A DNA stretch of 64,000 bases from Megasphaera vaginalis (ex Bordigoni et al. 2020) (GTDB taxonomy: Bacteria > Bacillota > Negativicutes > Veillonellales > Megasphaeraceae): positions 248,001-312,000 of the forward strand of contig NZ_OEQB01000003.1 of the NCBI RefSeq assembly GCF_900240295.1, in the 5' to 3' direction. Both the position numbers and the translations under genes were made by a program. Shown one piece after another: positions 1 through 64,000 of the stretch; positions within the stretch are counted from its first letter, which is position 1; every line of letters begins with the position of its first letter. The notes under the pieces are model-generated. The model made no database searches. It saw only the letters and a program-made list of their open reading frames with translations, and had not been told where the DNA came from.

Positions 1-234
1 GCCGCACAGCGTCGAATGTTCACAAATATGGGGAACGCCGGTGCTGTTCTGCGGCGTCGTCCGGAACGAAACGGAGAATACCTTATTATCGTCATCGTTT
101 GCCAGGTACAGAAGCCTGGCGCCGGACTGCAAATGTTCCATTTCATAGGCATAACTGTTCAATTCCGTTACCGCTTCCGCTCGGTGGACGCGAAAGCCGT
201 TGTATACTTCATTACATTTCAATGTTTGTTCCAT
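1..234 (-). CDS. Peptidase M16C (presequence protease-like), N-terminal part
   Basis: Seventy-eight N-terminal codons are visible; the rest lies left of the window. The fragment holds the inverted zinc motif HxxEH (His69, Glu72, His73, in the context PHICEHSTLCG) followed by the L-C-G typical of M16C enzymes. These are large (about 950-1000 aa) metallopeptidases that degrade short unstructured peptides in a closed chamber. No signal peptide is visible, so a cytoplasmic location is expected. The ATG is preceded by AGAGGTG at good spacing. It lies 15 bases downstream of the HAD phosphatase gene and is probably co-transcribed with it. The family call rests on the motif and its surroundings alone. 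Confidence 0.85.
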   Translation of the reverse strand, partial: MEQTLKCNEVYNGFRVHRAEAVTELNSYAYEMEHLQSGARLLYLANDDDNKVFSVSFRTTPQNSTGVPHICEHSTLCG

Positions 235-249
235 AAAACACCTCTTTGC

Positions 250-897
250 TTAACTGTGTAGGAGGAGCGCCGTCAGTTCTGCGACACTGTTCACCGTATA
301 ATCGGCCGGAAATTCCTGCCGTTCCGCTTCATTGCCATAGCCGAAAGCGGCATAAATAACGGGAATGCCCGTTTTTCTGGCGCCGATGACATCATATTTC
401 CGATCACCGACCATAACGGCGCTATCGGCAGCGCCGCTGCCGATATGCCGCAACACGCGATCAATAACAACAGCCTTATCTTCCGTCCCGCCGAGAACAC
501 TGCCGGCAATTTCAGTCAAATACGGAGATAAGCCGAACTTCTCACAAATCGCCTCCGCATGCACCTGCGGTTTTGACGTGGCCACATAGGCCTTGCTGCC
601 GGCCGACTGCAATTGCCGAAGCATGTGAATAATTCCCGCAAACGGCCTGTTTTCAAACTTGCCGATCGTGCCGTAACGTTCTTGAAAAAAGGCATACGTA
701 GCCTGGGCTTTTTCTGGTGAAAATCCGAAGGTATCCAAAAAAGTCAGCATCAGCGGCGGTCCGATGATAACCTGCTGTTCCAATCTTCCCGCCGTTGCTT
801 CCCCTTGCTTTTCCAGGGCATATGCGACGGATTTGATAATGCCTTCCTGAGAATCCGTCAGCGTTCCGTCCAAATCGAACAGAATATGTCTATACAT
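250..897 (-). CDS. HAD-family phosphatase, phosphoglycolate phosphatase-like
   Basis: 215 aa HAD hydrolase of subclass IA. Motif I is DLDGT with nucleophile Asp8 and acid/base Asp10. A four-helix cap follows, then a Thr-Ser-Lys segment (VATSKP, motif II/III region) and the C-terminal acidic motif MVGDRKYDVIGA that binds Mg2+. Such proteins dephosphorylate phosphoglycolate, pyrophosphate or nucleotides; the substrate cannot be read from sequence. The start ATG has GGGAGG eight bases upstream. A TG-extended -10 lies 30 bases before it, and the M16C peptidase gene follows closely, so the two look like one transcript. Confidence 0.85.
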   Translation of the reverse strand: MYRHILFDLDGTLTDSQEGIIKSVAYALEKQGEATAGRLEQQVIIGPPLMLTFLDTFGFSPEKAQATYAFFQERYGTIGKFENRPFAGIIHMLRQLQSAGSKAYVATSKPQVHAEAICEKFGLSPYLTEIAGSVLGGTEDKAVVIDRVLRHIGSGAADSAVMVGDRKYDVIGARKTGIPVIYAAFGYGNEAERQEFPADYTVNSVAELTALLLHS

Positions 898-928
898 GAG
901 TTCCTCCCATCTTCTCTCTAATTTTTAT

Positions 929-937
929 ATTATACCA
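929..937 (-). promoter_or_regulatory. Extended -10 promoter of the HAD phosphatase gene
   Basis: On the minus strand the sequence reads TGGTATAAT, a perfect -10 with the TG extension. No convincing -35 is present 17 bases upstream, as is common for extended -10 promoters. Confidence 0.5.
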
Positions 938-972
938 CAGTCTGTCATCGGCAGCACCGCTAACCCCCGAAA

Positions 973-1010
973 ATAACAGAAGCCGCCTCTCCTGTCGGAA
1001 AGACGGCTAT
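973..1010 (-). terminator. Probable rho-independent terminator after the LDH-family gene
   Basis: Inverted repeat AGCCG-C...G-CGGCT on the minus strand, starting about 12 bases after the stop codon and followed by the weak U-rich run TCTGTTATTTT. The stem has a mismatch, so strength is uncertain. Confidence 0.5.
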
Positions 1011-1021
1011 CAGAAAAGCAT

Positions 1022-1984
1022 TTATTGCAATAATTTATCGGCCTTGGCGATATTGGCGCGAATGGTGGCGCAGCAGCCTTTCAAGGCCTGCAATTCGTCT
1101 GTCGGCAAATCGAAAACGACGACGCGTTCAATGCCGTTTGCTCCGATAACGGCAGGAACACCGCAAAAAATGCCTTTTTCGCCGTATTCTCCGTCAAGCG
1201 CGACACTGGCCGCCATGATTTTCTTTTCATCATGAAGCACGGCGCTCGCCATCGTAACGGCCGTCATGGCAATCCCGTATTCCGTACAGTGCTTGCCCTG
1301 ATACGTGACCCAGCCGCCTTTAATAGCCCGTTCCGTCAGCTCTTTCGTATCGAAATCGTACTGCTTGTTTTCTTTCGCTAATTCCGTATACGGCTGCCCG
1401 CCGAAATTGACGACAGACCACGGCGTCATCTGTGAGTTGCCGTGCTCGCCCATCATGTAGGCCGTAAACGAATGATGTTCCACATCGGTCTGCTGCGAAA
1501 TGGCACTGACCAAGCGCGACGTATCCAAGCCCGTACCGGTGCCGAAAACACGTCCCTTCGGCAAACCGCTCCGAGTGGCAAGCAAATGCGTAACGACGTC
1601 ACAGGGATTGGTAATATTGATGATGACGCCGTCAAAACCGCCGGCCATAACCTTATCGATATATCCGGCAACGCCGGGAACGGTAAAGCCCATTTCGTCA
1701 TCGCGGTTGCCTGTCGCGCAAAGGTCGATCTTGCCGATCGCATTGATGATAACGTCGCAATCTCCCATTTCTTCGTATTTAGCGAGCGTATAGTTGACGC
1801 GGTGCGGCATGAACATGACGGCATCCATCAGATCCTGCCGTTCACTGACAGCTTTGCTTTCATTCAAATCGCAAAGCTTGACTTCATCGGCTGTTCCGGT
1901 AAGTCCCAAGGCAAAGGCGACATGCGCCCCGACATGCCCTAACCCGATAACACCAACGGTCCTCTTTTTTACTGTACTCATCAT
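1022..1984 (-). CDS. L-lactate/L-2-hydroxyisocaproate dehydrogenase family protein
   Basis: 320 aa NAD-dependent 2-hydroxyacid dehydrogenase of the LDH/MDH superfamily. Rossmann motif GLGHVG spans residues 14-19, with Asp39 at the end of beta-2 indicating NAD rather than NADP. NITNPCDV contains the conserved Asn; Asp154/Arg157 (LDTSR) and His181 (MGEHGNS) form the catalytic relay and substrate carboxylate site. The substrate-loop region (NAIGKIDLCATGNRDDE) lacks the usual GxxQKPGxxR of lactate dehydrogenase and resembles L-2-hydroxyisocaproate dehydrogenases, so the substrate may be a branched or longer 2-oxoacid. Two adjacent ATGs follow a GAGGGGG site; either could start translation. Monocistronic by flanking terminators. 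Confidence 0.82.
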   Translation of the reverse strand: MMSTVKKRTVGVIGLGHVGAHVAFALGLTGTADEVKLCDLNESKAVSERQDLMDAVMFMPHRVNYTLAKYEEMGDCDVIINAIGKIDLCATGNRDDEMGFTVPGVAGYIDKVMAGGFDGVIINITNPCDVVTHLLATRSGLPKGRVFGTGTGLDTSRLVSAISQQTDVEHHSFTAYMMGEHGNSQMTPWSVVNFGGQPYTELAKENKQYDFDTKELTERAIKGGWVTYQGKHCTEYGIAMTAVTMASAVLHDEKKIMAASVALDGEYGEKGIFCGVPAVIGANGIERVVVFDLPTDELQALKGCCATIRANIAKADKLLQ

Positions 1985-2083
1985 GACCCCCTCATTTCTT
2001 TAACCAAATTTTACATGCTTAAATTTTATTGTACACCAAACAGTCGTGTTTTTCATCCTTTTTCTTTCTGTTTTTTTAATGAT

Positions 2084-2116
2084 AAAAAAACTTCCCACCT
2101 TATGGGCAGGAAGTCT
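2084..2116 (-). terminator. Terminator of typA
   Basis: Minus-strand hairpin with arms ACTTCC...GGAAGT plus inner CC/GG pairs, followed directly by seven T residues, starting a few bases after the typA stop codon. Confidence 0.85.
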
Positions 2117-2123
2117 TTACCCT

Positions 2124-3932
2124 CTATTTGCGCGCCGCTTTTTTTCTGTCGTGTTTGTCCAAAATGGCCTTGCGGAGACGAATGCTCTTCGGCGTCACTT
2201 CAACGAGTTCATCGTCATTGACCCATTCCAGCGCCTGTTCCAAGCTCATAATACGCGGTGGTGTCAGCCGGAGCGCTTCATCGGAAGCGGATGACCGGGT
2301 ATTGCTCAAATGCTTCTTCTTGCACGGGTTGACGTCAATATCGACATCGCGGTTGCTTTCGCCGATCACCTGCCCCAAGTAAATAGACTGAGCCGGAGAA
2401 ATGAACATCACGCCGCGATCCTGAAGATTGTAGATTCCGTACGCCGTTGTTTCGCCGCTTTCAAAAGCCACCAGGCTGCCCCGTGTCCGTCCGGGAATAT
2501 CACCCTTCCAAGGCGCATATCCGTGAAATACGTGGTACATGATACCGTTCCCTTTCGTAGCCGTCAGAAATTCACTGCGGAAACCGATCAGCCCGCGGGC
2601 GGGAATGATGAATTCCAAACGCGTATAGCCGGCGAGATCAACCATATTGACCATTTCGGCCTTACGCGTCCCCAGCTTTTCCATAACCGATCCCATAAAT
2701 TCCTGCGGCACGTCAATCGTCAGCGCTTCAAGCGGTTCGCATTTCTGACCGTTGATTTCTTTCGTAATGACGCTGGGCTTGCCGACCTGCATTTCATATC
2801 CTTGCCGGCGCATTTCTTCGATCAAAACGGCAATGTGCAGTTCACCTCGTCCGGATACCTTAAAGGCGTCGGCACTGTCCGTCTCTTCAACGCGAAGACT
2901 GACATTCGTCTGCACCTCGCGGAAAAGTCGGTCCCGAAGGTGACGGCTCGTGACGAAATCGCCTTCCTGGCCGGCAAAGGGACTGTCATTGACATAGAAA
3001 ATCATGGACAAGGTCGGCTCATCAATATTGATCTTCGGCAACGCTTCCGGATTGGTCACATCGGCAACGGTTTCACCGATTTTGATATCGGGAATACCGA
3101 TGATGCAGGCAATGTCCCCCATCGCCGCGCCTTTTTCCTGTTCGACCCGGCTTAATCCTTCATACGTATAAACGCGGCTGATCTTCGCTCTGCGCTGGCT
3201 TTCTCCGTCAACAATCAATACATTTTGATTCGGCATCATGCTGCCGCGAACAATGCGGCCGACAGCAATTTTCCCGACATAATCATCGTAGTCCAACGTC
3301 GTGACCATGAACTGAAGCGGACCGTCGGCATCACCTTTCGGACACGGGCAATGCGTGATAATCGACTGGAAGAGGGGCTGCAGATCCGTCGCTTCATCTT
3401 CCATCCGGACCTTGGCGACGCCGTCACGACCGTTAGCATAGATAACGGGGAAATCAAGCTGATCGTCGTCAGCTTCCAATTCCATGAAAAGCTCCAGGAT
3501 TTCATCTTCCACTTCGGCTACACGGGCGTCGGGTTTATCAATCTTATTGATGACCACGATAGGTTTTAATTTTTGTTCCAACGCCTTGCGCAATACATAT
3601 TTGGTCTGCGGCATGGGACCTTCAAAGGCATCGACCAGGAGCAGGACACCGTCTACCATATTCAGCACGCGCTCTACTTCACCGCCGAAGTCGGCATGCC
3701 CCGGCGTGTCGACAATATTGATCTTTACACCGTCATGCATGACCGACGTATTTTTCGATAAAATAGTAATCCCACGTTCACGTTCAATATCTCCGGAGTC
3801 CATGATCCGTTCGGCGACCTTTTCATTCGAACGGAAAACATGACTCTGTTTCAACATGGCATCGACCAAGGTCGTTTTACCATGGTCAACGTGAGCAATA
3901 ATAGCAATATTACGGATATCCTTACGTTCCAT
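2124..3932 (-). CDS. typA: Ribosome-associated translational GTPase TypA/BipA
   Basis: 602 aa, normal family length. G1 AHVDHGKTT (residues 13-21), G3 DTPGHADFG and G4 NKIDKPDA give a complete GTPase domain. EF-G-like domains II, III and V and the BipA-specific C-terminal domain follow ([11 protein letters not shown], then TPKSIRLRK near the end). TypA acts on the 50S subunit, supporting its assembly and growth at low temperature or under stress. The ATG at 3932 is preferred over an upstream in-frame start because ATAGGAGAG sits nine bases before it and the protein then begins MERKDIRN as in homologues. It stands alone between two terminators; a TATACT sequence at 3990-3995 may be its -10. 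Confidence 0.96.
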
Positions 3933-4000
3933 GTGGCTGTTCTCTCCTATACAAAGAAATAACAAAATTTATCTTGTTGTAACTTATGTAGTATAACACA

Positions 4001-4032
4001 AAAGATCCTGTTTGCCTATACACAGGATCTTT
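4001..4032 (-). terminator. Terminator of murB
   Basis: Perfect nine-base arms AGATCCTGT/ACAGGATCT around a 10-base loop, with T-rich sequence on both sides, so it can act in both directions. It lies just after the murB stop codon. Confidence 0.85.
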
Positions 4033-4044
4033 TTTACGAGCATT

Positions 4045-4971
4045 TTATTCTTCACCGATAATACGGACTTCCGTTTCCAGCGTCACGCCGTAAGCTTCCT
4101 TAACACGGCGCTGTACCTCATGGATAACGGTCAGTACATCTCGGGCCGATGCATTGCCGCGATTGACAACAAAACCGGCGTGCTTGACCGATACTTCCGC
4201 ATCACCGCAGGACAGGCCTTTCAGCCCCGTTTGGTCAATCAGCGTACCGGCGAAATATCCCGGCGGCCGCTTGAACGTGCTGCCGGCACTGTGCATTTCC
4301 AACGGCTGCTTGCTGCGTCGCTTTTCCATGAGTTCATCCATCAGCGCCTGAATAACGTCTTGCCGGCCGTAATCCAAAAGCAATTCCACTTCAACGACAT
4401 ACTCCTGCAACTCCTGGAACTTGCTCATGCGATAGGAAAAGCCGAAATCGGGGGTAACATAAGTTTGAACGCCGCCCTGACCGTTAACGGTACGAACGCG
4501 GGATACGACGTGGCTCATTTCTCCGCCGTAAGCGCCGGCGTTCATGAAAACGGCGCCGCCGAGCGTACCCGGAATACCGCAGGCAAATTCAATGCCCGTA
4601 AGCCCCCTGTTCTGCGCAAAGGCGCAGACATCTTCCAGCATAAAACCGGCGCTGGCAAGAATTTTATTGTCATGTGCCGACAGGACCTTGTGCATGCAGT
4701 TCAACTGAATCACAACACCCCGTATGCCGCCGTCACGAACGAGCACATTGGAACCGCCGCCGAGAACCGTAACGGGCAATCCCAAACGCCGGGCCGCTCT
4801 GATGGATAAGGACAACTCTTTTACCGAATAGGGCAGCACCAGCACGTCGGCAGGTCCGCCGACGGCAAAGGTCGTATGAAACCGCATCGGCTCATGAACC
4901 AGCAGATGTTCGTCGTCGAATACCGTATGAAGTTGAGAAACAAACTCGTTTATTGCCGTCTTAGTGATCAA
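4045..4971 (-). CDS. murB: UDP-N-acetylenolpyruvoylglucosamine reductase
   Basis: 308 aa FAD enzyme that reduces UDP-GlcNAc-enolpyruvate to UDP-MurNAc with NADPH, the second committed step of peptidoglycan precursor synthesis. FAD-binding segments VLGGGSNVLV and GIPGTLGGAVFMNAGAYGGE are intact. The catalytic Ser lies in SAGSTFKRP and the C-terminal Glu in ETEVRI. The compact C-terminal domain matches the type II (Firmicute) enzyme. Translation appears to start at a TTG overlapping the ylbF stop region by 11 bases, with AAGGA 10 bases upstream; no better start fits the conserved N-terminus. Last gene of trmL-ylbF-murB. Confidence 0.96.
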   Translation of the reverse strand: MITKTAINEFVSQLHTVFDDEHLLVHEPMRFHTTFAVGGPADVLVLPYSVKELSLSIRAARRLGLPVTVLGGGSNVLVRDGGIRGVVIQLNCMHKVLSAHDNKILASAGFMLEDVCAFAQNRGLTGIEFACGIPGTLGGAVFMNAGAYGGEMSHVVSRVRTVNGQGGVQTYVTPDFGFSYRMSKFQELQEYVVEVELLLDYGRQDVIQALMDELMEKRRSKQPLEMHSAGSTFKRPPGYFAGTLIDQTGLKGLSCGDAEVSVKHAGFVVNRGNASARDVLTVIHEVQRRVKEAYGVTLETEVRIIGEE

Positions 4972-5308
4972 GAATGCTCATTCCTTCTGCCATTGCGTTT
5001 TGCACGATCTGATAAATTTCTCCGGCCTTCGCCTGCCACGCGTTATACGCCGCCAGATATTCCACCGCTCCGGAGCGCGTTTTGATAATGGCTGCCAGCC
5101 GATTCATCGTTTCCAGTTTCTTCTTAATCGGCTTATCGCCCATGGACTGCGCATAGGCCAGTTCAGCCTGTGTCAACAAAAATTCACGCACCATTTTTTC
5201 CGTCTTTTGATCTTCTGCCAATTTTTTTCCGGCTGCCAACAGTGCCACATATTCGGGACATGCCTGAATAGCCTGCGCCAATTCATTCGCCTTTACAAAT
5301 ACGTCCAT
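4961..5308 (-). CDS. YlbF/YmcA family protein
   Basis: 115 aa all-helical protein of the Com_YlbF family (MDVFVKANELAQAI at the start, then long amphipathic helices). In Bacillus, YlbF forms the Y-complex with YmcA and YaaT, which supports RNase Y-dependent mRNA maturation and, indirectly, competence and sporulation. No ymcA or yaaT is in this window. The ATG follows AGAGGTG by six bases; a GTG three codons earlier is less well placed because it overlaps that site. It sits between trmL and murB with overlaps or short gaps, so it is co-transcribed with them. Confidence 0.8.
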   Translation of the reverse strand: MDVFVKANELAQAIQACPEYVALLAAGKKLAEDQKTEKMVREFLLTQAELAYAQSMGDKPIKKKLETMNRLAAIIKTRSGAVEYLAAYNAWQAKAGEIYQIVQNAMAEGMSILDH

Positions 5309-5320
5309 CGCCAACACCTC

Positions 5321-5809
5321 TTATTGTAAATTCGCAATCCCTATGCCGCCCTTTGCCAATTTCGGAAATCCGAGTTGACGCAACGCTTCGTAAGAAACGA
5401 TGGCAACGGCATTCGACAAATTCAGGCTGCGCGCTTCTTCCCTCATCGGGATGCGGAAGCAGCGTTCCGGCGCCGCCTTTAATAACGCTTCCGGAAGTCC
5501 TTTCGTCTCCTTGCCGAAAACGATCAGATCATCTTCATGAAATGTAATATCGGCATAACATTGTTCGGATTTTGTCGTTAAATAATAAAAACGATGCCCT
5601 TCATAGGCTTTTTGCACTGCCGCAAAGTTTTCATGAACCTGGACATCGACAAGATCCCAATAATCCAGTCCCGCCCGTTTCAGATATTTATCTTCCAGGG
5701 AAAATCCCAAAGGCTTGACCAAGTGAAGCATCATATGATTCGCCGCGCAAAGACGCGCTATATTCCCCGTATTTCCCGGAATTTCCGGTTCTACCATTAC
5801 AATATGCAT
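5321..5809 (-). CDS. trmL: tRNA (cytidine(34)-2'-O)-methyltransferase TrmL
   Basis: 162 aa SPOUT methyltransferase. The family N-terminus MHIVMVEPEIPGNTGNIARL contains the conserved Asn/Arg. GKETKGLP and IPMREEARSLNLSNAVAI form the trefoil-knot SAM site. It methylates the 2'-OH of wobble nucleotide 34 in tRNA-Leu isoacceptors. The start is placed at the internal ATG because GGGGA lies eight bases before it and the protein then begins exactly at the family N-terminus; two upstream ATGs would add five residues. First gene of its operon, behind a good promoter. Confidence 0.94.
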   Translation of the reverse strand: MHIVMVEPEIPGNTGNIARLCAANHMMLHLVKPLGFSLEDKYLKRAGLDYWDLVDVQVHENFAAVQKAYEGHRFYYLTTKSEQCYADITFHEDDLIVFGKETKGLPEALLKAAPERCFRIPMREEARSLNLSNAVAIVSYEALRQLGFPKLAKGGIGIANLQ

Positions 5810-5829
5810 TCGTATCATCCCCATGAAGT

Positions 5830-5858
5830 ATTGTACAAGAAACGGCGGAGAATAACAA
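5830..5858 (-). promoter_or_regulatory. Sigma-A-type promoter of trmL-ylbF-murB
   Basis: Minus strand: -35 TTGTTA (5853-5858), 17-base spacer, -10 TACAAT (5830-5835). The predicted start leaves only about 15 nucleotides of leader before trmL. Confidence 0.7.
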
Positions 5859-6028
5859 GGCGTCCCTTCTCCATCTGCCGCAAAAATGAACGGTTCGCGA
5901 CATTAAGAGGTATTCACAAACGGTCCGATTGCACGGATACACACCGGCAGTTTCTTCCATATCGTGCTGACTGACGGAAGATCATTTCGCATCGTCATAA
6001 GATTTTATGCCGAAAAACTATTTTATCT

Positions 6029-6121
6029 TTACATATTTTTAATCTTCAATCTTTTCGCCAGATCCCGCACTGCCCCTTCAACGTCATCGGTAAAACCCGG
6101 CGTTACACTATTTTGAATCAT
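6029..6121 (-). other. Possible 30-codon ORF or gene remnant in the trmL upstream region
   Basis: The 388-base gap 5859-6246 holds no full-length gene. In it a 30-codon minus-strand ORF, starting MIQNSVTPGFT and ending DLAKRLKIKNM, looks protein-like: a turn followed by an amphipathic helix. No ribosome binding site precedes the ATG, and the AT-rich Fur-like box begins three bases upstream. It may be the decayed C-terminus of a lost gene or chance. The rest of the gap (5859-6028) shows nothing recognisable. Confidence 0.25.
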
Positions 6122-6123
6122 TT

Positions 6124-6138
6124 TGTTAATTATTATCA
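6124..6138 (+). promoter_or_regulatory. Fur-like operator upstream of the CCG protein gene
   Basis: Read on the minus strand, this 15-mer is TGATAATAATTAACA, matching 13 of 14 defined positions of the 7-1-7 Fur box TGATAAT-N-ATTATCA. It lies 24 bases upstream of the -35. It overlaps a perfect ATTATT/AATAAT inverted repeat at 6129-6143. Confidence 0.6.
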
Positions 6139-6162
6139 ATAATCATAGGAATTATCGTTTTA

Positions 6163-6191
6163 TTGCATTTACCTCATATTTATGGTATAAT
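6163..6191 (+). promoter_or_regulatory. Promoter of the plus-strand CCG protein gene
   Basis: -35 TTGCAT (6163-6168), 17-base spacer, perfect -10 TATAAT (6186-6191). The leader is about 48 bases. Confidence 0.75.
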
Positions 6192-6196
6192 ACAAA

Positions 6197-6214
6197 CAAT
6201 AATGACTATTATCA
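6197..6214 (+). promoter_or_regulatory. Second, weaker Fur-like palindrome at the transcription start
   Basis: Palindrome ATAAT-GACT-ATTAT (6199-6212), immediately downstream of the -10. In the 7-1-7 register it matches about 11 of 14 Fur-box positions. Its place over the expected start site would suit repression. Confidence 0.45.
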
Positions 6215-6246
6215 AAAAAAGATCTTATTAAAAGAGGTGTGTATCT

Positions 6247-6645
6247 ATGGATTCATTTGACAACATTGCGCAATATCCCATTTATTTCGCCCCGGGCTGT
6301 AAACTGCTTCAGTTGGAACCGGAGATGGTTTCCAAAGTATACGATTACCTGCATCAGCTTTTCGGCAATATTAATCTGTATACTCGCTGCTGCGGCCTTG
6401 ACGATTCCCGTCAGCAAGACGAAGAAGCGGTTTTCATCACGCTCTGCGATTCCTGTTTCAAAGTCTACGGCGAAACGTACGCAAATCTCCACATGCGCGA
6501 TTTCTGGGACGTTTATGATGAATACAAGGATATTTATCCGTTGTATGATGAAGCGGCCGTTCGTAAAGCGCTCAATGAAACAATGACCGGCGTTTATCCG
6601 AAGGAAGGCATCAAAGCTTGGTTCAATAAATTCAATAATAACTAA
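6247..6645 (+). CDS. Small CCG-type cysteine-rich protein, likely Fur-regulated
   Basis: 132 aa, the only plus-strand gene in the window. Cysteines are spaced C18-x29-C48-C49-G-x17-C67-x2-C70, in the contexts APGCKLL, RCCGLDD and LCDSCFK. This is a shortened version of the CCG motif (CxnCCGxnCxxC) that binds Fe-S clusters in heterodisulfide-reductase HdrB and related oxidoreductases, so an Fe-S or metal-binding role is inferred. The C-terminal half is acidic and aromatic with no recognised domain. No signal peptide or membrane segment is visible. The ATG follows AAGAGGTG. Fur-like boxes flank its promoter, and a strong terminator follows. Function is unknown. Confidence 0.8.
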   Translation: MDSFDNIAQYPIYFAPGCKLLQLEPEMVSKVYDYLHQLFGNINLYTRCCGLDDSRQQDEEAVFITLCDSCFKVYGETYANLHMRDFWDVYDEYKDIYPLYDEAAVRKALNETMTGVYPKEGIKAWFNKFNNN

Positions 6646-6663
6646 TTATATTTCGACGTATGA

Positions 6664-6699
6664 TAAAAAACGGACTGCCGGCGGCGGTCCGTTTTTTTA
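6664..6699. terminator. Bidirectional terminator between the CCG gene and fchA
   Basis: Hairpin AAAAACGGAC...GTCCGTTTTT with an inner CCG/CGG, a T run on the plus side and an A run on the other. It can end the plus-strand gene and, from the opposite side, the fhs-fchA transcript, whose last stop is at 6709. Confidence 0.9.
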
Positions 6700-6708
6700 T
6701 CTTTTTCG

Positions 6709-7362
6709 TCATTGCCTTTCCCGGTAAACACGTTCAATTTCCGCTTCCAACAACGCTGCCTTTCGTTCCGTCTCTTCCATAAGCTGACAGGTTTTCCGCA
6801 CAAAATCTTCATCGTCAATGGATTTTAAATTAATGCGGACGCTGTAAAAGGCCGAACGCATGGCGGCCCGCGCATTCATGGCGCCGATAACGCCATCCGT
6901 AATGACCCAGACATTGCCGTATCGCACGACCTGCACCGCCAAGGACAGTAAATCATACACACTGACGCCTAATGCCAAGGGAACTTCCGCAGCGTGGCGA
7001 AAGGCAGCCTGTACCCGTTCCGACCGGGATATCTCTGCCTTATTGATGCGCAAGGCCGTCAAAACGGCGGCAAACGCTTCGCCGTCCGCATCAATGGCGG
7101 CTATGTATTGCCGCCTCAAGGAGGCAGCCTCCGCCGCTGTCGCCGTCAACAGCGGCGCAACCTTTTCACAGCCTTTTTTATGAACAGTCAAATTGGCTAC
7201 CATTTCCAAAAGCGCCGCTGCTGAAGCCGCCGTTAAAGCGGCAATGCCGCCGCCGCCCGGAACCGGCTCCGCCGAGGACGTCGCTGCCAAAAACTCTTCG
7301 ATTACCGCTTTGCCAAAAGGCCTCTTACAATCAGAACAATCCTGTAATAACACCGTTTTCAT
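6709..7362 (-). CDS. fchA: Methenyltetrahydrofolate cyclohydrolase (FTCD cyclodeaminase family)
   Basis: 217 aa, all-helical protein of the formiminotransferase-cyclodeaminase/FchA family, shown by [20 protein letters not shown] near residues 33-52. FchA converts 5,10-methenyl-THF to 10-formyl-THF (or the reverse) in one-carbon metabolism of anaerobes. Pairing with formate-THF ligase, whose coding end it overlaps by 32 bases, supports cyclohydrolase over histidine-pathway cyclodeaminase activity. The N-terminal 30 residues before the family domain contain a CxxC (DCSDCKR) not usual in the family; they are translated only if the overlapping ATG is used. No FolD is in the window. Confidence 0.85.
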
Positions 7363-9016
7363 CAATATCCATCCGATTCGCCGCCGGCACCTTTGGTAAG
7401 CCCGGCATAGTCATAATATTTCCCGTTTCACAAACAATAAACCCTGCGCCCGTGCAGACGCGCACATCTTTGACCGTAACGGTAAATCCTGTCGGCGCGC
7501 CAAGCAGATCGGCATTATCCGATAAGGAATACTGCGTTTTCGCTACACAGACAGGCATTTTGTCCAGCCCCAGTCTTTCCAATTCTTCCACTTGTTTCTT
7601 CGCTCTGCTTTCAAAGATGACGCCGTCACCGCCATAAATTTCCCTGACGATCGTTTCCAATTTTTTGGCAATAGATTCCGTTGCTTCATAAAGCGGTTTA
7701 TACGGTTTCTTCGGTGCCGCCATGAGCGCCAGTACCTTTTCACCCATATCCAGTCCGCCGGCGCCGCCTTGCGCCCAGCAATCGCCCAAACTGACATCAA
7801 CGCCGTAAGCGCGGCAAAGATCGGTCAATTTTTCAATTTCCGCCGGCGTATCGGTCAAGAAGCGGTTGATGCTGACCAGAACGGGAACATCAAATTTGCG
7901 CATATTTTCAATATGCTTGGCCAGATTGGCAAACCCTTTTTCCAGAGCGGCCACATCTTCCACTTGCAAATCGCTTTTTTTCACACCGCCATGCATTTTC
8001 AAAGCCCGAATTGTTGCTACGAGCACGACGGCATCCGGTTTAATACCGGCAAACCGGCATTTAATGTCCATAAATTTTTCGCCGCCCAGATCGGCGCCGA
8101 AACCGGCTTCGGTAACCGTGATTTCCCCCATCTTCATGGCCAGTTTCGTCGCTACGACGGAATTGCAGCCGTGCGCAATATTGGCAAAAGGACCGCCATG
8201 AACCAGCGCCGGTGTATTTTCCGTCGTCTGCACGAGATTGGGCTTGATGGCGTCTTTCATCAAAATAGCCATGGCGCCGGCAACACCGAGATCGCCGGCC
8301 CGAACAGGCTGCCCGTCCAAATCGTAGGCGACGATAATATTCGCCATGCGCCGCTTCAGATCCATCAGATCTTCCGCCAGGCAAAGGACGGCCATAATTT
8401 CCGAAGCGACGGTAATCATGAAGTGGTCTTCTCTGGGAAAGCCGCAAACGGTTCCCCCCATAGCGACGACAACATTACGCAGCGCGCGATCATTCATATC
8501 CATGACGCGTTTCCAGACGACCCGGCGGATATCAATGCGCAGGGAGTTTCCCTGATGGACGTGATTATCAATAGCTGCTGCAAGCAGGTTATTGGCCGCT
8601 GTAATGGCATGCATATCGCCGGTAAAGTGGAGATTGATATCCTCCATCGGCAATACTTGCGAATAGCCGCCGCCGGCGGCGCCGCCCTTAATCCCGAAAA
8701 CGGGGCCGAGAGACGGCTCGCGCATGGCGACGATCGTCTTATGTCCCATGCGATTCAGCGCCTGCGCCAGGCCGATCGTCGTCATCGACTTTCCTTCACC
8801 GGCCGGTGTCGGATTGATTGCCGTTACCAAGACCAATTTACCGTCCCGGTTTTTGGACAGGCGTCGAATCGCGTCAAAGGATATCTTTGCCTTGTATTTA
8901 CCGTATAATTCCAAATCATCTGCCGTCAAGCCCACTTTTTCCGCAATGCTCGTAATCGGTTCCAACGTTGTCCGTTGCGCGATTTGAATATCACTCAATA
9001 CTTTTTCCATCGTCAT
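7331..9016 (-). CDS. fhs: Formate-tetrahydrofolate ligase
   Basis: 561 aa, normal length. It joins formate, ATP and THF to 10-formyl-THF. The ATP-binding loop is [18 protein letters not shown], followed by [19 protein letters not shown] and the THF-region motif [13 protein letters not shown], all intact. The reading frame stays open for 52 further codons upstream, but that stretch is the ZTP riboswitch. The ATG at 9016 has GAGGAG six bases before it and begins MTMEKVLSD as expected. It is transcribed with fchA and provides formyl units for purine synthesis, the pathway the riboswitch senses. Confidence 0.97.
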
Positions 9017-9037
9017 CGTCAGCTCCTCGATAGTAGC

Positions 9038-9137
9038 AAAAAAAATACCGACATTCCGGAATCTCTGCCCAGACGGTCGGCTCGCATCGATCATGCTCCC
9101 TGTGGTCAACCCACTTCCGTCAGTCACATGATCTATG
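9038..9137 (-). promoter_or_regulatory. ZTP (pfl) riboswitch with built-in terminator
   Basis: The leader of fhs carries the pfl-motif signatures: TGTGACTG near the 5' end, a GTGG...CCAC hairpin followed by GGGAGC, and the 3' pseudoknot strand GAGCCG-ACCGTCTGGGCA. The last element overlaps one arm of a terminator (CCGAC 9076-9080 with GTCGG 9048-9052) followed by eight T residues. Known pfl RNAs bind ZTP/ZMP, which accumulates when 10-formyl-THF is short, and turn on one-carbon genes. The likely mechanism here is relief of termination on ZTP binding. Confidence 0.88.
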
Positions 9138-9142
9138 CATTT

Positions 9143-9172
9143 ATTATACAAAACGGCATCTGTCTTTGTCAA
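9143..9172 (-). promoter_or_regulatory. Promoter of the fhs riboswitch leader
   Basis: Consensus -35 TTGACA (9167-9172) and -10 TATAAT (9143-9148) separated by 18 bases; transcription should begin just before the riboswitch 5' stem. Confidence 0.85.
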
Positions 9173-9201
9173 TCAGCCGTCCCTGCAAGGCCCCTGTCCG
9201 C

Positions 9202-10020
9202 TTATTCAATAAGCACCGTTTGTACAGCTGAAAGCGCAACTGTTCCGCCGATACGAAGCGACTGCAATTCCCCGTCATCGACTTTGGCAGCAATCGCAAT
9301 TGCGCCGCCCGGCTGGCGCAATGTACAAGCTACATTCCGTCTCCCGACACAGGCCAACGCCGCCGCTGCCGCTGCCGATCCGCTGCCGCAACTTCGTTCC
9401 CAGTAACGTGTATCCGTTTCCGCCACATAGACGGCAGGAACCATGGTCAGCGCCTGCGTATCGACAATGATTAGCCCGTATGCCGCATAGGCGTCAGTAG
9501 AGACATATTCGCGCAGCGCCTGCCAATAAATTTCCTTATCGACGTTATCGCCGGTTTGTACGAAATAAACGAAATGCACGATTCCCGGCAACGTCACCTT
9601 GAAAAACCGGTACGGTAAATCATTGACGGGAATCAGCACGGCTTCCACCGACTCCGGCAGAGGCATATCAATGACGGCTTGAAAAACATCCCCTTTACGC
9701 TCAACGGCAACACCTAACGGCACAGTGCAACCCGAACAGGATACACGATACATTCCCTTGTCCTCTCTCGTCAAGGACAGGGCATAAGCGGCGGCACTGC
9801 GCGAAGCGTTACCGCAAAACTCGCCGCCCATCATATCAATGCGAAGAGCAGTGCCGTCTGCCGGATCCATGGTCAGATAAGCAACCTGTTCCGCTTCAAG
9901 TGCTTCGGAGGCGAGCAACTTGGCGGCTACAACACTATGATCAGCCCGATCGATTCGATCCAAGACAAGAATAGTCGTGTTCCCGCTGGGATCTGCCATT
10001 ACATAATGAATAGTTTGCAT
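9202..10020 (-). CDS. DapF-fold amino-acid racemase/epimerase, CntK-like
   Basis: 272 aa cofactor-independent two-base racemase of the diaminopimelate epimerase fold. The two catalytic cysteines are Cys69 (GGEFCGNASRS) and Cys211 (ERSCGSGSA). The N-terminus ADPSGNTTILVLD resembles histidine racemase CntK of staphylopine synthesis, which I recall starting with PSGNMTILV, rather than true DapF (GxGNDF). The substrate is therefore probably not meso-diaminopimelate. No cntL/cntM partner or metallophore transporter is in the window. The ATG at 10020 follows AAAGGAG; a longer frame upstream runs into the ferritin terminator. It has its own extended -10 promoter. Confidence 0.78.
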   Translation of the reverse strand: MQTIHYVMADPSGNTTILVLDRIDRADHSVVAAKLLASEALEAEQVAYLTMDPADGTALRIDMMGGEFCGNASRSAAAYALSLTREDKGMYRVSCSGCTVPLGVAVERKGDVFQAVIDMPLPESVEAVLIPVNDLPYRFFKVTLPGIVHFVYFVQTGDNVDKEIYWQALREYVSTDAYAAYGLIIVDTQALTMVPAVYVAETDTRYWERSCGSGSAAAAAALACVGRRNVACTLRQPGGAIAIAAKVDDGELQSLRIGGTVALSAVQTVLIE

Positions 10021-10041
10021 CACTTTTCTCCTTTCTTTTTT

Positions 10042-10050
10042 ATTATACCA
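10042..10050 (-). promoter_or_regulatory. Extended -10 promoter of the CntK-like gene
   Basis: Minus strand TGGTATAAT, with a poor -35 overlapping the T-tract of the ferritin terminator. Confidence 0.55.
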
Positions 10051-10065
10051 TATCCCGTCACCGCC

Positions 10066-10100
10066 AAAATAAAAAGGACCCGCAAAATTTGCGGGTCCTT
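10066..10100 (-). terminator. Terminator of the ferritin gene
   Basis: Perfect hairpin with arms AAGGACCCGCAAA and TTTGCGGGTCCTT running on into TTTTATTTT, immediately after the ferritin stop codon. Confidence 0.95.
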
Positions 10101-10110
10101 CTGCCAAGAC

Positions 10111-10623
10111 TTACAGAACCAACGTCGGCGCTGCATACGTACGGCCGAGCAATTCCTGATTCAGCGCGTACAGCCCCTTCGGATCGGAACCGAAAAGTTC
10201 GTATTTTTTGATCAGCCCGTCGGCATTCTTTTCTTCCTCTCCCTGCTCTTTGACGAACCAGTCGAAGCATTGCATCGTACGATAATCGTGAACCTCGTCG
10301 GCAGCTCTGTAAATTTCATTGATCAGATGCGTGACATATTGTTCATGGGCATAAGCGGCCTTCATCGGATCGATGATATCGTTACAGGCCAAAGACGGTT
10401 TTTCAATCGCCTCAAACGTCACGGATTCACCGTTATTATGCAGATATGTACGCATCAGCATCGCATGATCGTGTTCTTCCTGCGCCTGCACATCGTACCA
10501 ATGAGCAAACCCGTCGAGTCCTTTATCGTAATAAAAGTTGGCGAATGCCAAATACAGGTACGAAGAATAAAATTCCTGATTGATCTGTTTGTTAATAAGC
10601 TCTTTTACTTTGTTATCCAACAT
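10111..10623 (-). CDS. Bacterial non-haem ferritin
   Basis: 170 aa four-helix ferritin that oxidises and stores iron in a 24-subunit cage. Ferroxidase residues are visible: Glu in NQEFYSSYLYL (helix A), EEHDHA (helix B, Glu and His), EQYVTHLI (helix C) and KEQGEEE (helix D, Glu/Gln). There is no haem-binding Met typical of bacterioferritin, so the FtnA type is preferred. The start ATG has AAGGAGG eight bases upstream; the 41 extra upstream codons are promoter. A PerR/Fur-like box covers its -35. Confidence 0.94.
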   Translation of the reverse strand: MLDNKVKELINKQINQEFYSSYLYLAFANFYYDKGLDGFAHWYDVQAQEEHDHAMLMRTYLHNNGESVTFEAIEKPSLACNDIIDPMKAAYAHEQYVTHLINEIYRAADEVHDYRTMQCFDWFVKEQGEEEKNADGLIKKYELFGSDPKGLYALNQELLGRTYAAPTLVL

Positions 10624-10705
10624 GCTGCGTTCCTCCTTGTCTATTCGCGGACCAGGGCTATTCCTAAAAATAGTCATCAACGCAATCTCTATAAGATTTA
10701 TACAT

Positions 10706-10733
10706 AGTATACCACGTTTAAAATAAATTACAA
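10706..10733 (-). promoter_or_regulatory. Promoter of the ferritin gene
   Basis: Minus strand -35 TTGTAA (10728-10733), 16-base spacer, -10 TATACT (10706-10711). Confidence 0.7.
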
Positions 10734-10742
10734 TGATTATTA
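10728..10742 (-). promoter_or_regulatory. PerR/Fur-like operator over the ferritin -35
   Basis: Minus strand TAATAATCATTGTAA matches 12 of 14 positions of the PerR-type box TTATAAT-N-ATTATAA. It covers the -35 element, so binding should repress. The Fur-family gene at 15321-15836 is a candidate regulator. Confidence 0.6.
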
Positions 10743-10760
10743 ACAAATAAATTGCTTTTT

Positions 10761-10800
10761 AAATAAAACTGCCGCCTCTCTTCTATAGAGCTGGCGGCAG
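10761..10800 (-). terminator. Terminator of aspS and the recJ-aspS run
   Basis: Eight-base arms CTGCCGCC/GGCGGCAG on the minus strand followed by TTTTATTT, seven bases after the aspS stop codon. Confidence 0.9.
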
Positions 10801-10807
10801 TAATACG

Positions 10808-12598
10808 TTATTTTTTGACTAACTCTTCTTCTATCTGAATATGTAATTCATGAAGCTGTTTCGGCGTAACCGGTGACGGCGCTTCACTCATCGGATCGAT
10901 AGCATTCTGCGTTTTCGGGAAAGCGATGACATCGCGAATGGATTTACGTTTCAGCATCAGCATGATCATCCGATCCAAGCCGAAAGCCAAACCGCCATGC
11001 GGCGGCGCGCCATATTCAAAGGCACGGAGCAAGAAGCCGAATTTCTGTTCCGCTTCTTCTTCCGTCAGGCCGATAGCTTTAAAAACGCGCTGTTGCAGTT
11101 CCGGCTGATAAATACGCAATGAACCGCCGCCCAATTCTACGCCGTTGAGAACGAGGTCATAGGCCTTGGCATAAACGTGGCCGGGATCGGTTTCCAACTT
11201 GTCCAGATCTTCGTCACGAATAGCTGTAAACGGGTGGTGCATGGCGACATACCGTTTTTCTTCTTCACTATATTCGAACATGGGGAAGTCGACGACCCAG
11301 GTAAAAACAAATTCATCTTCACGGATACAGTTCGTACGGCGTGCCATTTCCTTACGCAATTCTCCTAAAGAAGCCGCGACGACAGAAGGTTTGTCGGCAA
11401 TCATCAACACCAAGTCGCCCGTTTCGGACCCGCATTCTCTGCCGATAGCCTGAAGCGTGTCTTCACCGAGGAACTTCTTAACCTGTGATTTCAAGCCGTC
11501 CGGCGTAAAGCAGATCCAGGCCAGTCCTTTGGCGCCGTAGGTGGCAACGTATTCTACCAGTCCGTCCAGTTCGCGGCGCGGTATCTGTGAATATCCCTTA
11601 ACATTAATCGCCTTAACCTGACCGCCGTTTTCAATCACGCTGCGGAAAACTTTGAATTCCGTATCTTTGACGAGCGCCGTAATATCGTGAAATTTCATGT
11701 CGAAACGGAGATCCGGCTTATCTGAGCCGTAATTTTCCATTGCATAATCCCAGGTGATCCGTCGGATCGGCCGCTTGATTTCATGACCCAAAACGGCTTG
11801 GAAAACATGGCAAATCATAGCTTCCGTCAGCTGGAGAATATCTTCTTGACTCATGAAGGACATTTCCAGGTCAAGCTGCGTAAATTCAGGCTGCCTGTCG
11901 GCTCTCAGGTCTTCGTCGCGAAAACAGCGAGCGATCTGATAATAACGATCCATACCGGAAATCATCAGCAGCTGTTTGAAAATCTGCGGGGACTGCGGCA
12001 ATGCGTAAAACTTGCCGTCATTGACGCGACTGGGCACGAGATAATCACGTGCTCCCTCCGGAGTGCTCTTGCACAATTCCGGCGTTTCGATATCGATAAA
12101 GCCGCGACTGTTGAGAAATTCACGCATAGCATGTTTAACGCGATGCCGCATAATCAAATTGTTCTGCATTTCCGGGCGACGCAAGTCGAGGTAGCGATAT
12201 TTCAAGCGGATTTTTTCGTCGACATCGATATGATCTTCAATATAGAAGGGCGGTGTTTTGGACAGATTCAGCACGCGCATTTCTTCGCAGCGGATTTCGA
12301 TCGTGCCAGTCGCCATCTTGGGATTTACCGTTTCAGCGTCACGCAGGCGGACGATGCCGCGAATGGCCAACACGTATTCGTTACGCACCTGTTCCGCTTT
12401 TTTGAACGCTTCTTCGGCATAATCAGGCGAAGCGACGACCTGCACGATGCCCGTGCGGTCACGCAAGTCGATAAAAATCAAGCCGCCGTGATCGCGGCGA
12501 CGTTCCACCCAACCGCAAAGAACGACTTCTTTACCCGTATCGGCTTCCGAAACGGCCGTACAATAATGCGAACGACTTAAACCTTCCATTGTATCCAT
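10808..12598 (-). CDS. aspS: Aspartyl-tRNA synthetase, probably non-discriminating
   Basis: 596 aa bacterial-type class IIb synthetase. An N-terminal OB anticodon-binding domain is followed by the catalytic domain with motif 2 (YYQIARCFRDEDLRADR), a GAD insertion, and motif 3 (GLAFGLDRMIM). Anticodon-domain residue His37 in RRRDHGGLIF replaces the Leu of Asp-only enzymes (E. coli RRRDLGS). That change is known from non-discriminating enzymes such as that of Pseudomonas aeruginosa, which charge both tRNA-Asp and tRNA-Asn for later amidation by GatCAB. It follows hisS by seven bases and ends the operon. The ATG follows AAGGGA at somewhat long spacing. Confidence 0.96.
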   Translation of the reverse strand: MDTMEGLSRSHYCTAVSEADTGKEVVLCGWVERRRDHGGLIFIDLRDRTGIVQVVASPDYAEEAFKKAEQVRNEYVLAIRGIVRLRDAETVNPKMATGTIEIRCEEMRVLNLSKTPPFYIEDHIDVDEKIRLKYRYLDLRRPEMQNNLIMRHRVKHAMREFLNSRGFIDIETPELCKSTPEGARDYLVPSRVNDGKFYALPQSPQIFKQLLMISGMDRYYQIARCFRDEDLRADRQPEFTQLDLEMSFMSQEDILQLTEAMICHVFQAVLGHEIKRPIRRITWDYAMENYGSDKPDLRFDMKFHDITALVKDTEFKVFRSVIENGGQVKAINVKGYSQIPRRELDGLVEYVATYGAKGLAWICFTPDGLKSQVKKFLGEDTLQAIGRECGSETGDLVLMIADKPSVVAASLGELRKEMARRTNCIREDEFVFTWVVDFPMFEYSEEEKRYVAMHHPFTAIRDEDLDKLETDPGHVYAKAYDLVLNGVELGGGSLRIYQPELQQRVFKAIGLTEEEAEQKFGFLLRAFEYGAPPHGGLAFGLDRMIMLMLKRKSIRDVIAFPKTQNAIDPMSEAPSPVTPKQLHELHIQIEEELVKK

Positions 12599-12605
12599 TA
12601 CGTAA

Positions 12606-13871
12606 TCATCCCTTCTTATGTGCTTCTACGTAAGCAACGATATCATCAAAAGCAACACTGTCCTGCGCCTTTGTTTCCATATTGCGAATCTGTGCCGTCT
12701 GCACCGTCATTTCCTCTTCACCGATAATGACCGTGTAAGCGGCGCCCAATTTATTAGCCGCTTTCATCTGCCCCTTCATGCTCCGCCCCATAACGTCGAT
12801 CTCGGCATAAATACCGCGGCGGCGCAATTCTTGCTGCCAGCCGAAGGCTATCGTCTTAGCGGCATTCCCCAAGGCAACGATAAAGACCGGTTTATTTTCC
12901 GGAACCGGCGGCAGCAGACCTTGCTCTTTCAACGTGAGCAGCAATCGTTCCATGCCGATGGCAAAGCCGATACCCGGCGTCGACGGCCCGCCCACTTCGG
13001 CGATCAGGCCGTCGTAGCGGCCGCCGCCGCAGATCGTGCTTTGCGCGCCGAGGGGGGCATACATGATTTCAAAAGCCGTATTCGTATAATAGTCGAGGCC
13101 CCGAACCAACTGCGGATCCAGGATAAACGGAATGCCGATCTTCGTCAAATACGCCTGAACAGCGGTAAAGTGCGTTTTGCAATCGTCACAAAGATTTTCT
13201 GTCAATTGCGGCACGCCGAGAGCCATCATTTTTTCGCCGTCTTCCTTGCAATCAAGAACGCGAAGCGGATTTTTTTCCAAGCGGGCGTTGCAGTCGTCAC
13301 AAAGCATCTCCCTTTTATCGGCAAAGAAATCCAACAGTTTCTGACGATAAACAGGGCGGCATTTGGGACAGCCGACGGAATTCAAATGGAGAACCAAGTC
13401 GTTCAATCCCAGTTCATGAAAAAGCTGAAAAGCCATGGCAATAATCTCGGCATCGACGGCCGGGTCCTTCGAACCGATCTCTTCGACGCCGAACTGGTTA
13501 AACTGCCGATATCTCCCCGCCTGCGGCCGATCATGACGAAACATGGGACCCATGTAATAGAATTTATGAATTTTCGGATCGCCATATAGTTTGTGCTCCA
13601 GAAAAGCGCGAACGACGGAGGCCGTATTCTCAGGCCGCAACGTCATGCTCCTTCCGCCGCGATCATCAAAGGTGTACATTTCTTTCGTGACGACATCGGT
13701 CGTCTCGCCGATACCGCGCAGAAAGAGCTCGGTACTCTCAAATATAGGTGTACGGATCTCGCCGAAGCCGTAGAGGCTGCAAATTTGCCGGATCTTCGCT
13801 TCCAGGATCTGCCATTCCGCCGTCTGCTCCGGCAGGAAATCCTGCGTACCCCGCGGTGCAGTAATTGCCAT
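12606..13871 (-). CDS. hisS: Histidyl-tRNA synthetase
   Basis: 421 aa class IIa synthetase. Motif 2 is YYMGPMFRHDRPQAGRYRQF; the histidine-specific loop LVRGLDYYTNTAFEI is intact, and a Rossmann-like anticodon domain lies at the C-terminus. The insertion between motifs 2 and 3 carries paired cysteines (CPKC, CDDC, CDDC), suggesting a structural zinc site seen in some bacterial HisRS. The ATG overlaps the hemZ stop codon in TAATG, with GGAGAGG upstream, indicating translational coupling. Confidence 0.97.
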   Translation of the reverse strand: MAITAPRGTQDFLPEQTAEWQILEAKIRQICSLYGFGEIRTPIFESTELFLRGIGETTDVVTKEMYTFDDRGGRSMTLRPENTASVVRAFLEHKLYGDPKIHKFYYMGPMFRHDRPQAGRYRQFNQFGVEEIGSKDPAVDAEIIAMAFQLFHELGLNDLVLHLNSVGCPKCRPVYRQKLLDFFADKREMLCDDCNARLEKNPLRVLDCKEDGEKMMALGVPQLTENLCDDCKTHFTAVQAYLTKIGIPFILDPQLVRGLDYYTNTAFEIMYAPLGAQSTICGGGRYDGLIAEVGGPSTPGIGFAIGMERLLLTLKEQGLLPPVPENKPVFIVALGNAAKTIAFGWQQELRRRGIYAEIDVMGRSMKGQMKAANKLGAAYTVIIGEEEMTVQTAQIRNMETKAQDSVAFDDIVAYVEAHKKG

Positions 13872-15328
13872 TATCTATCCTCTCCTCCATATACGACGGT
13901 ACACAAACGACGGCGCTCTTCAAGCTGCGCCGCAAGTATCTGCCCGTAACGTGTAATATCTTTAGGCATGTAAAGCTTTTCCATCCGGTTCGATGTCGGG
14001 GAAATAAATTTGCTGGCGCTGCCCGGCCCGATGCCGATGACGGTCTGCCGTTCTTCCATCATCTCAATATTGTAACGACCGATCGCTCCCGGCAATGCGT
14101 ACCCGATATTGGCCAAACCGGCGGCCATGTATTTCTGCCGATACAGATAATACGGTACATAGCCGGCACGTTGCAATTTCTCCCGGCAATAGTCTACCAT
14201 TGCCGTCACCGCCTCCGCCGTGCCGATAGCGCGGCGCAAGTCGTGATGAAATAACGGAGCGCCCTTTTTTAATGCTAACGTATGAATTGTAACATTTTCG
14301 GGCCCCAATTGGCAAACGATTTCCATATTCTCCTGCATATTTTCCGGCGTCTGTCGCGGCAAACCGGCAATAAAATCCATATTGATCACAGGAAAAGCAA
14401 GTTTTTTGCACAAAGCCATCATGGTGTATATGTCTTCTATCCGATGCCGCCGTCCCAGCAGATCCAAGAGCGGTTGTTGCATGGTCTGCGGATTGACGCT
14501 GATCCGATTGACACCGTATCGCTTCAGCAACTGCAACTTCTCTGCCGTCGCCGTATCGGGCCGACCCGCTTCCACCGTCCATTCCGTCGCCGCCGTCACC
14601 AAGGGCTGCAAAATTCGCAATAACCGCTCCAGAAGCGGCAGCGGCAAACACGTCGGCGTCCCGCCGCCGACATAGACGGCATCGACAGTAAGAGCAAACT
14701 CGCGGCATAAAGCGGCGGCAGCAGCCCCATCCGCTTCCAGCCGCGCCAGAAAGCCAGCCAAATGCGAAGGCTCTTCGCCGCCGATCAGCCGTGACGGAAA
14801 AGAACAGTACAAGCAATGGCTGGAACAGTAGGGAATACTGACGTAAACGGCTGCCCTGCGCTGCCGGTTCGTTACATAGGGACGCTGCAGAAGCGCCATT
14901 TTCACCAATTCGGAAGCCGTTTTTTCCGCAACGCCATAGGTCTCCTGTAAACGGCCAACAGCCGCTTGCGGTGAAACGCCGCTGTCCAAAATATGATGTA
15001 CCAGTTTGGTAGGCCGTACACCGATCAAAGATCCCCACGGTGACAGCGGCAAATGATAAATGTCGCGATGCCATTGCAGCAGATAATCTTTCATTTCCTG
15101 CCGCTCCCGCCGTGCCGTCAGTAAGGCCTGCCGCTCCGCAACGGCGCCTGCCTGGAGAAAGCGGCAACAGAGACGGCAGTTGCCGCCGCTTTCCTCAATG
15201 ACGACCTGCGCGCCGACAGTACGCGGCTCATGACCGCCGCTATACCCCAGACAGGCCATGATCTGTCCGACATGGGAATGATACGTTTCAGGCCCCCTGT
15301 AGGTATAGGACTCGCGCCGATCAGGCAT
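13871..15328 (-). CDS. hemZ: Coproporphyrinogen III oxidase-like radical SAM protein HemZ
   Basis: 485 aa radical SAM enzyme. The cluster motif CSSHCLYC (CxxxCxxC) sits in YVSIPYCSSHCLYCSFPS, about residue 160, followed by the GGGTPT motif. The long N-terminal domain before the cluster distinguishes HemZ from HemN/HemW. It is annotated in Firmicutes as oxygen-independent coproporphyrinogen dehydrogenase, though some members may not act in haem synthesis. The start at 15328 is chosen because AAGGA lies eight bases before that ATG and it overlaps the fur stop codon; an upstream ATG at 15373 would overlap fur by 53 bases. Next to fur, so iron control is plausible. Confidence 0.87.
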   Translation of the reverse strand: MPDRRESYTYRGPETYHSHVGQIMACLGYSGGHEPRTVGAQVVIEESGGNCRLCCRFLQAGAVAERQALLTARRERQEMKDYLLQWHRDIYHLPLSPWGSLIGVRPTKLVHHILDSGVSPQAAVGRLQETYGVAEKTASELVKMALLQRPYVTNRQRRAAVYVSIPYCSSHCLYCSFPSRLIGGEEPSHLAGFLARLEADGAAAAALCREFALTVDAVYVGGGTPTCLPLPLLERLLRILQPLVTAATEWTVEAGRPDTATAEKLQLLKRYGVNRISVNPQTMQQPLLDLLGRRHRIEDIYTMMALCKKLAFPVINMDFIAGLPRQTPENMQENMEIVCQLGPENVTIHTLALKKGAPLFHHDLRRAIGTAEAVTAMVDYCREKLQRAGYVPYYLYRQKYMAAGLANIGYALPGAIGRYNIEMMEERQTVIGIGPGSASKFISPTSNRMEKLYMPKDITRYGQILAAQLEERRRLCTVVYGGEDR

Positions 15329-15836
15329 CCGCCGTTTCCTTATCAAGTCCGTCAGCTTGCCGCTTTTTTTCACATTCTTCGCAATAGCCGTAAACTTTCA
15401 GCTGATGATCGACTGTGTGGAAATGAAGGCGTTTCTGCAAAATCGTTTCCAACGTTTCCAGCAAATCGTCCTTGCATTCCCAAACCTTGCCGCAGCTGAG
15501 ACAAATCAGGTGATGATGAAAATGGCCGTCTTCTTCGCAGTCGTTCAATTCATAGCGGCTGCAGCCGTCGTCAAAATCGAGCTTTTTCAACAGATCCATT
15601 TCCGTAAAAAGATCGAGCGTGCGGTATACGGTCGCCAAGCCGATATCGGGCGCAACTTTTTTGACGATTTCAAAAACATCTTCAGCACTCAAGTGACGGG
15701 CCGAACTTTCAACAAAAGCGCGAAGCACGACTTGCCGCTGTGACGTCATTTTGTATTTTTTATCCTTAATTTTGTCCTTCATGCGCTTCATCATCAGTTC
15801 CAGGACTTCTTCTTTCGTTTTTTCCACAGGAATCAT
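15321..15836 (-). CDS. Fur-family metalloregulator
   Basis: 171 aa. A winged helix (MTSQRQVVLRAF to TVYRTLDLF) precedes a dimerisation domain with the metal motif HFHHHLICLSCGKVWEC and a second CxxC pair (YCEECEKK), the structural zinc site. The HHHxxCxxCG arrangement suits Fur or PerR; which metal or peroxide it senses cannot be decided here. If it is the iron regulator, boxes at 6124 and 10728 would be local targets. The first ATG overlaps the permease gene by 71 bases and has only a weak AAGG site; starts at the later ATGs before KMTSQRQ are possible. Confidence 0.9.
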   Translation of the reverse strand: MIPVEKTKEEVLELMMKRMKDKIKDKKYKMTSQRQVVLRAFVESSARHLSAEDVFEIVKKVAPDIGLATVYRTLDLFTEMDLLKKLDFDDGCSRYELNDCEEDGHFHHHLICLSCGKVWECKDDLLETLETILQKRLHFHTVDHQLKVYGYCEECEKKRQADGLDKETADA

Positions 15837-16893
15837 CTGCCTTTTCTTTGTATGAATTATAAAACCATAAGTGCTTGCCTATAATTTGGAGAACCGCCGT
15901 TATCGGAACGGCCAAAACCATTCCCGTCACGCCGAAGAGCGTCCCGCCTACGAGAAGAGAGATCATGATGACAACGGGATGGATGCTGATAACGGCCCCC
16001 ATAACTTGCGGCATGATCAAGTGACTGTCCATTTGCTGGACAACGACATAAAAAACGAGTACCTTCACAGCCAATGGCAAATCGACGGTTGCGCCGAGCA
16101 AAACTGCCGGAACGGCGCCGATAATCGGACCGATGATCGGTATCCATTCCGTGACAGCCGCCAGAAGACCGATAACCATAGGATAGGGCACGCCCATGAA
16201 CCACATACCGCAAAATGTCAGCGTCGCAATGATGCAGCTCATCAGCAGCTGACCGCGAATATACCGGCTCAGGACGTGATGTATCTCAATGAAGACCTGT
16301 CGGATATGAGCCGTATAGCCGGGCGGATAAATGGCGATAAAGGAATTGACCATCTTCTTGCCGTCTTTCATGAAATAGAAGGTAATGAAAGGTACGACAA
16401 AAAACTCGACGACAGTACCGGCAATGACGAAAATGGACCTGATCAGATCGCGAATGCCGTCAATACCGTAATTGCTGATCTTGACAAAGGTGTCGTTGAT
16501 AACGGCTTTCACCTGATCAGGCACATAGAACTGCGTCTGCTCATTTTCCAACTGTGTGACCAAGGCCGCCATCTGATTGACGATGGTATTGAAATTGGCG
16601 GCCAGTAAATTGACCTGCGCCAGGAGCGGCCGCAAAATAATGTTGGTAATAATGAACAGGGTCAAAAGCAGTACGGCAAAGGAAAGAATGATAGACACAC
16701 CGACAGGTACATCCCGCTTCGTTATCTTTTTCAGCCCCTTGCCGATACCGTCCCGGACAGGAATCAAGACGAACGTGATGATCAGCGATACGACAACGGG
16801 CCAGTAAACGGCATGAACCGACAGGAAGAGTGCAACGGCAAAAACGGCGAGTACGACGCGCAGCCAGAATTGAGCTTCCTTATAGGCCGTCAT
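15766..16893 (-). CDS. AI-2E family permease (YtvI/PerM type)
   Basis: 375 aa integral membrane protein. Hydrophobic pairs near residues 10-45 and 60-90 are followed by an amphipathic central domain. Four or so transmembrane segments then fill the C-terminal half, including GLLAAVTEWIPIIGPIIGAVPA, the hallmark of the family. Members export autoinducer-2, folates or Na+; no substrate can be inferred. The charged C-terminal tail overlaps the fur gene. It lies four bases after the MBL hydrolase gene in the recJ-aspS run. Confidence 0.85.
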   Translation of the reverse strand: MTAYKEAQFWLRVVLAVFAVALFLSVHAVYWPVVVSLIITFVLIPVRDGIGKGLKKITKRDVPVGVSIILSFAVLLLTLFIITNIILRPLLAQVNLLAANFNTIVNQMAALVTQLENEQTQFYVPDQVKAVINDTFVKISNYGIDGIRDLIRSIFVIAGTVVEFFVVPFITFYFMKDGKKMVNSFIAIYPPGYTAHIRQVFIEIHHVLSRYIRGQLLMSCIIATLTFCGMWFMGVPYPMVIGLLAAVTEWIPIIGPIIGAVPAVLLGATVDLPLAVKVLVFYVVVQQMDSHLIMPQVMGAVISIHPVVIMISLLVGGTLFGVTGMVLAVPITAVLQIIGKHLWFYNSYKEKADDSCGKNERRSPGTDDEAHEGQN

Positions 16894-16896
16894 CAG

Positions 16897-17532
16897 TTAC
16901 CAGCTCCCATCCAGGAACGGGTTGTTCAGCCGCTCTTTGCCGATTGTCGTCGCCGGCCCGTGTCCAGGCAGAACGACAGTCTCATCAGGCAAAGCCATCA
17001 GCTTCGTATTGATGCTGTCCAATAGCGTAGCCGCCGAACCGCCGTACAGATCGGTCCGGCCGATGGAATATTGAAAGAGCGTATCGCCGGAAAAGACAAC
17101 GCCTTCGCCGTATAAGCTGATTCCGCCCGGTGTATGCCCAGGCGTTTCATAGGCCGTAAACGTCAAGGTCCCCAACGTAATTGTATCCCCGTCATGCACG
17201 ATATAATCAGGCGATTCACATTCAATGGGCTTGCCCATAAAAGCAGATAAATTATTATGTGAATTGGAAATAAGCGCCACATCGCCGGCGCCGACATAGA
17301 CGGGAACATTTTTCCGTATCCGCAGTTCCTGCAGCGCGCCGATATGATCGGCATGACCGTGCGTCAGAAAAATCAATTTTAACGTTAACGACTTTTCCCG
17401 CAACGCGGCGTCAATTGCCTGGTAATCCCATGCCGGATCAACAACCATCGCTTCTTTCGTCGCATCGTCGTAAACGACGTAACAATTCGTCATAATCGGT
17501 CCGAGCATCATCATTTCATATTTCATTGACAT
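16897..17532 (-). CDS. MBL-fold hydrolase, glyoxalase II-like
   Basis: 211 aa metallo-beta-lactamase-fold protein. The metal motif is FLTHGHADHIG (HxHxDH); further ligands are the His in TPGHTPGG, the Asp in FSGDTLF and the C-terminal His in LPGHGP. These bind two metals as in hydroxyacylglutathione hydrolase, but the glutathione-binding C-terminal domain is absent. Small stand-alone proteins of this type are often called GloB-like thioester hydrolases. The substrate is unknown. The ATG follows GGAGG, and dtd lies 13 bases upstream. Confidence 0.88.
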   Translation of the reverse strand: MSMKYEMMMLGPIMTNCYVVYDDATKEAMVVDPAWDYQAIDAALREKSLTLKLIFLTHGHADHIGALQELRIRKNVPVYVGAGDVALISNSHNNLSAFMGKPIECESPDYIVHDGDTITLGTLTFTAYETPGHTPGGISLYGEGVVFSGDTLFQYSIGRTDLYGGSAATLLDSINTKLMALPDETVVLPGHGPATTIGKERLNNPFLDGSW

Positions 17533-17544
17533 TGCACATGCCTC

Positions 17545-17994
17545 CTAAAAAGTTTTCCGACTATCCAGCAAAATCGTCACCGGGCCGTCATTTTCCAGCG
17601 ACACGACCATTTCCGTCCGGAACCTGCCTGTGCCGACGGTGATGCCTTGCCGTTCTACGTGGCGAACAAAATCGGTATACAGTAATTCCGCCAACTCCGG
17701 AGCCGCCGCTTCCGTAAAACTCGGCCGTCTGCCACGACGCGCATCACCGCAAAGCGTAAATTGCGATACGACGAGCATTTCTCCGCCAAAATCCAACAAC
17801 GAGCGGTTCATCTTTCCCTTATTGTCTTCAAATATCCGCAAGTTAACTATTTTTTCCGCCAAGTATGCCGCATCTGCCGGCCCATCTTCCCTGGCTACGC
17901 CGAGAAGCACGGTCAAGCCATGCGCCGCCGTCCCGACCAGTTCCCCCGCCGACGTGACGGACGACTGTAAGGTCCGTTGTACTACTGCCCGCAT
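17545..17994 (-). CDS. dtd: D-aminoacyl-tRNA deacylase
   Basis: 149 aa, typical length. It removes D-amino acids (and glycine) mischarged on tRNA. Catalytic motif VSQFTLCGD (SxQFTL) and the cross-subunit motif around NDGPVTI (NxGPV) are both present; the active site forms across the homodimer. The ATG overlaps the rel stop codon in TGATG, with GGGAGG seven bases before it. The pair rel-dtd is conserved in Firmicutes. Confidence 0.97.
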
Positions 17995-20186
17995 CAAGTA
18001 CCTCCCGTATATCGATCAACTGTATAAACATCTTTCAAGCGCCGTATTTTCGTAGCGATGAACTCGAATTGCGACAAATCTTTAATGCTGATTCCCATGT
18101 GGATCGTCACTATTTTGGCATCGTTTATTTTGGCATTCATGGCAACGATGGAAATTTTCAATTCCGCCAGCGCCGCCATAATTTCGGCCATAATGCCGGT
18201 ACGGTCATAGGCCGTAATTTCCAGGTTAACTTCAAAGGTCTCGGTGCCGCCATAATCCCATTCCACATCGATAAGCCTGTCGATATCGGCCTGTTCGTTA
18301 CTGATATTGGGGCAGTCGGCGCGATGAACGGAAACGCCGCGACCTCTCGTAATAAAGCCGACAATCGGATCGCCGGGAACGGGACTGCAGCATTTTGCCA
18401 AACGGACGAGAAGACCTTGTTCTCCCTTTACCAGGATACCGGAGCCGCTCTTATGCACCGTTTTTTTCGGCCGCAGCTTTTCGATCACGTCAATATTCGA
18501 CAGTTCTTCCTTCTGCACATCCTTTTTGTGGAATTCGAGAAGTTTAATCAGCACCGTATTCACGGCAAAACCGCCGTACCCGACGGCAGCCGTCAAATCC
18601 TCTTCACTGCCGGCATTCATTTGCTTGGCGACGCGGGCTAAACGGCCGCTTTTATTGAGTTCCTTCCAATCATGGCCGAGGCGCCGGCATTCTCGTTCCA
18701 GCGCTTCCATCCCTTTGACAATATTTTCTTCGCGATTTTCCTTTTTGAACCAACTGCGAATTTTCGACCGGCTCTCCGAGCTGCCTACTATTTTCAGCCA
18801 GTCAAGACTCGGCTTACCCATTTTTGACGTAACAATTTCGACAATGTCTCCGTTTTTCAACGCATAATCGAGAGGCACGATTTTGCCGTTTATCTTCGCG
18901 CCCACGCAACGATGACCGACATCGGTATGAATCCGATAAGCAAAATCGATGGGAATGGCGCCTTGCGGCAAATCGATGACGTCACCGCGCGGCGTAAAAA
19001 CGAAAACTTCATCGGAAAAAGCGTCCAGTTTCAAGGCGTTAACAAATTCCTGGGGATTGCTCGTATCCTGCCATTCCAGCAAATTGCGGAGCCAGCCCAT
19101 CTTTTCGTCAAACTCGTTCTTACCGCCGTTGGCATTTCCTTCTTTGTAACGCCAATGCGCCGCAACACCGTATTCGGCAATGTGATGCATATCCCAGGTT
19201 CTGATCTGAATTTCTACTGGCTGCCCGCGCGTACCGATAACAGTCGTATGGAGTGATTGGTAATTATTGGGTTTCGGCATGGCGATATAATCTTTAAACC
19301 GGTAAGGAAGGGGCTTCCAAAGGCTGTGTACAATGCCCAAAACGCCGTAACAGTCCTGTACCGTATCAACGATGACCCGGATGGCGTACAGATCATAGAC
19401 CTGACTCAAGTCGCGGTTATCTTTTTTCATTTTTTTATAAATACTGTAAAAATGCTTCGGCCTGCCGTTGATTTCAAAACGTATCTGCGATTCCCCCAAC
19501 GATTTGCGCAGCACTTCAATCGCTTCATTCACAATTTCTTCGCGAACATGACGCTTCTGTTTCATCTGATCGACAAGATCATAGTACTTGTCCGGTTCCA
19601 AGTACCGGAAGGAGAGATCTTCCAATTCCCATTTAATATTGAAGATCCCCAACCGGTGCGCCAAAGGCGCAAAAATCTCCAGCGTTTCCTGGGCGATCCG
19701 CTTCTGTTTGTCGCTGCGCATATATTTCAAGGTACGCATATTATGCAGCCTGTCAGCCAGCTTGATGACAACGACGCGAACGTCTTTCGCCATGGCCAGA
19801 AACATTTTCCGCATACTGTTGATCTGCTGATCTTCTTTGGTACGATAATCAATGCGGCTCAATTTCGTTACCCCGTCAACGAGGAACGACACTTCTTTGC
19901 TGAAAAGCCTCGTCAGATCATCAAGAGTACATTCCGTATCTTCGACAACGTCATGAAGTATGGCCGCTGTAATCGTCGTCGTATCTATTTTCATATCGGC
20001 CAGAATCTGTGCCACTGCCAGGGGATGCAGAATATAGGGTTCACCGCTGACACGATGCTGTTCCTGATGGGCGCTTTCGGCCAATTCATAAGCTTTTTTT
20101 ACGTCACTGCAATCAGCTGCAGGCTGGTACTCGCGTATCGTATTCACCAAGCGCCTGAATTCTTCTTCCTTATTTTTAAACTCCAT
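17994..20186 (-). CDS. relA: Bifunctional (p)ppGpp synthetase/hydrolase
   Basis: 730 aa Rel protein, full length. The hydrolase HD domain carries HDVVEDT at residues 78-84. The synthetase domain has [19 protein letters not shown]; the RFKD (RxKD) motif is that of bifunctional enzymes, not of synthetase-only RelA (ExDD). A TGS domain ([22 protein letters not shown]), a zinc-finger/conserved-cysteine region ([10 protein letters not shown]) and a C-terminal ACT domain complete it. It makes and degrades the stringent-response alarmone at the ribosome. GGGGG precedes the ATG; recJ lies 11 bases upstream. Confidence 0.97.
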
Positions 20187-20197
20187 ATCGATTCCCC

Positions 20198-22192
20198 CTA
20201 GTGGCTGCCGTATTGCATATACGTAGCCGATGCCGCCAGACTCATCTTCCCTTCGATCGGCGGCAAGTCACAATATGTTTCATCTTTCTCGCAGTGAACC
20301 GTCAATATCTCCAACTCGCGAAAGACCTGCAACGCCGCCTTGATGACATGTCCCGTATAACGGCCGTCCTCAAGGGTGATCAATCGGCGTTCCAATTCCC
20401 ATAACGGCAACCGCCGCCGGGCGGCCAACAAGCCCTTCATTTCTTTGTAAATATCGGCCATGACAGCCCGATTCAAAACGACCGACGGCGCATCGGCATG
20501 AATATCTTGCAGAATCATTTGCGGCGAAACGCTCCCGTTGAATTCATTGCGCTCCAATTGAAAAGCCAATTCCGCATAATCACCGGAAAGAATATCGCCG
20601 TACCGGTCGGCCATGGACCAACCGACACCGCTGACCCGCCGCTTTTCACCGGCGACAATGCGTAAATGATTTCGTTCTTTGCCGATCGTCCTCACTTCAG
20701 CCAATCTGCATCGCGGAGAGGCAAAAACGGGACGGCTGTTGGCCATGCCGTACGGTTCCAACAGGCTGAGCTCGTCAATAAGCGCGAGCGATATGTCCTC
20801 TAGCGGCAACGTCCAGTCAACGGCTACCGTCGGAATATAATCGCTTGCCGCCAAATGTGCGGCTGCATATACCTGCAGCCGCTGCCGCAAGGGTTCAATA
20901 TTTTCGGCCCTTACGGAAAAGCCGGCCGCCATCGTATGGCCGCCGTACTGGATCAACAGATCATCGGCGCTCCGCAAGGCCTCATACATATTGAAATTGC
21001 GGATACTGCGGCAAGATCCTTTGCCGACACCGTCTTTTACGGTAATAACCAGGGCCGGCCGATAGTACCGTTCCACCAGCCGGGAAGCGGCAATACCGAT
21101 GACCCCGCTGTGCCAGCCTTCCTGATAAACGAGAAGCACTCCATCTTCCGCCTGCCCCTTTGCCTCTATCTGCGCTATCGCCTCTTCGGCAATCATGTGT
21201 TCCACTTGCTGCCGTTCCCGGTTCAATTCGCTTAACGACGCCGCGATAACGGCCGCCTTCTCCGCATTTTCTTCCAGCAATAATGCCGCTCCCCGTTCGG
21301 CATGACTGAGGCGCCCCGACGCATTCAGCCGCGGCGCCAGCGTAAAAGCGACACACCCCGAAGAAACGGCTGACGCCGTGAGTCCGGCTGCCGTTATCAA
21401 CGCCTGAATACCGATATTGCTGCCTTTTTTCATCCGTTCCAGTCCGTGGCGCACAAGAATTCTGTTTTCCCCCGTCAGCGGCACCAGATCCGCGATCGTA
21501 CCTAAGGCGACGATTTCCGTGAAAGCCGTCAGCGCTTCCTTAAAATGACGCTGCCATAAAGCTCTGGCCAAGGTAAAAGCGACGCCGACGCCGGCCAAGT
21601 CCTTGCACGGATAGGCGCATCCCGACTGCTTCGGATTCAATACGGCAACGGCCTGCGGCAATGTTTCCGGCGGCTGATGATGATCGGTAACGATAATATC
21701 CAGTCTTGTTGAAAACTCATTGATCAACGTTGTTGACGAAATGCCGCAGTCAACGGTGATCAGCAAATCCGCCGTTCCCCGCGACAACTGCTGCAAGGCT
21801 TCCCTGTTCAGTCCGTATCCTTCACTTTGCCGTTCCGGTATATAAAAAGAGGCAACGCCGCCAAGAGCGGTCAATACCTGCTGCAACAAAGCCGTCGACG
21901 TAATGCCGTCAACATCATAATCCCCGTAAATGACGATCTTTTCCTTTTTCTTCACAGCTTGAAGGATCCGATTGACAGCCTTCTCCATCCCCTGCATCAG
22001 GAAAGGATCGCCGCAGTCGTCAATTGTGTCGTATAAAAAATGCCTGCCCGCCTCTGCAGTACGAATCTGCCGATTCCACAAAACATGGGCCGTTGCCGGC
22101 GATATATGCAATTTTTCAGCCAGCTGCTCCAATAGCGAGGCAGGAACAGCTTCATTAATCCATTTCTTCATGAAATCACAACGCATTCTCAT
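20198..22192 (-). CDS. recJ: Single-stranded-DNA-specific exonuclease RecJ
   Basis: 664 aa DHH-family 5'-3' exonuclease used in recombination and mismatch or base-excision repair. Motif I is YGDYDVDGITSTALL and motif III VTDHHQPPE; the DHHA1 region contains YGGHTMAAGFSV. The OB-fold that binds ssDNA follows, with a C-terminal extension beyond the E. coli core. The start is uncertain: the ATG at 22192 and another seven codons later at 22171 both lack a clear ribosome binding site. First gene of the recJ-rel-dtd-MBL-permease-fur-hemZ-hisS-aspS run. Confidence 0.95.
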   Translation of the reverse strand: MRMRCDFMKKWINEAVPASLLEQLAEKLHISPATAHVLWNRQIRTAEAGRHFLYDTIDDCGDPFLMQGMEKAVNRILQAVKKKEKIVIYGDYDVDGITSTALLQQVLTALGGVASFYIPERQSEGYGLNREALQQLSRGTADLLITVDCGISSTTLINEFSTRLDIIVTDHHQPPETLPQAVAVLNPKQSGCAYPCKDLAGVGVAFTLARALWQRHFKEALTAFTEIVALGTIADLVPLTGENRILVRHGLERMKKGSNIGIQALITAAGLTASAVSSGCVAFTLAPRLNASGRLSHAERGAALLLEENAEKAAVIAASLSELNRERQQVEHMIAEEAIAQIEAKGQAEDGVLLVYQEGWHSGVIGIAASRLVERYYRPALVITVKDGVGKGSCRSIRNFNMYEALRSADDLLIQYGGHTMAAGFSVRAENIEPLRQRLQVYAAAHLAASDYIPTVAVDWTLPLEDISLALIDELSLLEPYGMANSRPVFASPRCRLAEVRTIGKERNHLRIVAGEKRRVSGVGWSMADRYGDILSGDYAELAFQLERNEFNGSVSPQMILQDIHADAPSVVLNRAVMADIYKEMKGLLAARRRLPLWELERRLITLEDGRYTGHVIKAALQVFRELEILTVHCEKDETYCDLPPIEGKMSLAASATYMQYGSH

Positions 22193-22218
22193 AAATAATC
22201 ACTATCAATTATGTTTTT

Positions 22219-22247
22219 ATTTTATCATATTCTATTCTCAAAATAAA
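22219..22247 (-). promoter_or_regulatory. Weak candidate promoter of recJ
   Basis: Minus strand TTTATT (22242-22247), 17-base spacer, TAAAAT (22219-22224). Both hexamers are off-consensus and the region is AT-rich, so this is tentative. Confidence 0.35.
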
Positions 22248-22454
22248 GCGTCGTATTCATAAATAATTCCTCATTTTACGTACTTTTCACTTTTATGAGA
22301 ATGAGAAAAGTCTAAAAAAACGGCCGTAACTATTATCTGTATTTTATTACCATATCGGAAAAATAGCTGGAACAATAAACGGAACCGGCGCCGGCGACTT
22401 ATCCCGTATTGGGTACCGTTGTTTTCTGCCCCTTATTCCGTCTACGCCTTTTAC
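22248..22454. other. Intergenic stretch without recognised features
   Basis: Part of the 307-base gap between recJ and the aminotransferase gene. It contains an A7 run and GC-rich palindromic bits (CCGGCGCCGG) but no ORF, tRNA or riboswitch I recognise. Confidence 0.4.
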
Positions 22455-22490
22455 AAAAAAAAGGTGAGCCCATAAAGGGCTCACCTTTTA
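22455..22490 (-). terminator. Terminator of the aminotransferase gene
   Basis: Perfect arms AAAGGTGAGCCC/GGGCTCACCTTT around a five-base loop, followed by a run of T residues, 10 bases after the stop codon. Confidence 0.95.
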
Positions 22491-22499
22491 TAAAACAGT

Positions 22500-23684
22500 T
22501 TATTTCGCCATTTCTTCTTTCAATACTTCCGCCAACCGTTTGATACCTTCAACAATGCGGTCTTCAGGCATATTCGAATAATTCAGACGGAAATGATTGG
22601 CATTGCCGCCGTTCGGATAGAACGGACCGCCGGGAACGTACGCTACATTTTTGGCCAATACTTTCGGCATAATTTCCTTTGCATCCATACCTTCCGGCAA
22701 AGTTACCCACGTAAAGAGACCGCCTTCAGGGAAGGTGTAGGTAACGCCTTCAGGGAAATATTCTTTCATGCTGTCGCACATTAACGTGCGGCGTTTGGCA
22801 TAGAGGGCTTTGATTTTTGCAACATGAGCGTCCAGATCGAACATATCGATAAAGAAAGACGCCTGCCGTTGTGCGAACGAAGAGGACTGCAAATCAATGG
22901 CTTGTTTCAATTTAACCATCTTGTCGATGATTTCCGGATTAGCCACCATCCAGCCTATACGCAGGCCGGGCATGAAAATCTTCGAGAAGGAACCGAGGAA
23001 AATGACATTTCCCTTCGTGTCCATCGATTTCAAGGACGGAACGACGTCGCCGTCATAACGAAGTTCGCCGTACGGATCATCTTCGATAATGGGGAAATCG
23101 TATTTATTGACAATATCCATAACGGCTTTGCGGCGTTCTAAAGGCCACGTGATGCCCGTCGGGTTCTGGAATTCGGGAATGACATACATCATGCGAACGC
23201 GATCATTTTCCGCCAAGATTTTTTCCAACGCTTCCGGAATAATGCCTTTATCGTCGGTCGGTACTTCGATGAATTTCGGGAAAGACAGTTTAAACGCGTT
23301 AATAGCGCCGAGATACGTCGGGCTTTCTACGAGAACAACGTCATCTTTATTCAGGAAGATCTGTGCCAACATGGACAACCCTTGCTGCGAGCCTGAGGTA
23401 ATAATAATTTCTTCCGCCTTGCAGTCAACTTGAAACGCCTGTTTCATACGAGCGGCGATTTTTTCACGTAACGGATTATACCCTTCCGTCGTCCCGTATT
23501 GAACGGCTGCCTGACCTTCTTTGGCCAAAATTTCAACGTCAACCTTTTTCATTTCTTCCAACGGAAACAGCTCCGGAGCCGGAAGTCCGCCGGCAAAAGA
23601 AATTACTTCCGGCATCGTCGTCAACTTCAACAATTCGCGGATTTCAGAAGCCTTCAAACTCATTGCAAGATCAGAAAATTTCAT
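22500..23684 (-). CDS. PLP-dependent class I/II aminotransferase
   Basis: 394 aa fold-type I aminotransferase of the 2-aminoadipate/valine-pyruvate/MocR-catalytic subgroup. N-terminal ISFAGGLPAPELFP and YGTTEGYNPLRE are typical of that subgroup. The PLP lysine is in GSFSKIFMPGLRIGW, and FRLNYSN near the end holds the carboxylate-binding Arg. Likely amino donors include aromatic, branched-chain or aminoadipate-type amino acids; the sequence does not decide. The ATG has AAGGAG eight bases upstream. It is monocistronic between two terminators. Confidence 0.88.
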   Translation of the reverse strand: MKFSDLAMSLKASEIRELLKLTTMPEVISFAGGLPAPELFPLEEMKKVDVEILAKEGQAAVQYGTTEGYNPLREKIAARMKQAFQVDCKAEEIIITSGSQQGLSMLAQIFLNKDDVVLVESPTYLGAINAFKLSFPKFIEVPTDDKGIIPEALEKILAENDRVRMMYVIPEFQNPTGITWPLERRKAVMDIVNKYDFPIIEDDPYGELRYDGDVVPSLKSMDTKGNVIFLGSFSKIFMPGLRIGWMVANPEIIDKMVKLKQAIDLQSSSFAQRQASFFIDMFDLDAHVAKIKALYAKRRTLMCDSMKEYFPEGVTYTFPEGGLFTWVTLPEGMDAKEIMPKVLAKNVAYVPGGPFYPNGGNANHFRLNYSNMPEDRIVEGIKRLAEVLKEEMAK

Positions 23685-23727
23685 TACAGTCACTCCTTCT
23701 TCTAAACACTTTACCATTATGACAAAA

Positions 23728-23776
23728 TAAAAAACGCATACCTTATGATTTTATTATATCATTGGTATGCGTTCTT
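23728..23776 (-). terminator. Terminator of the rimP-ribF operon
   Basis: Ten-base perfect arms AACGCATACC/GGTATGCGTT on the minus strand, ending in TTTTTTATTTT. The 21-base loop itself contains a short AT-rich hairpin. Confidence 0.9.
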
Positions 23777-23783
23777 TTCAATT

Positions 23784-24713
23784 CTATTTATGTGAAAAAT
23801 AAATTAAAGTTTTACGTTTATCTTCATCCATTTGCTCAATAAGTTCCTGCGTCGTATCAAACCGCTCTTCTCCTCGAATACGCTTATAAAAACGCAGGGA
23901 AACGGTCTTTCCGTACAAGCATCCCTGCCAATCGAAGACATTGGTTTCTATTCGCCTGTACTGATTGGAAAACGTCGGGTTGTCACCGATGTTGGTCATC
24001 GCCCGGTGCCAGGTGCCGTCAACTCGGATCCGTGTGGCATATACGCCGTCAGGCGGCATAGCCATATGCGGCGGAAGCAGCATGTTGGCAGTAGGAAAAC
24101 CGATGGTTCGTCCCCGCCGATCGCCTTTGACAACGATTCCTTCCACTTCAAACGGACGGCCCAACAACAGCGCCGCCGTCTCCATGTGCCCCATACAGAC
24201 CAGCTTACGAATAGCCGTGCTGCTTATCGGCGATGCTTTGCCAGGTCGTTCCAGGAGAGAAAGGGCATGAACGGGAATATCATATCGGCTCATAAAAGCC
24301 TGCAATGTTTCCGTATTGCCTGCAGCCTTGCTCCCATAGGTAAAATTCGCTCCGACGACGATGGCGCTCGGCTGTATATACTGTATGAGTTGTCGGCAAA
24401 AATCATCGGGCGATTCGTCAATAAGCTGTCGGTTCATAGGCAGTAACACCAGCGCATCAATGCCGATTTCCTCAATGTAGCATGTTTTTTGCGCTACCGT
24501 CGCCAGGCGCAGCGGTTCATGTTCCGGCGCCAGAATTGATAACGGATGCGCAGCAAAGGTGACAACAGCAGTCAGACAGCCTTTTTGACGGCCAATCGCC
24601 ATTGCCTTCTCCATGACCTTCCGGTGCCCCCTGTGCACGCCGTCGAAGGTCCCTAACGCGACGACGGAATGACTGATTCCCTTTATTTCCTGAAAAGAGT
24701 GAAAAACGTTCAT
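23784..24713 (-). CDS. ribF: Bifunctional riboflavin kinase/FAD synthetase
   Basis: 309 aa. The N-terminal FMN adenylyltransferase domain has GTFDGVHRGHRKVM (HxGH nucleotidyltransferase motif) and SSTAIRKLV. The C-terminal kinase domain has GRTIGFPTANM and PPDGVYATRI. It makes FMN from riboflavin, then FAD. It is the last gene of the nusA-infB operon, a position conserved in Firmicutes (truB-ribF), with a strong terminator after it. The ATG is preceded by GAGGT. Confidence 0.97.
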   Translation of the reverse strand: MNVFHSFQEIKGISHSVVALGTFDGVHRGHRKVMEKAMAIGRQKGCLTAVVTFAAHPLSILAPEHEPLRLATVAQKTCYIEEIGIDALVLLPMNRQLIDESPDDFCRQLIQYIQPSAIVVGANFTYGSKAAGNTETLQAFMSRYDIPVHALSLLERPGKASPISSTAIRKLVCMGHMETAALLLGRPFEVEGIVVKGDRRGRTIGFPTANMLLPPHMAMPPDGVYATRIRVDGTWHRAMTNIGDNPTFSNQYRRIETNVFDWQGCLYGKTVSLRFYKRIRGEERFDTTQELIEQMDEDKRKTLIYFSHK

Positions 24714-24725
24714 CTGTAATTAACC

Positions 24726-25613
24726 TCATCCCATCTGTGCAAACATTTTATGCGGACGCAAAACGTGATGTTCCTGATCGAAGCGGGCAATACCGACCAA
24801 TCGATCGTCCTGCCCGTATACGCGAACGACACTTCCTGCGGACAAACAAGGTCCGGCAAAAGGAACCGCTTTCCCCTGAAGCAGTTCGCCGCATTGCCTT
24901 TCATTGAGGGCCGCCGCCGGCAGCCCCTGAATCGCCGTATCAGGCGGCAAGATGTACTGTTCCGGAGTCGCCCTCAATTCTTCCAGCGTCGCAGCCTCAG
25001 CAATCGTGAAAAGGCCCGCTTCCAAACGCACGAGATAAGTCATACAGGCACAGCAGCCCAACCGTTCACCCAGATCACGGATCAGTGAACGGATATAGGT
25101 CCCCTTGGAGCAGGTGATTTCCAAGAGACCGCGTCCCTGCGCCGCATCGTATGCCAACAGCTGTGCGGCATGAATTTCCACAGTGCGGACCGGCATTGCA
25201 AAATCCGCACACTGACGTGCCAATTTATATGCTTTGACGCCGTTAATGCTGATCGCCGAATAACGTGACGGCCTCTGCTCGACAAGGCCTGCGAAAGATG
25301 CGACAACGGCTTCCAACTCCGCAACCGTCACCTGCGGCAGCCCGCTTTCGGCCACGACGACACCTGTACTATCTTCCGTATCCGTAGAAAACCCGAAAGC
25401 AAACTCGCCGCGATACGTTTTCACGTCGCTGTCGCCATACTCGATCAGCCTCGTTGCCTGTCCCAAATAAACGGGCAGGACACCGGCCGCCAGAGGATCG
25501 AGAGTGCCGGAGTGGCCGACCTTTTTCAGCTGATAAATGCGCCGCACCTGTCCGACAACATCGTGGCTCGACATGCCCGACGGCTTCAGCACATTGATGA
25601 TCCCGTTCATCAT
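24726..25613 (-). CDS. truB: tRNA pseudouridine(55) synthase
   Basis: 295 aa. Makes pseudouridine 55 in the T-loop of all elongator tRNAs. N-terminal GIINVLKPSGMSSHDVV and the catalytic-Asp motif GTLDPLAAGVLPV are intact, as are CSKGTYIRSLIRDLG and a C-terminal PUA-like domain. The ATG overlaps the nrnA stop codon (ATGA), showing translational coupling. Confidence 0.97.
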   Translation of the reverse strand: MMNGIINVLKPSGMSSHDVVGQVRRIYQLKKVGHSGTLDPLAAGVLPVYLGQATRLIEYGDSDVKTYRGEFAFGFSTDTEDSTGVVVAESGLPQVTVAELEAVVASFAGLVEQRPSRYSAISINGVKAYKLARQCADFAMPVRTVEIHAAQLLAYDAAQGRGLLEITCSKGTYIRSLIRDLGERLGCCACMTYLVRLEAGLFTIAEAATLEELRATPEQYILPPDTAIQGLPAAALNERQCGELLQGKAVPFAGPCLSAGSVVRVYGQDDRLVGIARFDQEHHVLRPHKMFAQMG

Positions 25614-26554
25614 AAAGCCTTCATGATTTCTGCGGCAATCATCTTTTTAGCAGCCGCCAACGAGGCGAAGAGCGTGCAGCCTGCCGCTCTGACATGACCG
25701 CCGCCGCCGAAGACGGCGGCTATGGCGTTGACATCAACTGTTTTGGAACGCAAGCTGACACGCGTTTCCTCAGGGCGCTCGTATTTCACGGTGAAAGCGA
25801 CATCGACGCCGCTGATATTGCGGGCATAATCGATATAACCGCCTGTATGTTCGCCGGTATATTGCAGCAGCTCCGGGGTAAAAGCAATGCAGGCAATCCG
25901 TTTCCCGCCGAGAAGTTCCACCTTATTTAACACTTCCGAAAGCGCTCTGATCTTCTGCCACGGGCAGGCGTCCAGGTGTTCGGAAATAACATTGGGCAGC
26001 GCACCGGCATCAACGAGGGCCGCCGCCGTCCGCAATGTATGTCCCGTCGTATTCCCGAATTTGAAAAAGCCGCAATCCGTGGCGATGGCGAGATAAAGCG
26101 CCGTCGCCATCGTCGGCGTAATTTCCGTCCGCCACGATTGGAAAAGCGAGGTCAGTACTTCGCCGGCAGCGGCATGATCGGTGCGAATATATTCCCAGTC
26201 GGCAAAATGCTCATTCGAAATATGATGATCAAGATTGAGTACCTTTCCCTGCATCAACGTTTCTACCGCGCCAGTCCGGCTCTTTGCCGTCGCGTCCAGA
26301 ACGACCGTAAGCCACGACGCGTCGACAGTCACCGCGTCGGGCTTCTTGATCTCTGCCGCTCCCTGAAGAAAAGAAAAGGTGTCGTCAATCGTATCATCGA
26401 TAACGGCGACAACGGTCTTCCCCTGCCGCTGCAACCATTCATACAGAGCCAACAACGTGCCGATCGCATCGCCGTCGGGGCTGACATGAACAGTCAGCAA
26501 TATCTTGTCATATTCGTCAAAAATACGGCGTATTTCTTGCGGTGTCGTGTTCAT
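25610..26554 (-). CDS. DHH/DHHA1 phosphoesterase, oligoribonuclease NrnA-like
   Basis: 314 aa. Motifs: SPDGDAIG (residues 25-32), LDHHISNEHFA (DHH) and C-terminal GGGGHVRAAG (DHHA1). NrnA-type enzymes degrade 2-5-mer RNAs and 3'-phosphoadenosine 5'-phosphate, replacing Orn in Firmicutes. The position between rbfA and truB is the usual one. The ATG is chosen over an upstream TTG that abuts the AAGGA site, although that TTG overlaps the rbfA stop codon and cannot be excluded. Confidence 0.92.
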   Translation of the reverse strand: MNTTPQEIRRIFDEYDKILLTVHVSPDGDAIGTLLALYEWLQRQGKTVVAVIDDTIDDTFSFLQGAAEIKKPDAVTVDASWLTVVLDATAKSRTGAVETLMQGKVLNLDHHISNEHFADWEYIRTDHAAAGEVLTSLFQSWRTEITPTMATALYLAIATDCGFFKFGNTTGHTLRTAAALVDAGALPNVISEHLDACPWQKIRALSEVLNKVELLGGKRIACIAFTPELLQYTGEHTGGYIDYARNISGVDVAFTVKYERPEETRVSLRSKTVDVNAIAAVFGGGGHVRAAGCTLFASLAAAKKMIAAEIMKAL

Positions 26555-26562
26555 GACTGCAC

Positions 26563-26910
26563 TCAATCCTTTTTATCCATATCGGTCAGCAGCTTATCGA
26601 TCTTCATGCCGTAATCAATAGAGGTGTCTTCCTTGAATGCGATCATCGGTGAATACCGAATCCCCAGTCGCCTGCCGACTTCGGAACGAATATATCCGTT
26701 AGCGCTCTGCAAGGCCTGCAACGTCTCTTTTTTCGCGGCATCATTGCCAAAAAGACTGACATAGACCGTCGCCTCTCGCAAGTCGCCGGTAATCCGGGCA
26801 TCGGTGACCGTAACAAAACCGACGCGGGGATCCTTCAGTTCCTGCAAGATAATCTGTGAAACTTCCTGCTTGATAAACTCTTGTATTTTGCGTATTCGTA
26901 ACTCTCCCAT
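26563..26910 (-). CDS. rbfA: Ribosome-binding factor A
   Basis: 115 aa KH-fold protein that binds the 30S subunit and aids 16S rRNA 5'-end maturation. IRKIQEFIKQEVSQII and DPRVGFVTVTDARIT at the N-terminus and the R-S-E-V-G-R-R-L-G-I-R-Y segment are characteristic. It follows infB by 18 bases; the ATG is preceded by AAAGGA. Confidence 0.97.
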   Translation of the reverse strand: MGELRIRKIQEFIKQEVSQIILQELKDPRVGFVTVTDARITGDLREATVYVSLFGNDAAKKETLQALQSANGYIRSEVGRRLGIRYSPMIAFKEDTSIDYGMKIDKLLTDMDKKD

Positions 26911-26928
26911 GGATTTCCTTTCCGGACA

Positions 26929-29469
26929 TTATTCCGGCGCGACTTCCACCATTTCATAGGCTTCAATCTCGTCGCCCTCTTTAATGTCACGATAGTTTTC
27001 CAACGTAATCCCGCATTCGTATCCCTCTACAACCTCTTTGACATCGTCCTTGAAACGACGCAGGCCGTCGACTTCTCCTTCATGAACGACGATACCGTTG
27101 CGGATCAGCCGAATCTTCGACGAATTAGTAATCTTGCCTTCTTTGATATAGGAGCCGCCGACAATAACCTTCGGCGTCGTAATGACCTTACGCACTTCGG
27201 CACGCCCGAGGATATGTTCTTCATACTTTTTATCGAGCATCCCCTTAATAGCCGCTTCCACATCGTTAATGGCATCGTAAATGACGCGGTACGTACGCAT
27301 GTCAACGGTTTCCCGTTCCGCCGCCTTGCGGGCCGCCGCATCGGGCCGGACATTGAAGCCGATAATCAGCGCATTCGACGCCGAAGCCAACATGATGTCG
27401 GATTCCGTAATGGCGCCGACACCGGAGTGTACGATGGAAATACGGACTTCATCGCTCTTGATCGCCATCAGCGACTGACTGAGCGCCTCTACGGAACCTT
27501 GCACGTCACCTTTGACGATGAGCGACAATTCTTTCAATTCACCTTGTTGTATCTGGTTGAACAGATCGTCAAGCGTCACCTTGGCGTTGACATGAAGTTC
27601 AGAGGACCGCTTCTTTTCAGCCCGTTTTTCCGCTACGGAACGGGCCGTCTTTTCATCCGTCACATGAAGAATATCACCGGCCTCCGGCACATCGTTCAAC
27701 CCCAGAATTTCGACGGGAATCGACGGTTCCGCCTTCTTCACCCGTTCGCCGCGTTCACTGTTCATGGCGCGAACTTTGCCGAAGCAGGTTCCGACGATGA
27801 TCGTATCGCCGACATGAAGCGTTCCCTTCTGGATCAGGACGGACGCGACAGGGCCGCGACCTTTATCCAGTTTGGCTTCGATGACGACGCCTTGTGCCGG
27901 ACGATGGGGATTGGCCTTGAGATCGGAGACTTCTGCAAGGACGAGAATGTTTTCCAACAATTCATCCAAGCCGACCTTCGTGTGAGCCGAGACGGGAACC
28001 ATAATTGTATCGCCGCCCCAGTCTTCGCTGATCAGCCCGTATTCCGTGAGTTGCTGCATGACATTCTGCGGCGCAGCGCTTTCCTTATCGATTTTATTGA
28101 TGGCGACAATGACGGGAACGCCGGCGGATTTGGCATGGTTGATGGATTCGATGGTTTGCGGCATGACGCCGTCATCTGCGGCGACGACAAGAACGGCAAT
28201 ATCCGTAACCTGTGCACCGCGGGCACGCATGGCCGTAAACGCTTCATGCCCGGGCGTGTCCATGAAAACGATCTTCCTGCCCTTATACCGTACCTGATAA
28301 GCGCCGATATGCTGCGTAATACCGCCGGCTTCGTGACTGGTAACGTTAGTTTCGCGAATCGCATCGAGCAGGCTGGTTTTGCCGTGATCGACGTGTCCCA
28401 TGATCGTGACGACAGGCGGACGAGTCTGGAGAGAATCTTCGGCATCGATAATTTCTTCGATTTCCGTCGGATCCTCCGGCGCCGCCTCCATCGTTACGGC
28501 AACATTGAATTCATCGGCAATCAGTACAGCCGTATCGTAATCGATCTCCTGATTGATCGTCGCCATAATGCCGCCCATAAGGAGCCGTTTAATGACTTCA
28601 CCAACTTCACGCCCCAATTTTTCGGCAAAATCTTTTACACTGATCGTTTCCGGCAGTTCGATCGCCGTCGGATAGTTTTTCTTGCGCGCCGGCGCCGCAT
28701 TTACCTGGTTTTGCTGATTATGCTGCGCCTGACGGTTATTTTTATTCTTCTTGCCTTTCCCCTTATTCAGCACATTGGAAAGAAGCGTGTGTGGCCGACT
28801 GCCGCTCCCCTTGGCGTTGCCGCCGTTCTTATTGCCGTGGTTTTGGGTGCGGCCGCCTTTGCCGTGACCACTGTCACCGCTTTGCTGACTATGACCGAAA
28901 TACTTCGTCCGTTTGGCCTCGCCCTGTTTATGCTGGCCACCCTGTGTCCCCTGAACCGCACCTCCGGCGCGGTTGTCACGCTGTTCTGTCTGCTGGTTGC
29001 GCCGCCCATTGGCGGTATTCTGGCGGTTGCCGCGGTTCTGTTGGGCGCCGTTCTTTCCGCTCTGGCCGTGACGCTGCGCGCCTTGCTGACCGTCGCGCTG
29101 CTGGCCGTTTTGATTGCCCGACTGCTTACTTCGGTTATCAGGCATCTGCCGAACGCTGCGATCCTTCTGCCGCTGTTGCCGCCCGTCTGCCGCATCAGTC
29201 GCTTTTCGCTGCCGCGCTTCACGCTGCTGCGGCGGTCTTACGGCGGCGGCTTGCGGTGTTTTACCGCCCTGCCGGCCGGCGCTCTGTTGCGGTTTCGGCG
29301 CATCCCCTTGCTTCTTTCCTTTAAAACTCTTATCCAATATGGATTGTATTTTATCGTCAACGCCGGTAAAATTACCAGCCTTTATATTATGTTCAGCCAA
29401 CTTTTGAATAACTGACTTTGTCGGCACGCCATATTCACGTGCGGCTTCAAATATTCGTTTTGTCGTCAT
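26929..29469 (-). CDS. infB: Translation initiation factor IF-2
   Basis: 846 aa. IF2-N domain at the start ([20 protein letters not shown]). A low-complexity region rich in Gln, Asn, Gly, Arg and Lys occupies about residues 50-270 and is likely disordered. A second IF2-N-like helix ([20 protein letters not shown]) follows, then the G domain ([12 protein letters not shown] about residue 356, [13 protein letters not shown]) and domains II-IV. It brings fMet-tRNA to the 30S subunit. GGGGG precedes the ATG. The opposite strand stays open across most of the gene, a composition effect. Confidence 0.98.
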
Positions 29470-29482
29470 CTAGTTACCCCCT

Positions 29483-29791
29483 TCAGTTAGTACGTAACAC
29501 GTCTTCTATGGCTTTGGCAAATCCCTTATCGGTGATCAGAACGACAACGCTTTGTTCTTTCCCCAGGGCATTGCCCAATTCTTCTTTCGTATATATTTCC
29601 AATAAAGGAATCCTCTTCTGTTCTGCCAGTCTCCTGTAATTTCCGGCCGTTTCACTGCTGCCGTCACTGGCCAGGAAAGCCAGAGGAACCGTCTTTTTCT
29701 TCAAGTATTTATCGACTGCAAAGGCGCCGCTTACCGTCTTGCCGGCACGCTGGGCAAGACCAAGCAGACTCAATACGCTGCCATCTTTCAT
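29483..29791 (-). CDS. L7Ae-family ribosomal/RNA-binding protein YlxQ
   Basis: 102 aa protein of the L7Ae/L30e/S12e family (LLGLAQRAGKTVSGAFAV, then VVVLITDKGFAKAI). Members bind kink-turn RNA; YlxQ is a non-essential factor encoded between rnpM and infB in Firmicutes. Its ATG overlaps the rnpM stop codon by four bases. Confidence 0.93.
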   Translation of the reverse strand: MKDGSVLSLLGLAQRAGKTVSGAFAVDKYLKKKTVPLAFLASDGSSETAGNYRRLAEQKRIPLLEIYTKEELGNALGKEQSVVVLITDKGFAKAIEDVLRTN

Positions 29792-30051
29792 GTCAGGCTT
29801 TGCCGCAACGATTCATAAATTTCTTCAGAAACATTCGTTTTCAGCGAACGTTCCAGTCGATGCTCCTTATACGCCTTTTCCAGACAGGCTGCATCGCGAC
29901 AGACATAAACGCCGCGGCCCGCTTTTTTGCCGCTCTCATCAATTTCCACGACATTCTCCGGCGTGCGAACGATACGAATCATTTCCTTTTTGCTCTTCTG
30001 CGCCTGACAACCTGCACAGACTCGGAGGGGAATCTTCCTTTTCTTGATCAT
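29788..30051 (-). CDS. rnpM: RNase P modulator RnpM (YlxR)
   Basis: 87 aa DUF448/YlxR protein: RVCAGCQAQKSKKEMIRIVRTP, then GRGVYVCRDAACLEKA, the conserved GRGAYvC motif. YlxR proteins bind the RNase P RNA and modulate its activity. GGAGG precedes the ATG; nusA lies 10 bases upstream. Confidence 0.93.
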   Translation of the reverse strand: MIKKRKIPLRVCAGCQAQKSKKEMIRIVRTPENVVEIDESGKKAGRGVYVCRDAACLEKAYKEHRLERSLKTNVSEEIYESLRQSLT

Positions 30052-30060
30052 TGCAGCCTC

Positions 30061-31203
30061 CTAATTCTCGTCGGCACGTGCTGCCTGCAATTCGTCAGGT
30101 ACGCCCATTTCCGCCATCAGATCCACATCGGTACCGGCGTCGGCGGCAGCCGCCGGCAGCGCCTCACCGGCCTGACTTTCACTCTTAATATCGATCTTCC
30201 AATTTGTCAATTTAGCAGCAAGCCGCGCGTTCTGACCGGCTTTGCCGATCGCCAGCGACAGCTGATAATCGGGAACGACGACGCCGGAAGTCTTGTTCGC
30301 TTCATCTACGGTGACCGAGATGACCTGCGCCGGACTCAAGGCATTGGCTATATAGACAGCCGGATCTTCATCCCATTTCACGATATCTATTTTTTCATTC
30401 TGCAATTCGGTCACGATATTCTGCACGCGCGTCCCCTTCGGACCGACACAGGCGCCGACGGAATCGACATTTTCATCGCGCGAGTAAACGGCAATCTTGG
30501 ATCGGCGTCCCGGTTCACGGGCAACGGATTTCAATTCAACGACGCCGTCGTAGATTTCCGGCACTTCCAGTTCAAAGAGGCGCCTGAGCAACCCCGGATG
30601 AGTCCGCGACAAAAGGATCTGCGCTCCTTTTGTCGTCTTGCGGACTTCGACGACATAACACTTGATCCGTTGCCCCATGACATAAGTTTCCGTCGGGATC
30701 TGTTCCGATACCGGCAGGACAGCTTCCGCCTTCCCCAAATCGACATACACATTCTTCTGTTCAATGCGTTGAATGATACCGGTTATAATGTCATCGGTGC
30801 GATTCGAAAATTCATCGTAAACGATACTCCGTTCCGCTTCACGCAAACGCTGAATCATCACCTGTTTGGCCGCTTGTGCCGCAATGCGGCCGAAATTCTT
30901 CGGTGTCACATCGATATTGACGACATCGCCTTCTTCATAATCCTCATCCAGCTTCTGCGCTGCCGCCAGCGAAATCTCCGCCAACTCGTCGGTCACTTCG
31001 GAAACAATCGTCTTAGCCGCCATAATACGGTACTCGCCGTTGGTCCGATTCAATTCGACAACAGCGTTCGGATTGGCGTCCGGTTCCTTTTTATAAGCCG
31101 TGATCAATACGGCTTCCAACGAATCACAGATAACATCGGGTGAAACGCCCTTCTCCTTCGACAAAAATTGAATTGCATTCAGTAGCTCTTTATTCACTTC
31201 CAT
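30061..31203 (-). CDS. nusA: Transcription termination/antitermination factor NusA
   Basis: 380 aa short NusA as in Firmicutes. The N-terminal RNAP-binding domain (about 1-125) is followed by S1 (IITGIIQRIEQKNVYVDLG), KH1 and KH2 (CVGPKGTRVQNIVTEL; LAIGKAGQNARLAAKL). An acidic 30-residue tail replaces the AR repeats of E. coli. It controls pausing and intrinsic termination. The ATG three codons inside the open frame is chosen because GGAGG is directly upstream. It could act on the hairpin in its own operon leader. Confidence 0.97.
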   Translation of the reverse strand: MEVNKELLNAIQFLSKEKGVSPDVICDSLEAVLITAYKKEPDANPNAVVELNRTNGEYRIMAAKTIVSEVTDELAEISLAAAQKLDEDYEEGDVVNIDVTPKNFGRIAAQAAKQVMIQRLREAERSIVYDEFSNRTDDIITGIIQRIEQKNVYVDLGKAEAVLPVSEQIPTETYVMGQRIKCYVVEVRKTTKGAQILLSRTHPGLLRRLFELEVPEIYDGVVELKSVAREPGRRSKIAVYSRDENVDSVGACVGPKGTRVQNIVTELQNEKIDIVKWDEDPAVYIANALSPAQVISVTVDEANKTSGVVVPDYQLSLAIGKAGQNARLAAKLTNWKIDIKSESQAGEALPAAAADAGTDVDLMAEMGVPDELQAARADEN

Positions 31204-31212
31204 AACCTCCAA

Positions 31213-31674
31213 CTAGAAATCTATGTGCAGTCTGATCTGTGCGATATCCTTTTGATCGATCGTCCTTTCACCTGACGCCGTACGAAGGGTAATCCGGCGG
31301 TCGGTGCTTCTGCCGACCAATTCCGCAACCAACAGCTTCGCGCCTTCATAAGGCTTAAAAAAATGAACGTCAACCTGCCTGCCTTGATACCGTATAAAAT
31401 CGGAATCCCGTTTGAGAATGCGATCCAGGCCGGGAGATGATACTTCCAGCAAATAATTCTCTTTTATCGGATCTTTTTCATCCAACACCCGGCTCAGTTG
31501 TTCACTGACCTTCTGACAGTCTTCCAGATCGACGCCGCCTTCCTTGTCAATAAAGACGCGCAAATACCAATCCCGTTCACGGACGTATTCGACATCGACC
31601 AATTCCAACGGCGTATGAGCGATAATCTCCGTCACTTCCCGAGCTACAAATTCTTCAATTTTTTCTTTTTTCAT
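31213..31674 (-). CDS. rimP: Ribosome maturation factor RimP
   Basis: 153 aa (or 157 from an ATG four codons upstream). Assists 30S maturation. ELVDVEYVRERDWYLRVFIDKEGGVDLEDCQ and the motif YLLEVSSPGLDRIL are diagnostic; an SH3-like C-terminal domain follows. GGTGA before the second ATG favours the shorter form, but spacing is tight. First gene of the nusA-infB operon. Confidence 0.95.
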   Translation of the reverse strand: MKKEKIEEFVAREVTEIIAHTPLELVDVEYVRERDWYLRVFIDKEGGVDLEDCQKVSEQLSRVLDEKDPIKENYLLEVSSPGLDRILKRDSDFIRYQGRQVDVHFFKPYEGAKLLVAELVGRSTDRRITLRTASGERTIDQKDIAQIRLHIDF

Positions 31675-31713
31675 GACCGTCACCATTTGCCTTTGCTAAC
31701 GTATTTGCATAAA

Positions 31714-31741
31714 AGTTGAGAGCGGGTTTCCACCCACTCTC
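31714..31741 (-). promoter_or_regulatory. Hairpin in the rimP-nusA leader (attenuator candidate)
   Basis: The transcript from the promoter at 31766-31794 would contain GAGAGTGGGT-GGAA-ACCCGCTCTC (10-base arms, one G-T pair) starting about 20 nucleotides from its 5' end. The sequence AACTTTTATG follows. It looks like a weak intrinsic terminator placed after the promoter, so it may set operon output, possibly through NusA. The unknown gene upstream ends at 31814, so it could also end that transcript. Confidence 0.65.
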
Positions 31742-31765
31742 AAAAATAAACGTCTCGTTTCTTTC

Positions 31766-31794
31766 AGTATACCACTATCGACGATCCGTGACAA
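31766..31794 (-). promoter_or_regulatory. Promoter of the rimP-ribF operon
   Basis: Minus strand -35 TTGTCA (31789-31794), 17-base spacer, -10 TATACT (31766-31771). Confidence 0.75.
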
Positions 31795-31813
31795 CGCAGA
31801 GCACGCGCCGGGC

Positions 31814-32497
31814 CTATCTGTCCGCCTCAATCCGCAGCCTGGAAAGAACGGGAACGAGATGCTTCTGCAGCGTCCCTTTCAAGACCTTCAGTTCTTTGCT
31901 GTCAAACTCATGCACCAAGTTGGGAAAATTATGTATCCGCTGTTCTGCAAAAAAATCATCGCGAAGCACGTTGTACATGAGCGAAAGGCCGCTTTTCGTT
32001 TTACCGTCGTAATACGCCAGGATCATATAGGAACCGTTAATGATGCGTACAGCTTCTCCCGGACAAATGATCCGCGTAAAGCCTGCGCACGTTTCCGGCA
32101 AAAACTCATCCCAAGCGACGACAGGCACGCCTTTCCGCTTCAGGATCTCGCTGAAATTCCGTTCCCGGTGTACATAGTCGGCGTCGATACGGTCGGCCAA
32201 CCGCGTCTCCGTCATCTGCCGGAACAGCTCGAAATCATCGGTAATGAATTCGATCAAAACGAACTCAAGCATCCCCAGATCCGTACGCAGTGAAAATTCT
32301 TCCGACTGCAGATTCAAAACGGCACGAACAGACCAGCCGTTATTGTCATTGCGATAAGAAAACAGCAGATATTCGACAGCTTCACCGCCTTTCTCGATCA
32401 TCTCTAAATGGCGGTGTAACTTAAAATCTCCCACCTGAGGTGGGAGAATATCGAGGATATTCCATTGTGTTATACGTGCAATCAAAGCATCATTCAT
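31814..32497 (-). CDS. Conserved-looking protein of unknown function
   Basis: 227 aa soluble protein, no signal peptide or membrane segment, no motif I recognise. The first half is a beta-rich stretch around EYLLFSYRNDNNGWSVRAVLNLQ; the second half is mixed with a helical, basic C-terminus. The ATG at 32497 follows the tRNA-Leu 3' end by 14 bases. No convincing ribosome binding site precedes it, and the frame extends further only through the tRNA gene. A perfect 21-base palindrome lies at codons 17-24. Coding is supported by open length and normal amino-acid composition. It is the last gene before the rimP promoter. Confidence 0.65.
   Translation of the reverse strand: MNDALIARITQWNILDILPPQVGDFKLHRHLEMIEKGGEAVEYLLFSYRNDNNGWSVRAVLNLQSEEFSLRTDLGMLEFVLIEFITDDFELFRQMTETRLADRIDADYVHRERNFSEILKRKGVPVVAWDEFLPETCAGFTRIICPGEAVRIINGSYMILAYYDGKTKSGLSLMYNVLRDDFFAEQRIHNFPNLVHEFDSKELKVLKGTLQKHLVPVLSRLRIEADR
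32427..32447. repeat. Perfect 21-base palindrome, terminator-like, inside a coding region
   Basis: Ten-base arms TCTCCCACCT and AGGTGGGAGA around one central base. On the minus strand it is followed by TTTTAAG and lies 65 bases downstream of the tRNA-Leu 3' end. It therefore resembles a tRNA terminator although it sits early in the next gene. Confidence 0.8.
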
Positions 32498-32511
32498 AGG
32501 TAAAGTAAAAT

Positions 32512-32595
32512 GGTGCGGTTGGCGGGAGTTGAACCCGCACGACCAGAGGTCACTGCCGCCTGAAGACAGCGCGTCTGCCATTCCGCCACAACCGC
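32512..32595 (-). tRNA. tRNA-Leu (anticodon CAG)
   Basis: 84 nt including an encoded CCA. Acceptor stem GCGGTTG/CAACCGC; D-arm GGCGGAATGGCAGACGC; anticodon loop TCTTCAGGC with CAG; long variable arm typical of class II tRNA; T-arm GCGGGTTCAACTCCCGC. It reads CUG codons. It lies seven bases after the lytic transglycosylase stop codon, so it is probably cut from the polA-region transcript. Confidence 0.95.
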
Positions 32596-32602
32596 ATAAT
32601 AA

Positions 32603-33178
32603 CTAGAACTCATACAGCTTTCTGTACTCTTCTTGATTTTGCAATACTACTTTAACATATTCTCGCGTTTCTGAAAAGGGGATTTCTTTAATTTTTGAAA
32701 AACTTTTATCCCAACCGTATTCCTGCATCCATTCGTCGACATGGCCGCGGCCGGCATTATAAGCTGCCAGAGCCAGGATTTGATTACCGTCGTACTCTCG
32801 CAACAAGTAGGAGAGGTACCACGTCCCCATCTTCAAATTTTGCTCTACATCTTTCAGCATTTCAGGCGTAAAATGCTGAATACCCATCTGTTCCGCTATC
32901 CACGCGCCCGTTTCCGGCATAATCTGCATCAAGCCGCTGGCGCCGCGATGAGACGAAGCGCCTTGGTTGAACTTGCTCTCCGCCAGGATAACGGCGGCGA
33001 CCAACGCAGGATCCACCTGATCTTCACGGGCATACGTCTGAAGCGTCACGCCGTAATCCATGGGAAATACGTATTTCTGCACCAAAACATGACGCCATGA
33101 GACGAAATAGGTTCCGGACAGAACGACCAGTATAATTGCCGTTATAAGATTTCCCTTATGGTATCGACTGCGTTTCAA
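32603..33178 (-). CDS. Membrane-anchored lytic transglycosylase (SLT domain)
   Basis: 191 aa. One N-terminal hydrophobic helix (about residues 10-28) anchors or exports it. The SLT goose-lysozyme-like domain follows, with catalytic Glu in LAESKFNQGA, then GASGLMQIMPETG and LALAAYNAGRGHVDEW. It cleaves peptidoglycan glycan strands to anhydro-MurNAc ends. The start is taken as TTG because GGGAG lies six bases before it; an ATG seven codons upstream would overlap coaE by 44 bases and has no such site. Confidence 0.92.
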   Translation of the reverse strand: MKRSRYHKGNLITAIILVVLSGTYFVSWRHVLVQKYVFPMDYGVTLQTYAREDQVDPALVAAVILAESKFNQGASSHRGASGLMQIMPETGAWIAEQMGIQHFTPEMLKDVEQNLKMGTWYLSYLLREYDGNQILALAAYNAGRGHVDEWMQEYGWDKSFSKIKEIPFSETREYVKVVLQNQEEYRKLYEF

Positions 33179-33797
33179 TACTATCTCCCTGGAGACCAAA
33201 ATTTGACATCAGCCTATTCCAGCAATGCCGAACCTGCTCCCGTGTCGCATCGACAGCACCGGTATTATCAATGATGACCTGTGCCAACGCCCGTTTCTCC
33301 GTTATCGGAAGTTGGGCGCGCATACGTGATAAAGCTTCGGCCTCCGTATACCCGTTTCGCTCCATTAAACGGCATAACTGCGTCTGAGGATCAACGTATA
33401 CGAGCCAAACTTCATCAACATACGTATTATATTTTATCTCAAATAGCAGGGGCATGTCAAGAAATATGAACGGATATTTTGCATTATTTTCCCATGCCGT
33501 AATATGCTCGTCAATTTCTTCCATAATCAGCGGAAAGAGGATCTGCTCCAGCTTTTTCTTCGCGCCGTCGTCCCCAAAAACGCAGGCGCCTATATACTGC
33601 CGATCCATCGTGCCGTCAGGCAGCAGCGTCTGCGGGCCGAATGCGGCGGCTACCGCCGCCAGCCCCGGTGAAGACGGCCGGACAACATGCCTTGCCAAAC
33701 CGTCACAATCGATCACGGCGGCGCCAAGAGTACGGAGCATAGCCGTAACTGTGCTTTTCCCCGATGCAATACCGCCTGTAAGCCCGATCCGATACAA
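33156..33797 (-). CDS. coaE: Dephospho-CoA kinase
   Basis: 213 aa. Last step of CoA synthesis, phosphorylating the ribose 3'-OH. P-loop GLTGGIASGKSTV at residues 5-17, then DCDGLARHVV, and FLDMPLLFE with VYVDPQTQLCRLMERNG in the lid region. A TTG start is chosen: GGAGG lies seven bases before it and the protein then begins MYRIGLTGG as in homologues. The open frame continues far upstream only as an antisense-like overlap of mutM. It overlaps the transglycosylase start by 23 bases. Confidence 0.95.
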   Translation of the reverse strand: MYRIGLTGGIASGKSTVTAMLRTLGAAVIDCDGLARHVVRPSSPGLAAVAAAFGPQTLLPDGTMDRQYIGACVFGDDGAKKKLEQILFPLIMEEIDEHITAWENNAKYPFIFLDMPLLFEIKYNTYVDEVWLVYVDPQTQLCRLMERNGYTEAEALSRMRAQLPITEKRALAQVIIDNTGAVDATREQVRHCWNRLMSNFGLQGDSIETQSIP

Positions 33798-33810
33798 CCG
33801 AATTCCTCCC

Positions 33811-34632
33811 TTATCGTTGACACCGACGACAGTAATGCGTACCTCTGCCGCCTTGCTTGACGTATGTAATAAGTGTGCCGCAACGTTTGCAAGGTTGTCC
33901 CTCTCTGCCGTAAACGGCAAGGTTCTCCCTGTTTTTTCCCTCATTGCCGCTGCCGTCGACAAAATCACGAATCGTCGTGCCGCCATGAGCGATACCTTCT
34001 GCCAACACCTTGCGGATCGCCGCATGCAGCCTGTCGGAAGCGGCACGGCTGATGCGGCTGCAACGTCGCGCCGGCCGGATGCCGGCCAGAAAAAGCGCTT
34101 CGTCGGCATAAATATTGCCCAATCCCGCCACTGCCGACTGGTCCAGGAGCAACGCTTTAATGCGCCGCGTCGAAGCATGCAGCAACTGCCACAAATAGTC
34201 GGCCGTAAAGGCTTCGCCGTTACCGTCAGGACCCAACGAATCATATCCCTCGACGCCAGTTTCTCCCTGCTGCGGCACGAGCCAAAAACAACCGAAAGTA
34301 CGCACATCTCCATAGACGAGACAGCCTTTATCCAAGGTGAAGATCAAATGACTTGACGGCGGAACGGGCCGTTCGTCGGAAAGGTAGCGCAGCGTGCCGG
34401 TCATGCGTAAATGAATTAACAGCATCGACGCATCATCAAGTTGCACGCCGAGGTATTTTCCCTTGCGCGTTACAGATCGGATCCGCCGTCCCGTAAGAGC
34501 ACCGATAAATGCAGTCGCCGTCCTGTTTTTGAGGAGGCGCGGCAACCGCACTTCCACGGCCTCGATGCGCCGTCCCTTCAAGGTCCGAGCCAAATAAGCG
34601 CGGACAGTCTCCACTTCCGGTAATTCAGGCAT
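33811..34632 (-). CDS. mutM: Formamidopyrimidine-DNA glycosylase
   Basis: 273 aa. Removes 8-oxoguanine and formamidopyrimidines. The N-terminus MPELPEVE places catalytic Pro2/Glu3; Lys in TRKGKYLG is the other active residue. The H2TH region includes DQSAVAGLGNIYADE, and the zinc finger CKRCG...YCRRC closes the protein. GGAGGAG precedes the ATG; polA lies nine bases upstream, a common polA-mutM-coaE order. Confidence 0.98.
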   Translation of the reverse strand: MPELPEVETVRAYLARTLKGRRIEAVEVRLPRLLKNRTATAFIGALTGRRIRSVTRKGKYLGVQLDDASMLLIHLRMTGTLRYLSDERPVPPSSHLIFTLDKGCLVYGDVRTFGCFWLVPQQGETGVEGYDSLGPDGNGEAFTADYLWQLLHASTRRIKALLLDQSAVAGLGNIYADEALFLAGIRPARRCSRISRAASDRLHAAIRKVLAEGIAHGGTTIRDFVDGSGNEGKNRENLAVYGREGQPCKRCGTLITYVKQGGRGTHYCRRCQR

Positions 34633-34641
34633 GATCTCCTC

Positions 34642-37221
34642 CTATTTTGCCGCTTCCCAATCTTTGCCCCAGTGAATGTCCACAACGAGAGGTACCGCTA
34701 AAGTCACGACTTGTTCCATCGTTTCTTGCAGCAAAGCCGCCGCCGTTTCCCGCTCCGCCGCCGGAACTTCCAGAACCAGTTCATCATGGACCTGGACGAG
34801 AATGCGGCTTTTGAGATTTTCTTTCTCCAGTTTTTCCTGCACCTGATTCATGGCTATCTTGATGATATCGGCGGCGCTGCCCTGAATAGGCGTATTCATC
34901 GCCGTCCGTTCGGCAAAAGATCGGCGGGTAAAATTCTTGCTGTTGATCTCCGGCAACGGCCGAATTCTGCCGAACATCGTCTTGGCGATGCCCCGTTCCC
35001 TCGCGTCATCAATCAGGCTGTCCAAATATTTCCGTATCGTTCCGTACCGGTCGAAATAAGATGTAATATAGTTCTTGGCCTGTTGCCGCGTAATGCCTAA
35101 ATTGCGTGCCAGACCGAAATCGCTGATACCGTAAATAATGCCGAAATTTACGGCCTTGGCGTGAGACCGGAGTTCAGCAGTGACCTCTTCCCACGGCACA
35201 CCGAAAACCTCTGCCGCCGTGCGGCGATGAATATCCTGGTTTTTCCGAAAACCGTCAATCATCGTCGGATCCTGCGACAGATGTGCCAGCAGACGCAGTT
35301 CAATCTGCGAATAGTCGCCGGACAGAAGATAGTCATACCCGGGTCCTGGTACGAAAAACGAACGGATCTTTCGTCCCTGTTCCGTGCGAATCGGTATATT
35401 CTGCAAGTTCGGATCGGAACTGCTCAGTCTTCCTGTCGCCGTCACCATCTGGTTGAAAGACGTGTAAATACGCCCCGTTTCCGCTGAGATCAACGGCTCC
35501 AACCCGTCCAGATACGTCGAGATCAGTTTTTTTAATTCCCTGTAGCGCAGTACCTTGAGAATCAGCGGATGCAGTCCGCTCAATTCCTCCAATACGGCTT
35601 GATCCGTCGAATAACCGGTCTTCGTCTTCTTGACGACGGGAAGTCCGAGTTTTTCAAAAAGAACGACGCCGAGCTGCTTCGTTGAATTTACATTAAACAC
35701 CTCTCCGGCGGCATCATAAATTTCATTTTCCAAGGTATCGGCCTCAAGCGACAGCTGCCGATCCATTTCTTCCAAACGCTGCCGGTCGACGGCAAAGCCC
35801 GTCATCTCCATGACGGCCAGCGTATGGAGCAACGGACGCTCGATCTCATTGTACAACGGCAGCAGCTCGTGCTGCGCCAAGGCGGCGTCGATTGGCGGCC
35901 ATAAACGATAGACAAAAGCGGCACAGGCCGCCGCCTGCCGCGCCTCATCGCCCGCGTCTTCCCGAAAATCCACGGCAAAGGCTTCGGACAGATACGATAA
36001 ACCGTACGCCGTCCGTGACGGGTCAAGCAGATACGCCGCCAGCGTAACATCACGCACGGCGATTCGCCGGCCGCCCGTAATCCCATAGGCCGCTTTCAAC
36101 AATTTTTTCCCGTCCGAAGTGATAACGCCGGCCGCCGTCGATAATGCCTGAACATAGGTCTCCAAATCCGCCGCCGCAACAAGGAGAACACCGTCTTCCG
36201 TCGCAATGGCCAAAGTCCGAAAAGAAGGCGCCGGCTGCCCGGCCGCATAGACGGCCTCCGCCGCAACGAGCCGACGACACAGCCGTTCAGGCGGGAAATC
36301 TTCCTTCGTGAGCAAAGTCATCTCCGGCACAGTCGTTTCCACCGTTTCCAAGTCGGCAAAGCGATCAAAAGACGCCAATCGGGCCAAAAGGTTTTTAAAC
36401 CCCAAGGTGCGAAACAACTCCGTCACTTCACTGACGCGAGGGTGCGGCAGGAAATCAGCCAAGCCGTACGCCAACGGCACATCACAGCGGATCGTCGCCA
36501 GTTCCCGGGAAAGGAGGGCCTGCGCGTGATTGTCAGCCAACTTTTCCCGCAACTTCTTGCCTTGCACGTCATCAAGATGATCGTAGACTCCCCGTATCGT
36601 TCCGTAAGCATCCAACAGCTTCAACGCCGTCTTTTCTCCGACACCGGGTACGCCGGGAATATTATCGGCGCTGTCGCCCATGAGCGCTTTCATCTCAATG
36701 ACCTGCGCCGGCCCGTATCCGTACGTTTCCCGCATTACTTCCGGTGTGACAGCCAACATATTGGTTATCCCTTTTTTAGTCAGGTAGACGGTAATCCTGT
36801 CATCAACAAGCTGAAGCGCATCACGGTCCCCGGTAATAACGGCGACGTCCAGATCGGCAACTTCTCTGGCCAGCGTGCCGATAATATCGTCGCCTTCATA
36901 GCCTTCCACTTCCAGAACACTGATCCCCAAACAGGCCAGCACTTCGCGAATCAGAGCAAATTGGGGCCGCAACTCGTCAGGCGCCGGCTTGCGCGTCGCC
37001 TTATACCCGTCATACAGTTCATTGCGGAACGTATGCTTATCCTTATCAAAGGCGACGGCAACGTATTGCGGATTGATTTCCTCATAAAGCTTCAACAACA
37101 TTGTGAGGAACCCGTATACGGCATTCGTATAATTCCCATGACTGTCGGTCAGCGTCGGAATGGCGAAAAAAGCCCGATATAACAGACTGCTGCCGTCAAT
37201 GATCATCAGCTTTTCCTTCAT
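34642..37221 (-). CDS. polA: DNA polymerase I
   Basis: 859 aa family A polymerase. The N-terminal 5' nuclease domain (about 1-290) has GDSADNIPGVPGVGEKTA. The middle domain keeps the fold (AAYLLDPSR) but lacks the DxE catalytic motif of the 3'-5' exonuclease, so proofreading is probably absent. The polymerase domain carries motif A (LLSGDYSQIELRLLAHLS), motif B (RSHAKAVNFGIIYG) and motif C (VQVHDELVLEVP). It fills gaps in Okazaki-fragment processing and repair. GAGAGGA precedes the ATG. Confidence 0.97.
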   Translation of the reverse strand: MKEKLMIIDGSSLLYRAFFAIPTLTDSHGNYTNAVYGFLTMLLKLYEEINPQYVAVAFDKDKHTFRNELYDGYKATRKPAPDELRPQFALIREVLACLGISVLEVEGYEGDDIIGTLAREVADLDVAVITGDRDALQLVDDRITVYLTKKGITNMLAVTPEVMRETYGYGPAQVIEMKALMGDSADNIPGVPGVGEKTALKLLDAYGTIRGVYDHLDDVQGKKLREKLADNHAQALLSRELATIRCDVPLAYGLADFLPHPRVSEVTELFRTLGFKNLLARLASFDRFADLETVETTVPEMTLLTKEDFPPERLCRRLVAAEAVYAAGQPAPSFRTLAIATEDGVLLVAAADLETYVQALSTAAGVITSDGKKLLKAAYGITGGRRIAVRDVTLAAYLLDPSRTAYGLSYLSEAFAVDFREDAGDEARQAAACAAFVYRLWPPIDAALAQHELLPLYNEIERPLLHTLAVMEMTGFAVDRQRLEEMDRQLSLEADTLENEIYDAAGEVFNVNSTKQLGVVLFEKLGLPVVKKTKTGYSTDQAVLEELSGLHPLILKVLRYRELKKLISTYLDGLEPLISAETGRIYTSFNQMVTATGRLSSSDPNLQNIPIRTEQGRKIRSFFVPGPGYDYLLSGDYSQIELRLLAHLSQDPTMIDGFRKNQDIHRRTAAEVFGVPWEEVTAELRSHAKAVNFGIIYGISDFGLARNLGITRQQAKNYITSYFDRYGTIRKYLDSLIDDARERGIAKTMFGRIRPLPEINSKNFTRRSFAERTAMNTPIQGSAADIIKIAMNQVQEKLEKENLKSRILVQVHDELVLEVPAAERETAAALLQETMEQVVTLAVPLVVDIHWGKDWEAAK

Positions 37222-37233
37222 AATTCCTCTCTT

Positions 37234-37632
37234 CTACCTGTTTAAAAACAATTTAACAAGATTGTAGACAATAATGATAAGCGCAGTGCCGATCAGATAT
37301 GGCGCGGCAACGAGCAGCAACCCGAAAACGCTGACGATCACGGCGACAATACAGAAAACAATGAATCCCAACGCCAGCTTGACGCGCCAGTTCAGATTGC
37401 TGCTGTATACGTTGAAGCGCGCTCCTGCAACGTCATCATGAGCCACGCTGCGCTGCTGTCCGGCAGCGTGGACGGTCCCGTCTTCTTCTATCGTTTGTCC
37501 TTGGAAATTATCCCGCTCTTCTTCGGACATTATCTTTGTATCCTGTTCCATCCTGTATATACCTGCCGCATCTGCAATGCCGCCATCGTTACCGCCGCCA
37601 GCACCTGATTCCGAGCCGACGACAGACTGCAT
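37234..37632 (-). CDS. Small membrane protein of unknown function
   Basis: 132 aa. The first 80 residues are polar and Gly/Glu/Gln-rich (probably disordered). Two hydrophobic helices close together follow (VKLALGFIVFCIVAVIVSVF and VAAPYLIGTALIIIVYNLV), then a short basic tail. GGAGG lies seven bases before the ATG, supporting translation from here, although a later ATG (MEQDTKIM) is possible. It lies between smpB and polA, 12 bases from polA, so it is co-transcribed. I recognise no family. Confidence 0.65.
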   Translation of the reverse strand: MQSVVGSESGAGGGNDGGIADAAGIYRMEQDTKIMSEEERDNFQGQTIEEDGTVHAAGQQRSVAHDDVAGARFNVYSSNLNWRVKLALGFIVFCIVAVIVSVFGLLLVAAPYLIGTALIIIVYNLVKLFLNR

Positions 37633-37665
37633 CGCAATGCCTCCTTCCTGAAGATTTTTCTTTTA

Positions 37666-38130
37666 CTATCGATTTTTCATCGTTCGCTCAATATTTCGTT
37701 TCGCTTCTTTTTCCGCCAAGTCTCGGCGTTTATCGTAAAGCTTCTTTCCTGTTGCCAAGGCTATGGCCACCTTTACTCTTCCCTTTTTAAAATACAAGCT
37801 CAAGGGAATCAAAGTATATCCCTTCTCTTTGACATTTCCGAAAAGCTTCAGTATTTCATATTTATGCATCAACAGTTTTCTCGTCCGCAGCGGATCGACA
37901 TTGAACCGATTGCCTTGTTCATAGGGACTGATATGCATGCCGAGCAGATAAAGTTCACCGTTTTCAATGCGGCAGAAGCTGTCTTTTAAGTTCACCTTCC
38001 CCTGACGCAGCGACTTGACTTCCGTTCCCGTCAGGGCCAACCCTGCTTCGAAGGTTTCATGAATAAAGTAATCGTGGCGCGCCTTGCGGTTATCCGTAAT
38101 ATATTTTACGCCTGCCGTCGTCTTAGCCAA
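37666..38130 (-). CDS. smpB: SsrA-binding protein SmpB
   Basis: 154 aa OB-fold protein that delivers tmRNA to stalled ribosomes. Diagnostic segments: [40 protein letters not shown] and the basic C-terminal tail [10 protein letters not shown] that enters the decoding site. A TTG start is preferred: GGAGG lies eight bases before it and the product begins MAKTTAG; a GTG two codons earlier is too close to that site. It follows rnr by 12 bases, the usual Firmicute pairing. The tmRNA gene is not in the window. Confidence 0.97.
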
Positions 38131-38142
38131 TCGCACTTCCTC

Positions 38143-40284
38143 CTACTTTCTTTTCTTACTTGTCTTGCGTTTCTTTCTGCCCTTTTTATTCTTGCTCTCT
38201 TTTTCCGTTTTCTTGCCTTTTCTGCTCTTTTTTCCGGCTTCGTCTCCGCCGCGGCTTTCCTTGCCGCTCTTGCCCCGTTTACGACGACGTTCGTTATTTG
38301 CCGCCATTAACTGCTGCAAATCATCCAACGATTCTATCTTGCCGGGAACAAAATCTATTTCACACTTTTCGACGTTGACCTGTGCCAGCGTAACGGTCAG
38401 CGCATCGCCCAAACGGTAGACATTGCCGCTCCGCCTGCCGATCATCGTATACGTTCCTTCATCGAATTCATACTCGTCGTCAGTCAGAAAAGAAATATGT
38501 ACCAGCCCTTCAATGCCGTTTTCCAGCGCGACGAAAAGGCCGAAAGACGTAATGCCCGCAACGTGCGCCTCATACGTTTCGCCAATAAAGGGTACCATAT
38601 ATTCAGCCTTCTTCAGATCATCCGTCTCCCGTTCCGCCGTAACGGCAATCCGTTCGCGCGTACTTGCCTGAGCGGCCGCCTCCGTATGAAAAAGACGCGA
38701 CTCTTCGATTTCTTTTTCTTTCATCTTGCCTCGTTGCTGATAAGTCCGTATAAGGCGATGAACCATGAGATCGGGATAACGCCGAATCGGCGAAGTGAAA
38801 TGCATATAACATTCGGAAGCCAGTCCGAAGTGTCCCGCATTTACCGTAGAATAGCAGGCCTGCTGCATCGAGCGAAGGACGATCGTCTGCACGACAAGTT
38901 CCGCTTCCGTTCCCTTAGTCAGATTCAGAAGTCGCTGAAAATCAGCAGGCGTAACCGCATCCGCTGCCGGAATAGGCAGATTAAAAGCGGAAAGGACCGT
39001 TTTCATCAAGGTGATCCGCTCCGGATCCGGCAATTCATGAATCCGATAAACGGCAGGGTTTTCACTGTCCCGCAAATAAGCCGCAACCGTTTCGTTGGCG
39101 ATCAACATCGATTCTTCCACGATCTGTTCGGCAATCGTCCGTTCCCTTTTTTCCAACCGCAGCGGTTTCCCTTCTCGATCCAAAAGGATTTTGTATTCGG
39201 GGAAATCGAAATCGACGGCGCCGCGGCGAAGGCGCATCGCCTTCAAGATGTTCGACAATTTCTCCAGATTTCGCAGCATGGGAAGGAACGGCTGCAAATC
39301 GTCAGGAACAATATCATCGACAAGCGCTTTTTTGACTTCTTTATAATTGCAATGCCGTTTGACATTGATCACGGCCGGCCCGATGTCGGCCCGAAGGACC
39401 TTACCCGTTTCGTCGATTTCCATGACGCAAGTCATGGAATACCTGTCTTCGCCGGCATTAAGGCTGCAAATGCCGTTGCTGAGAACCGTCGGCAACATGG
39501 GAATCACCCTGTCCACCAGGTAAACGCTGGTGCCCCGTTCGTACGCTTCTTTGTCAATGGCGCTGCCTGGCCGCACGTAGTGACTGACATCGGCAATATA
39601 GACGCCGAGACGATAGTGTCCGTCGGGCAAGAGAGCGATATCAATGGCGTCATCCAAATCCTTGGCATCTTCACCGTCAATGGTGATCAGCGTCCTGTCG
39701 CGATAATCACGGCGATCATCGGTACAGCGGACAGCCATATTGATGCGAGCCGCTTCCTGAAGAACGGCTTCGGGAAATGCGAAGGGCAACTGATGACGGG
39801 CCATAATAACTTTTATGTCCAAATCTTTATCGCCGTCATAACCGAGCACTTCCAGAATGCGGCCTTCGGCCTTGCGCTGTTCCTGCGGCCACTGCGTGAT
39901 CCCGACGAGGACTCTGGCGCCGCTGCGGGCATTGCCGTCTGCTTGAAGCGGGATGTAGATATCTTCCCGGATCCGTTCGTCATCGGGCGTGACAAAACCG
40001 AAATTTTTCTGTCTGTCATACGTTCCGACCAGCGTTTCATTCGCCCGTTCCACAATGCGGACAATCTCGCCTTCCCGTTTATGACCGCCATCGGCACGAT
40101 GAATGATGCGGACGACAACTTTATCATTATTCATTGCCGTATGGCGATGCTGCTCGGCAATATAGACATCTTCCTTCATATCTTCACTGAGCACGAATCC
40201 GAAAGCCTTCGTATACCCCTTATAAATGCCGACGATCTCCAACGGTTTCTTGGTTGCCAACAAACGATCTCCTGCGACGCCCAC
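38143..40284 (-). CDS. rnr: Ribonuclease R, short N-terminus
   Basis: 713 aa 3'-5' exoribonuclease. Two cold-shock-type domains precede the RNB domain, whose catalytic loop is TIDGEDAKDLDDAIDIALL. An S1 domain (GITSFGLFVALENGIEGLVHIS) and a Lys/Arg-rich tail of about 45 residues close it. GTG at 40284 is chosen because AAAGGAGG lies eight bases before it. The protein then starts directly at the first cold-shock domain and lacks the N-terminal helix-turn-helix present in B. subtilis (779 aa) and E. coli (813 aa) enzymes. It digests structured RNA and non-stop mRNAs with tmRNA-SmpB. Confidence 0.95.
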   Translation of the reverse strand: MGVAGDRLLATKKPLEIVGIYKGYTKAFGFVLSEDMKEDVYIAEQHRHTAMNNDKVVVRIIHRADGGHKREGEIVRIVERANETLVGTYDRQKNFGFVTPDDERIREDIYIPLQADGNARSGARVLVGITQWPQEQRKAEGRILEVLGYDGDKDLDIKVIMARHQLPFAFPEAVLQEAARINMAVRCTDDRRDYRDRTLITIDGEDAKDLDDAIDIALLPDGHYRLGVYIADVSHYVRPGSAIDKEAYERGTSVYLVDRVIPMLPTVLSNGICSLNAGEDRYSMTCVMEIDETGKVLRADIGPAVINVKRHCNYKEVKKALVDDIVPDDLQPFLPMLRNLEKLSNILKAMRLRRGAVDFDFPEYKILLDREGKPLRLEKRERTIAEQIVEESMLIANETVAAYLRDSENPAVYRIHELPDPERITLMKTVLSAFNLPIPAADAVTPADFQRLLNLTKGTEAELVVQTIVLRSMQQACYSTVNAGHFGLASECYMHFTSPIRRYPDLMVHRLIRTYQQRGKMKEKEIEESRLFHTEAAAQASTRERIAVTAERETDDLKKAEYMVPFIGETYEAHVAGITSFGLFVALENGIEGLVHISFLTDDEYEFDEGTYTMIGRRSGNVYRLGDALTVTLAQVNVEKCEIDFVPGKIESLDDLQQLMAANNERRRKRGKSGKESRGGDEAGKKSRKGKKTEKESKNKKGRKKRKTSKKRK

Positions 40285-40354
40285 GAGCCTTCCCTCCTTT
40301 ATTAAAAAAACGTTCCGGCGCACGGACCGGATGACCTGCTTACTGTACGTTTCA

Positions 40355-40363
40355 ATTATACCA
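40355..40363 (-). promoter_or_regulatory. Extended -10 promoter of rnr-smpB
   Basis: Minus strand TGGTATAAT, about 65 bases before the rnr GTG; no good -35. Confidence 0.5.
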
Positions 40364-40401
40364 TGACCGGGCCATAAACACCTACAACCGCTTTCTGTCC
40401 C

Positions 40402-40434
40402 TACAAAAAAAGACCTGCAGCTTCAACTGCAGGC
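40402..40434 (-). terminator. Terminator of secG
   Basis: Arms CCTGCAG/CTGCAGG with additional pairing around TTGAAG, followed by TCTTTTTTT, 12 bases after the secG stop codon. Confidence 0.92.
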
Positions 40435-40445
40435 CCGTACATCGC

Positions 40446-40682
40446 TCAAAAGGTATTCATCATTCGTCCCAAAATCAGTGTCAGTATTCCGAACAGAACG
40501 GACAGAATGATCGTTATTTTTGACAACAACGCATCCAACCCGCGCGCTCTGCTGCCGAATAAATCTTCGGCACCGCCGCCGAAGCCGGCGCCCATGCCCT
40601 GCGTCTTGCTCTTCTGTGCCACGACAACCCCGATGAGAAGCAGTGCCAATAATACTACTGCAATTTGCAATACGGTAATCAC
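40446..40682 (-). CDS. secG: Preprotein translocase subunit SecG
   Basis: 78 aa with two transmembrane helices (ITVLQIAVVLLALLLIGVVVA near the N-terminus; a C-terminal helix around ITIILSVLFGILTLILG) and the polar loop QKSKTQGMGAGFGGGAEDLFG, diagnostic of SecG. It supports SecYE-SecA export at the inner membrane. The GTG start follows GGAGG by six bases; an upstream TTG overlaps that site. Own promoter and terminator. Confidence 0.95.
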   Translation of the reverse strand: MITVLQIAVVLLALLLIGVVVAQKSKTQGMGAGFGGGAEDLFGSRARGLDALLSKITIILSVLFGILTLILGRMMNTF

Positions 40683-40717
40683 GCTATTCCTCCTAACCAA
40701 ACATACCTAACAGTGTT

Positions 40718-40746
40718 ATTGTACACTTATTTATATTTTCTATCAA
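40718..40746 (-). promoter_or_regulatory. Promoter of secG
   Basis: Minus strand -35 TTGATA (40741-40746), 17-base spacer, -10 TACAAT (40718-40723). The -35 lies within the last codons of sigH. Confidence 0.7.
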
Positions 40747-41416
40747 TAGGTGACTGCGCTTTATTTTCACTGTGACGCATTTCCAGATACCGTTCCAATT
40801 TCCGTTTGACCCGCTGTAAGGCATTGTCAATGGACTTGACATGGCGCTGCAGTTCCTCCGACATTTGCTGGTACGATTTGCCGTCCAGATATGCCAACAG
40901 TACCTTCCACTCCAGATCGCTCAGAATCTCGTTCATCTTCAACTCCATGTCGCAGATCTCTTCACGGCTGATAATCAGTTCTTCCGGATCCGTTACGCTG
41001 ATGCCCGTCAGGACATCTTGCAGTGTCCGATCAGATTCTTCCGCGTAAATCGGCTTATTCAGCGATATGTAAGAATTAAGGGGCATATGCTTCTGTCGTG
41101 TTGCCGTTTTGATGGCCGTAATAATCTGCCGCGTAATGCACAAATCGGCAAAAGAACGGAACGATGCCAGTTTATCATTGCGAAAATCGCGGGTCGCCTT
41201 GTAAAGACCGATCATTCCTTCCTGGATAATATCTTCTTTATCGGCGCCGATAAGGAAATACGAGCGCGCCTTCGCCTTTACGAAATTTCTGTACTTGTGG
41301 ACAATGTAATCCGTAGCATAGCCGTCATCGGTTTCCTGAGCCAGCGTGACGATTTCTTCGTCCGTCATCGTTTCAAACCGCCGGCCGATCAGACTATCTT
41401 CTGTTTCTTCAGCCAT
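40727..41416 (-). CDS. sigH: RNA polymerase sigma factor SigH-like
   Basis: 229 aa sigma-70-family factor of the Spo0H group. Region 2 (LAQETDDGYATDYIVHKYRNFV, then FLIGADKEDIIQEGMIGLYKA and DLCITRQIITAIKTATRQKH) and region 4 (LSDLEWKVLLAYLDGKSYQQMSEELQR) are both complete. In Bacillus, SigH serves early sporulation and competence; the same gene persists in many non-sporulating relatives with unclear targets. It lies at the end of cysS-mrnC-rlmB-yacP-sigH, the order found in Bacilli and Clostridia. AGGAG precedes the ATG. Confidence 0.93.
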   Translation of the reverse strand: MAEETEDSLIGRRFETMTDEEIVTLAQETDDGYATDYIVHKYRNFVKAKARSYFLIGADKEDIIQEGMIGLYKATRDFRNDKLASFRSFADLCITRQIITAIKTATRQKHMPLNSYISLNKPIYAEESDRTLQDVLTGISVTDPEELIISREEICDMELKMNEILSDLEWKVLLAYLDGKSYQQMSEELQRHVKSIDNALQRVKRKLERYLEMRHSENKAQSPIDRKYK

Positions 41417-41426
41417 TTCATCGCTC

Positions 41427-41963
41427 CTATTTTGATCTTCTCAGTTCCTCCAGCTTTTTCAGAACATCTCTGTCCCGAACGCGGTAAACGACTTCATTAC
41501 GGTTACTTCCGTCAGCAACGCCGCCGTTCCCGACGTGATACCGTTTTGCCTCTTCGCGAACGCGCCTGACGTCGTCCGCCAATTCCCGGGCCGATAGGCG
41601 GCAAGCGCCGCTGCCGAGAACCTGAAATTGTTCCGGTCCATCGGAGGTAGCGACGTAAATCGTCCGCTGACGATTCCGGCAAGTGTAAACCAGCTTTTCG
41701 ATTCGGCTGTCGGCAGTCTCATCCTTATCGGTAAATAAGACGGTGCAGTCGGTGCCGATATGCTGTATTTTTCCATCGTCGTCGGTGTGCATGGCGTCAA
41801 AGACGACGACGATCTCGATGCCTTTAGCCTTGCCATAACTGGCCAGCAGAGACTGCAGCCGCTCTCTGCTGTGCTCCAGCGATTCCCGTGCCAGCTGTTT
41901 CAGCTCATCCCAGGCAAAAATAATGTTATACCCGTCTATAAAATACAGATCCTTCATGGTCAT
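41427..41963 (-). CDS. NYN/PIN-like endoribonuclease YacP (Rae1-type)
   Basis: 178 aa NYN-domain protein. Acidic residues of the PIN-like active site are visible in YFIDGYNIIFAWDEL, VVVFDAMHTDD, LFTDKDETADSRIEKL and VATSDGPEQ. B. subtilis Rae1 is a ribosome-associated endonuclease of this family. The ATG overlaps the rlmB stop codon (TTATGA); the next ATG two codons later is equally possible. Translational coupling with rlmB is likely. Confidence 0.9.
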   Translation of the reverse strand: MTMKDLYFIDGYNIIFAWDELKQLARESLEHSRERLQSLLASYGKAKGIEIVVVFDAMHTDDDGKIQHIGTDCTVLFTDKDETADSRIEKLVYTCRNRQRTIYVATSDGPEQFQVLGSGACRLSARELADDVRRVREEAKRYHVGNGGVADGSNRNEVVYRVRDRDVLKKLEELRRSK

Positions 41964-42706
41964 AACCGCCGCTGACGCACAACTTCATACATCAGCAGGG
42001 CTGCTGCCACTGACGCGTTCAACGAATTAACATTGCCGAACATGGGAATCTGTACCAGCACATCACACGTTTCTTTCACAAGCCGTGAAATGCCGCGTCC
42101 TTCACTGCCGATAACCAGAATGACAGGCGCTGTCAGCGAACTGTGGAAATAATCGACAGTACCGTCCATGTCGGCACCGATCACCCAAAATCCGCGTTTT
42201 TTCAATTCCTTCAAAAGCCGCGTGCTGTTGCCGATCTGTACGATAGGCATATACTCAACGGCGCCGGCCGAGGTTTTACCGACAGTCTCGTTCACAGGCG
42301 CACTGTGCCGTTTCGGCAGCAGAATCGCATCAACACCGGCGCACTCTGCCGTACGGATAATGGCTCCCAAATTATGCACATCTTCAATCCCGTCCAACAG
42401 AACCAAAAAAGGCACCTTTCCCTTGTCTGCCGCATCGGCCAAAACCTCAGTCAAATCGGCAAAATCAATGGCCGCCGCCACGGCAACGACACCTTGATGC
42501 GCCGTTCCTCCGGCCAACCGTTGCAATACCTTTGACGGCACCATTTCCACGGTGACGCCGCGTTCGCGGGCAATTTCATAAATTCGCTGCAAAGGCTGCG
42601 ACGGACGACCGTTCGCCAAATATAGTTTCGTAATGGACCGACCGGCACGCAATGCCTCGCTGACACTGTTGCGGCCCGTAATAATACATTCGCTGCTCAT
42701 CGTCAT
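41960..42706 (-). CDS. rlmB: 23S rRNA 2'-O-methyltransferase RlmB-like (SpoU family)
   Basis: 248 aa. N-terminal RNA-binding domain (IITGRNSVSEALRAG), then a SPOUT knot with LDGIEDVHNLGAIIRTAE (motif 1), VIGSEGRGISRLV (motif 2) and IPMFGNVNSLNASVAAALLMYE (motif 3). The family methylates G2251 of 23S rRNA or related tRNA/rRNA sites. The ATG is placed where it overlaps the mrnC stop codon (GAATGACG) with GAGCGGGA upstream. Confidence 0.93.
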   Translation of the reverse strand: MTMSSECIITGRNSVSEALRAGRSITKLYLANGRPSQPLQRIYEIARERGVTVEMVPSKVLQRLAGGTAHQGVVAVAAAIDFADLTEVLADAADKGKVPFLVLLDGIEDVHNLGAIIRTAECAGVDAILLPKRHSAPVNETVGKTSAGAVEYMPIVQIGNSTRLLKELKKRGFWVIGADMDGTVDYFHSSLTAPVILVIGSEGRGISRLVKETCDVLVQIPMFGNVNSLNASVAAALLMYEVVRQRRL

Positions 42707-43203
42707 TCCCGCTCTTTCACAACATGCACCGTCCGGCAATAATCCCTTGTGCAGGTGTAAACCATTTCCATCATTTCAGTCAACCGCTCCGCATCTTCAG
42801 CCATAACCAGATACCCGATCAACGCTTCCAGCGCCGTGCTGTCGTGGTATTCGGCGACAGACGCGCTCCTCGGCACTTGCGAATAGGCATTGCGCGCCCG
42901 CCTGCAACAGGCGGCTTCCTCTTCCGTCAACGTACGTTGAAGCTGCCGGTACACATACGCTTGTACTCTGGCCGAAACAAATTCCGCTGCCAACGTATGT
43001 AAAACTTGCACGTTGGGAATCCCTGTCGCCACCAGGCGGCGCCGCAGATACAGCGCATAGTAAGCGTCACCTACAAAGGCCAGGGAAATGGAATCAAGGC
43101 CGATCGCCTGCTGCTGCGGCACATCGAGTCGCCTGCCGGCGGCAAAGGCGTCATAAGCCTTTTTTTTTAATGATATAAATTGTTTGAATTTCACTTTTTC
43201 CAA
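42703..43203 (-). CDS. mrnC: Mini-ribonuclease III
   Basis: 166 aa dsRNA nuclease that lacks a dsRNA-binding domain. It trims 23S rRNA precursor ends. Key segment LAFVGDAYYALYLRRRL holds the catalytic Asp; a second acidic site lies in DSTALEALIGYLVM. The start is uncertain: a TTG overlapping the cysS end (used here) or a GTG three codons on that overlaps the cysS stop. Both are near GGGAG. Confidence 0.9.
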   Translation of the reverse strand: MEKVKFKQFISLKKKAYDAFAAGRRLDVPQQQAIGLDSISLAFVGDAYYALYLRRRLVATGIPNVQVLHTLAAEFVSARVQAYVYRQLQRTLTEEEAACCRRARNAYSQVPRSASVAEYHDSTALEALIGYLVMAEDAERLTEMMEMVYTCTRDYCRTVHVVKERE

Positions 43204-44636
43204 TGCGCTCCCTGCGGCGAGTCTTCGATCGTAATGCCGAGCGCCGCCAGTTTATCGCGGATAGCATCTGCCAGCGCATACTGCTTTTGCGCACGGCATT
43301 CCTGGCGGATCTCCAAAATGGCCGCCATCAGCTTCGCGTAATCTTCATCATTGGCACTGCTTGCCGATCCGGTCCAACGCGCTTCCAAAATGCCGAGAAT
43401 ATCGGTCATGGTCTTGAAAATGCGTTTGACTTCGGCGAGCACGGAGGCATCGACAGGTACGCCGTTGGCAACAACATCATTCTTGTAGATATTGATTTTT
43501 TTGGCCAACTCAAACATGGACGCGCTGGCAAGGGCCGTGTTAAAATCGTCGCACATAGCCGCTTCGTAATCTTCTTCCGCCTTTTGCGCATCAGCCAACA
43601 GCTGTTTTCCTGCCGCAGACTGCGCACCGCTCGGTTGTTCCAGCAGGAAAAGCGTATTGTCAATCGCCGTGCCGAGACGTTCCAAACTGCGCGTCATTTC
43701 TTCCAGGCGTTCGTCGCTGAAATCCAGCGGGCTGCGATAATGGTTGGAAATGAGGAAATAACGGAGCGCATCAGCGCTGTAATGAGCCAACACATCTTTG
43801 ACGAGGAAAAAATTGTTCAACGATTTGCTCATTTTTTCCGAATTGATCGTAATAAAACCGTTATGGAGCCAATATCTGACCATAGGACCATGACCGCAAA
43901 AAGCTTCAGACTGGGCGATTTCATTTTCGTGATGCGGGAAAATCAAATCACTGCCGCCACCATGAAAATCAAAGGTATCTCCCAAATACCGATTACTCAT
44001 TGCCGAACATTCAATATGCCAGCCTGGGCGCCCTTTACCCCAAGGACTGTCCCAAGCCGGCTCGCCCGGTTTTGCCCCCTTCCACAAAGCAAAATCCATC
44101 GGGTTTTCTTTGCGATCATCAATCTCTATGCGAGCGCCGGCCATCATATCATCAAGCGTACGGCCGCTGAGCTGACCGTAGTTGGCAAAACTGTCCACCT
44201 TATAGTAAACGTCATGATCAAGGACGTAAGCATGTCCCTTTTCAATCAGCGTCTCTACCATACGGATGATATCTCTCATATGATCGGAAACGCGCGGATA
44301 CTTGTCGGCGCGACGTACGTGAAGCGCATCCATAACTTCGAAATAAGACGCAATGTACCGATTGGAAATCGTATCCCACGATACATCTTCCCCATTGGCG
44401 GCATTGATGATTTTATCATCAACATCGGTAAAATTCTGAATATGAAGCACTTCATACCCGAGATGTTCCAGATACCGTTTAATGACATCCCAAGTCACAA
44501 AGGGCCTGGCGTTTCCCATATGGGAATGATTATACGGTGTAATGCCGCATACGTACATCTTAACCTGTCCGGGCGTTACGGGCACAAACTTTTCTTTTTT
44601 ACGCGTCAGCGTGTTATATACCATTAATTCTCTCAT
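43191..44636 (-). CDS. cysS: Cysteinyl-tRNA synthetase
   Basis: 481 aa class Ia synthetase. HIGH motif HSHMGNARPF follows zinc-ligand Cys in YVCGITP; other zinc ligands are in HIECSAMS and HHENEIAQSE. KMSKS is SEKMSKSLNN, and a C-terminal DALR-type helical domain follows. The ATG at 44636 is chosen for GGGAGGG eight bases upstream; the 24 open codons before it are T-box leader. Expression is controlled by uncharged tRNA-Cys through that leader. Confidence 0.97.
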   Translation of the reverse strand: MRELMVYNTLTRKKEKFVPVTPGQVKMYVCGITPYNHSHMGNARPFVTWDVIKRYLEHLGYEVLHIQNFTDVDDKIINAANGEDVSWDTISNRYIASYFEVMDALHVRRADKYPRVSDHMRDIIRMVETLIEKGHAYVLDHDVYYKVDSFANYGQLSGRTLDDMMAGARIEIDDRKENPMDFALWKGAKPGEPAWDSPWGKGRPGWHIECSAMSNRYLGDTFDFHGGGSDLIFPHHENEIAQSEAFCGHGPMVRYWLHNGFITINSEKMSKSLNNFFLVKDVLAHYSADALRYFLISNHYRSPLDFSDERLEEMTRSLERLGTAIDNTLFLLEQPSGAQSAAGKQLLADAQKAEEDYEAAMCDDFNTALASASMFELAKKINIYKNDVVANGVPVDASVLAEVKRIFKTMTDILGILEARWTGSASSANDEDYAKLMAAILEIRQECRAQKQYALADAIRDKLAALGITIEDSPQGAHWKK

Positions 44637-44656
44637 TCCGATTCCCTCCCGAAAAT

Positions 44657-44914
44657 GCATACAAAAAGGCCGCCATCCCCTTACAGAGACGGTGGCCCGC
44701 GGTTCCACTCTGCTTTACGGTTCTGCACCGCAATCTCAAAGGCCTATAACGGAGCCGTCCGGACCGGATTACTGTCACTTCACCCGGTCAACTCACAAAG
44801 GCAGCTCTGCTGGCTCGTCTGCGTAAGGAACTCTCAGCCACCGTTTCCTTTCTCTGTCGCGGTCACCAGCAAAAAATTTTGCTCATCGTTGTTGACATGG
44901 ATTATTATTTTGTA
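44657..44914 (-). promoter_or_regulatory. T-box leader of the cysS operon
   Basis: About 280 nt of leader before cysS. The antiterminator has the T-box AGAGTGGAACCGCGGG (about 44699-44714). The competing terminator pairs GGCC-CC with GG-GGCC around 44666-44697 and runs into TTTTTG. Stem I shows the distal AGAGAAAGG...GGTGGCTGAGAG elements, and TGC at 44801-44803, in the context GAGCTGCCTTTGTGAG, is the probable Cys specifier. Uncharged tRNA-Cys should stabilise readthrough. Confidence 0.92.
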
Positions 44915-44920
44915 CTCATT

Positions 44921-44949
44921 ATAATACCCAGTAAGTGCCATTCTGTCAA
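44921..44949 (-). promoter_or_regulatory. Promoter of the cysS T-box operon
   Basis: Minus strand -35 TTGACA (44944-44949), 17-base spacer, -10 TATTAT (44921-44926). It lies just after the gltX stop codon. Confidence 0.8.
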
Positions 44950-44955
44950 GGAAAT

Positions 44956-46419
44956 TTACTGTAAAAGTCCACTTTTCCCAATTCGTTCCAACACTTTCTC
45001 CCGTCCCATCAACGCCGCGATGACATTAAGATCAGGGCCGTGCATAACGCCGGTAAGGGCTACACGGATCGGCATATAGACGGACTTTCCTTTTACCTTA
45101 AGCCCTTTTTGAATTTTTTTAAAGAGAGGCTGTACCGCGTCGGGTGTCACTTCGTCAAGCGCGGCGAATTCATCGGCAAACATCTGCAAAACGGCAGCCG
45201 CCGTTTCTTCGTTCAAGACGGCTGCCGTTTCTTCGTTTTCCGGTGTAAAATCATCACTGAAAAAGATTTTGGCTGCATCGACAATCTGTGCGCCGTACTG
45301 GAGATGTTCGCGCAAAGCGTCGACCATGGTCATGAGCCACTGACGCTGCCCGTCGTCTATTTCTTCCGATACAAAACCGGCTTGCTGCAAATGAGGCAGA
45401 CAAACATCAAGCAGTGCTTCCGGAGTCAATGCCTTCATATAGTGGAAGTTGATCCAATTCAGCTTTTCAATATCAAAAACAGCCGGATTTTTTGCCACTC
45501 TGCCCAGTGAAAAAGAATGGATCAATTCCTCTTTCGAAAAGATTTCCTGATCCGTTTCCGGTGTCCACCCGAGAAGAGCGAGGAAGTTGACAAGGGCTTC
45601 CGGTAAATACCCCAAATCACGATATTGCTGTACAGACGTGGCTCCGTGCCGTTTACTCATTTTCTTTTTATCTTTACCGAGAATCAGCGAAACATGAGCG
45701 AACGTCGGCGCAGCAAGCCCCAAGGCCTTGTACAGAACAAGCTGACGCGGCGTATTGGATAAATGTTCTTCAGCGCGGATGACATGGGTGATTCCCATTA
45801 AGGCATCATCCAGAACTACGCAATAGTTGTAAACGGGAACACCGTCAGACTTGACGATAACAAAATCGCCTACTTTATTGGCGTCGAAAGATACATGACC
45901 GCGCACGATATCATCAAATTCCAGAAGTTCATCGGGCGGTGTGACGATGCGGATGACATAAGGCCTGCCTTCCTGTAAATACCGTTCGACCGTTTCCTTC
46001 GGCAAGTTACGGCAATGACCGCCATAAACCGGAGTCTCTCCCTTATCCATCTGCGCCTGTCGTTCCGCTTCCAGTTCTTCAGGGGTACAGAAGCAGTAAT
46101 ACGCTTTTCCTTCAGCCAGCAGCTTATCGGTATACTGCTGATAGCAGGCGAGCCGTTCCATCTGGCGGTACGGACCGTTCGGACCGCCGACGTCAATCCC
46201 TTCGTCCCAAGTAATGCCGAGCCAGCGCAACGCTTCCTTAATATTTTCTTCCGACTCCCGTGTCGAACGCTTCTGATCCGTATCTTCAATGCGGACAATC
46301 AACTTTCCGCCTGCGTGCCTGGCGGCCAAATAATTGAAAAGAGCGGATCTGGCACCGCCGATATGAAAAGGCCCTGTCGGGCTGGGAGCAAAACGAACGC
46401 GCATTTCTTCTGACATCAT
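44956..46419 (-). CDS. gltX: Glutamyl-tRNA synthetase
   Basis: 487 aa class Ib synthetase. HIGH motif PSPTGPFHIGGARSALFNY, then EDTDQKRS and KMSKRHGATSVQQY; a helical anticodon-binding domain is at the C-terminus. Whether it also charges tRNA-Gln cannot be decided, but that is usual where GlnRS is missing. GGAGG lies before two adjacent ATGs. It follows ispDF by 11 bases. Confidence 0.97.
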   Translation of the reverse strand: MMSEEMRVRFAPSPTGPFHIGGARSALFNYLAARHAGGKLIVRIEDTDQKRSTRESEENIKEALRWLGITWDEGIDVGGPNGPYRQMERLACYQQYTDKLLAEGKAYYCFCTPEELEAERQAQMDKGETPVYGGHCRNLPKETVERYLQEGRPYVIRIVTPPDELLEFDDIVRGHVSFDANKVGDFVIVKSDGVPVYNYCVVLDDALMGITHVIRAEEHLSNTPRQLVLYKALGLAAPTFAHVSLILGKDKKKMSKRHGATSVQQYRDLGYLPEALVNFLALLGWTPETDQEIFSKEELIHSFSLGRVAKNPAVFDIEKLNWINFHYMKALTPEALLDVCLPHLQQAGFVSEEIDDGQRQWLMTMVDALREHLQYGAQIVDAAKIFFSDDFTPENEETAAVLNEETAAAVLQMFADEFAALDEVTPDAVQPLFKKIQKGLKVKGKSVYMPIRVALTGVMHGPDLNVIAALMGREKVLERIGKSGLLQ

Positions 46420-46430
46420 ACTGCCTCCTA

Positions 46431-47612
46431 CTATATTGTCCTGTATTTGAGTATCATGGCCGCCGCCTGTGCCGCCATGCCTTCTTCTTTGCCGACGAAG
46501 CCGAGACGTTCCGTCGTCGTCGCCTTTACCGATACAGCTGCCGCATCAATTTGCAGAGCAGCCGCAATATTTTGAATCATTTCCGTTACATATGCTTTTA
46601 TCTTCGGACGCTGCGCCATAAGCGTCACGTCGACGTTAATGACGCGACAGCTGTTTTCCACCAATATCTGTCGCACTTTCTGCAATAAAACAAGGCTGGA
46701 AATATTTTTAAAAGTCATATCACTGTCGGGAAAATACGTACCGATATCCTTCAAGCCGGCAGCGCCGAGCAGAGCGTCCATCAGGGCGTGAATCAACACA
46801 TCGGCATCGGAATGGCCGGCCAGTCCCTTCTCAAAGGGAATCTCAACGCCGCCGAGTACCAGCTTCCTGCCGGTAACGAGCTGATGAACATCATAGCCGC
46901 TGCCGACCCGATGCTCTGTCGGCCCGTTCATATAAAATTCCAGAATCGGCACATCATCCATCGTAGTCACTTTATGATTTCGTTTATTGCCCTGCAAGAT
47001 GAGGATTTTTTCCCCCAGTACTTCTACCAACGACGCGTCGTCAGTGCCGCTGATCCCGGTTTCCTTGGCATGACGATGTGCCTGCAACAGCGTATTTCGC
47101 CGAAATATCTGCGGTGTCTGTACGGCGATCAGTCGGCTTCTGTCCAATGTCGTTATTCGTTGCAGTCCTTCCGCTTCCGCTATTTCCTTCATTTTTACCG
47201 TATCCGTTACGGGAATGGCATAAACGGCCGCATTAGCATGGGCCATCGTCGCAACGGCATTGTCGAACCATTCCGGCCCCGCCATAGGACGCGAACCGTC
47301 GTGAACCATGACGATCTCGGATGTTGCGGCAGTCGCCAGAAGACCGTTATAAACAGAATCCTCTCTCTCCGCACCGCCTAAGACGTATTTTATCGGAACT
47401 GCCGGCTGCAAAGAGGCGACAATCGCTTCAATCATCTTCCGATCCACTTCGGCAAAGACAATGACGACTTCGGAAACGCAAGACGCCGCCAACACATTTT
47501 TTAACGTGTGCGTCAAAACGGGACTGCCGCACAAGGGGTAAAAAAGCTTATTCTGTTCGTATCCGAAACGCCGGCCGGAGCCGGCAGCCACGAGTATTAC
47601 AGAAACGTTCAA
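46431..47612 (-). CDS. ispDF: Bifunctional IspD/IspF (MEP isoprenoid pathway)
   Basis: 393 aa fusion. Residues about 1-225 form 2-C-methyl-D-erythritol 4-phosphate cytidylyltransferase (LVAAGSGRRFGYEQNKLFYPL; VMVHDGSRPM). About 235-393 form MECDP synthase (RVGSGYDVHQL, GHSDADVLIHALMDALLGA, TTTERLGFVGKEEG). Linking the third and fifth pathway steps is known from other bacteria. The start is TTG with AGGTGA five bases upstream; no ATG lies before the conserved VSVILVAAGSG. Confidence 0.95.
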   Translation of the reverse strand: MNVSVILVAAGSGRRFGYEQNKLFYPLCGSPVLTHTLKNVLAASCVSEVVIVFAEVDRKMIEAIVASLQPAVPIKYVLGGAEREDSVYNGLLATAATSEIVMVHDGSRPMAGPEWFDNAVATMAHANAAVYAIPVTDTVKMKEIAEAEGLQRITTLDRSRLIAVQTPQIFRRNTLLQAHRHAKETGISGTDDASLVEVLGEKILILQGNKRNHKVTTMDDVPILEFYMNGPTEHRVGSGYDVHQLVTGRKLVLGGVEIPFEKGLAGHSDADVLIHALMDALLGAAGLKDIGTYFPDSDMTFKNISSLVLLQKVRQILVENSCRVINVDVTLMAQRPKIKAYVTEMIQNIAAALQIDAAAVSVKATTTERLGFVGKEEGMAAQAAAMILKYRTI

Positions 47613-47625
47613 TCAACTCACCTGC

Positions 47626-48804
47626 TCATTCCGAAACACGAACAAAAATCATACGGCCTGCAGAGGTTTGCAGTACGGAAGTCACTGTTACCGGAACCGT
47701 CTTTCCGATATATTTCTCACCGTTTTCGACAACGATCATCGTACCGTCATCCAAATACGCCACCCCTTGATTGTTCTCTTTACCGGCTTTGACAACGAGT
47801 ACTTCCATTTCTTCCCCCGGTATCAGCGACGGCTTCAAGGAATTGGCCAAATCATTGATATTCAGTACAACTACGCCTTGTAAAGCGGCGACCTTATTCA
47901 GATTATAATCATTCGTCACAATCTTGGCATTGATTTTTCTTCCCAAACGAACCAGCTTGGAATCGACCCCCTGCACATCATCAAAGTCATCATGAATAAT
48001 CTGTACTTCAACAGGGTGATCTTCCTGCATTTGCTTTAAGATATCCAGTCCGCGCCGCCCTTTGTTCCGTTTCAGAAGGTCGGAAGAATCGGCAATGAGC
48101 TGCAATTCCTCCAAGACGAATACCGGTATCAGCAAAGGACCTTCCAGAAAACCGGTCCGGAAAATTTCGGCAATGCGACCGTCGATAATGGAACTCGTAT
48201 CCAGTAATTTCCCGGAAAATTCCCTTTCCTTTTTACGGTTTTCCTTACCGGCTTTGCCGAAGGGAAGAGCAGACACCATTTGGATGATTTCATTCTTCTT
48301 ACGCATGGCAATACTCATTCCGGCATACCCGAAAACAATACTGAAAACAATCGGTCCATATGCGCCGATAATCGGCAGGCGGGCAAAGGCAAATCCAATT
48401 AAGGTAGCAATAATAAGTCCAAAAAGCAGGCCCAAGGTCCCGACCATCAGATCCTGACTGGCGAAAGCGCCCAAACTATTTTCCATCCAATGAATCGCAA
48501 TCCAAAGAAGACGCAAAATGAATGATGAAAGCAAATACCCGATACAGGCCCCCAAAACGGCGCTGAGAATATAGGCGACGATTGTCACGACAGTCGTGCC
48601 GAATATGCCGGCAGTCCCGCTTTCGATCTCCAGTTCGGCGCTAAACAGCGGCATCGAAACAATTTGATCGGCAAGCATGACAAAAATCAGCGCGAAAACC
48701 AAAGAAATAGCTGCTTTCATCACCTTATTAGCCATATTTCGCCCATTGAACCGCTTATTGTTTTTGCCTTCTGCAGACGGAGCGGTTTCCTTCCTTTCCA
48801 ACAT
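47626..48804 (-). CDS. PIN-TRAM domain membrane protein YacL
   Basis: 392 aa. Four or so N-terminal transmembrane helices (about residues 25-155) precede a PIN-type nuclease domain (LLDTSSIIDGRIAEI, VTNDYNLNKVAAL) and a C-terminal TRAM domain (GVAYLDDGTMIVVENG). Function is not established; PIN and TRAM suggest membrane-bound RNA cleavage. The pairing with ispD-ispF-gltX matches Bacillus yacL. The ATG has AGGAGG at ideal spacing; an in-frame GTG three codons earlier is too close to it. Confidence 0.93.
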   Translation of the reverse strand: MLERKETAPSAEGKNNKRFNGRNMANKVMKAAISLVFALIFVMLADQIVSMPLFSAELEIESGTAGIFGTTVVTIVAYILSAVLGACIGYLLSSFILRLLWIAIHWMENSLGAFASQDLMVGTLGLLFGLIIATLIGFAFARLPIIGAYGPIVFSIVFGYAGMSIAMRKKNEIIQMVSALPFGKAGKENRKKEREFSGKLLDTSSIIDGRIAEIFRTGFLEGPLLIPVFVLEELQLIADSSDLLKRNKGRRGLDILKQMQEDHPVEVQIIHDDFDDVQGVDSKLVRLGRKINAKIVTNDYNLNKVAALQGVVVLNINDLANSLKPSLIPGEEMEVLVVKAGKENNQGVAYLDDGTMIVVENGEKYIGKTVPVTVTSVLQTSAGRMIFVRVSE

Positions 48805-48884
48805 ATGGTTCACCTCCTTTTAAGATTCACGATAATACGATTGTACACGTTTTTAATGTATCATCCGTTAAAAACTTTTGCGGC

Positions 48885-48922
48885 AAAATAAACTCTGCCG
48901 AAAACAACATTTCGACAGAGCT
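48885..48922 (-). terminator. Terminator of the small exported repeat protein gene
   Basis: Minus-strand hairpin CTCTGTCG/CGGCAGAG extended by AAA/TTT, followed by TTTATTTT. It starts 16 bases after the stop codon. Confidence 0.85.
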
Positions 48923-48936
48923 GCATCTGCACGTTC

Positions 48937-49296
48937 TTACCGATGAAATCCGGCACGCGCTCCATAGCTGCAAAATCTGCCGGAGCGGCAATCGGATCGC
49001 TGATAACGATAATTGACAGGTTGTACCCGTTCCTGCTGTCCCTGCGTATTGATCACATACGTGTCATGATTCACAATCGGCTCCATACGCCCGTCAGCCA
49101 TGATCCGATAATGCTCGTAGTTTACGATCGGGCCTGTCATGCCGTTCGAGCCCGTTGTATACACAACTTGCCGATTGTTCACACTTCCCACCGGCGAAGA
49201 TGCCGAGACCGTACCGGCTGCAAAAAGGACGGTAGCACACAAGGCACAGACCAGCGCCGTAAGCATACGACGCCTGTCCGTCTGCTCCGTATCCAT
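48937..49296 (-). CDS. Small exported protein with an internal repeat
   Basis: 119 aa. Residues 1-10 are charged, 11-30 hydrophobic (MLTALVCALCATVLFAAGTV), then SASSP, a plausible signal-peptidase cleavage region. The mature part has two tandem 17-residue repeats: GPIVNYEHYRIMADGRM (55-71) and EPIVNHDTYVINTQGQQ (72-88). A partial third, QPVNYRYQ, follows. The tail has two Cys. No known family. GGAGGA precedes the ATG, a TATACT -10 lies at 49333-49338, and a terminator follows, so it is likely expressed alone or with radA. Confidence 0.7.
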   Translation of the reverse strand: MDTEQTDRRRMLTALVCALCATVLFAAGTVSASSPVGSVNNRQVVYTTGSNGMTGPIVNYEHYRIMADGRMEPIVNHDTYVINTQGQQERVQPVNYRYQRSDCRSGRFCSYGARAGFHR

Positions 49297-49392
49297 ATGA
49301 TTCCTCCTCCATTAAATGGTCATACTATTGTTAGTATAACACATTATTTATAAAAAAGAACAGTTTTTCTCTTTAACCTGCCGCTTTTCCGA

Positions 49393-50766
49393 TCAAAAAA
49401 CCGCCGCTACAGCTTCTTGTAACGTAGCAACGGCTATAACGCGACAAGACGCGTCGACGGCTCCGACTACTTCTTCATGGTTTCCCCGGGGAATGATAAA
49501 ACGTTTGAACCCCAACTTGACGGCCTCCCTGATACGGCGCAGACAATGGGGTACACGGCGAATCTCACCGGTGAGGCCGACTTCACCGAGGCAAACCGTA
49601 TTGCTGTCGATAACGCTGTCGCGACAAGACGACAGGATCGCCAAAAGGATGGGAAGATCAGCTGCCGTCTCCGTTATTTTCAGGCCGCCGACAACGGTAA
49701 GATAGACATCTTGAGCCGCCAGTGAAAGACCGACCCTCTTTTCCAACACCGCCAGGAGAATGATCAGCCGATTATAATCCATGCCGACGGCGGTACGGCG
49801 CGGTACGGAAAAAACGGATCGCGTTGTCAAGGCCTGGATTTCGCCCATAAGCGGCCGCATACCGTCCATGACGGCGACGACGGCAGAACCCGAGTTCGCC
49901 GTCGCCCGCTCTGCCAAGAGCAGTGAACTCGGGTTATCCAATTCCGTCAGCCCCGTTTCCGTCATCGTGAACAATCCGGATTCATCAGTCGAGCCGAAAC
50001 GGTTCTTAATACTCCGCAAGATGCGGAATGGGTACTGCCGCTCTCCTTCCAGGTAAAGAACGACATCGACAAGATGCTCCATAACACGCGGCCCGGCGAT
50101 ATTTCCGTCTTTTGTCACATGCCCGATAACGATAACCGGTATTCCCGTCGTCTTGGCAAAGGTCAGCAAACGGTTCGTTCCTTCCCGAATCTGCATCATG
50201 CTGCCGGGAGCGCCGTCGCATTCACTGCCGTACATGGTTTGAATAGAATCAATGATGAGCAGTCCCGGATGTTTCTTTTCCGCTTCCGACAAAATAGCAT
50301 CCAAAAAAGTGTCCGCCTGTATCCAAAGGCCGTCGGCGGCCAAGCGAAGCCGGTCTGCACGAAGCTTAATCTGCCCGGCCGATTCTTCGCCTGACGCATA
50401 AAGGACGCTGCCTTGATGACGGCTGACTGCAACGGACAACTGCAAAACCAGCGTTGATTTGCCGATACCCGGATCACCGCTGAGAAGCATCAGCGCACCG
50501 GGTACGATGCCGCCGCCGAGGACGCGATCCACTTCGGCGATCCCCGTTGTCAGCCGGCGCATCTTTTCCATAGCGATTTCGTTAAGCAAGGCCGGCCTGA
50601 CGCTGTCCCCGTCTCGTTTCACTGCCGCAGCTTTCTTCGGCCCATCTTGAACGATGGTTTCTTCGCGAATCGCATTCCATTCACCGCAGTGCGGGCAGCG
50701 GCCAAACCAACTGCAAAAGACGCTGCCGCACTGTTCACAGACATATCGTTTCTTGCTTTTAGCCAT
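49393..50766 (-). CDS. radA: DNA repair protein RadA/Sms
   Basis: 457 aa. An N-terminal C4 zinc finger (CEQCG...CPHCGEWN) is followed by a RecA-like ATPase with Walker A SGDPGIGKSTLVLQLS, Walker B LLIIDSIQTMYG, the RadA motif IKNRFGSTDESG and a C-terminal Lon-protease-like domain. It acts as a branch-migration helicase in recombination. It follows clpC with no gap, as in B. subtilis. Confidence 0.97.
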   Translation of the reverse strand: MAKSKKRYVCEQCGSVFCSWFGRCPHCGEWNAIREETIVQDGPKKAAAVKRDGDSVRPALLNEIAMEKMRRLTTGIAEVDRVLGGGIVPGALMLLSGDPGIGKSTLVLQLSVAVSRHQGSVLYASGEESAGQIKLRADRLRLAADGLWIQADTFLDAILSEAEKKHPGLLIIDSIQTMYGSECDGAPGSMMQIREGTNRLLTFAKTTGIPVIVIGHVTKDGNIAGPRVMEHLVDVVLYLEGERQYPFRILRSIKNRFGSTDESGLFTMTETGLTELDNPSSLLLAERATANSGSAVVAVMDGMRPLMGEIQALTTRSVFSVPRRTAVGMDYNRLIILLAVLEKRVGLSLAAQDVYLTVVGGLKITETAADLPILLAILSSCRDSVIDSNTVCLGEVGLTGEIRRVPHCLRRIREAVKLGFKRFIIPRGNHEEVVGAVDASCRVIAVATLQEAVAAVF

Positions 50767-53196
50767 TTACTCTTTCTCCGTCGTAAACACAAGTTTCTTT
50801 TGATCGCCGCCATCAACATGGACGCAATTGCCGCTCTTCAGTTCGCCGCTTAAGAGCATTTCGGAAATAGGATCTTCTACAAGTTTTTGTATAGCGCGCC
50901 GCAGCGGTCTGGCACCATACGCAAAATCACTTCCTTCGCGAACGAGAATAGTGTCGGCAGCCGCTGTCCAATCCATGTTGATGCCCTGTTCTTCCAAACG
51001 TCCCGTCAGTTCCCGCAACAGAAGCGACACAATACGGCGCAGGTCTTCTTGCTTCAACGGCTTAAAAACGAGTATTTCATCAATACGATTTAAAAATTCC
51101 GGACGGAAGAAGCGCCGCACCTCACTGAGAATTTCATTCTTCGCCCGCTGAAATTCCTTCTCACTGTCCTGCTTGCCGGCGGCAGCGGCAAATCCCACCG
51201 TCGGCCCTGCCGGCTTCAAATGAGCCGCCCCGAGATTGCTGGTCATAATAATGACGGTATTGCGAAAATCGACGGTTCTTCCCTTGGAATCGGTCAATCT
51301 GCCGTCATCCAGCACTTGCAGCAAAATGTTAAAGAAATCGCTGCTGGCCTTTTCCACTTCGTCAAAAAGGATGACACTGTACGGCTTTTCCCTGACCTTA
51401 TCCGTCAGTTCCCCGCCTTCTTCATAGCCCACATACCCCGGAGGAGCCCCAACCAGGCTGGCAATGCTGTGACGTTCCATAAATTCACTCATATCGATAC
51501 GGATCATCGCCTCTTCACTGCCGAAAAGCTGGCATGCCAACGTGCGCGCCAATTCGGTCTTGCCGACACCGCTGGGACCGAGGAAAAGGAAGGAGCCGAT
51601 CGGCCGCTTCTCATCCTTTAAGCCGGCCCTGGCTCGACGCACCGCCTTGGCCACCGCCGTAACCGCTTCATCTTGACTGACGACGCGCTTGTGCAGTTCT
51701 TCTTCCAGATGCAGCAGCCGCTGCGACTCCGTCTCCGTAATTTGCTGCACCGGAATCCCCGTCCAAAGTGAAACTACCGCGGCAATGTCCGCTTCCGTCA
51801 CGATCAGTTTGGCATCATCTTGCTGCTTCCGTTCGCGCTGCAGTTGCGAGATCATGTCATTCAACTGCTGTCCTTCGTCACGCAGAGCTGCGCACCGTTC
51901 GAACTCCTCAGCAGCCAACGCCGCCGCTTTTTCTTTGTTAATATCGGCCAACTGAACTTCCAGTGCTTTCAGCTTCTCCGGCGGCGCATATGCGGCCAAC
52001 TTTACCTTGGCGGCCGCTTCATCCATAATGTCGATCGCCTTATCCGGCAAATACCGGTCGGAAATATACCTGGCTGATAATTTTACGGCTTTTTCAATTG
52101 CCTCGTCGGTGATGCGCGCATTATGAAAAGCTTCATACCGGTCTCGCAAGCCTTTCAGTATCTGAACGGCTTCCTCTTCGGACGGCTCTCCCACGTGGAC
52201 CGTCTGGAAGCGGCGCGCCAAGGCGGCATCCTTTTCAATATACTTTTTGTATTCGTCCAACGTCGTCGCCCCGATACATTGCAATTCACCGCGAGCCAGC
52301 GCCGGTTTCAAAATATTTGCCGCATCCATCGTCCCTTCGACGGCGCCGGCACCGATAAGCTGATGCAATTCGTCAATAAAGAGAATAACCGAATCATCTT
52401 TTGCCAACAGTTCAATTACCGCTTTGATTCGCTCTTCAAACTCGCCGCGGTACTTCGTTCCCGCAACCAAACCGGCCATATCCAGGGAAAAGACACGCTT
52501 TGCCGCCAACAGTTCAGGCACCGTTCCGTTGACGATCCGCTGCGCCAGCCCTTCGGCTATCGCCGTCTTGCCGACACCGGGAGCCCCCAACAATACAGGA
52601 TTATTTTTTGTCCGACGGCAAAGGATTTGAATAACGCGTTCTATTTCCTTTTCTCTGCCGATTACGGGATCTATTTTTTCACTTTTGGCGGCGGCATTCA
52701 AATCGCGGCCGTAATTTTCCAGCGAAACTTTGCCGTTTTCTTCCGCGGCGGCGCCTTCATCCGGAACCGCTCCCAACAGCTCATTCAGCTTCCGCACGAT
52801 CTGTTCCAGATCAATATCCATCGTTTCCAAAATTTGAACGGCCATCCCCGTCCCTTCAGCCAGGATACCGGCCAGAATATGTTCTGTACCGACGTATTCC
52901 TGTCCCAGTCGGTTCGCCTCGGCAACAGCCATCTCCAGAACCCGCTTCGTTCGCGGTGTCAACGCCAGACCGGAAGCGCCTTTCGTTCCGATACCAACGG
53001 TATTTTCAATAGCGCGGCTCACATTTTCCTGTGTTACCCCCAACTGAGCCAGAAGCTGCCCGGCAGAACCGCCGTCAGCCATTACCAGCCCCAGCAAAAT
53101 ATGTTCCGTGCCGACATAGTCATGATGAAACCGCTGCGCCCCTTCTTGGGCATAATGCAGCACTTTTTTTGCGTCATTTGTAAATCTGTTGTACAT
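50767..53196 (-). CDS. clpC: ATP-dependent Clp protease ATPase subunit ClpC
   Basis: 809 aa HSP100. Two N-terminal Clp-N repeats (about 1-145); AAA-1 with [15 protein letters not shown]; a middle domain containing a UVR-type helix ([16 protein letters not shown]); AAA-2 with [15 protein letters not shown]. With ClpP it degrades misfolded and arginine-phosphorylated proteins marked by McsB. Its gene follows ctsR-mcsA-mcsB, all under CtsR control. GGGGGGA precedes the ATG. Confidence 0.98.
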
Positions 53197-53262
53197 GTCG
53201 TTCCCCCCTCATGCACGTGCCTGCCCGTAAAGGGTTTGGCATTTTATCGTAATTATCACAAT

Positions 53263-54315
53263 TTATATGGCATACGCCGCCAGCGTTTCACGGATAATAT
53301 CCGCCCGTACCCGGTCTTCGGCGTCATCATTCTTTCCAGCACCAGATTGCCGTAAATGTGCGGTTTCGCAGAGAAAGAGCAGGGCTTCATAGACAGAAGG
53401 CCGTTCATGAATGATGCCGAGATCAATGCCTAAGCGCAAATCGCTCAACAGGCGAATCGCTTCCTCCTGCTCCATGAGCCAGGCTTGCGAAAGGATGCCG
53501 TAACTGCGAAGAACACCGTCGCGGAGACCGTTTTCGTCTCTCTCCAACAGTTGCTGCCGGCAATTCCGCTCTTCCTTGACAATTTGCGTAACAATTTTTT
53601 TCAACTGCGTCAGGACATCGTCTTCCGACATCCCCAACGTAATCTGATTGGCGATCTGGAAAATATTACCGATATATGTATTTCCCCGGCAATAGACGCC
53701 GCATACGGAAAATCCGAATTTGGTAATGCCCTGAACGATCTTCTGCATCCTTTTTTGTGTCACCAATCCCGGCAAATGCAAGGTAACGCCGGCAACCAAG
53801 CCGGTTCCCGTCAAGGCCGGATTCGCCGTCAGATAGCCGAAGTCATCGCGGAAAGCGAAGTTGAGCTTGCTTTCCAACGTATCGTCAAGCTGCAAGGCCG
53901 TACGCCATACCGTATCCAACGCCGCACCGGCAGCAGCCGCCTGAATGATAAAATGTTCACCTTCATTCACAATGACCTCCGCAGCGCCGTCTTCTCGCAA
54001 CAGCAGGCCTTGTCCCGTCCCCGGCTGACTCGGCGCGATAAAATGCTTGGCCGCAGCCAAATCCCTCTCCGCCGGAGACAACTTGCCGAGTTCGAGATAT
54101 TCATAGCGCCCCGTTCCCAACTGTTGTAAACGCGGTACCTGCGCCTTCGCCTCCGTCAGGACGGCTTGCAGTTCCGCAGCCGACGCTTTACCGGGAAAAA
54201 CATACTTTTTCAGGTTCCGCACCAAACGGATCCGGCTTTCCAAAACGATATCGGCAGCTTCACCGGAGCCGTCCTGCCAGGGCAGCAACGGTGCCGTAAG
54301 CAATTCTGCAAACAT
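53263..54315 (-). CDS. mcsB: Protein arginine kinase McsB
   Basis: 350 aa member of the guanidino-phosphotransferase family. ATP-binding SRIRLVRNLKKYVFPG at residues 28-43, GTGLVAGVTLHLPGL and RGNTYIGNIFQIANQITLG are conserved. McsB phosphorylates arginine in client proteins and in CtsR, sending them to ClpCP; McsA stimulates it. The ATG has AAGGAGG upstream; mcsA ends two bases before. Confidence 0.95.
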   Translation of the reverse strand: MFAELLTAPLLPWQDGSGEAADIVLESRIRLVRNLKKYVFPGKASAAELQAVLTEAKAQVPRLQQLGTGRYEYLELGKLSPAERDLAAAKHFIAPSQPGTGQGLLLREDGAAEVIVNEGEHFIIQAAAAGAALDTVWRTALQLDDTLESKLNFAFRDDFGYLTANPALTGTGLVAGVTLHLPGLVTQKRMQKIVQGITKFGFSVCGVYCRGNTYIGNIFQIANQITLGMSEDDVLTQLKKIVTQIVKEERNCRQQLLERDENGLRDGVLRSYGILSQAWLMEQEEAIRLLSDLRLGIDLGIIHERPSVYEALLFLCETAHLRQSGAGKNDDAEDRVRADIIRETLAAYAI

Positions 54316-54317
54316 CC

Positions 54318-54827
54318 CTATCCCTCCTTGCCGCCACGCTGCTGTTCAAGGGCGCGAATTTCGTCACGCACCGTTGCCGCATCTTCATACGCTTCCGCGG
54401 CAATGAGCTTCTGCAGATGTTGCCGAAGCCGCTTCAGCTGTGTTTCCGTACGAAACACGCCGCTGCCCCGTTCGGGCACCTTGCCGACGTGTCTGCCGTG
54501 ACCATGTATACGCCGCAGCAGCGGCGTCGCTTCTTCTGCAAACGTTTCATAACAATCGGGACAGCCGAATTTTCCGTTGCGATTGAATTCTTCATAAGTC
54601 GTGCCGCAGCTGTTGCAGCGCAATTCCTCGCCGTACCGGCCGTGATGGTCGGGATAAGCCATTTTACGAAAGAAATCATTATCGACAATATTCGACTCTC
54701 CGTCGCTTCCGAAGGGACTCTGTTTTCCCGCGCAATCGGCGCAGAGATGAATATCCGTGCGACGGCCGTTTTCTATTTTCGTAATATGCACGACAGCTTC
54801 GTGCTTCTTACAGTGATCACAAAGCAT
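54318..54827 (-). CDS. mcsA: McsA, zinc-binding activator of McsB
   Basis: 169 aa. Two zinc-finger pairs (CDHC...CADC and CNSC...CPDC), then a C-terminal UvrB/UvrC motif (AAEAYEDAATVRDEIRALEQ) as in McsA. It activates the arginine kinase and links to ClpC. The start ATG follows AAGGAG by eight bases; a start three codons upstream overlaps that spacing. Confidence 0.94.
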   Translation of the reverse strand: MLCDHCKKHEAVVHITKIENGRRTDIHLCADCAGKQSPFGSDGESNIVDNDFFRKMAYPDHHGRYGEELRCNSCGTTYEEFNRNGKFGCPDCYETFAEEATPLLRRIHGHGRHVGKVPERGSGVFRTETQLKRLRQHLQKLIAAEAYEDAATVRDEIRALEQQRGGKEG

Positions 54828-54850
54828 GGTACACACTCCTTCCTGTAACG

Positions 54851-55303
54851 CTATATCGCTATCTGTTTCAAAATACGGCTAATGACGGCAAAGCGCTTTG
54901 ACGCGTCGTCAATTTCAAGGAAAAGCGCCTGAAAAGTATGATGGAGGATAATGGCTTCTCCGTTGGTAATTACCTTGTTCCTGATCAACTGAAACAGTAA
55001 ATTATCCAAGTCATCCAAGGTAATACTCACGGCAGGCAGGCGCTCCGTGAGCAAAGCCGGTGTATGGTCCGCTTTTTTTGCCGTCAGCCTGACAATCCGT
55101 ACAAACCCGCCCGAACCGCGCCGCGATTCAACGAGAAATCCCCGTTCATTAGAAAAACGTGTGCTCAGGACATAGCTGATCTGAGACGGAGCGCATTCCA
55201 ATTCATCAGCCAGCTCATTTCGCCGCAAAATAATATTCTCTTTTTCTTCTTCCAACAGTTTATGCAAAATAAACTGTTCAATTTTATCTGCCAATACGCT
55301 CAT
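54851..55303 (-). CDS. ctsR: Heat-shock transcription repressor CtsR
   Basis: 150 aa. Winged helix at the N-terminus (RNELADELECAPSQISYVLSTRF) with the tetra-glycine-type wing ESRRGSGGFVRIVRL that enters the DNA minor groove. The C-terminal four-helix domain is the McsB/ClpC target. It represses its own operon and clp genes; heat releases it. AAAGGTGA precedes the ATG. Confidence 0.95.
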   Translation of the reverse strand: MSVLADKIEQFILHKLLEEEKENIILRRNELADELECAPSQISYVLSTRFSNERGFLVESRRGSGGFVRIVRLTAKKADHTPALLTERLPAVSITLDDLDNLLFQLIRNKVITNGEAIILHHTFQALFLEIDDASKRFAVISRILKQIAI

Positions 55304-55353
55304 GCTGATCACCTTTCTTATCGGTATCTATCCTATCTCATTAAGATAAACTT

Positions 55354-55392
55354 TTTGACCTTACACTGTATATTATATTCGTCTTTTTGACT
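55354..55392 (-). promoter_or_regulatory. Candidate CtsR operator half-sites
   Basis: Minus strand AGTCAAA (within the promoter spacer, 55386-55392) and GGTCAAA (55354-55360, just past the start site). Each equals one heptad of the CtsR site (RGTCAAA-N3-RGTCAAA), but the second heptad of each pair is degenerate. Confidence 0.55.
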
Positions 55393-55400
55393 TTTTGCAA
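55372..55400 (-). promoter_or_regulatory. Promoter of the ctsR operon
   Basis: Minus strand -35 TTGCAA (55395-55400), 17-base spacer, -10 TATAAT (55372-55377). Confidence 0.8.
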
Positions 55401-55507
55401 GAAAAGTCGTCATTCCATTCCTGTATCCGTTGACTTCTTTATCTCCGAACAATCTGCATAAATCGTGCGCTGAAATGCGCCGTCGCAATTGCAAACCCGA
55501 TTCCGGA

Positions 55508-55548
55508 TATAGTAAAAGCAGGAAGACCGGCACAGTCCTCCTGCTTCT
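55508..55548 (-). terminator. Terminator of the phosphatase-YibE/F pair
   Basis: Minus-strand hairpin AGCAGGA-GAC...GTC-TCCTGCT followed by TTTACTAT, 20 bases after the YibE/F stop codon. The T-tract is short. Confidence 0.7.
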
Positions 55549-55566
55549 GTGATTCTAAAAAGATAG

Positions 55567-56688
55567 TTATGATTTTTTACTTTCCGCAGCAAAAGCATTT
55601 AATGCCGCCGACAGGGGTACCGTCAAAATGACGCCGAAGCTTCCGGCAAACCCTTTCATAATCTCAACGCCGACGGAGTTGGAATTAATGAGCTGTAAAT
55701 ACGGCAGGTCATAAACATAATCCAATACCCAAACACTAAGTGAACCGCCGAAGAAAGCCAAAATCAGTGTCGTCGCCATGGTTCCCATCACGTCGCGCCC
55801 GACATCCATGCCGACGGCGAAGAGTTTTTCCCGGGAAATAGCGGGGTTTTCTTTGACCACGGCTGTACAGGCCGCCGTAATATCCATGGCAATATCCATA
55901 ACGGCGCCGAGGCTGGCAAAAAGAACGCCTGCAAAGAGCAGCTGCCCGACGTCGATCGCCGTGTTCTGCGCAACGAACAGCAGGCTTTCGATATTTGACA
56001 CATTATATCCCGAAAGGTTGGTCATCTGTCCGAAAATCAGCGCTGCCGCGCCGGAAACAACGACGCCGCCGAGAGTCCCCAAGAAGGCGATGCCTCCTTT
56101 GCGGCTCCAACCGTTTATCAGGTACATCGTTGCCGCTAAAATTACGGCTGCTGTCAAAACAGCGGCAACGACGGGCGGCGTCCCGCGGAAAATCATAGGA
56201 AAAAAGAGATAGACAAAGCAGACAAAGGTCAAGACCAGGGCCGCGGCGGATTTCATGCCTTTTTTACCGCCAATAAGCGACAACATGAGCAAAAACGTGC
56301 CGATGTAAAGATAAATCGGCAGTGATCTGTCGACATTATAAACGGTATGCAGATCCAGAGCCCCGACGACGCTGGACAAAACGATGACCTTCATGCCAGG
56401 CTCACAGATCGTACCGAACAAAAGTCCGTTCGGACAGTTTGCCGCCACGAGCCGACCCTTTTGGCTGCCGCTCGTCATCTGCAGCAATACCTCCTGATCG
56501 CCTGCACGACTGCCGTCCTCCTGCAAATTATCCCGCACGATCTCAGCAACAGTTGCCGTTTCAAAGGTCCGCCCTTGGGTAGCGACCATTTCCGGCTTCT
56601 CTACATGCTGAAAGTTCTGGAGGAAAAGCGCGGCGCCAAGAAGCACCGCGATTATCAGTGCAAATCGTTTTGCTTTTTGCAAGGTCAT
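55567..56688 (-). CDS. YibE/F-like membrane protein
   Basis: 373 aa. An N-terminal signal-anchor helix and an extracytoplasmic beta-rich segment (to about residue 125) are followed by seven or eight transmembrane helices with GAVMDIAMDITAACTAV and GRDVMGTMATTLILAFFGGSL, hallmark of the YibE/F family. Biochemical role unknown; suspected transporter. Its ATG overlaps the phosphatase stop codon (TGATGA), so the two products are made together and may work together, for example in release and uptake of phosphate or organic anions. That link is inference. Confidence 0.88.
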   Translation of the reverse strand: MTLQKAKRFALIIAVLLGAALFLQNFQHVEKPEMVATQGRTFETATVAEIVRDNLQEDGSRAGDQEVLLQMTSGSQKGRLVAANCPNGLLFGTICEPGMKVIVLSSVVGALDLHTVYNVDRSLPIYLYIGTFLLMLSLIGGKKGMKSAAALVLTFVCFVYLFFPMIFRGTPPVVAAVLTAAVILAATMYLINGWSRKGGIAFLGTLGGVVVSGAAALIFGQMTNLSGYNVSNIESLLFVAQNTAIDVGQLLFAGVLFASLGAVMDIAMDITAACTAVVKENPAISREKLFAVGMDVGRDVMGTMATTLILAFFGGSLSVWVLDYVYDLPYLQLINSNSVGVEIMKGFAGSFGVILTVPLSAALNAFAAESKKS

Positions 56689-58247
56689 CAGTCTTTGACG
56701 ATGCTGTACGCGTCATCAATGGGCGCGCCGCTTTCAACGTCATATGTGTTGATCGTGAATGACGTATCGGTCACGCGAATGACGGAATATGTCGGACGCC
56801 AGGTCTGACTTCTGGCGGCAATATAATCCTGCTGCTGCGGAATCAACTCATAGAATTTGGACCCTGTCGCCGAGTTGGAGGACATATAGAAAACGCCTTG
56901 CGGATTGTGCAGTACGCCCTGCTTCATATCGGCAATCGTATAACACAGGTTCTGTGACGTGTACATATCCTTAAACGCGCTGTTTTTCAGCGCCGTGTCC
57001 AACAAGCTGTGCGATTGTCCGCTCTGTCCCTGACCGCGCAGGTCGCTGAAAGACAGATGCTTCTTGCCGTCACTGCTGATCTGATAAGTCCGCGCATACG
57101 TATGGTCATGTCCTTGCAGAACGACGTCGATATGATTGGCGTCGTAGATCGGCGTCAGCTGCGTACGCAAGAGGATGCCGTCAGAATCGGAATGATCGAG
57201 ACCGCTGCCGTAAATATCCTGGTGCATGACGACGATACGCCATTTGGCATCCGGATACGCGGCGATCGCTTTTTGAATCAACGCCTGATGATCGGCGGCA
57301 TTATAGTTATTGGCATTAATGACGATAAAGAGCGCACTGCCGTAAGCATAGTAATACCCGTGCCCGGCAACGGTCGGATTCTTTTCTTCCACAAACGGGT
57401 TCGGCACATTGAAATGGTTCCCGTAGCCGACGGTCATGCTGTCATGGTTGCCGATGCTCGATGCTTCCGGCAAGCTGCGCAGAGCGCGGGCCGACAGATA
57501 CCCGGCATATTCTTCTTCTTGCTGTAAAATTTTAGCCGGATCCTGATTGGCTGCCGGTTCATTGATCTGGTCGCCAGGCGAAACCAGGAAATCGATATCC
57601 TGATGCTGCGCCAAAGCGGCATTCAGCGTCTTGTTCCAGTTGTACGCATCGTTTCTGGCCGCCATATCGCCGTTCATCTTCTTCGCGCCGTCGGCAGGAG
57701 TCTGTCCTTTCGAAGCGCCGATCTGCGGGTCGCCGACATACATGAAGGAAAAATCATGCGGATTTCCGGTCTTGATCATTTCGGCTTTCTGCCATTGCCC
57801 GTTCTTCTTAACTTGATACCAATACGTCGAATCAGCCTTCAAGCCGCTGATTTCAACCTTGTTCGCATAATAGGTTTTGCCGCCAATAACCGTTCCTTCC
57901 TGACAGACGCCGCCGAAAGTCTTGGCTTTCGACATATCCTCGTTGCGGGATATACGCACTTCCGCACGATCTGCCTTTTCCTTCGAATACCAGGCAAAGT
58001 TCAACTTCGATTCATTCGTACCGGGGGCAATCGAAACCTGCTCGTAATCACTTTTGATTTCTTCCCAATGCGCCTTCCATTCCTGCCAGTCCGTGTTATC
58101 GGAAACGGCGGTCCGCGTCGTCGCTTGCGGCGTCAGGGAAGCATCATTCCAATGACTTGTCGCCGCAAATACGCCGACAGAAGCCATACATAATACAGCA
58201 GCAACGTACGCAGTAATTTTCTTTTTGTTCGTGTGAAAGGAATCCAT
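56688..58247 (-). CDS. Exported purple acid phosphatase-like metallophosphoesterase
   Basis: 519 aa. Signal peptide: basic KKK then ITAYVAAVLCMASVGVFAA. An N-terminal fibronectin-like PAP domain (LNFAWYSKEKADRAEVRIS, ADSTYWYQVKKNGQW) precedes the calcineurin-type domain with metal motifs YVGDPQIGAS, SPGDQIN, SIGNHDSM, VVMHQDIYGSG and LQGHDHTYART. All five metallophosphoesterase motifs are present, so activity is expected on phosphate esters outside the cytoplasmic membrane. GAGGAG lies 12 bases before the ATG. First gene of a pair with YibE/F. Confidence 0.93.
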   Translation of the reverse strand: MDSFHTNKKKITAYVAAVLCMASVGVFAATSHWNDASLTPQATTRTAVSDNTDWQEWKAHWEEIKSDYEQVSIAPGTNESKLNFAWYSKEKADRAEVRISRNEDMSKAKTFGGVCQEGTVIGGKTYYANKVEISGLKADSTYWYQVKKNGQWQKAEMIKTGNPHDFSFMYVGDPQIGASKGQTPADGAKKMNGDMAARNDAYNWNKTLNAALAQHQDIDFLVSPGDQINEPAANQDPAKILQQEEEYAGYLSARALRSLPEASSIGNHDSMTVGYGNHFNVPNPFVEEKNPTVAGHGYYYAYGSALFIVINANNYNAADHQALIQKAIAAYPDAKWRIVVMHQDIYGSGLDHSDSDGILLRTQLTPIYDANHIDVVLQGHDHTYARTYQISSDGKKHLSFSDLRGQGQSGQSHSLLDTALKNSAFKDMYTSQNLCYTIADMKQGVLHNPQGVFYMSSNSATGSKFYELIPQQQDYIAARSQTWRPTYSVIRVTDTSFTINTYDVESGAPIDDAYSIVKD

Positions 58248-58342
58248 CGATTCAACATCTCCTCGTCATAAATTATAAACATGATTTCTTTCACTATACC
58301 GGTACTCTGTAATGAATCGCCGAGCTTTCTGTCAAAGTCCTG

Positions 58343-58379
58343 TAAAAAAAACAGGCGAAACGCTGCTCGCTCCGCCTGC
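58343..58379 (-). terminator. Terminator of the carbamoyltransferase-dehydrogenase cluster
   Basis: Minus-strand hairpin CAGGCGGAGCG/CGTTTCGCCTG followed by eight T residues, 12 bases after the frameshifted gene's stop codon. Confidence 0.93.
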
Positions 58380-58390
58380 CGTACTGCCGG

Positions 58391-59258
58391 TTATTTTTTT
58401 ATATAATGCCAGATCAAGGCCTGTGTGCCTTCATTCTCATAGCCTGCCGCGGCAAGTTCTTCAAAGTTTTCCAAGGCTTTCTGTAAAATATCCAGGGAAA
58501 TCCCTTTCTTTTCACTTTCTTCCTGCGCCAACTTGAAATCCTTGATGATGTGTTTCATATAAAATCCCGGCGCATAGTCATGTGCCAGTATTTTCGGCCC
58601 TAAGCTGCTGAGCTGCGCACTGCCGCCGGCGCCGCCGGAAATCGCCCCTAAGAGCACGGCCGGATCGAGACCTTGCGCGTTACCGTATGTTAACGCTTCA
58701 CACACGCCGCTGAGCGCGCCGGCAATGAGAATCTGGTTCGCCAATTTGCCGTGCTGACCGCTGCCGGCTTTTCCCAAATACGTAATCGTCTTACCGACGG
58801 CGCGAAATACGGGCAACAGCGTTTCAAAGTCGCCCTTTTTCGCCGCCCGCCAAAAGCGACAACGTACCGGCAATGGCGCCGCTTTCGCCGCCGGTGACGG
58901 GGACATCGAGGACGTGAAAGCCTTTGGCCTTGCCGTCCCGGTAAAGCCGCTCGGCCAAGGTCGGACTCGTCGTCGTACAATCAACCAGATACGTTCCCGG
59001 TGCCGCGGCGTCAAATATATTGCCTGCGCCGTAATAAACCTCTTCGACATCAGCAGGAAACCCTACCATGGTCATGACGAGATCACAATCGTTGACACAT
59101 TCACCGATAGTCGGAAAGAATGCGGCGCCCGCCGTCAGAAGCGCTGCCGCTTTCTCTTTCGTACGCGCGTAGATCCGGACAGAAAAGCCCGCCTTCAGCA
59201 AATTGCGTACCATCGGTTTGCCCATGATACCGACGCCGATAAACCCTATCGTCTTCAT
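58391..59258 (-). pseudogene. Frameshifted 3-hydroxyisobutyrate/tartronate-semialdehyde reductase-like gene
   Basis: Two overlapping frames make up one normal beta-hydroxyacid dehydrogenase of about 288 aa. The N-terminal part (59258 to about 58835) has GFIGVGIMGKPMVRNLL and DVPVTGGESGAIAGTLSLLAGG. The C-terminal part continues as GDFETLLPVFRAVG, then GKAGSGQHGKLANQI with the catalytic Lys. The break lies in the run AAAAAGGG (minus strand, 58832-58839): one base too many sends the first frame to a stop within three codons. All motifs on both sides are intact, so the change is recent, a sequencing error, or a switchable tract. It follows the D-2-hydroxyacid dehydrogenase gene by 12 bases. Confidence 0.85.
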
Positions 59259-59270
59259 GACAGTTACCTC

Positions 59271-60239
59271 CTATTTTTTATACCCCGTCGTAAAATCCAC
59301 TTCATTCTGCAACGGCTTGCCGTTTATGTACGCCTTCAAATTATCGACGGCGATACGGACGATCGCGTCGTGCGTCGCCGCCACATGATAGCCGCCGGAA
59401 ATATGCGGTGTAATATAGATGCCTTCGGTCCGCCACAAGGGATCTGCGGCAGGGAGAGGCTCCGGATCCGTAACATCGACAGCGGCCCCCGCCAGGTGAC
59501 CGGACGTCACGGCGGCACATAAATCTTGCTGCACGACATTGGAACCGCGACCGATATTTAAAAACCAGGCGCCCTTTTTCATTTTTCCGAAACGCGCCGC
59601 ATCATACAAATGATACGTTTCCGGCGTATCAGGAAGGCATGAAGCCACGATATCGGCCTTCGCCAACTGCCGGTCGAGATCAGTAATAAGCGCCATTTCA
59701 TCCGCGCCCTGTGCAGGCGTCACGCTGCGGCGGCGAATGCCGATGACATGCGTCCCCAAGGCCTGCAGCCGCCGCCCCAACTGACTGCCTATATCCCCGT
59801 AACCGACGATCACAGCTGTTGCACCGTAAAGAGACGTAACGGGGCCTTCATCCCGCCAAAGGGCCTGCTTCTGATTATCATAATAAGCGTATAACCGTTT
59901 CATCATGGCTAATAGCTGGGCCAGCATGTGCTCGGCCAAGGCCAATCCGTAGGCCCCCGTAGCATTTGTCAGCAACGTGCCAGCCGGCAAAATGCCGTCA
60001 CCGCAATACGTATTGGCGCCGGCACTGTTCAGCTGCAGCCAGCGAAGCTGCTTGGCCTGCTGCAGCAAAGACGGCTTCACATTGCCGATAATGACTTCGG
60101 CGTCAGCCAGATCCTGCGGCTTGACAAGAGCACTTACCGGCCCCTGCACATCGGCATAGACTACGGTATTGGTGCCGGCAGCCGCCTCAATGAGCGTTTT
60201 ATGTTTCTCCGTAACTTCCATTGCAACTAAAATTTTCAA
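59271..60239 (-). CDS. D-isomer-specific 2-hydroxyacid dehydrogenase
   Basis: 322 aa. NAD(P)-binding motif VGYGDIGSQLGRRL about residue 145, with Arg-rich GIRRRS at the end of beta-2, which favours NADPH. Catalytic Arg is in LNIGRGSNV, Glu in DVTDPEPLP and His in ITPHISGG, all present. Members reduce glyoxylate, hydroxypyruvate or other 2-oxoacids; the exact substrate is unknown. The start is TTG: GGGGAGG lies seven bases upstream and the protein begins MKILVAMEV. It sits between the carbamoyltransferase and the frameshifted reductase gene, likely co-transcribed. Confidence 0.9.
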   Translation of the reverse strand: MKILVAMEVTEKHKTLIEAAAGTNTVVYADVQGPVSALVKPQDLADAEVIIGNVKPSLLQQAKQLRWLQLNSAGANTYCGDGILPAGTLLTNATGAYGLALAEHMLAQLLAMMKRLYAYYDNQKQALWRDEGPVTSLYGATAVIVGYGDIGSQLGRRLQALGTHVIGIRRRSVTPAQGADEMALITDLDRQLAKADIVASCLPDTPETYHLYDAARFGKMKKGAWFLNIGRGSNVVQQDLCAAVTSGHLAGAAVDVTDPEPLPAADPLWRTEGIYITPHISGGYHVAATHDAIVRIAVDNLKAYINGKPLQNEVDFTTGYKK

Positions 60240-60300
60240 CTGAAAACCTCCCCATATATGGACTCTTCCGGCAATATCACATAGGGCGGGAACTATTTTT

Positions 60301-61245
60301 CTACCAGTCCAGTTTTCCCGTCAACAAGTAGACGAGCAATCCTTTTTCCGCATGACGGCGATTTTCGGCTTCATCCAAAATCGTTTCCAAGTGCTGCTCC
60401 ATGACCTCTTTGCTGATTTCGAAGCCCGGATGGATAGGCATATCATGGAATACGAGCGCCTTTGTGCCTGCCAGTAATGCCGCATCGATTTGATACGGCA
60501 TCATCTGCTCAATGATGGCGTTCTTCTTTTCCTCATAGGCAGGATTCGTAAAAAATTCCATGTCGACCCATGTATCGGTATAGACGCAGTCCACGGCACC
60601 GACAATTTTCTTCAATTCTTCTTTGCTGACAGTCGGAGAAATTTCATGATAACGTCCCGTGGCCTTCAATGAATCGTAAAAATCACCGCCCACAGCCATG
60701 ACCTGACTGAAAGGTGTCAGCCCGTACATCTGCCCGCCTAAGGCCGTAACGATTTCAGATAAAGAATTAAAGGTATTGTTTTTGGCGCCAATGTACAGAA
60801 CCGATGCCGAGAAACGCCCCAGCTTTTCATATAACGTCAGCATATCCGCCAACGCCTGCGTCGGGTGAAACGTATTATCGCAACCGTTGATAACCGGTAC
60901 AGTAGCACTGTTCATAAAGGCCGCCGTCGTTTCAGCTTTCTTGAATCGCCCCATAATACAGTCCACATTGCGGCAAACGTACTGCACTTCACTCATCGTA
61001 TCGCCGATCGTAAAATTGCTGTCACTCCATTTTTGATTATACGCCTTTCCGCCTAATTCTTCCATGCCTATGACGAAAGATAAATATGTCCGATTAGAGG
61101 TTTTTTCAAAAAGCGTATATAATTTTTTCCCTGATAAAATATTCGCATATGCCTCTTGATTTTCTTTTATTTTCTTTGCCAACAATAAGATGCCCTGTAA
61201 TTCATCAGACGTGTAATTTTTAAAGCTGTTAACGTGTTTCATCAT
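60301..61245 (-). CDS. Divergent aspartate/ornithine carbamoyltransferase family protein
   Basis: 314 aa with the two-domain carbamoyltransferase fold. The phosphate-binding STRTR of OTC/ATC reads SNRTY (Ser50, Arg52), in FEKTSNRTYLSF. The carbamoyl-phosphate motif HPTQ (127-130) is intact. The ornithine motif SMG is replaced by DME (228-230, in YTDTWVDMEFF), and HCLP by HDMP (267-270), losing the catalytic-site Cys. It probably uses carbamoyl phosphate, but the amino substrate differs from ornithine. No arginine genes are nearby. GGAGGAG precedes the ATG. Neighbours are two hydroxyacid dehydrogenases. Confidence 0.8.
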   Translation of the reverse strand: MMKHVNSFKNYTSDELQGILLLAKKIKENQEAYANILSGKKLYTLFEKTSNRTYLSFVIGMEELGGKAYNQKWSDSNFTIGDTMSEVQYVCRNVDCIMGRFKKAETTAAFMNSATVPVINGCDNTFHPTQALADMLTLYEKLGRFSASVLYIGAKNNTFNSLSEIVTALGGQMYGLTPFSQVMAVGGDFYDSLKATGRYHEISPTVSKEELKKIVGAVDCVYTDTWVDMEFFTNPAYEEKKNAIIEQMMPYQIDAALLAGTKALVFHDMPIHPGFEISKEVMEQHLETILDEAENRRHAEKGLLVYLLTGKLDW

Positions 61246-61283
61246 ATCTCCTCCATAAATACATGCCTCCGTCGAATGCATTT

Positions 61284-61312
61284 ATCGTATCATATAAAGC
61301 GTATTTTTTCAA
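61284..61312 (-). promoter_or_regulatory. Promoter of the carbamoyltransferase cluster
   Basis: Minus strand -35 TTGAAA (61307-61312), 17-base spacer, -10 TACGAT (61284-61289). Confidence 0.65.
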
Positions 61313-61354
61313 GTAATTATACAATATTTTTGCATTTTTAATTTATTTGTTCAA

Positions 61355-61390
61355 AATAAAAACCGGTGATTCCAAAGGAATCACCGGTTA
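61355..61390 (-). terminator. Terminator of the cold-shock gene
   Basis: Perfect 13-base arms AACCGGTGATTCC/GGAATCACCGGTT with a three-base loop, followed by TTTATTTT. Confidence 0.95.
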
Positions 61391-61416
61391 AAAGGTTTTC
61401 TATTTACTCAAGCTTC

Positions 61417-61614
61417 TTACGCTTTTGTAACGTTAGCAGCCTGCGGTCCACGAGCGCCATCGACGATGTCGAATTCAACTTCCTGACCTTCTGTCAGGGA
61501 TTTGAAGCCGTCTTCCTGGATAGCTGAAAAATGTACAAACACATCGCCGCCATCTTCTCTTTCAATAAAGCCATAACCTTTTTCTGCGCTAAACCATTTT
61601 ACTTTACCGTGCAT
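61417..61614 (-). CDS. Cold-shock protein, CspA family
   Basis: 65 aa single cold-shock domain. RNP1 is KGYGFIER and RNP2 VFVHFSAI; the protein begins [13 protein letters not shown]. It binds single-stranded RNA/DNA and prevents secondary structure. GGAGGA precedes the ATG. It is monocistronic with a consensus promoter and strong terminator; the leader is only about 45 nt, so a long thermosensor leader as in E. coli cspA is absent. Confidence 0.97.
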
Positions 61615-61667
61615 ACCAAAATCCTCCTAAATAAAAACAATTCCAGCTATCTTGTAGCTCTTACGTT

Positions 61668-61696
61668 AGTGTATCATAATCAAAGTGGCATGTCAA
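61668..61696 (-). promoter_or_regulatory. Promoter of the cold-shock gene
   Basis: Minus strand -35 TTGACA (61691-61696), 17-base spacer, -10 TACACT (61668-61673). Confidence 0.85.
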
Positions 61697-61776
61697 TGTA
61701 ATTTCCTCTCATAATTATAAATATTTTAAAATTTTTATTCATATTTATCTTATTAAGATTTATGATTACTGCTGTT

Positions 61777-62271
61777 TTATAGGTCTTTTCTAAGATAGTG
61801 ACAAAAAGAATACGTATATTTATTAGATTCATTTTTTTCAAACCGTTCTGCCGATTCCAATTGCCACTGCCCTTCTTCAAAAGGTGGGAAAAATGCGTCG
61901 GCTTCGAACACGGCCTCTATTTTTGTTAAATAAAGACTGCAGGCAAACGGCAGAAATGCCGCATAAAGCGATGCGCCGCCAATGACGAAGTACTCTTTCG
62001 ACGGCTCCATGTCCTGTCTCAAATCCGCAACAGAATGATATACCGCAATATCCTTTCGACGCTTACCGTAATCCGCTTGAGACGTTAATACCCAGTGACT
62101 GCGACCCGGTAAGATTCCCGGCAAGCTTTCAAAGGTTTTCCGTCCCATAATCATCGGGTGCCCCATCGTCAACGCTTTAAAGTGCCGTAAATCCGCCGAA
62201 ATATGACAGAGTAATTGATTATCCCTGCCGATGCCTCCATCTTCCGCAACGGCGGCGATCAAGTGCAGCAT
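61777..62271 (-). CDS. folA: Dihydrofolate reductase
   Basis: 164 aa. [21 protein letters not shown] at the N-terminus; the catalytic acid is the Asp of SADLRHFKALT; MGRKTFESLP and the NADPH-binding YFVIGGASLYAAFLP follow. It restores THF from the dihydrofolate made by ThyA. Its ATG overlaps the thyA stop codon in TGATG, with GGAGGT upstream. Last gene of recQ-thyA-folA; the AT-rich 60 bases after it show no clear terminator. Confidence 0.97.
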   Translation of the reverse strand: MLHLIAAVAEDGGIGRDNQLLCHISADLRHFKALTMGHPMIMGRKTFESLPGILPGRSHWVLTSQADYGKRRKDIAVYHSVADLRQDMEPSKEYFVIGGASLYAAFLPFACSLYLTKIEAVFEADAFFPPFEEGQWQLESAERFEKNESNKYTYSFCHYLRKDL

Positions 62272-63062
62272 CAGACAGCGACCTCCATCGATAATTTTCC
62301 TAAGTGCCGATAATTATCCAGTGTGATATCCTCTATTTTAAAATCATAAAAATCTCGCACCGCCGTATTGATCAGCAAGTCGGGCGCCGCCATGGCGGCA
62401 TCACGCCGAGCCAATTGCTGCCGCAATACTTCTACATGATTTTCATAAACATGGGCGTTATTAATGACATGTGTGAAAAGGCCCGGTTTCAGTCCTGCAG
62501 ACTGGGCAATCAAGTGTACCAAAACGGCATACTGGGTCATATTGAAGGGAACACCGAGTCCCATATCGCCGCTGCGCTGTATCAACATGCAATTCAGCCG
62601 TCCTGCCGTAACATCCCAAAGCGTCTGAAAAGCGCAAGGCTGCAGCGCCATATCGTCCAGATCATCCAAGTTCCAGAGGGAAACGATCATGCGGCGACTC
62701 TGCGGATCTGTCCGCAGCTGCTCCAAAAGCGTATCTACCTGCCTGTATTTCCGAATCTGATATCCGTAAGCCTTGCCGATCGTGCCGTCAGGCCGCATCC
62801 ATTCGTCCCAAACGTGGCAATTCATCTTCTGCAACTCCCGTACGTCGTTGCTCTGAAGCTGCCAGATCCAAAGGATTTCCTTCACTGCCGTCTTAAATGC
62901 GACGAATTTCGTCGTTAAAATGGGAAATTCCGCCGCTAAATCAAACTGCATGACTTGATGCGGTAACTTGTACGTCCGAATCCCCGTTCTGTTATTGCCA
63001 TAAAAACCGTGCTCGATGATGTTCTCAACAATATCGAGATATTGCGTATCTGCGCTGCTCAT
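62271..63062 (-). CDS. thyA: Thymidylate synthase
   Basis: 263 aa, the short E. coli-like ThyA form. Catalytic Cys in [10 protein letters not shown]; phosphate-binding Arg in NNRTGIRTY and [12 protein letters not shown]; substrate motif [13 protein letters not shown]. It methylates dUMP with methylene-THF, giving dihydrofolate. The ATG at 63062 follows GAGGTGA at good spacing; the frame is open further into the recQ end, with which it may overlap if an earlier ATG is used. Confidence 0.97.
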
Positions 63063-63075
63063 GCATTTCACCTCA

Positions 63076-64000
63076 TTATTCATCAAATTCTCGAAGCGCT
63101 TCCAAAAAAATATGCCCATATTTGTGAAGTTTAAAGGAGCCGACTCCTTTTACTTCTCCCAACTCGTCAAGCGACTGAGGCCGCCGTCCTGCAATTTCCC
63201 ACAACGTGGCATCGGAAAAGATAACGAAAGGCGGGATTTGTTCCTCTTTGGCCAATCTGTACCGTAACGAACGCAGGATTTCAAACACTGGTCGCAACGC
63301 AACTTCGTCGATATCGGCAGAAAACCGTTTTTTCTTTTCCGCCGAAGGAGCGGCGGCAATCCGTTTCGTTCTGACGACGGTCCTGCCGCTCTGCAGTTGT
63401 TCCCTCCCTGCCGCCGTCAATGACAGGACAGGATACTGACCGTCGGATTGTTCAAGGAAGTGTAACTGCAAACATGTTCGAATAAGGCTGCGAATCTCTT
63501 CCTGGGAAAAATCGCCCAACATGCCAAACGACGCCTTCCCTTCAAACCCGTAACGCCTGACCTTGGCATTAGCCGTCCCTTTCAGTATATCACAGACCAT
63601 TGTCATCCCGAAACGGCCTTTCAGTTCATCGACACAAAGGCAGATCAGCCGAACTTCCGGCGTAATCTTTTCTTCCACCTTCGGACTGTCGCAATTACCG
63701 CAATGGCCGCAGTCACGCCAAGCAGGCGTCTCGCCGAAATACGCCAAAATGGCGCGGCGCAGACACCCCGGCTGCTCGCAATAGTCGATCATTTGCCGAA
63801 GCAGGAGCTTTTCGTGCCGCTGCTGTTGTTGATCATGCACGGATCTTTCAATCAAATAATTCTGAATCATAATGTCCTGCCTGCTAAACAGGAGAATGCA
63901 TTCGCCGGGAGCTCCGTCGCGCCCGGCACGACCCGCTTCCTGATAATAACTCTCCATATTTTTCGGCATTTGATAATGAATCACAAATCGGACATTGCTT
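63076..64000 (-). CDS. recQ: ATP-dependent DNA helicase RecQ, C-terminal part
   Basis: The 5' part lies right of the window. Visible are helicase motif VI ([13 protein letters not shown], then [12 protein letters not shown]), the RecQ zinc site ([18 protein letters not shown]), the RQC winged helix and a C-terminal HRDC domain ([19 protein letters not shown]). It unwinds branched DNA in recombination repair. It is followed 13 bases on by thyA, an unusual but tight pairing. Confidence 0.95.

Follow-up and report, generated by a model that had tools for sequence, protein, structure and literature searches.

A divergent carbamoyltransferase subfamily with DME and HDMP motifs in Megasphaera, a probable ornithine carbamoyltransferase

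The locus and its active-site motifs

The window, a 64,000-nucleotide stretch of DNA from a Megasphaera-like genome (G000; 2.2 Mb, 99% complete), carries a carbamoyltransferase gene that we call DME-type after one of its altered motifs (Table 1). The plus strand over 60301-61245 contains many stops and the coding frame lies on the minus strand, where translation likely begins at the second methionine (M2, 61242), as relatives start there and the Shine-Dalgarno spacing also fits. No riboswitch or T-box was found upstream of the gene. A match to the cspA thermoregulator (61359-61748, minus strand; 74.7 bits, gathering score 78) covers the upstream cold-shock gene, and positions 58391-59258 of the minus strand hold a 2-hydroxy-3-oxopropionate-reductase-like gene with a single frameshift near 58844 (GGCGAAAAAGGG), which makes it either a pseudogene or a product of sequencing error. 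An oxamate/allantoin route, as might be read from the 2-hydroxyacid dehydrogenase and tartronate-semialdehyde-reductase-like neighbours, was rejected because these neighbours are not conserved in relatives and the YgeW models give no match. No conserved neighbours of the gene were found among its relatives.

Table 1. Features of the DME-type carbamoyltransferase gene, in window coordinates.
Feature	Position	Strand	Remarks
DME-type carbamoyltransferase CDS	60301..61245	minus	314 aa from M1; open frame reaches 61281
GGAGGAG	61248-61254		Shine-Dalgarno evidence for the start of the transcarbamylase CDS
SNRTY, carbamoyl-phosphate loop	61084..61098	minus	residues 50-54; S-x-R-T core kept
SNF, 80's loop	61012..61020	minus	Asn replaces Gln82 across the whole DME clade
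HPTQ, carbamoyl-binding motif	60856..60867	minus	residues 127-130; intact
Asn-Asn, equivalent of the ornithine-binding Asn167 region	60775..60780	minus	intact
DTWVDMEFF, DxxxSMG equivalent	60550..60576	minus	residues 224-232; Asp231 and Met236 kept; Ser235 to Asp
HDMP, HCLP equivalent	60436..60447	minus	residues 267-270; Cys273 to Asp, Leu274 to Met

The first-pass annotation had described a protein that keeps HPTQ and the family fold and reads SNRTY, DMEFF, and HDMP in place of STRTR, SMG, and HCLP. HPTQ is indeed present, both Pfam domains score far above cut-off (PF02729, 5.5e-31; PF00185, 8e-31), and the three altered motifs are confirmed on the minus strand, the strand having been left unstated. 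S-x-R-T is the core shared across the transcarbamylase family, and the supposed rewriting of STRTR is correct in its letters but leaves this core intact; SNRTY is moreover confined to Megasphaera, other members of the clade reading STRT[F/Y/A/R/N]. The change of SMG to DMEFF is real and is better read as DxxxSMG to DxxxDME, with the equivalents of Asp231 and Met236 kept. The clade-wide replacement of Gln82 in the 80's loop is a further change that had been missed.

Residues were mapped by alignment with the E. coli ornithine carbamoyltransferase (OTC), guided by the residues that Shi et al. (PMC4581275) tabulate. Lys53, Ser55, Arg57, Thr58, Arg106, His133, Gln136, Asn167, Asp231, Met236, and Arg319 are kept, so that the ornithine contacts Lys53, Asn167, Asp231, and Met236 are all present, and the clade-wide changes are Q82N, S235D, C273D, and L274M. 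The HxLP motif acts mostly via main-chain oxygens according to the same review, and an Asp within it is known from the diaminopropionate and diaminobutyrate enzymes DPTC and DBTC (PMC4581275). Asp228, Met229, Glu230, Asp268, Met269, and the 80's-loop Asn77 of the window protein are invariant in 22 aligned DME-clade sequences. Purifying selection on the gene is strong, with a dN/dS of about 0.04 (0.036-0.045) between two pairs of Megasphaera copies, and chance or decay is rejected as the source of the motif changes because these positions vary little or not at all among the 22 homologues and dN/dS is this low.

Relationship to known carbamoyltransferases

A scan of GTDB species genomes returned 28 loci, and TW[VL]DME[FY]F together with HDMP is common to all of them except two frameshifted copies and L056, a canonical OTC of Opitutia that falls outside the DME type. 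Identity to the window protein is 73-81% in Megasphaera, about 49-59% in Lachnospiraceae and Oscillospiraceae, 45% in Lentisphaeria, and 43% in a bathyarchaeon, and a further member with 39.7% identity (TWVDMEHF and HDMP) lies on a Priestia megaterium plasmid. In the drafts of Anaeroglobus geminatus (L049) and Megasphaera paucivorans (L052) the gene contains a single frameshift, which reflects either sequencing error or decay. A search for viral copies found none. One Oscillospiraceae MAG (G066) holds, besides its DME-type copy, an odd OTC relative in which HRLP and DVWRSP replace HCLP and DxxxSMG (L069, 775-1680).

In a 70-row tree, made by a quick method with SH-aLRT but no bootstrap and containing some long branches, the DME clade forms one group (SH-aLRT 100) on a stem of 1.34 changes per site. 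This is the tree comparison that the first-pass annotation had proposed, and it places the protein outside any characterised clade, on its own within the OTC branch next to canonical OTCs and apart from PTC, AOTC, PyrB, and two DPTC-like sequences, the last being NRPS-linked Streptomyces sequences that bear the DPTC/DBTC signature. The Ruminococcus copies nest among those of Lachnospiraceae, which suggests that the gene was transferred; in an 80-genome sample of the family to which the Ruminococcus-type genomes belong, it occurs in the query genome alone. No description of HDMP carbamoyltransferases was found in the open-access literature, an absence that carries little weight, and the accessible part of a gut amino-acid reconstruction mentions the ArgA and ArgF3 replacements but nothing that resembles a DME-type enzyme. 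The clade is probably a divergent OTC subfamily, and apparently an undescribed one.

Membership in the transcarbamylase superfamily is evident from SxRT, HPxQ, and the two-domain fold, with HxLP reading HDMP (Leu to Met). Among NCBIfam models those for OTC rank first, yet the window protein stays below their curated cut-offs (TIGR00658, 194.4 against 280.85 bits; NF011379, 271 against 373 bits), and the PTC, ATC, AOTC, and YgeW models score lower; the bathyarchaeal member exceeds both OTC cut-offs. The OTC motif pair DxxxSMG and HCLP is likewise absent, as the protein reads DxxxDME and HDMP. An AlphaFold model (pLDDT 94) has OTC structures at the top of the aligned list (Z 37-38, 2.0-2.2 A), the best being 3tpf (Z 37.8, 2.0 A over 292) and 1a1s (Z 37.5), and PTC structures follow about 1 to 1.5 Z lower, whereas the top Foldseek match is a PTC, 4a8p. 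OTC and PTC are close in fold, and fold alone therefore does not settle the substrate.

Compared with ArgF (TIGR00658, NF011379/PRK14804), the DME-type protein has the same fold, length, and unknotted chain, the same S-x-R-T, HPxQ, Lys53, Asn167, Asp231, Met236, and Arg319, and the same genomic role in arginine synthesis. It differs in the four clade-wide substitutions, in an FF inserted after DME, in its identity of about 30%, and, the bathyarchaeal member excepted, in scoring below the curated cut-offs. Other identities were rejected. The knotted enzymes AOTC, SOTC, and YgeW do not apply since the proline-rich and long 120's loops are absent in alignment with a Xanthomonas AOTC, and the YgeW models, although of the same superfamily, score only 14-16 bits; a separate YgeW-like gene occurs in other Megasphaera. 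ATC (PyrB) was dismissed because the RxQxER loop is absent and the genome has a separate PyrB. PTC shares the fold, but has Gln in its FxQ motif (FxQxSxRT), Gln164, and a YGLx loop ([Y/W][G/W][V/L/I]x), whereas the window protein has Lys in FEKTS and the DME loop, reaches 150.6 of 500 bits with TIGR04384, and comes from a genome with no carbamate kinase. DPTC and DBTC (L-2,3-diaminopropionate and L-2,4-diaminobutyrate transcarbamylase) share the Asp of HxLP, as HDLP against HDMP here, but have [T/S]RWQ.. where the window protein has DTWVDME, have Lys for the Arg319 kept here, and sit on a separate branch. Two carbamoyltransferases beside NRPS genes on Streptomyces plasmids (L149, 8001-8993; L150, 7989-8909) are annotated as OTC and bear a diaminopropionate/diaminobutyrate-type signature (TRWQTTG or TRWNTTG, with HDLP). 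ArgK is also a divergent OTC able to replace ArgF, and the Priestia DME copy likewise stands in a biosynthetic cluster; by its published motifs, however, ArgK has SGRTS and keeps SMG and HCLP (PMC10765591), and the motifs of the window protein differ from these.

Arginine biosynthesis genes in DME-containing genomes

The source genome has two transcarbamylase genes, PyrB and the DME-type gene. Its argG and argH are joined on contig 1, and contig 9 carries in order pyrB, carA, carB, a short-type argC, a gene for an unknown protein, argB, and argD, where argB, argD, carA, and carB were named by sequence reading and argC by a TIGR01850 match below its cut-off. The DME gene lies outside the arg operons. 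An ARG box (TGAATAAAAATTCA) precedes argC in Megasphaera; none was found before the DME gene in the window, and enrichment across the clade is weak (p 0.03).

Among genomes with the DME gene, 14 of Megasphaeraceae and 9 of Lachnospiraceae, none has a canonical OTC above the TIGR00658 cut-off, whereas all four Lachnospiraceae without the gene do. In Megasphaeraceae, argC is present in all 11 genomes with the DME gene and absent from all three without it (Fisher p 0.003, uncorrected for kinship). ArgJ and argG occur in every one of the four Lachnospiraceae tested, and argH in three. No normal or full-length ArgJ was found in the Megasphaera genomes. A protein of about 235 aa is encoded between argC and argB in Megasphaera (L134, 7360-8061; L135, 6240-6956); the L135 protein weakly resembles the first half of ArgJ (E 2.8e-7), the L134 protein not at all. 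Two small-genome Megasphaera (G004 and G010; L101, L102) keep argG-argH and lack argC and OTC, as if they were living on imported citrulline.

Six genomes, some of them from the rumen, hold the DME gene in addition to a canonical ArgF: one Lentisphaeria, one Lachnoclostridium, and four of the Ruminococcus type. Those of the Ruminococcus type have ArgF on a contig with argG, ArgJ, and argH, so that their DME copy is either superfluous or serves another function. The source genome lacks carbamate kinase, as do most other DME genomes; in the six Megasphaera that have one, the kinase adjoins a YgeW-like gene. This YgeW-like transcarbamylase (G009:C28:36248-38379, with similar arrangements in G001, G006, and G013) is absent from the source genome.

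Function of the DME-type enzyme

The DME-type protein probably belongs to a divergent subfamily of anabolic ornithine carbamoyltransferases (citrulline synthases) and is the only candidate OTC here, as argued by the lack of a canonical OTC over the cut-off, the presence of arginine genes, the co-occurrence with argC, and the missing carbamate kinase. Its substrate and direction, and what each Asp does, are inferred. Relatives that lack canonical ArgF would, like this Megasphaera, depend on it for the OTC step of arginine biosynthesis, with carbamoyl phosphate made by CarAB binding to the intact site of S-x-R-T, R106, HPxQ, and R319, and ornithine entering the pocket that keeps Lys53, Asn167, Asp231, and Met236. 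It is possible that the Asp at the Ser235 position acts as an acidic partner of the ornithine alpha-amino group, and the Asp of HDMP would replace the HCLP cysteine beside the attacking delta-amine. Several observations count against an OTC: the window protein falls under all curated OTC cut-offs, the gene accompanies ArgF in six genomes, stands outside the arg operons, and has no ARG box in the window, Megasphaera is without a normal ArgJ, and two drafts carry a frameshift. The two clade-wide Asp residues in the second-substrate site could also mean another acceptor.

The first-pass annotation took the new Asp and the DME loop to argue for an amine other than ornithine. An acidic pocket serving such an amine in arginine-independent metabolism would be consistent with the clade-wide S235D and C273D, the long stem, the six genomes that also hold ArgF, the Priestia copy within a biosynthetic cluster, and the existence of HDLP enzymes with other diamine substrates (PMC4581275). 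We nevertheless consider it unlikely, since Lys53, Asn167, Asp231, Met236, and Arg319 are kept, some of which DPTC-like enzymes lose, and since the DME gene replaces canonical OTC where arginine genes occur and is missing together with argC. The Asp in HxLP has precedent in the diaminopropionate and diaminobutyrate enzymes (PMC4581275), from which the DME clade stands apart, and the gene content of the genomes points to arginine biosynthesis. A non-ornithine substrate is thus a less likely reading than a divergent OTC in arginine synthesis; another acceptor may yet be used, particularly where canonical ArgF is also present.

The substrate might instead be N-acetylornithine or another acylated ornithine, the acyl group later being stripped by an M20 deacylase as in the acetylornithine route; Megasphaera is without a normal ArgJ, and in one relative an M20 family hydrolase adjoins argD. 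ArgJ yields free ornithine, and the Lachnospiraceae that share this active site have it in full length; with the alpha-amino contacts kept and the AOTC loops absent (alignment with one AOTC), we regard this substrate as very unlikely. Carbamoyl phosphate can be used catabolically only with the help of carbamate kinase, whose absence from the source genome and most DME genomes argues against a catabolic role. A catabolic OTC or putrescine-type enzyme making carbamoyl phosphate for ATP is therefore hardly credible, despite the closeness of PTC structures in fold, as the PTC signature residues are also absent and the kinase of Megasphaera relatives adjoins the YgeW-like gene instead.

On the Priestia megaterium plasmid (strain KF18, NZ_CP085446.1; L148, 15001-23689), a DME-type OTC heads a gene cluster of the phosphonate-peptide type. 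Behind it, all on its strand, come genes for two ATP-grasp proteins of the L-amino-acid-ligase kind, split subunits like those of phosphonopyruvate decarboxylase, a P-loop protein, an M20 peptidase, a luciferase-like monooxygenase, and PEP mutase. The PEP mutase and decarboxylase point to a phosphonate product and the ligases to a peptide; a phosphonoacetyl-ornithine-like compound is our guess. Phaseolotoxin producers have ArgK as their self-resistance OTC (PMC4530439), and the OTC that opens the Priestia operon recalls this arrangement, which by analogy suggests an inhibitor-resistant OTC. No paper describing an OTC together with PepM was found in the open-access literature, again an absence of little weight. 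It is conceivable, if rather unlikely, that the whole clade consists of inhibitor-insensitive OTCs, with the Priestia copy as a self-resistance gene and gut or rumen bacteria having taken up theirs as a replacement for ArgF or a spare; the remodelled ornithine-side and phosphate-side residues would then permit work amid natural OTC inhibitors. Should the Priestia link reflect inhibitor resistance, it would hint at a natural OTC inhibitor that has yet to be described.

If the DME-type protein is a divergent anabolic OTC, models of arginine need in gut bacteria can show a gap at this step and mistake Megasphaera and some Lachnospiraceae for auxotrophs, as the enzyme falls under the OTC cut-offs. 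Moreover, an OTC-like pocket with two added carboxylates, conserved in bacteria and an archaeon, may serve as a natural test of second-substrate choice in this family.
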